Shown here: piece by piece, positions 1 to 16,827 of the stretch
Position numbering within the stretch: the first letter of the stretch is position 1
How the letters are laid out: each line of letters starts with the position of its first letter
Assembly (NCBI GenBank): GCA_934659445.1
Contig: CAKUHV010000030.1
Location: 1 to 16,827 of the forward strand
DNA: 16,827 nucleotides
Source of the DNA: an uncultured Oscillospiraceae bacterium
Lineage (GTDB): Bacteria; Bacillota; Clostridia; Oscillospirales; Oscillospiraceae
Direction of reading: 5' to 3'
Program-made: the position numbers and the translations under genes
The notes under the pieces: generated by a model
What the model was told of the DNA's origin: nothing
The model's input: only the letters and a program-made list of their open reading frames with translations
The model's database searches: none

Positions 1-84
1 ACCCACCCTGCGGAAAATCGACGCCATGGTCATAAAAATGCTGTATAACCGTGCGGATGTACAGGGTACAGGGCATAAAAGTGA

Positions 85-242
85 ACCGTACGCGGGACTC
101 GAACCCACCAGCTGCGCCCGGACAGCCTGCCATCTATGTGCGCCCTTGGCCCGGCGCGGGGGCTTGGCGTCCGCCTTTTCCGTTGTCCAAAACCGGCACC
201 CCGGCCTTCTCCGGGGCGCCGGACGTATTCAGTTGTATCGGT
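85..242 (-). ncRNA. Structured RNA with a tRNA-like T arm (possibly raiA-like)
   Basis: Seen on the minus strand: a closing stem pairs ACCGATAC (242-235) with GTACGGT (91-85), seven pairs with one bulged A. Directly next to its 3' half is a perfect T-arm-like hairpin (108-92) with loop TTCGAGT and a five-pair stem, the same spacing as the T arm and acceptor stem of a tRNA. Near the 5' end is a 12-pair GC-rich hairpin (222-193), and CGGAC at about 173-169 can pair with GTCCG at 123-119. The roughly 158 bases between the ends are too long for a tRNA, and no cloverleaf or CCA end is visible. It begins about 3 bases after the stop codon of the DIP1984-family gene, so it may be cut from that transcript or start within it. 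The family is not certain: raiA-type RNA of Clostridia is my best guess, from memory of its size and host range only. Confidence 0.5.
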
Positions 243-245
243 GCC

Positions 246-707
246 TTATCCCTCCAGCAGCTCGGTGGTCCAGTTCAGCTCCTGGATACGCTCCTCCAGC
301 TGACGCAGCTCTTTGGCCCCCTGATCCACCTGCTTCTGGAAGTCCTTTACCGGCACCGCGCTCCTGATCTTGATCTCTCCCACGGTGCGGCGGCTGACAG
401 TGGCGCTGGCGCAGCTGAGGAAGTTGCGCCAGATCCCCAGCTGTCCCCGGCAGCAGTCCCGCCGGGCCAGCAGATCGGAGAGGGTCTTTTCCCCCTCCGC
501 CGCCGTGCGGTCGTTGGTGCGGTTGATGGCGGAGATCAGCCGCTCCAGCTCCTGGTGGTCCGCTGCCAGCTCCCCCAGCAGCTCCCGGGGGTCCTCGGCG
601 GGCTCCTCCCCCTCCTGCACCTGAGCGTTGTTCATCAGCCGGTTCTCCAGCTCATGGATATGGGTCTGCAATTCCTTCCGTCGGGAAAGCGCTGTGGCCA
701 GTTTCAT
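246..707 (-). CDS. DIP1984-family protein (septicolysin-like)
   Basis: The 153-residue product starts MKLATALSRR and carries the family's typical blocks: a helical N-terminus, an NAQVQEGEEPAEDP segment near residues 26-39, an INRTN motif and an ARRD segment, then a C-terminal coiled-coil-like stretch ending in LLEG. Proteins of this family are small, helical and cytosolic; their function is not established, and the old label septicolysin is a name only. The start at 707 is preferred over the ATG at 713 because GGGAG lies about 8 bases before it and the family usually begins MKLA. It sits 14 bases after the SHOCT gene, so the two are probably one transcript, and the T-loop RNA follows its stop at once. 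Identification rests on recalled family sequence features. Confidence 0.8.
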   Translation of the reverse strand: MKLATALSRRKELQTHIHELENRLMNNAQVQEGEEPAEDPRELLGELAADHQELERLISAINRTNDRTAAEGEKTLSDLLARRDCCRGQLGIWRNFLSCASATVSRRTVGEIKIRSAVPVKDFQKQVDQGAKELRQLEERIQELNWTTELLEG

Positions 708-721
708 GGTCATATCTCCCT

Positions 722-1282
722 TCACTTCCCGCTGAGGATCTCCGCCCGCTTCTGGCGGTACTCCTCCTCGGTATACAGTCCGGCGTCCTTCAGGGTCTTC
801 AGCTGCTCCAGCCGCCCCTCCGGGGTGCGGGCCATGGAGCGGATGTGGTCGTGGTTCTCCTCCTCCGGGGCGGCGTCCCGGCTGTACTTTTCCGCCGCGG
901 CCCGCACGGTGCGCGCCGCCTGACTTACTGCGGGCCGGGCCTCCCACCGGGTCTGAGCCGGCCGGGGGGGAGCGGCGGGCCGCTGGGGTCTGACCGGGGG
1001 ATTGAACTTCAGAGCGGAGGGGTAGTCCTCCGGGTCGTCCTCCGCCCCCATGGTATTTTTCAGGTTCCCCGCCTTAAAGGTGGCCACCCGCCAGCCGTTC
1101 ACGGCGAAGAAGATGCCCCCCAGCACGAAGGGCAGGGCGAACAGCCCCACCACGGGCAGGACGCTCAGCCCCACAAGGGCGAAAATCGTCCCGAAGATCA
1201 TGTGGAAGATCCCCACGCCCCGGACCACAGCCTTGTCGGTTTTGGTGGGCTGGGGGGTGTATCTCTGTCTGTTCTGGGACAT
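722..1282 (-). CDS. Two-helix membrane protein with C-terminal SHOCT domain
   Basis: The 186-residue protein has a short basic N-terminus, then two hydrophobic helices packed closely (about residues 18-40 and 43-66), a Pro/Ala/Arg-rich linker (about 92-130), and a C-terminal SHOCT motif (about 157-184; RLEQLKTLKDAGLYTEEEY). SHOCT is a short domain thought to mediate oligomerisation and is often tethered to membrane segments; its partner here is unknown. An AGGAGG lies 7 bases before the ATG at 1282. It is first in a probable two-gene unit with the DIP1984-family gene. The 106-base gap upstream holds two DnaA-box-like sites (1304-1312 and 1327-1335), so DnaA could influence its expression. No enzymatic motif is visible. 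Confidence 0.8.
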   Translation of the reverse strand: MSQNRQRYTPQPTKTDKAVVRGVGIFHMIFGTIFALVGLSVLPVVGLFALPFVLGGIFFAVNGWRVATFKAGNLKNTMGAEDDPEDYPSALKFNPPVRPQRPAAPPRPAQTRWEARPAVSQAARTVRAAAEKYSRDAAPEEENHDHIRSMARTPEGRLEQLKTLKDAGLYTEEEYRQKRAEILSGK

Positions 1283-1303
1283 AAGATGCCCTCCTCTCGG
1301 TTT

Positions 1304-1335
1304 TTATCCACACAGAAAGGATTTTTTGTGGAAAA
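1304..1335. promoter_or_regulatory. Pair of DnaA boxes upstream of SHOCT gene
   Basis: TTATCCACA, a perfect consensus DnaA box, lies at 1304-1312 on the plus strand. TGTGGAAAA at 1327-1335 reads TTTTCCACA on the minus strand, one mismatch from consensus. They face each other with 14 bases between, in the gap between gyrA and the SHOCT gene and within about 55 bases of the latter's start. No convincing -10/-35 pair was recognised beside them. Confidence 0.6.
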
Positions 1336-1388
1336 GTCGGGGCGTTGTCGGGACACCCCTCTGAAGGCCCCCTTGCGATTGGGAGAGC

Positions 1389-3911
<2,523 letters not shown>

Positions 3912-3955
3912 TTATATTCTCCTTTGTTCAGGGTAGGAGGGTCGACAGATCGCCC

Positions 3956-3999
3956 CTTGTCATTGCGAGCCAGTGCGCGCACTGGCTCGCAATGACAAG
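3956..3999. repeat. Perfect 44-bp palindrome
   Basis: Two 22-base arms meet with no spacer (centre between 3977 and 3978); the left arm begins CTTGTCATTGCGAGCC. It lies about 45 bases upstream of gyrA. I recall similar CATTGCGAGCC/GGCTCGCAATG palindromes as scattered intergenic repeats in Oscillospiraceae-type genomes, but that is memory, not a search. No T-run follows on the minus strand, so it is not an ordinary terminator. Confidence 0.85.
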
Positions 4000-4036
4000 A
4001 CAGCGCTGACAGAAACCACAATAGAATCATGGGGAT

Positions 4037-4140
4037 ACGGGGGTGACCCCCCGGGAACCCATTTGAAGCACAGCGTCAGCGGGTTCAAATGGGAGCGGAC
4101 TTTGTGACAACAAGGGGGTCATAGGGGGTTTACCCCCTAT
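4037..4140. repeat. Cluster of short palindromes between gyrB and gyrA
   Basis: Three inverted repeats lie in a row: GGGGG-TGA-CCCCC (4039-4051), CCCATTTGAA...TTCAAATGGG (4058-4067 with 4084-4093), and ATAGGGGG...CCCCCTAT (4121-4140). With the 44-bp palindrome they fill most of the 256-base gap. None is followed by a T-run in the minus-strand direction. They look like pieces of repetitive intergenic elements and could pause or attenuate transcription from gyrB into gyrA. No gene is visible in the gap. Confidence 0.6.
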
Positions 4141-4167
4141 ACCAAAAAACGGGTGGGAGGGTGGGTG

Positions 4168-6108
4168 TCAAATATCCAGATTCACCACATACTTGGCGTT
4201 CTGCTCGATCCACTGCTTTCTGGGCTCCACCTGCTCCCCCATGAGGATGGTAAAGATCTGGTCGGCGGCCACGGCGTCGTCCAGGGTGATCCGGCGCAGA
4301 GAGCGCTTCTCCGGGTCCATGGTGGTCTCCCACAGCTCGTGGGGGTCCATCTCGCCCAGACCCTTAAAGCGGTTGATGTCCACCTTGGCGTTGGGGTTGT
4401 CCGCCCGCAGCTCGGCAGAGACCTTGTCCCGCTCCGGGTCGGAGTAGGCCACCCGGGTGGTCTTGCCCCGGGTGAGCTTGTACAGAGGGGGCACGGCGGA
4501 ATAGACATAGCCGTTCTCGATCAGGGGGCGCATATAGCGGAAGAAGAAGGTGAGCAGCAGGGTGCGGATGTGGCTGCCGTCCACATCGGCATCGGCCATA
4601 ATGATGATCTTGTGGTAGCGCAGCTTCTCCACGTTGAACTCCTCTCCGATGCCCGCCCCCAGGGCGGTGATCACGGGCTGGAGCTTGTCGTTGCCGTACA
4701 CCTTGTCCACCCGGGCCTTCTCCACGTTCAGCATCTTGCCCCACAGGGGGAGGATGGCCTGGAACCGGGAGTCGCGGCCCTGAATGGCGGAGCCGCCGGC
4801 GGAGTCGCCCTCGACGATGTAGATCTCGCACAGGCTGGCGTCCCGCTCGTGGCAGTCCTGCAATTTATCGGGCATCTGGCCGGACTCCAGTCCCGTCTTG
4901 CGGCGGACGGCCTCCCGGGCCTTCCGTGCGGCCTCCCGGGCGCGGTTGGCGGTGAGGGCCTTGTCCAGAATGGCCCGGCCCACCTGGGGGTTCTCCTCCA
5001 GGAAGATCTCCAACTTTTCGCTGACAATGTTGTTCACCAGGGTGCGCATTTCGCTGTTGCCCAGCTTGGCCTTGGTCTGACCCTCGAACTGGGCCTCGGT
5101 CAGCTTGACGGAGATGACCACGGTCAAACCCTCCCGGCAGTCCTCGCCGGAGATCTTCTCGTCGTCCTTCAGCAGCTTGATTTTCCGCCCATAGGTATTC
5201 AGAGCGGTGGTCAGCGCCCGGCGGAAGCCCTCCTCGTGCATGCCGCCCTCCGGCGTGTGCACATTGTTGGCAAAGGAGACCATGATCTCGTTGTACCCGT
5301 CGTTATACTGCATGGCCACCTCGGCCATGGAGTCCTCCCGGGCGCCGGACATGTAGATGACCTGTTCGTGCAGGGGCTCCTTGTTCCGGTTGATGAAGGA
5401 GACGAACTCCCGGATGCCCCCCTCATAGCACATATCGTCCTTCTGCTCCATGCCCGGGCGCAGGTCGGCGGTGCGGATGCGCAGGCCGGCATTCAGGAAG
5501 GCCTCCTCCCGCATGCGGGTGTGCAGGGTGTCGTAATTATAGACCAGAGTGTCGAACATCTCCGGGTCGGGCTTGAAGGTGACGGTGGTGCCGGTGCGGT
5601 CGGTGTCCCCCACCACGGTCATCTCCTGGGTGATCTTGCCCCGGGAGAAGCGCATCTGGTAGATCTTGCCGTTCTTGTGCACCTGTACCTCAAGCCACTC
5701 GCTCAGGGCATTCACCACCGAGGCGCCCACGCCGTGCAGCCCGCCGGACACCTTGTAGCCCCCGCCGCCGAACTTACCGCCGGCATGCAGCACGGAAAAA
5801 ACCACCTCCAGCGCCGGCCGCCCGGTCTGGGGCTGGATGTCCACGGGGATGCCCCGGCCGTTGTCCGTAACCGTGATGGTGTTTCCGGGGTTGATGGTCA
5901 CGGTGATCTCGGTGCAGTAGCCGGCCAGCGCCTCGTCGATGGAGTTGTCCACGATCTCATACACCAGGTGGTGCAGTCCGGACTCGCTGGTGGAGCCGAT
6001 ATACATGCCCGGGCGCTTGCGGACTGCCTCCAGTCCCTCCAGCACCTGGATCTCGGAGCCGCCGTAGGCGTGCTCCACCTGGGTGGAATTCAAAAGTTCT
6101 TCTGCCAT
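4168..6108 (-). CDS. gyrB: DNA gyrase subunit B
   Basis: 646 residues. ATPase subunit of gyrase; it partners GyrA in the cytosol. The GHKL ATP-binding domain has EIVDNSIDE (51-59), DNGRG (82-86) and SGGLHGVG (121-128). The transducer follows to about 390. The TOPRIM domain has EGDSAGGS (433-440), where Glu433 is the expected metal-binding acid, and DADVDG (506-511). The gyrase-type C-terminus has RFKGLGEM (580-587) and ends [22 protein letters not shown] has Trp where many GyrB have Arg, a variant I associate with Clostridia. The ATG at 6108 is chosen because [10 protein letters not shown] matches normal family starts and AAGGAG lies about 7 bases before it; reading further upstream enters hairpin-rich sequence. 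remB lies 285 bases upstream. Confidence 0.97.
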
Positions 6109-6188
6109 AGTTTCTCTCCTTCGTCGTGCTGCGGCCGCCGGCCGGATTATCTTCACCCCCGGAATGGGGGAAGTCTGTAAAGTCAGTA

Positions 6189-6390
6189 TTCCAACCTCTT
6201 GTTGGAAAAGCCCTCCCGCAGGGAGTTCCGCCGCTCGCAAGTGGCGGAATAAATTTTAATCCGTCATTTCCGACGACAAGTGCGTCGGAAATGACACTTC
6301 TCGCGCGGGCCAGCCCGACTTTTTCGTAAGAAATCGAGGGCTGGTTCGCGTGCATCCTGACTCTCCAAAGTGGCTTCGCCACTTTGGAGA
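6189..6390. repeat. Series of six hairpins in the gyrB leader
   Basis: In the 285-base gap between remB and gyrB, successive inverted repeats occur: TTCCAAC/GTTGGAA (6189-6207), CTCCC/GGGAG (6213-6225), TTCCGCC/GGCGGAA (6226-6249), GTCATTTCCGACG/CGTCGGAAATGAC (6263-6295), a 15-pair stem with G-T wobbles (6302-6316 with 6338-6352), and a 13-pair stem with a 3-base loop (6362-6390) just after the remB stop. None carries a clear T-run on the minus strand. Together they form the RNA leading into gyrB. They may be repeat debris or a pausing/processing region. Confidence 0.65.
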
Positions 6391-6393
6391 TGG

Positions 6394-6654
6394 TTATTCA
6401 AAGCTGTTGCGCTCCACGCGCCCTGTCAGTGCGGCGGAGCTGAGCTGAGACAGGTAAACGGTGGTTTTTTCTCCATGGCCTGTCACCACAAAAGAACGGG
6501 GCAAGTCGTCACACGCGGAAATGACCCGGCCCTCCTCCTCCGCCCGGTCTAAAAACTCTCTGGTTTTATAGGCCCAGCTGGCGTTGTCCAGGTCGAAGAT
6601 GCCCAGAATATCGCTGTGGTGTACCATCACAGACTGTCCAAGATGCAAATACAT
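6394..6654 (-). CDS. remB: RemB-like extracellular matrix regulator
   Basis: 86 residues, close to the length of B. subtilis YaaB/RemB, and in the same place, between recF and gyrB. It begins MYLHLGQSVMVHHSDILGIFDLDN and later has SFVVTGHGEKTTVYLSQLSSAAL, matching the family's start, IFD motif and terminal LS-S-L block. RemA/RemB proteins are small DNA-binding regulators; RemB in B. subtilis promotes matrix gene expression. What it controls here cannot be read from the sequence. The ATG at 6654 has only a weak purine-rich stretch upstream (AGGCGG, about 8-10 bases before). It is separated from recF by a 306-base gap containing a MITE-like element, so it may not share the recF transcript. Confidence 0.85.
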   Translation of the reverse strand: MYLHLGQSVMVHHSDILGIFDLDNASWAYKTREFLDRAEEEGRVISACDDLPRSFVVTGHGEKTTVYLSQLSSAALTGRVERNSFE

Positions 6655-6718
6655 AGCGATACCGCCTGTTTATGGGATTGAATGCTCTTTTATTTGTTGG
6701 GAAGGATATGATTCGCCG

Positions 6719-6861
6719 GCCAAGCCTCCCTCTGACGAGGGAGGTGGCAAAACCGAAGGTTTTGACGGAGGGAGAGACCGATTCGGTGTGCCGCGTTCCT
6801 TATAAATTCTCTCCCTCAGTCAGCCTGTCGGCTGACAGCTCCCTCGTCAGAGGGAGCCAAG
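6719..6861. mobile_element. MITE-like non-coding element
   Basis: An 18-bp perfect inverted repeat CTCCCTCTGACGAGGGAG (6726-6743; complement at 6839-6856) bounds a non-coding unit, itself flanked by GCCAAG in direct orientation (6719-6724 and 6856-6861). Inside are nested stems: AAAACC/GGTTTT (6749-6763), GAGGGAGAGA/TCTCTCCCTC (6768-6777 with 6808-6817) and GTCAGCC/GGCTGAC (6819-6836). Each terminal arm is also a small hairpin. Size, terminal repeats and absence of an open frame fit a miniature inverted-repeat element moved by an enzyme encoded elsewhere. I recall similar elements in Faecalibacterium-type genomes. Whether GCCAAG is a target duplication or part of the element is unclear. Confidence 0.7.
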
Positions 6862-6880
6862 GGTATCGGCAGCATTTCGC

Positions 6881-6966
6881 CGTAGGACAAAGGCTCTGCC
6901 CTTGCCTTCCAAAGCCCCCTTGCACAAGGGGGCCTTGGCACGGGCGGCCACAGGCCGCCCCTACGG
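6881..6966. repeat. Composite palindromic repeat, copy A
   Basis: A CGTAGGACAA...TCTGCCCTTG segment (6881-6905) is followed by a CCCCCTT/AAGGGGG hairpin, then CTTGGCACGGGCGGCCACA and the hairpin GGGCGGCC-ACA-GGCCGCCC ending CTACGG. A more degenerate relative lies at 9903-9990, and parts recur at 8417-8468 and 11500-11560. It reaches the recF stop codon, so the repeat may supply the end of recF. Confidence 0.65.
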
Positions 6967-8073
6967 CTTCGCAACAAACGCCCCGTTCTTCACCTGAAAC
7001 GCTCTGCCGCCCTCTAAACCTTCCAATTTCTCCTCCTCGCAGCAGGTGATGAAAACCTGTCCCCCCTTAATGCGGTTCAGAACGAAAGATTGCCGTTTTG
7101 CGTCCAACTCTGATAAAACATCGTCCAGAAGCAGCACCGGCCACTGGCCGGTCTCCTCCTCCATGATCTCCCGCTGGGCCAGCTTCAACGACAGGGCCGC
7201 CGTGCGGGTCTGTCCCTGAGAGGCGAAGGTCTTGGCCGGTGCGCCGTTGATGGTCACCAGCAGGTCGTCCTTGTGGGGGCCGGACAGGCACTGGCGGGCA
7301 TCCAGCTCCGCCTGCCGGTGGCTCTCCTGATGCTCCAGCAGCCGGGGCAGCAGCTCCCGGGGGGTCTTCAGGGGGTCGTCCACAGTGGACACGGTGGCGT
7401 ATTCCAGCCCCAGCCGCTCCCGCGCACCGGAAAAGTCCCCGTGGATGGCGGGGGCGTTCTCCCGCAGCCGCCTGACAAAGTGGGCCCGGTAGTGGATCAG
7501 GATAGCCCCGGTCTGGGCCATGCGCAGATTGAAGTCATCCAGAGTCTGCAAAAGGGAGGGATCCTCCTGCCAGTCCCGCAGGATGCGGGTCTTGTGGTCA
7601 TACAGGCGGTTATACTCCGCCAGAGCGGCGGCATACCGGGGCCGCAGCTGGCAGATGGCGGCATCCAGAAATTTTCTTCGGGCGGCCGCCCCCTCCCGGA
7701 TCAGATACAGGTCCTCCGGGCAGAACAGCACGGTGGTCAGAATGCCGGACAGCTCCGACGCCGTTTTCAGACGCACCCCGTTGGAGCGCAGCTGCCGCCC
7801 CCGGCCCCGGAACAGATCGGCCTCCAGCGTGAAGTCCCGGCCCCGGCCCTGGATCTCCCCCTTCAGAAAGGCGGAGTCCACCCCCATCATGATCAGCTCC
7901 CGGTCGAACCGGGTGCGGTGGGACTTGGCGGAGGACAGATAGGCGATGGCCTCCAGCAGGTTGGTCTTGCCCTGGGCGTTGTCCCCGTAGATCAGGTTCA
8001 CCCGGGGGTCGAAATCGGCCTGCAGATGGACATAATTCCGGAAATAGTCCAGGGTCAATGAGCGGAGGATCAT
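6961..8073 (-). CDS. recF: DNA replication and repair protein RecF
   Basis: 370 residues, normal for the family. RecF is an ABC-type ATPase that, with RecO and RecR, loads RecA at single-strand gaps on duplex DNA. Walker A is GDNAQGKTN (30-38), the signature motif is LSGPHKDD (263-270), SQGQ lies at 285-288 and the Walker B/D-loop [11 protein letters not shown] at about 314-324. The N-terminus [14 protein letters not shown] is typical. The ATG at 8073 overlaps the yaaA stop by four bases (ATGA), so the two are translationally coupled. The last residues (NGAFVAKP) run into a repeat copy, which may have supplied the stop region. Confidence 0.97.
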
Positions 8074-8285
8074 GTGACCGTGAGGATCAGCTCGTTATCC
8101 AGAATGCAGCGGTCGCCGGGGCGCAGCTTTTTGCCCCGCATGGTGCAGACCTCGCCGTTGACCAGCACCCGCCCCTCCTGAATGATCAGCTTGGCGTCGC
8201 CCCCGGTCTCTACCGCGCCGGCGAACTTCAGCAGATCCTGCAGCTTGATGTATTCCGTGTGGATCTTGATCTCGTGTGTTTCCAT
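8070..8285 (-). CDS. yaaA: S4-domain RNA-binding protein YaaA (RlbA)
   Basis: 71 residues, the usual size of the small S4-like protein between dnaN and recF in Firmicutes. The S4 core is visible: [18 protein letters not shown] (about 12-29), then [16 protein letters not shown] (about 31-46), [10 protein letters not shown] and a closing strand. It is thought to bind RNA, with a role in ribosome biogenesis in B. subtilis; its exact target here is unknown. A GAGG stretch about 6 bases before the ATG acts as the ribosome site. It overlaps recF by four bases. A 258-base palindrome-filled gap separates it from dnaN. Confidence 0.92.
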
Positions 8286-8340
8286 AAAAACCTCGATGTT
8301 GTGATTGGGCTGTAAAAGGGGGTGAGTTTCTTCTAAAGCC

Positions 8341-8492
8341 CCCCTTGATAAAGGGCCGATTCCCCCTATCAGGGGAAAATGTCCCGCAGGGACAAAAGGG
8401 GTAGGGATCAGCGGTCTCTACGAGAAATTACGGACGTTACGCGCCGTAGGGGCGGATATTATCCGCCCGCGGGCCGCCACATGGGGCGGCCC
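8341..8492. repeat. Repeat-rich dnaN-yaaA gap (copy B of dispersed family)
   Basis: This stretch contains hairpins TTCCCC/GGGGAA (8360-8377), TGTCCC-GCA-GGGACA (8380-8394), GGGCGGAT-ATT-ATCCGCCC (8450-8468) and GGGCCGCC/GGCGGCCC (8471-8492). CTACGAGAAATTACGGACGT (8419-8438) and the CGCCGTAGGG that follows closely match CTACGAGGAATCACGAACGT and CGCCGTAGGG near 11509-11541. No gene is visible in the 258-base gap (8286-8543). No T-run suitable for a dnaN terminator was found. Confidence 0.6.
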
Positions 8493-8543
8493 CTGCGAGG
8501 GACCGTACCCGTTTTATGCACCGGGCCGCCCGGGCGGGTGGAT

Positions 8544-9653
8544 TCACGTCCCCGCCTTCAGCCGCACGGGCAGCACCATATAGACGAACTTCTCCTCCCC
8601 CTCGGCGGGCAGGATCACGCAGGGGGCCACGCCGGTGGTGAACTCCATGCGCAGCTTATCCGCCGGGGCGTTCTTCACCGCGTCCATCAGGTACTTGTTG
8701 TTGAAGCCGATCTCCAGCCCCCCGCCGCTGCCCTCGATGGGGCACTGGTCGGCGGCATCGCCGATGGCGGTCTTGGTGGTGATGGACAGCTCCTCGTCCC
8801 CGAACACGCACCGCAGGGGGGACTTGAGCTTTTCGCTGATGATCAGGGACACCCGGTCCAGACTGGCCATCAGGGTGCGGCTGTCCACGGTGATGCCGAT
8901 GGTGTTGTTCCGGGGAATGGCGTTTTTATAGGGCAGGAACTCCCCCTCCAGCCGGCGGCACACCAGCAGGATGTCCCCGGCCTTGAACAGGATGTGCCGC
9001 GCGCCCTGGGTGACGGTCACGTCCCCCTCGCCGGAGCAGATCTTCTCCACCTCGCTCAGGGCGGAGCCGGGCACCACGAAGGAGAACTTATCCATGCCGT
9101 GCTTTTCCGCCACCGTCTCCTTCCGCAGGGCCAGACGGTAGCCGTCTACGGACACCACGGACAGGCTGTCCCCGTCCACATCGAAAAGGGAGCCGGTGTG
9201 CACCGGACGGCTCTCGTTGGTGCTGACGGCGAACAGGGTCTGGCCGATCATGGACCGCAGCACAGGCTGGGGCAGGGTCAGGGCGTTCTGCTGGTCTACC
9301 TCGGGCAGCTCGGGGAACTCCTCCGGATCGGTGGCCAGAATGTTGAACTCGGACAGGCCGCACTTGATGTTCACGTTATAGTTGTTGGAGACGAAGGTGA
9401 CCACATCGTCGGGCATTTTCCGCACGATCTCGGAAAACAGGCGGGCGGACAGCACCAGCGAGCCCTTCTCCCGGATCTCGGCGGGCACGGTGGCCTGAAT
9501 GCCTGTCTCCAGATTGTAGCCGGTCAGTCGCAGGGTATCGCCGGCCTCGATGAGGATACCCTCCAGCGCGGGGATGGAGCTTTTGGGCGCCACCGCCCGG
9601 GAGGCGGTGGATACCGCCGCGGAGAGCAGGGCCTTTTCGCAGGAAAATTTCAT
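8544..9653 (-). CDS. dnaN: DNA polymerase III beta sliding clamp
   Basis: 369 residues, the normal length for a beta clamp with three repeats of the clamp fold. It forms the ring dimer that tethers DNA polymerase III and binds many repair proteins. The start MKFSCEKALLSAAVSTASRA is typical of the family, as are SSIPALEGI (near 29), the MIGQTLFAVSTNESRP region and the C-terminal YMVLPVRL segment, which corresponds to the usual M-P-M/V-R-L ending. AGGAGGT lies 5 bases before the ATG at 9653. A longer reading upstream would run into the DnaA-box region and is rejected. dnaA lies 376 bases upstream, the gap being the probable origin. Confidence 0.97.
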   Translation of the reverse strand: MKFSCEKALLSAAVSTASRAVAPKSSIPALEGILIEAGDTLRLTGYNLETGIQATVPAEIREKGSLVLSARLFSEIVRKMPDDVVTFVSNNYNVNIKCGLSEFNILATDPEEFPELPEVDQQNALTLPQPVLRSMIGQTLFAVSTNESRPVHTGSLFDVDGDSLSVVSVDGYRLALRKETVAEKHGMDKFSFVVPGSALSEVEKICSGEGDVTVTQGARHILFKAGDILLVCRRLEGEFLPYKNAIPRNNTIGITVDSRTLMASLDRVSLIISEKLKSPLRCVFGDEELSITTKTAIGDAADQCPIEGSGGGLEIGFNNKYLMDAVKNAPADKLRMEFTTGVAPCVILPAEGEEKFVYMVLPVRLKAGT

Positions 9654-9700
9654 AGGGGACCTCCTTGGGTCTTTCTCTCTCAGAAGGAGGAGAGGAAAGG

Positions 9701-9884
9701 ATATTTTTTCGTAAAAGCCGTAGGGGCTGTGCAAACTGTGTAAGAATGGCGGAAAGCGCTGGGGGAGTAAGGAAAAACCGTCCACAGGGGGTGTGGAAAA
9801 GCAGAGGGCCTTTCCACAGCGGTCCACAGGGGAGATCGGACCCCTTTTTGCCCCTTTCCACATTCCACATTGTCATGTGGAAGA
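9701..9884. other. oriC: Probable oriC: DnaA-box cluster and AT-rich segment
   Basis: Between dnaA and dnaN, DnaA-box-like sites sharing TCCACA occur at 9778-9786 (CCGTCCACA), 9792-9800 (minus, TTTTCCACA), 9810-9818 (CTTTCCACA), 9820-9828 (CGGTCCACA), 9854-9862 (CTTTCCACA), 9861-9869 (CATTCCACA) and 9876-9884 (minus, TCTTCCACA), plus a weak one at 9737-9745. A short A/T run (9701-9709, ATATTTTTT) on the dnaN side is a candidate unwinding element, the side used in B. subtilis. The position and cluster are characteristic of Firmicutes oriC. Most boxes differ from the strict consensus at positions 1-3, so the functional set is a guess. Confidence 0.85.
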
Positions 9885-9902
9885 ACGGGAGATAGAACGT
9901 TT

Positions 9903-9990
9903 CGTAGGGCAAGGGATCTGCCCTTGACGGCCTGTAGACGGCGGCCCTTTCGCAAGGAAGACTTGGAACGGGCGGCCACACAGGGCCTTC
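9903..9990. repeat. Composite palindromic repeat, copy C (degenerate)
   Basis: CGTAGGGCAAGGGATCTGCC (starting 9903) is followed by a CCCTTTCGCAAGG segment and CTTGGAACGGGCGGCCACA, the same order of parts as the copy at 6881-6966 but with more mismatches. It lies between the DnaA boxes and the end of dnaA, so it sits inside the origin gap. Confidence 0.6.
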
Positions 9991-10029
9991 CCTGAGGGAT
10001 ATCATAGATAACGGCCTTTGTATCGCTTC

Positions 10030-11343
10030 TCAATCATACCGGTTGTTCACGTTGGAGGTGATGTCCTTGATGATCTCCTTCAGCTCCCGGTCGGTCTTCA
10101 GCATGGTCTCGATGCGCTCGGCGGAGTGCATAACGGTGGTGTGGTCCCGGCCGTCGAACTCCCGGCCGATCTCCTTCAGGGACAGGTTGGTCATCTGCCG
10201 GATCTGATACATGGCGATCTGCCGGGCGTAGACCACATCCTTGGTGCGGGTCTGGCCCCGGAGGACGTCGGGCTCCAGATTGAAGAACTTGCAGACCTCC
10301 TCGATGATGACCCCGGCGGTGGGCAGGATGTCGGTCTTGTCGTTGAGCATATCCTTCACCGCCCGCAGCACCGTGTCCTTGTTCACCGCGTCCCCCATCA
10401 GGTCCTGATAGGCCAGCAGCTTGTTCACCGTGCCCTCGATCTGCCGCACGCTGGAGGTGATGTTCTCCGCGATGTACTCCAGCACCGGGGCGGGCAGCTC
10501 TACCCCCATGCGGATGGCCTTGTTCTTGATGATGGCCACCCGGGTCTCATAATCCGGGGGCTGCACGTCGCAGGTCAGGCCCCGGCGGAACCGGTCCCGC
10601 AGGCGCTGCTCCAGCCGCAGCATCTCCGTGGGCGGCCGGTCGGAGGTGAACACGATGGGATTGCCCTGCTCGTACAGGGTGTTGAAGGTGTGGAACAGCT
10701 CCTCCTCGCTGGAGTCCTTGCCGGCAATGAACTGCACGTCGTCCATCAGGAACAGGTCGGCGGTGCGGTACTTGTCCCGGAACTGCTGCATATCGGCCCC
10801 TCGGCGGAGATAGCCGATGAGCTCGTTGACGAAGTCCTCGCTTTTCAGGTACTGGATGTTGTACTCCGGGTGGAGCTGGCGCACCTTGTGGGCGATGGCG
10901 TATAGCAGGTGGGTCTTGCCCAGGCCGGGCTGGCCGTAGATAAAAAGGGGGTTGTAGTTCTCTCCGTTGCCCTCGGCCACCGCCAGGGCGGCGTTGTAGG
11001 CATATTTGTTGGAGGGGCCCACCACAAAGTTGTCAAAGGTGTATTTATCCGTCACCGCAAAGCTCTCCGGCTTGGGCTTGGCGTAGTTGGCCAGCTGGTC
11101 CTCGGTGAGCACCACCACCTCCAGGTCGGAGGAGAACAGCTCCTTCAGGGCGGCCTGGATGCGGGGGGCGTAGCGGGAGGCGATGATGTCCCGCTTCCAG
11201 CGGGAGGGACTGTACAGGACGAACCGGGTCTCCTCCAGCGCCACGGCGGTGGCGTCGTCAAACCAGGTCTTGATGGTGGTACTGGTCATCTCGGGCTGCA
11301 TCAGCTCCAGGACCTTGGACCAGACGTCGGCGGCAGGATTCAT
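10030..11343 (-). CDS. dnaA: Chromosomal replication initiator DnaA
   Basis: 437 residues. It binds DnaA boxes, forms an ATP-dependent filament and opens oriC. Domain I covers about 1-80 (WFDD, SRWKRDII); domain II is short (about 82-100); domain III is the AAA+ module with Walker A GQPGLGKT (137-144), Walker B LFLMDDVQF (Asp201-Asp202) and an arginine-rich RLRDRF (247-252) region; domain IV carries the DNA-reading signature DGRDHTTVMHS (397-407). The ATG at 11343 is chosen because AGGAGG lies about 7 bases before it and MNPAADVWSKVLE matches family starts; an upstream in-frame start would overlap the promoter. A minus-strand promoter lies at 11411-11439, and a DnaA-like box at 11603-11611 could contribute to autoregulation. 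Confidence 0.98.
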   Translation of the reverse strand: MNPAADVWSKVLELMQPEMTSTTIKTWFDDATAVALEETRFVLYSPSRWKRDIIASRYAPRIQAALKELFSSDLEVVVLTEDQLANYAKPKPESFAVTDKYTFDNFVVGPSNKYAYNAALAVAEGNGENYNPLFIYGQPGLGKTHLLYAIAHKVRQLHPEYNIQYLKSEDFVNELIGYLRRGADMQQFRDKYRTADLFLMDDVQFIAGKDSSEEELFHTFNTLYEQGNPIVFTSDRPPTEMLRLEQRLRDRFRRGLTCDVQPPDYETRVAIIKNKAIRMGVELPAPVLEYIAENITSSVRQIEGTVNKLLAYQDLMGDAVNKDTVLRAVKDMLNDKTDILPTAGVIIEEVCKFFNLEPDVLRGQTRTKDVVYARQIAMYQIRQMTNLSLKEIGREFDGRDHTTVMHSAERIETMLKTDRELKEIIKDITSNVNNRYD

Positions 11344-11410
11344 TCCGGGGCCTCCTTCATGGGAAAAATCGGGGCGCACAGGGGGAAAAACGCCCACCTG
11401 CAACTGATTT

Positions 11411-11439
11411 ATTATACCAAATTTTTGCCCGCATAGCAA
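11411..11439 (-). promoter_or_regulatory. Predicted dnaA promoter
   Basis: On the minus strand, -35 TTGCTA (11439-11434) and a perfect -10 TATAAT (11416-11411) are separated by 17 bases. Transcription would begin around 11404, about 60 bases before the dnaA start codon. This is a standard housekeeping-sigma promoter. Confidence 0.75.
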
Positions 11440-11499
11440 GGTTTTCACGGGTATTTTTATTTATAAATGTATGGGGAAAAATGCCGGCTTTTGGCGGAG

Positions 11500-11560
11500 G
11501 GCGGCCCCTACGAGGAATCACGAACGTTGTGCGCCGTAGGGCAAGGACTCTGCCCCTGCC
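11500..11560. repeat. Dispersed palindromic repeat, copy D
   Basis: GGGCGGCCCCTACGAGG, a CACGAACGTTGTGCGCCG segment and CGTAGGGCAAGGACTCTGCC (11535-11554) lie between the divergent dnaA and rpmH promoters. The first half matches the copy at 8417-8450 and the second half matches copies at 6881 and 9903. Confidence 0.6.
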
Positions 11561-11602
11561 GCGTACACCCTTCCCCGGCACCCGGTGGTATGCCCGGAAA
11601 AA

Positions 11603-11611
11603 TCGTCCACA
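11603..11611 (+). promoter_or_regulatory. Possible DnaA box in dnaA-rpmH gap
   Basis: TCGTCCACA differs from TTATCCACA at two positions. It lies about 48 bases upstream of the rpmH -35 element. A second, dnaA-upstream box group would make the origin bipartite as in B. subtilis, but a single weak site is thin support. Confidence 0.35.
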
Positions 11612-11658
11612 AGATGTTGTTGCGGACAAAAAATCACCTTTTTCCGGCAAAATTTTGG

Positions 11659-11688
11659 TTGACATAGTGCGGCGCAATCGTCTATAAT
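11659..11688 (+). promoter_or_regulatory. Predicted rpmH operon promoter
   Basis: A perfect -35 TTGACA (11659-11664) and a perfect -10 TATAAT (11683-11688) are separated by 18 bases. The start would be around 11695, giving an rpmH leader of about 120 bases. The leader contains CCGGC/GCCGG segments (about 11750-11790) that can pair in more than one way. Confidence 0.85.
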
Positions 11689-11815
11689 GGTATCCGCTAT
11701 TCCCACGGGGTGTTTTTGCGCCCTTTTGGGAACGGAACCACAGACCGCAGCCGGCAACGGCTGTTGTTGGGCCGGGTAAAAGCCGGCTTCATTCAGATTT
11801 GAGGAGGTGTCCCCC

Positions 11816-11950
11816 ATGCTTCGTACCTATCAGCCCAAGAAGCGCCAGCGTTCCAAGGAGCACGGCTTCCGCAAGCGTATGGCCACCCGCAACGGCCGCA
11901 AGGTGCTGGCCCGCCGCCGCGCCAAGGGCCGCGCGAAACTGACTTACTGA
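11816..11950 (+). CDS. rpmH: Large ribosomal subunit protein bL34
   Basis: 44 residues, the standard size for L34: [20 protein letters not shown], then [19 protein letters not shown] and a final KLTY. It is a very basic protein of the 50S subunit. It begins with ATG at 11816 behind GAGGAGGTG. It is the first gene after the strong promoter at 11659-11688. A 153-base gap then separates it from rnpA, holding an 11-position hairpin (12026-12051, GAGA loop, one mismatch) and a small GCGGG/CCCGC hairpin; these may protect or process the rpmH messenger. Confidence 0.98.
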
Positions 11951-12103
11951 TCCAGCTAAGTCAGGGCGCCGGTGTTACCGGAGCGGATCATACGAGGACA
12001 CAGTTTAGATAACACGCAGCACACAGGGGCGTGGGAGAGATCCCCCGCCCCATAAAGTGCATATGCGGGTTTTCCCGCTGCGTGGTCAGGACGGAGGAAG
12101 CTC

Positions 12104-12457
12104 ATGAAGCACACCGTTGCACTCAAGCAGAATCATGAATTCCGCCGGCTGTACAGCAAGGGCAAGAACGCCGCCTCGCCCTACTTTGCCGTCTACTGCC
12201 GAAGGACCGGCCGGCCCTACAGCCGCCTTGGTCTGACCACAGGGGTAAAGCTGGGCAACGCGGTCAAGCGCAACCGGGTGCGCCGCCGGATGCGGGAGCT
12301 TTACCGCACCAACGAGCAGAGACTTCGTCCCGGCTATGACATCGTCATAGTGGCCCGCACGCGGGCCATCTTTGCCCGCTACAGCGACCTTGAGAGCAGC
12401 TTTCTGCGCCTGATGAAAAAGCTGGAGCTCACCCTCCCCCGGGAGGAAACGCCATGA
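12104..12457 (+). CDS. rnpA: Ribonuclease P protein component
   Basis: 117 residues, the normal length. It is the basic protein that binds the RNase P RNA and helps it trim 5' leaders from precursor tRNAs. The signature [17 protein letters not shown] lies at 49-65 (the RNR box); the N-terminus [19 protein letters not shown] and the [15 protein letters not shown] region near 88 are also typical. GGAGG lies about 6 bases before the ATG. It overlaps yidD by four bases (ATGA), so translation is coupled. It is downstream of rpmH in the universal bacterial order. Confidence 0.97.
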
Positions 12458-12672
12458 AGGCCCTTCTCCTCGCCCTGATCCGGTTCTACCGCCGCGCCAT
12501 CTCTCCCCTGCGTCCCCCCTGCTGCCGCTTTATCCCCACCTGCTCCCAGTACGCGCTGGAGGCGGTGGAAAAATACGGGGCATGGAAGGGGGGCTGGCTG
12601 GCCCTGCGCAGATTTCTCCGGTGCCAGCCCTTCCACCGGCAGGAGACCATCGAGTACGACCCCGTGCCGTAG
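12454..12672 (+). CDS. yidD: Membrane protein insertion efficiency factor YidD
   Basis: 72 residues, typical size. The family's landmarks are present: [20 protein letters not shown], then [19 protein letters not shown] and a basic [11 protein letters not shown] segment. It is a small, amphipathic, membrane-associated protein thought to help membrane-protein insertion together with YidC. The usual C-H-P-F-H-P-G-G ending is altered to [16 protein letters not shown], losing the Gly-Gly but keeping the final DPVP. The start overlaps rnpA by four bases. yidC follows after 36 bases. Confidence 0.95.
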
Positions 12673-12708
12673 TCTCCCGCCCCATTCTGAACTTGCGGAG
12701 GAACTATC

Positions 12709-14127
12709 GTGGATATTATTCTGAAACCCTTCAGCTGGCTGCTGACCTTTTTCTATCAGTTTGCCGGCTATGGTGTTGCCCTGATCCTGTTCGGCTTCGT
12801 GGTCAAGCTGATCCTGTTCCCTGTCACCCTGAAGCAGAAAAAGAGCATGATCCAGATGAATATGCTCTCCGGCCGGGTGCAGAAGCTTCAGGCCCAGTAT
12901 GGCAAGACCAACCCCCAGCGCTACCAGGAGGAGGTCCAGAAGCTCTACGCCCAGGAGAAGGTCAACCCCATGGGCGGCTGCGCCTGGTCCCTTGTGCCCA
13001 TGGTGGTGCTGATCGCCCTGTACGGCATCATCCGCAACCCCATCCAGCGGATGATGGGCGTGCCCGCCGACATGATCGACACCGTTGCCAAGATCACCGG
13101 CGTCGAGAACACCGGCGCCTATCCCCAGATCTCCATGGCCCGCGCCCTGGGCGACCCCAGCGTGCTGGCCAGCGCCAAGCAGGCCCTGGGCGAGGCCGGA
13201 GACGGCCTGTTCGCCATGAACTTCAGCTTCCTGGGTCTGGATCTGGACGCCATCCCCACCTGGAAATTCTGGGAGGGGGGCATCCACTGGGCCACCCTGG
13301 GCCTGTTCCTGCTGGTGCTGGTGTCCACCGGCGTGTCCTTCCTGTCCATGAAGGTCTCCATGCAGACCAACAAGATCAATAACCAGACCCAGAACGCCCA
13401 GATGGACCAGACCAACAAGACCATGATGCTGATGATGCCCCTCATGTCCCTGTGGATCGGCTTCACCGTGCCTGCCGCCCTGTCCGTCTACTGGATCTCC
13501 CAGTACCTGATGACCATGGTGCAGGAGGTGGTCTGCGGCAAGATGCTGAAGAAGGACTACGAGGCCGCCCGCGCCGCTGCCGAGGAGGCCGCCCGCCTTG
13601 CCAAGGAGGAGGAGAAGCGCCGCAAGGAGGAGGCCCGCCTTGAGCGCGCCCGCCGCATCGAGGAGGAGAAGCTCAACCGGAAGAAGGGCATCAAGAAGGG
13701 GGACGAGTCTGGACAGGAGGGCGTGAACCGCGCCGACAGCCGGGAGGGCATCCGCACCTATGCCCGGGGCCGGGCCTACATCCCCGGCCGCTTCGGCGAG
13801 GTGACCCCCTACGCCGACCCCAACGACCTGTTCCGTGCCAGAGCGGAGGCCGCCCAGGCCGCCGCCGGGAAAAAGAAGAAGGACAAGAAGGCCGGGCAGG
13901 AGCAGCCCGCTGCCCCCGCCCCCGCCGAAAAGCCCGCCGAGACCCCTGTGGAGGCGCCCGCCGTCGAGACCCCCGCTGAGGAGGATCAGGCCGCAGTGCT
14001 GCCCGCCCCGGAGGAGAACGCCGCTCCCACCCAGTCCCCCGCCCCCGCCCAGACCGAGGAGGTCGAGGTAGAGGTGGAGCAGGAGGAAGTGGAGCTGCCT
14101 GACAGCGACGAGAAGGAGGGCGAGTGA
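12709..14127 (+). CDS. yidC: Membrane protein insertase YidC/OxaA
   Basis: 472 residues, long for a Firmicutes YidC. It inserts membrane proteins, alone or with SecYEG. The start is GTG at 12709, with GGAGG 7 bases before it; no ATG fits. There is no lipoprotein signal. Hydrophobic segments lie at about 12-38, 90-108, 195-220 and 240-270, with Lys33 in VVKLILFP where many homologues have Arg in the hydrophilic groove. From about residue 280 comes a charged helix rich in Glu, Lys, Arg and Ala, then a patch with RTYARGRAYIPGRFGEV, then a Pro/Ala/Glu-rich, strongly acidic tail of about 85 residues. The tail is low-complexity and absent from short homologues. It is immediately followed by jag. 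Confidence 0.95.
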   Translation: MDIILKPFSWLLTFFYQFAGYGVALILFGFVVKLILFPVTLKQKKSMIQMNMLSGRVQKLQAQYGKTNPQRYQEEVQKLYAQEKVNPMGGCAWSLVPMVVLIALYGIIRNPIQRMMGVPADMIDTVAKITGVENTGAYPQISMARALGDPSVLASAKQALGEAGDGLFAMNFSFLGLDLDAIPTWKFWEGGIHWATLGLFLLVLVSTGVSFLSMKVSMQTNKINNQTQNAQMDQTNKTMMLMMPLMSLWIGFTVPAALSVYWISQYLMTMVQEVVCGKMLKKDYEAARAAAEEAARLAKEEEKRRKEEARLERARRIEEEKLNRKKGIKKGDESGQEGVNRADSREGIRTYARGRAYIPGRFGEVTPYADPNDLFRARAEAAQAAAGKKKKDKKAGQEQPAAPAPAEKPAETPVEAPAVETPAEEDQAAVLPAPEENAAPTQSPAPAQTEEVEVEVEQEEVELPDSDEKEGE

Positions 14128-14129
14128 GC

Positions 14130-15116
14130 ATGGTACAGTGGATCGAGACCACCGGCCGCACCGAGGAGGACGCCATCGCCGCCGCCCTGTTCCAGCTGGG
14201 TCTGGAGCGGGACGACGTCTCCGTTGAAGTGGTGGAGCGGGCCAAGTCCGGCTTCCTGGGCTTCGGCGGCAACCCCGCCAAGGTGCGCGTCAGCTACGAG
14301 GCAGCGGAGGAGGGCGGCAAGCCCCAGCCCATGAAGGATGAGTTCAAGCTCAGTGTCTTTGACGAGCCGGCCCCCGCCAAGCCGGAGCCGCCACAGGCCG
14401 CCCCCGCCCCTGTCATCCCCGAGGAGAAGAAGGCCCCCAAGCCGGAGCGCCCCCAGCTGGAGCCCGGCGACGAGATCATCATGGCCGCCCCCCCGAAGAA
14501 GGAGGAGCCCCGCCCCGCCCGCGCCGAGCGGCCCCGGCAGGAGCGCGCCCCCCGGTCTGACCGCCGGAGCGACCGCCCCGCCCCCCGTCCCCGGCAGGAC
14601 GGCGCCCCCGTGCACATGGCGGCGGAGGACCTGCCTCTGGCCGCTGCGGACGACGAGAAGGCCCAGCGCATCACCCAGTTCCTCACCGGCCTGATGGAGC
14701 ACCTGCACGTGCAGGCCGAGCCCCAGGTCCATGTGAACGAGGAGGGGGCCTATCGGGTCATTCTGGCCGGCCACGACCTGGGGGCCATCATCGGCCGCCG
14801 GGGCGAGACCCTGGACGCCATCCAGCAGCTGACCAACTATGCCGTCAACCACGGCCAGTCCAAGCGGGTGCGCATCCAGATCGATGCCGAAGGCTACCGC
14901 GCCAAGCGGGAGGAGTCCCTCCAGCGGCTGGCCGTCAAGGTGGCGGGCAAGGTGGTCAAATACCGCAAGAACGTCACTCTGGAGGCCATGAACGCCTATG
15001 AGCGCCATGTGATCCATACCGCCCTTCAGGATTACCCCAACGTTACCACCTTCTCCACCGGTGTGGAGCCCAACCGCCGCACCGTGGTGGCCTACGCCCC
15101 CGGCGAGAAGAAGTAA
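14130..15116 (+). CDS. jag: RNA-binding protein Jag (KhpB/EloR), KH and R3H domains
   Basis: 328 residues. The Jag-N domain (about 1-55) has WIETTGRTEEDAI and KSGFLGFGGNPAKVRV; a Pro/Ala/Arg-rich linker (about 62-165) follows; the KH domain has GRRG (222-225) before ETLDAIQQLTNYAV; and the R3H domain covers about 245-328 with ERHVIH. KhpB/EloR binds RNA and influences cell elongation and division in streptococci; the role here is inferred from that. ATG at 14130 is preferred over GTG at 14124, which would overlap yidC, because AGGAGG (14114-14119) is 10 bases from the ATG but only 4 from the GTG, and homologues begin close to WIETTGR. A strong terminator follows. Confidence 0.95.
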   Translation: MVQWIETTGRTEEDAIAAALFQLGLERDDVSVEVVERAKSGFLGFGGNPAKVRVSYEAAEEGGKPQPMKDEFKLSVFDEPAPAKPEPPQAAPAPVIPEEKKAPKPERPQLEPGDEIIMAAPPKKEEPRPARAERPRQERAPRSDRRSDRPAPRPRQDGAPVHMAAEDLPLAAADDEKAQRITQFLTGLMEHLHVQAEPQVHVNEEGAYRVILAGHDLGAIIGRRGETLDAIQQLTNYAVNHGQSKRVRIQIDAEGYRAKREESLQRLAVKVAGKVVKYRKNVTLEAMNAYERHVIHTALQDYPNVTTFSTGVEPNRRTVVAYAPGEKK

Positions 15117-15129
15117 GAGCAATAAAAAA

Positions 15130-15175
15130 CCCCCCGCCGTTTCCAGATCCGGGAACGGCGGGGGGCTTTTCTTTT
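15130..15175 (+). terminator. Intrinsic terminator after jag
   Basis: A 15-pair stem joins CCCCCCGCCGTTTCC (15130-15144) with GGGAACGGCGGGGGG (15151-15165), one G-T wobble, with loop AGATCC, followed by CTTTTCTTTT. It ends the rpmH-jag unit. An A-run precedes the stem, so it could also work in the other direction. Confidence 0.95.
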
Positions 15176-15189
15176 GTCCCAATTCGACT

Positions 15190-15219
15190 TTGTGTTTTCG
15201 ACTGAAAACGCTTTATAAT
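15190..15219 (+). promoter_or_regulatory. Possible promoter of the sigma-factor cassette
   Basis: TTGTGT (15190-15195) and TATAAT (15214-15219) are 18 bases apart. The -10 is perfect and the -35 partial. It would leave a leader of about 215 bases before the sigma gene. The gap 15176-15444 otherwise holds repeats ACGAATA x2 (about 15223-15238) and GAGTAGAAA x2 (about 15331-15350), and no gene. Confidence 0.35.
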
Positions 15220-15444
15220 TCTACGAATACAACGAATAAAAATTAACACCGACAGGAAGCAGGGCTATCGTTCAGAGATGGATGGTAGTACTGTCCTTGT
15301 ATGCAGAGGTAGTGTCAAGGTGGTATTATAGAGTAGAAATAGAGTAGAAAATTTTCCTGAAAAGAGTTAAGAGAAATATGTTGTTTGGTTGTTTAATAGG
15401 TGAAAAGGATGAAACCGGAAACAACTTCGGAAAGGAGTAACACA

Positions 15445-16002
15445 ATGGATAACGGTGCAAGTAGCTACCGCCGTTTCCTTGAAGGTGATGACAGCGGAAT
15501 TGTTGAGATAATCAGAGATTATAAGGATGGACTCATCCTTTTTCTGAACCGATATGTGAACAACATACACACGGCTGAAGAATTAGCAGAGGATACATTT
15601 TTTAGAATTGTTACCAGAAAGCCTCGGTTTGTAGCAAAGTACTCTTTCAAAACATGGCTATATACCATTGGAAGAAATATCGCCATCAATCATGTAAAGC
15701 ATTTTGGAAAAGTTGCAAGTATTCCCTTTGAGGATCTGGAAAGCATACGAAGTGATGAAGGTGCTTTGGAGCAGTCCTACATTAGGGAAGAGCAGAAAAT
15801 TATGCTGCATAAGGTGCTTTCAAAAATCAAGTATGATTACAGCCAAGTCCTATATCTGAAATTCTTTGAGGATTTGACCAATGAACAAATTGCAGTGGTA
15901 ATGAAAAAGACCAAGCGCCAAATTGAAAATCTCATATATCAAGCAAAGCAATCGTTGAAATCAGAACTTGACAAGGAGGGCTTTCAATATGAAGGACTAT
16001 AA
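15445..16002 (+). CDS. ECF-type RNA polymerase sigma factor
   Basis: 185 residues, the size of an extracytoplasmic-function sigma factor. The sigma-2 region (about 24-88) shows AEELAEDTFFRIVTRKPRF and FKTWLYTIGRNIAINHVK; the sigma-4 region (about 120-172) shows YSQVLYLKFFEDLTNEQIAV and a helix-turn-helix MKKTKRQIENLIYQAKQSL. It would direct polymerase to a small regulon, usually including itself, under control of a partner encoded next to it. The ATG at 15445 has AAAGGAG 7 bases before it; starts at 15400 (GTG) and 15409 are in frame but lack a good site. It overlaps the next gene by 14 bases. AT-rich codon use contrasts with the GC-rich genes before it. Confidence 0.92.
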   Translation: MDNGASSYRRFLEGDDSGIVEIIRDYKDGLILFLNRYVNNIHTAEELAEDTFFRIVTRKPRFVAKYSFKTWLYTIGRNIAINHVKHFGKVASIPFEDLESIRSDEGALEQSYIREEQKIMLHKVLSKIKYDYSQVLYLKFFEDLTNEQIAVVMKKTKRQIENLIYQAKQSLKSELDKEGFQYEGL

Positions 16003-16717
16003 CGAAATGGCCGAAAGCGTATTTGAGCGCAGAGATAAGTACAACGTCGAAAGGAGAATGGCAAAGAATAAGTTCAAGAAGGGCATGACTGGTGCAGTAT
16101 GCTACTGTCTGGTAGCATTGTTGGTAGCGGGAGTATTTAGCGGTAATCAGATTACTACCAATGACACTCCTAATATCGGAATTGAAGATTACAATGAAAA
16201 CAAATTGGAAGCAGGCAAGGAAAAAGTGGGTAACGAGCAGGTTAACAACAATACTCAGACTGTTGAGGATATTCCTGCCGATAAAAACGGAAGTTATAGC
16301 GAGAGCGTTAATAGCAACGATTTGGCAGAAGGAACCAAAGCATTCTTCGGTGGCTCTTATACAGACACCATCGGAAAATTTGTTGTGGTGCTGACTGTTG
16401 ATACAGCAGAAAACCGCACTGCTATCTGCAAAGAACTTGGTGTAAGTGAAAGCACTACGGTTTTTGAAGTTGGCACATATACTCTTGAATACCTTACTGA
16501 ATTGCAAAGTAAAATTAGTTCTGCAATGACAAACAAGGAACTTCCTTTTGTAACCTCTTCTGGTGTATATGAAACTATTAACAGAATTAAGGTCAGAGTA
16601 ACAACTGACAATGAAGCTGACTTGGCAAAGGTACTCGCTCTTGACACCATCGGCGGTGCTATTGTGATTGAACGCTCGACGGGTGCAATCACGAAAGATT
16701 TAGCAATTGCAGAATAA
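15989..16717 (+). CDS. Single-pass membrane protein, likely sigma-factor partner
   Basis: 242 residues. A short cytosolic N-terminus rich in charge (MKDYNEMAESVFERRDKYNV, then ERRMAKNKFKK) precedes one transmembrane helix (about 33-51), a low-complexity Asn/Glu/Thr linker (about 55-110), and an external domain (about 112-242). That domain has FVVVLTVDTAENRTAICKEL and a TYTLEYLTELQSKI segment and ends in LAIAE. No zinc-binding anti-sigma motif (HxxxCxxC) is visible, so it is not a classical zinc anti-sigma. I recall proteins with the same N-terminal pattern next to ECF sigma genes in Clostridia, but their function is not established to my knowledge. AAGGAGGG lies 8 bases before the ATG at 15989, inside the sigma gene. 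A role in sensing and sigma control is inferred from coupling and topology. Confidence 0.75.
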   Translation: MKDYNEMAESVFERRDKYNVERRMAKNKFKKGMTGAVCYCLVALLVAGVFSGNQITTNDTPNIGIEDYNENKLEAGKEKVGNEQVNNNTQTVEDIPADKNGSYSESVNSNDLAEGTKAFFGGSYTDTIGKFVVVLTVDTAENRTAICKELGVSESTTVFEVGTYTLEYLTELQSKISSAMTNKELPFVTSSGVYETINRIKVRVTTDNEADLAKVLALDTIGGAIVIERSTGAITKDLAIAE

Positions 16718-16730
16718 CGCAGCCTAAATT

Positions 16731-16767
16731 AGAGGCTCCCATCCATCCCGGTGGGAGCCTCTTTTTA
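16731..16767 (+). terminator. Intrinsic terminator of the sigma cassette
   Basis: GAGGCTCCCA (16732-16741) pairs with TGGGAGCCTC (16752-16761) around a 10-base loop, followed by TTTTT. It begins about 14 bases after the stop codon. Nothing further is visible to the window end. Confidence 0.93.
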
Positions 16768-16827
16768 TGTCTACTAATGAATAAATCTACATCAGCCAAC
16801 CTTAACCTATACTTTAGGAACACAAAG

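Follow-up and report, generated by a model that had tools for sequence, protein, structure and literature searches.

The question raised by this locus is whether the DNA directly behind a DIP1984-family gene encodes a structured RNA and, if so, how far that RNA extends, whether it belongs to a known family and what it does with the adjoining gene. The window, meaning the whole stretch of 16,827 nt that was analysed, carries this gene on the minus strand at 246-707 (DUF6847, 153 aa, TAA stop at 246-248). Its family identity, proposed in an earlier note on this DNA, was confirmed by both curated profiles, with NF038048 scoring 161.5 bits against a cut-off of 70 and PF20935 scoring 160.2 bits against a cut-off of 27. 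The same note had placed a compact folded RNA of about 158 bases at 85-242. A structured RNA is present, but the proposed extent did not hold, since the conserved RNA directly behind the gene is about 190 nt long, with a core that runs on the minus strand from about position 188 to the window edge at position 1. When 80 DIP1984 loci from species genomes were compared, one pattern was found behind nearly every gene and extended well past 85-242, and in these relatives the RNA continues for about 90 nt beyond the T arm. The 158-nt piece alone folds no better than shuffled sequences (z -0.84; 41 of 200 shuffles were as good), so single-sequence folding gives it no support.

The family was defined from an alignment of 52 sequences (A2), made with MAFFT without structure from the window and 51 of the 68 loci in which an RNA had been parsed, and a covariance model of 193 positions (R1) was built from it. 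On the window, whose row is part of the training alignment, R1 matches 1-192 of the minus strand with 100.1 bits over model positions 1-183 of 193 and is 3'-truncated; the DIP1984-linked RNA is placed at 1-188 (minus), its 3' end cut by the window edge. R1 matches were found in 76 of the 80 DIP1984 loci as well as in the window. Those on the 51 training loci are expected by construction, and the independent tests of the model are the 25 matching loci outside A2, the named records, two protein-blind genome sets and the viral loci. The counts below refer to 77 copies, the 76 loci and the window, which remained of 78 matches once a short spurious one (L077 706-781, 10.4 bits) had been removed.

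Two of the features that had been assigned to the folded RNA lie outside its conserved part or do not recur. The 12-pair GC hairpin exists at 193-222 (minus; arms 211-222 and 193-204), but it belongs to the linker that joins the DIP1984 stop to the RNA core (189-245, minus), outside the aligned conserved core. This linker is longer than in most relatives, where the distance from the DIP1984 stop to the RNA start (model position 6) has a median of 12.5 nt and a range of 6-799 (n=76). The suggested closing stem, ACCGATAC at 235-242 with GTACGGT at 85-91 (minus), can be drawn as a bulged pairing in the window but is not a feature of the family. The conserved closing helices are instead P1 and P2.

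All elements of the RNA lie on the minus strand. It begins with a 5' element, GGACAACGG at 180-188, which in A2 reads GGTWGC or GGTAGY in many relatives and whose last three bases are part of P1. P1 pairs CGGAAAA (176-182) with TTTTCCG (11-17), its extent in the window having been set by eye, and in A2 both strands change at its inner 4 pairs. P2 pairs GACGCC (166-171) with GGCGTC (20-25); all 6 of its pairs vary on both sides and 98.0% of cells are paired. The window row pairs in both helices. Inside them lies an H-type pseudoknot, PK1, detected by a search for H-type pseudoknots, in which stem 1 pairs GCCC (160-163) with GGGC (149-152) and stem 2 pairs GCGCC (153-157) with GGCGC (140-144), the second stem being supported by covariation as well. 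A second pseudoknot, PK2, forms between the loop of the P4 hairpin (GGCTGT-CCGGGC-GCAGCT, 110-127), which holds GGGC at 116-119 within loop positions 116-121, and GCCC at 71-74, a segment behind the T arm; the pairing was assessed by a permutation test. Both pseudoknots are found in the window. The stretch from 26 to 70, GTACCCTGTACA ... TTATGACC, has no assigned helix and reads GTTACA or GTACA ... TTATTACC in many relatives in A2. The RNA ends in a G-rich 3' tail, GAGGGTGGGNNNGGGGA in many copies, which is among the most conserved parts of A2 and lies mostly past the window edge. Only its start, GGGTGGGT at 1-8, is present in the window, and the candidate continuation past position 1 is NNNGGGGA.

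Covariation in relatives, the check suggested in the earlier note, was strong for P1, P2 and both pseudoknots. In A2, 94.7% of 958 cells are standard pairs against 39.7-51.4% when the partner is slid by 1-3 columns, although the counted structure was derived from the same sequences and is favoured over the slid versions. Cells changed on both sides number 230 compared to 74.9 (sd 9.5) in shuffles, and such changes occur in 17 of 19 pairs compared to 13.2 in shuffles (3 of 500 shuffles as high); relatedness among the sequences raises such values, but the excess is large nonetheless. With 5000 permutations of partners for each, the own-partner score exceeded the permutation maximum for P1 (8.92 against 3.98), for its outer 4 nt (9.25 against 3.90), for P2 (14.67 against 11.47) and for PK1 stem 2 (9.00 against 6.55). 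PK1 is present in 75 of the 77 copies, 70 of which have the same narrow geometry. In 50 of 77 copies its own score is higher than that of any of 20 shuffles, and in 75 of 77 it is above the shuffle mean, while 89 of 1540 shuffles reach the own score. PK2 covaries by clade (GGAC/GTCC, GAAC/GTTC, GAGC/GCTC, GGGC/GCCC and GGGA/TCCC), with a family mean of 11.06 against 8.59 in 2000 permutations (sd 0.42, maximum 10.30). The own PK2 score is above the mean of swapped partners in 64 of 77 copies; the pairing is absent in 6 of 77, and a script found no P4 hairpin in 13 of 77, nearly all of them copies without a T arm. These two pseudoknots are the conserved counterparts, elsewhere in the RNA, of the possible long-range pairing that had been noticed at 85-242. 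That a DIP1984-linked RNA family exists is close to certain.

The tRNA-like T arm that first drew attention to this site is real (GTGGG-TTCGAGT-CCCGC, 92-108, minus). However, an arm with a TTCRANN-type loop was counted in 61 of 77 copies by one script and in 62 by another, with one of these 62 (L048) probably spurious, and this occurrence in only part of the family makes it peripheral. Fifteen copies fail the T-arm test, L017 by one pair and 14 clearly, either because the loop is missing or because no more than 2 of 5 pairs form. Where it occurs, the arm hardly varies, its own score of 8.56 being equal to the permutation maximum of 8.56 (mean 8.29). Many members carry it as an add-on, but it does not define the family.

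Known RNA families were then compared with the new one. Rfam 15 at gathering score gave no match at the RNA in 16 loci. In searches to E 10, the window returned only two sub-cut-off fragments over the linker hairpin, L015 returned none and L076 returned only a 15-base mascRNA fragment, and ten other loci searched to E 0.1 had no match at the RNA. As the earlier note had recognized, the site is not a tRNA, since neither ARAGORN nor Rfam calls one there. The tmRNA that works with SmpB also has a T arm plus pseudoknots, and a link to translation is suspected for the DIP1984-linked RNA too, but no tmRNA was called by ARAGORN at the site or by Rfam to E 10 in the window, L076 and L015. The bacterial Y RNA YrlA carries a tRNA-like arm and is encoded near the gene of its protein (Ro60/Rsr). 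The DIP1984-linked RNA is similar in both respects, but its T arm is optional and Rfam gave no Y RNA match to E 10 in the window, L076 and L015, a search run without a positive control against a release that presumably includes a YrlA model. A YrlA-type neighbour was rejected, as the adjoining gene is DIP1984 and its protein has no match to the TROVE/Ro profile of Pfam. OLE RNA with OapA is another large structured RNA with a protein partner; the RNA-protein partnership would be alike, but size and protein differ and no Rfam match was found in the scanned loci.

Membership in the raiA family, one of two possibilities raised earlier, was not supported. RF03072 had no match to E 10 in the window, L076 and L015 and none in 8 genomes with a DIP1984-linked RNA, whereas 19 of 118 Clostridia genomes matched as a positive control, and R1 found nothing on two fetched raiA loci. 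In PMC11751092 and PMC11706538, raiA (ModT RNA) is described as an RNA of about 200 nt with two pseudoknots and highly conserved unpaired bases that occurs in Bacillota and Actinomycetota, and the OapA ribonucleoprotein is mentioned in the latter. Compared with this description, the DIP1984-linked RNA is alike in size, in its two pseudoknots, in its conserved unpaired bases and in host phyla. It differs in its linkage to DIP1984 and in its usual T arm, and no covariance-model match was found either way in the scans. The other possibility, an undescribed RNA, was supported: no Rfam 15 family matched in the loci scanned, and no description of a DIP1984-linked RNA was found in the literature searched, which included a term search of the main text of the discovery papers PMC11109978 and PMC8632094. 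The DIP1984-linked RNA matched none of the families tested.

The genetic linkage of this RNA to DIP1984 is near-obligate. The four DIP1984 loci without an R1 match (L003, L033, L064 and L074) have 278, 284, 135 and 96 contig bases left after the gene. The remainders of L064 and L074 are too short to show an RNA, whereas an adjacent RNA would fit in those of L003 and L033 and, as none is seen, has been lost or lies farther off. The L064 contig is exactly as long (68585) as contig C25 of genome G392, in which the RNA lies 148 bases from the end of a different contig, and this suggests that an assembly break explains the RNA missing from L064. All 12 genomes reached through DIP1984 loci contain one copy above 73 bits, and every other match is at most 25.8 bits, many of these being short and over T-arm positions. 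When R1 was used without regard to the protein, it found the RNA in 8 of 293 Clostridia genomes; DIP1984 is present in 9 of the same 293, including all 8. In each of the 8 carriers DIP1984 immediately precedes the RNA on the same strand (established by tblastn for seven and by coordinates for G001). For the divergent DIP1984 gene of the ninth genome, G096 (locus L103), no RNA was detected, even when the filters were switched off. Within the order, the RNA occurs in 13 of 245 genomes, a set that shares at least G001 with the 293 Clostridia genomes, and these are the same 13 that have DIP1984. Gene and RNA are at most about 60 bases apart in 11 of them, 236 bases apart in one and on separate contigs in one, where each of the two lies near a contig end.

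Apart from the RNA, the neighbourhoods of DIP1984 vary. An upstream gene that we take to be gyrA-like was found in at least 26 of the 80 loci and a downstream gene that appears from its sequence to encode an RNase HI-like protein in at least 14 of the 80, both counts being lower bounds because contigs end. A terminator-like hairpin follows within 110 nt of the RNA in 29 of 75 loci compared to 1.6% of shuffles, as counted by a simple script. Together with the short gap between stop codon and RNA, this suggests common transcription, and the earlier question of whether the RNA comes from the DIP1984 messenger can be answered in that the RNA is plausibly cut from the same transcript. The gap is not always short, as five loci keep an RNA of at least 104.7 bits at 294-799 nt downstream of DIP1984. 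In L005, L007 and L041, about 680-800 nt separate the DIP1984 stop from the RNA, yet the RNA scores at least 150 bits.

The pair is not confined to Clostridia. Seven regions outside the Clostridia set were fetched, and R1 matched behind DIP1984 in six: Paracoccus versutus (50.6 bits), Picosynechococcus (57.3 bits), Mycobacterium branderi (71.9 bits), Streptomyces (56.0 bits), an Enterococcus phage contig (35.6 bits) and a gut contig (68.2 bits). The seventh, from Acinetobacter, gave 17.9 bits at the expected position once the filters were switched off, and by eye this copy has a 10-pair P1 and is without the G-rich tail. The named phyla with the pair are Bacillota, Actinomycetota, Cyanobacteriota and Pseudomonadota. 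Harmless carriers include Picosynechococcus sp. PCC 7117 (L082), a Streptomyces strain (L084) and Flintibacter muris (L030). DIP1984 itself is present in 362 plasmid records, 341 of them from Acinetobacter, and in 5 phage records. Some of the Acinetobacter plasmid proteins (L085; plasmid records H21 and H35) are labelled septicolysin, a label without support in the tests made here, in which the family match is DIP1984. Near DIP1984 on the Enterococcus phage contig (L086), a T-box leader-like match was observed at 1043-1272 (minus) with 83.3 bits against a gathering score of 93.

Evidence for the pair in viruses is thin. Among eight viral DIP1984 loci, L104 alone has a strong R1 match (59.3 bits). 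Weak matches downstream of the gene (13.1-19.6 bits) were obtained in L105, L106, L109, L110 and L111, where the RNA was recognized by eye, as it was in L108, which has just a stray R1 match; R1 finds nothing in L107. L106 is of the same sequence type as the Acinetobacter plasmids. L105 (3986-5005) and L109 (3537-4040) each have one DIP1984 gene accompanied by two diverged RNA copies, and in the L109 record one copy attains 25.1 bits. A scan of viral contigs for the tail pattern gave 10 matches. In four of these (L113 and L116, of one RNA type, L114 and L117) an RNA was seen by eye with DIP1984 upstream; two of them, L114 and L117, repeat the contigs of L104 and L109, so that L113/L116 alone are new. 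The other six contigs have neither DIP1984 nor an RNA by eye, yet five score 15.2-23.6 bits over short tail spans, which means that weak R1 scores alone prove little.

Several of the viral copies have neighbours connected with tRNA or translation. Four of the eight viral loci contain tRNA genes, namely L104 (7), L108 (7), L111 (11) and L110 (2, which lie 1.6 kb from the RNA and of which one has a doubtful anticodon), whereas none were found in the 50 bacterial loci scanned out of the 80. In L104 the RNA is separated from the gene by about 310 nt containing a coding-like stretch with a stop, and 0.4 kb beyond the RNA there is a gene for RtcB ligase (E 3.5e-62). In L111 a PTH2 gene lies 0.8 kb upstream of DIP1984, and a short RF-1-domain protein with a GGQ motif is encoded at the 3' end of the RNA (3793-4158) in a phage tRNA array; it scored below the cut-offs of the PrfH, ArfB and other release-factor models. 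In G311 thirteen short T-arm-like R1 matches all fall within 18.6-33.8 kb of 115 kb, with the RNA at 27.4 kb.

The RNA is observed to be conserved, to covary and to be linked to DIP1984, and what these properties may say about function is conditional. Judged from sequence comparison, there is about an even chance that this is a trans-acting RNA which is produced and functions together with DIP1984, perhaps in the maintenance of tRNAs or ribosomes. The RNA would be closed by P1 and P2, would hold the H-type pseudoknot, the P4-loop pseudoknot, an optional T arm and the G-rich 3' tail, and would be co-transcribed with DIP1984 and then released by processing and termination. It may then act in trans within a ribonucleoprotein whose dedicated protein component would be DIP1984. 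Trans action with DIP1984 is suggested by the linkage, by the phage contigs with two copies and by the copies that lie 294-799 nt from the gene. The field of action is named with less assurance: tRNA or ribosome upkeep may be indicated by the several phage copies in tRNA arrays, the one near RtcB and the one before a release-factor-like gene, but tRNA genes are missing from four of eight viral loci and from all 50 scanned bacterial ones, which counts against this reading. The divergent DIP1984 of L103, viral locus L107 and loci L003 and L033, none of which gave an RNA match, also speak against it, as does the Acinetobacter copy that is without the G-rich tail.

The protein offers few clues of its own. 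DIP1984 is predicted to be helical with a beta hairpin (AlphaFold2, pLDDT 94), and its sole clear fold match, 3KDQ, is itself without known function. Invariant polar residues in 35 family proteins include Q31, N65, E111, R135, Q142, N145 and W146. The same proteins are acidic (median pI 5.64, range 5.01-8.73), unlike a classic basic RNA binder, and this counts against a ribonucleoprotein. A literature search for the name DIP1984 found a single, unrelated paper, and one for DUF6847 found no paper.

A more specific form of the proposal is possible but unlikely. Phage tRNAs can counter host tRNA nucleases, and RtcB repairs cut RNA. From the sequence context, DIP1984 and its double-pseudoknotted RNA could be imagined as an undescribed class of ribonucleoprotein that shields or mends tRNAs or ribosomes when nucleases attack them, and phages would carry it in tRNA arrays, sometimes with paralogous RNAs, as a counter-defence beside RtcB and rescue factors.

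The alternative that survives best, though it too is unlikely, is that no free RNA is made and that the structure is a cis-acting 3'-UTR element of the DIP1984 messenger, whose stability or translation DIP1984 or some other factor would adjust by binding there. The short gap from stop to RNA would fit this as well, as would the shared strand, the terminator-like hairpin that then follows in 29 of 75 loci and the single strong copy in each of 12 of 12 genomes. However, such an element would not be expected in the five loci that keep an RNA of at least 104.7 bits 294-799 nt downstream, some 310 nt from the gene behind a stop-interrupted coding-like stretch in L104, or twice beside one gene in L105 and L109, and the fold seems elaborate for it.

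It is rather doubtful that the RNA is a tRNA mimic or decoy, in which the T arm, perhaps together with the 5' GGTAG element, would form an elbow like that of tRNA and so attract or sequester tRNA enzymes. Mimicry of tRNA has precedent in bacterial Y RNAs, the T arm with its TTCRANN-type loop is carried by 61-62 of the 77 copies, and some phage copies sit in tRNA arrays, one near RtcB. Against this, 15 of the 77 copies fail the T-arm test (14 clearly), Rfam gave no Y RNA match in the window, L076 and L015, and DIP1984 has no TROVE/Ro profile match. A type III-like toxin-antitoxin unit, with the RNA neutralising DIP1984, is improbable. It would suit a small protein that adjoins a pseudoknotted RNA and that is found on 362 plasmid records and in phage or viral records, but type III antitoxins are upstream repeats whereas this RNA is downstream and usually single, PADLOC gives DIP1984 just weak matches to JetC (E 0.0017) and LmuB (E 0.013), and the gyrA-like gene upstream in 26 of 80 loci is a stable setting. 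Control of the gene downstream of the RNA can nearly be dismissed, for although an RNase HI-like gene comes next in 14 of 80 loci, with GGGGA just upstream of its ATG in several by eye, other downstream genes vary and a terminator-like hairpin stands behind the RNA in 29 of 75 loci.

Partnerships between a protein and a large structured bacterial RNA are already familiar in general. The reading as a trans-acting partner of DIP1984 would add to them a conserved, heavily covarying RNA that is tied almost always to one small protein family and spread over at least four named phyla and phages; new bacterial RNA families of such size, complexity and spread appear to be rare. As a protein partner with a solved structure (3KDQ) is in place, the functions of RNA and protein can be tested together.

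The remainder of the window gave a few minor observations. Its translations indicate what we take to be a replication-origin-like order of gyrA, gyrB, recF, dnaN, dnaA, rnpA, yidD, yidC and jag at 1389-15116. Between the gyrA-like gene and DIP1984, a small protein with hydrophobic stretches is encoded at 722-1282 (minus), and its C-terminal SHOCT-like motif scores 22.3 bits in Pfam, below the cut-off of 27. ARAGORN reported a tRNA-Glu at 13056-13143 (minus), inside and antisense to a long open reading frame at 12709-14127 that is presumably yidC, and this tRNA is probably a false positive. A strong hairpin followed by a T run at 15124-15183 (minus) has a weak rdlD match (24.7 bits against a gathering score of 50) and is probably a terminator.
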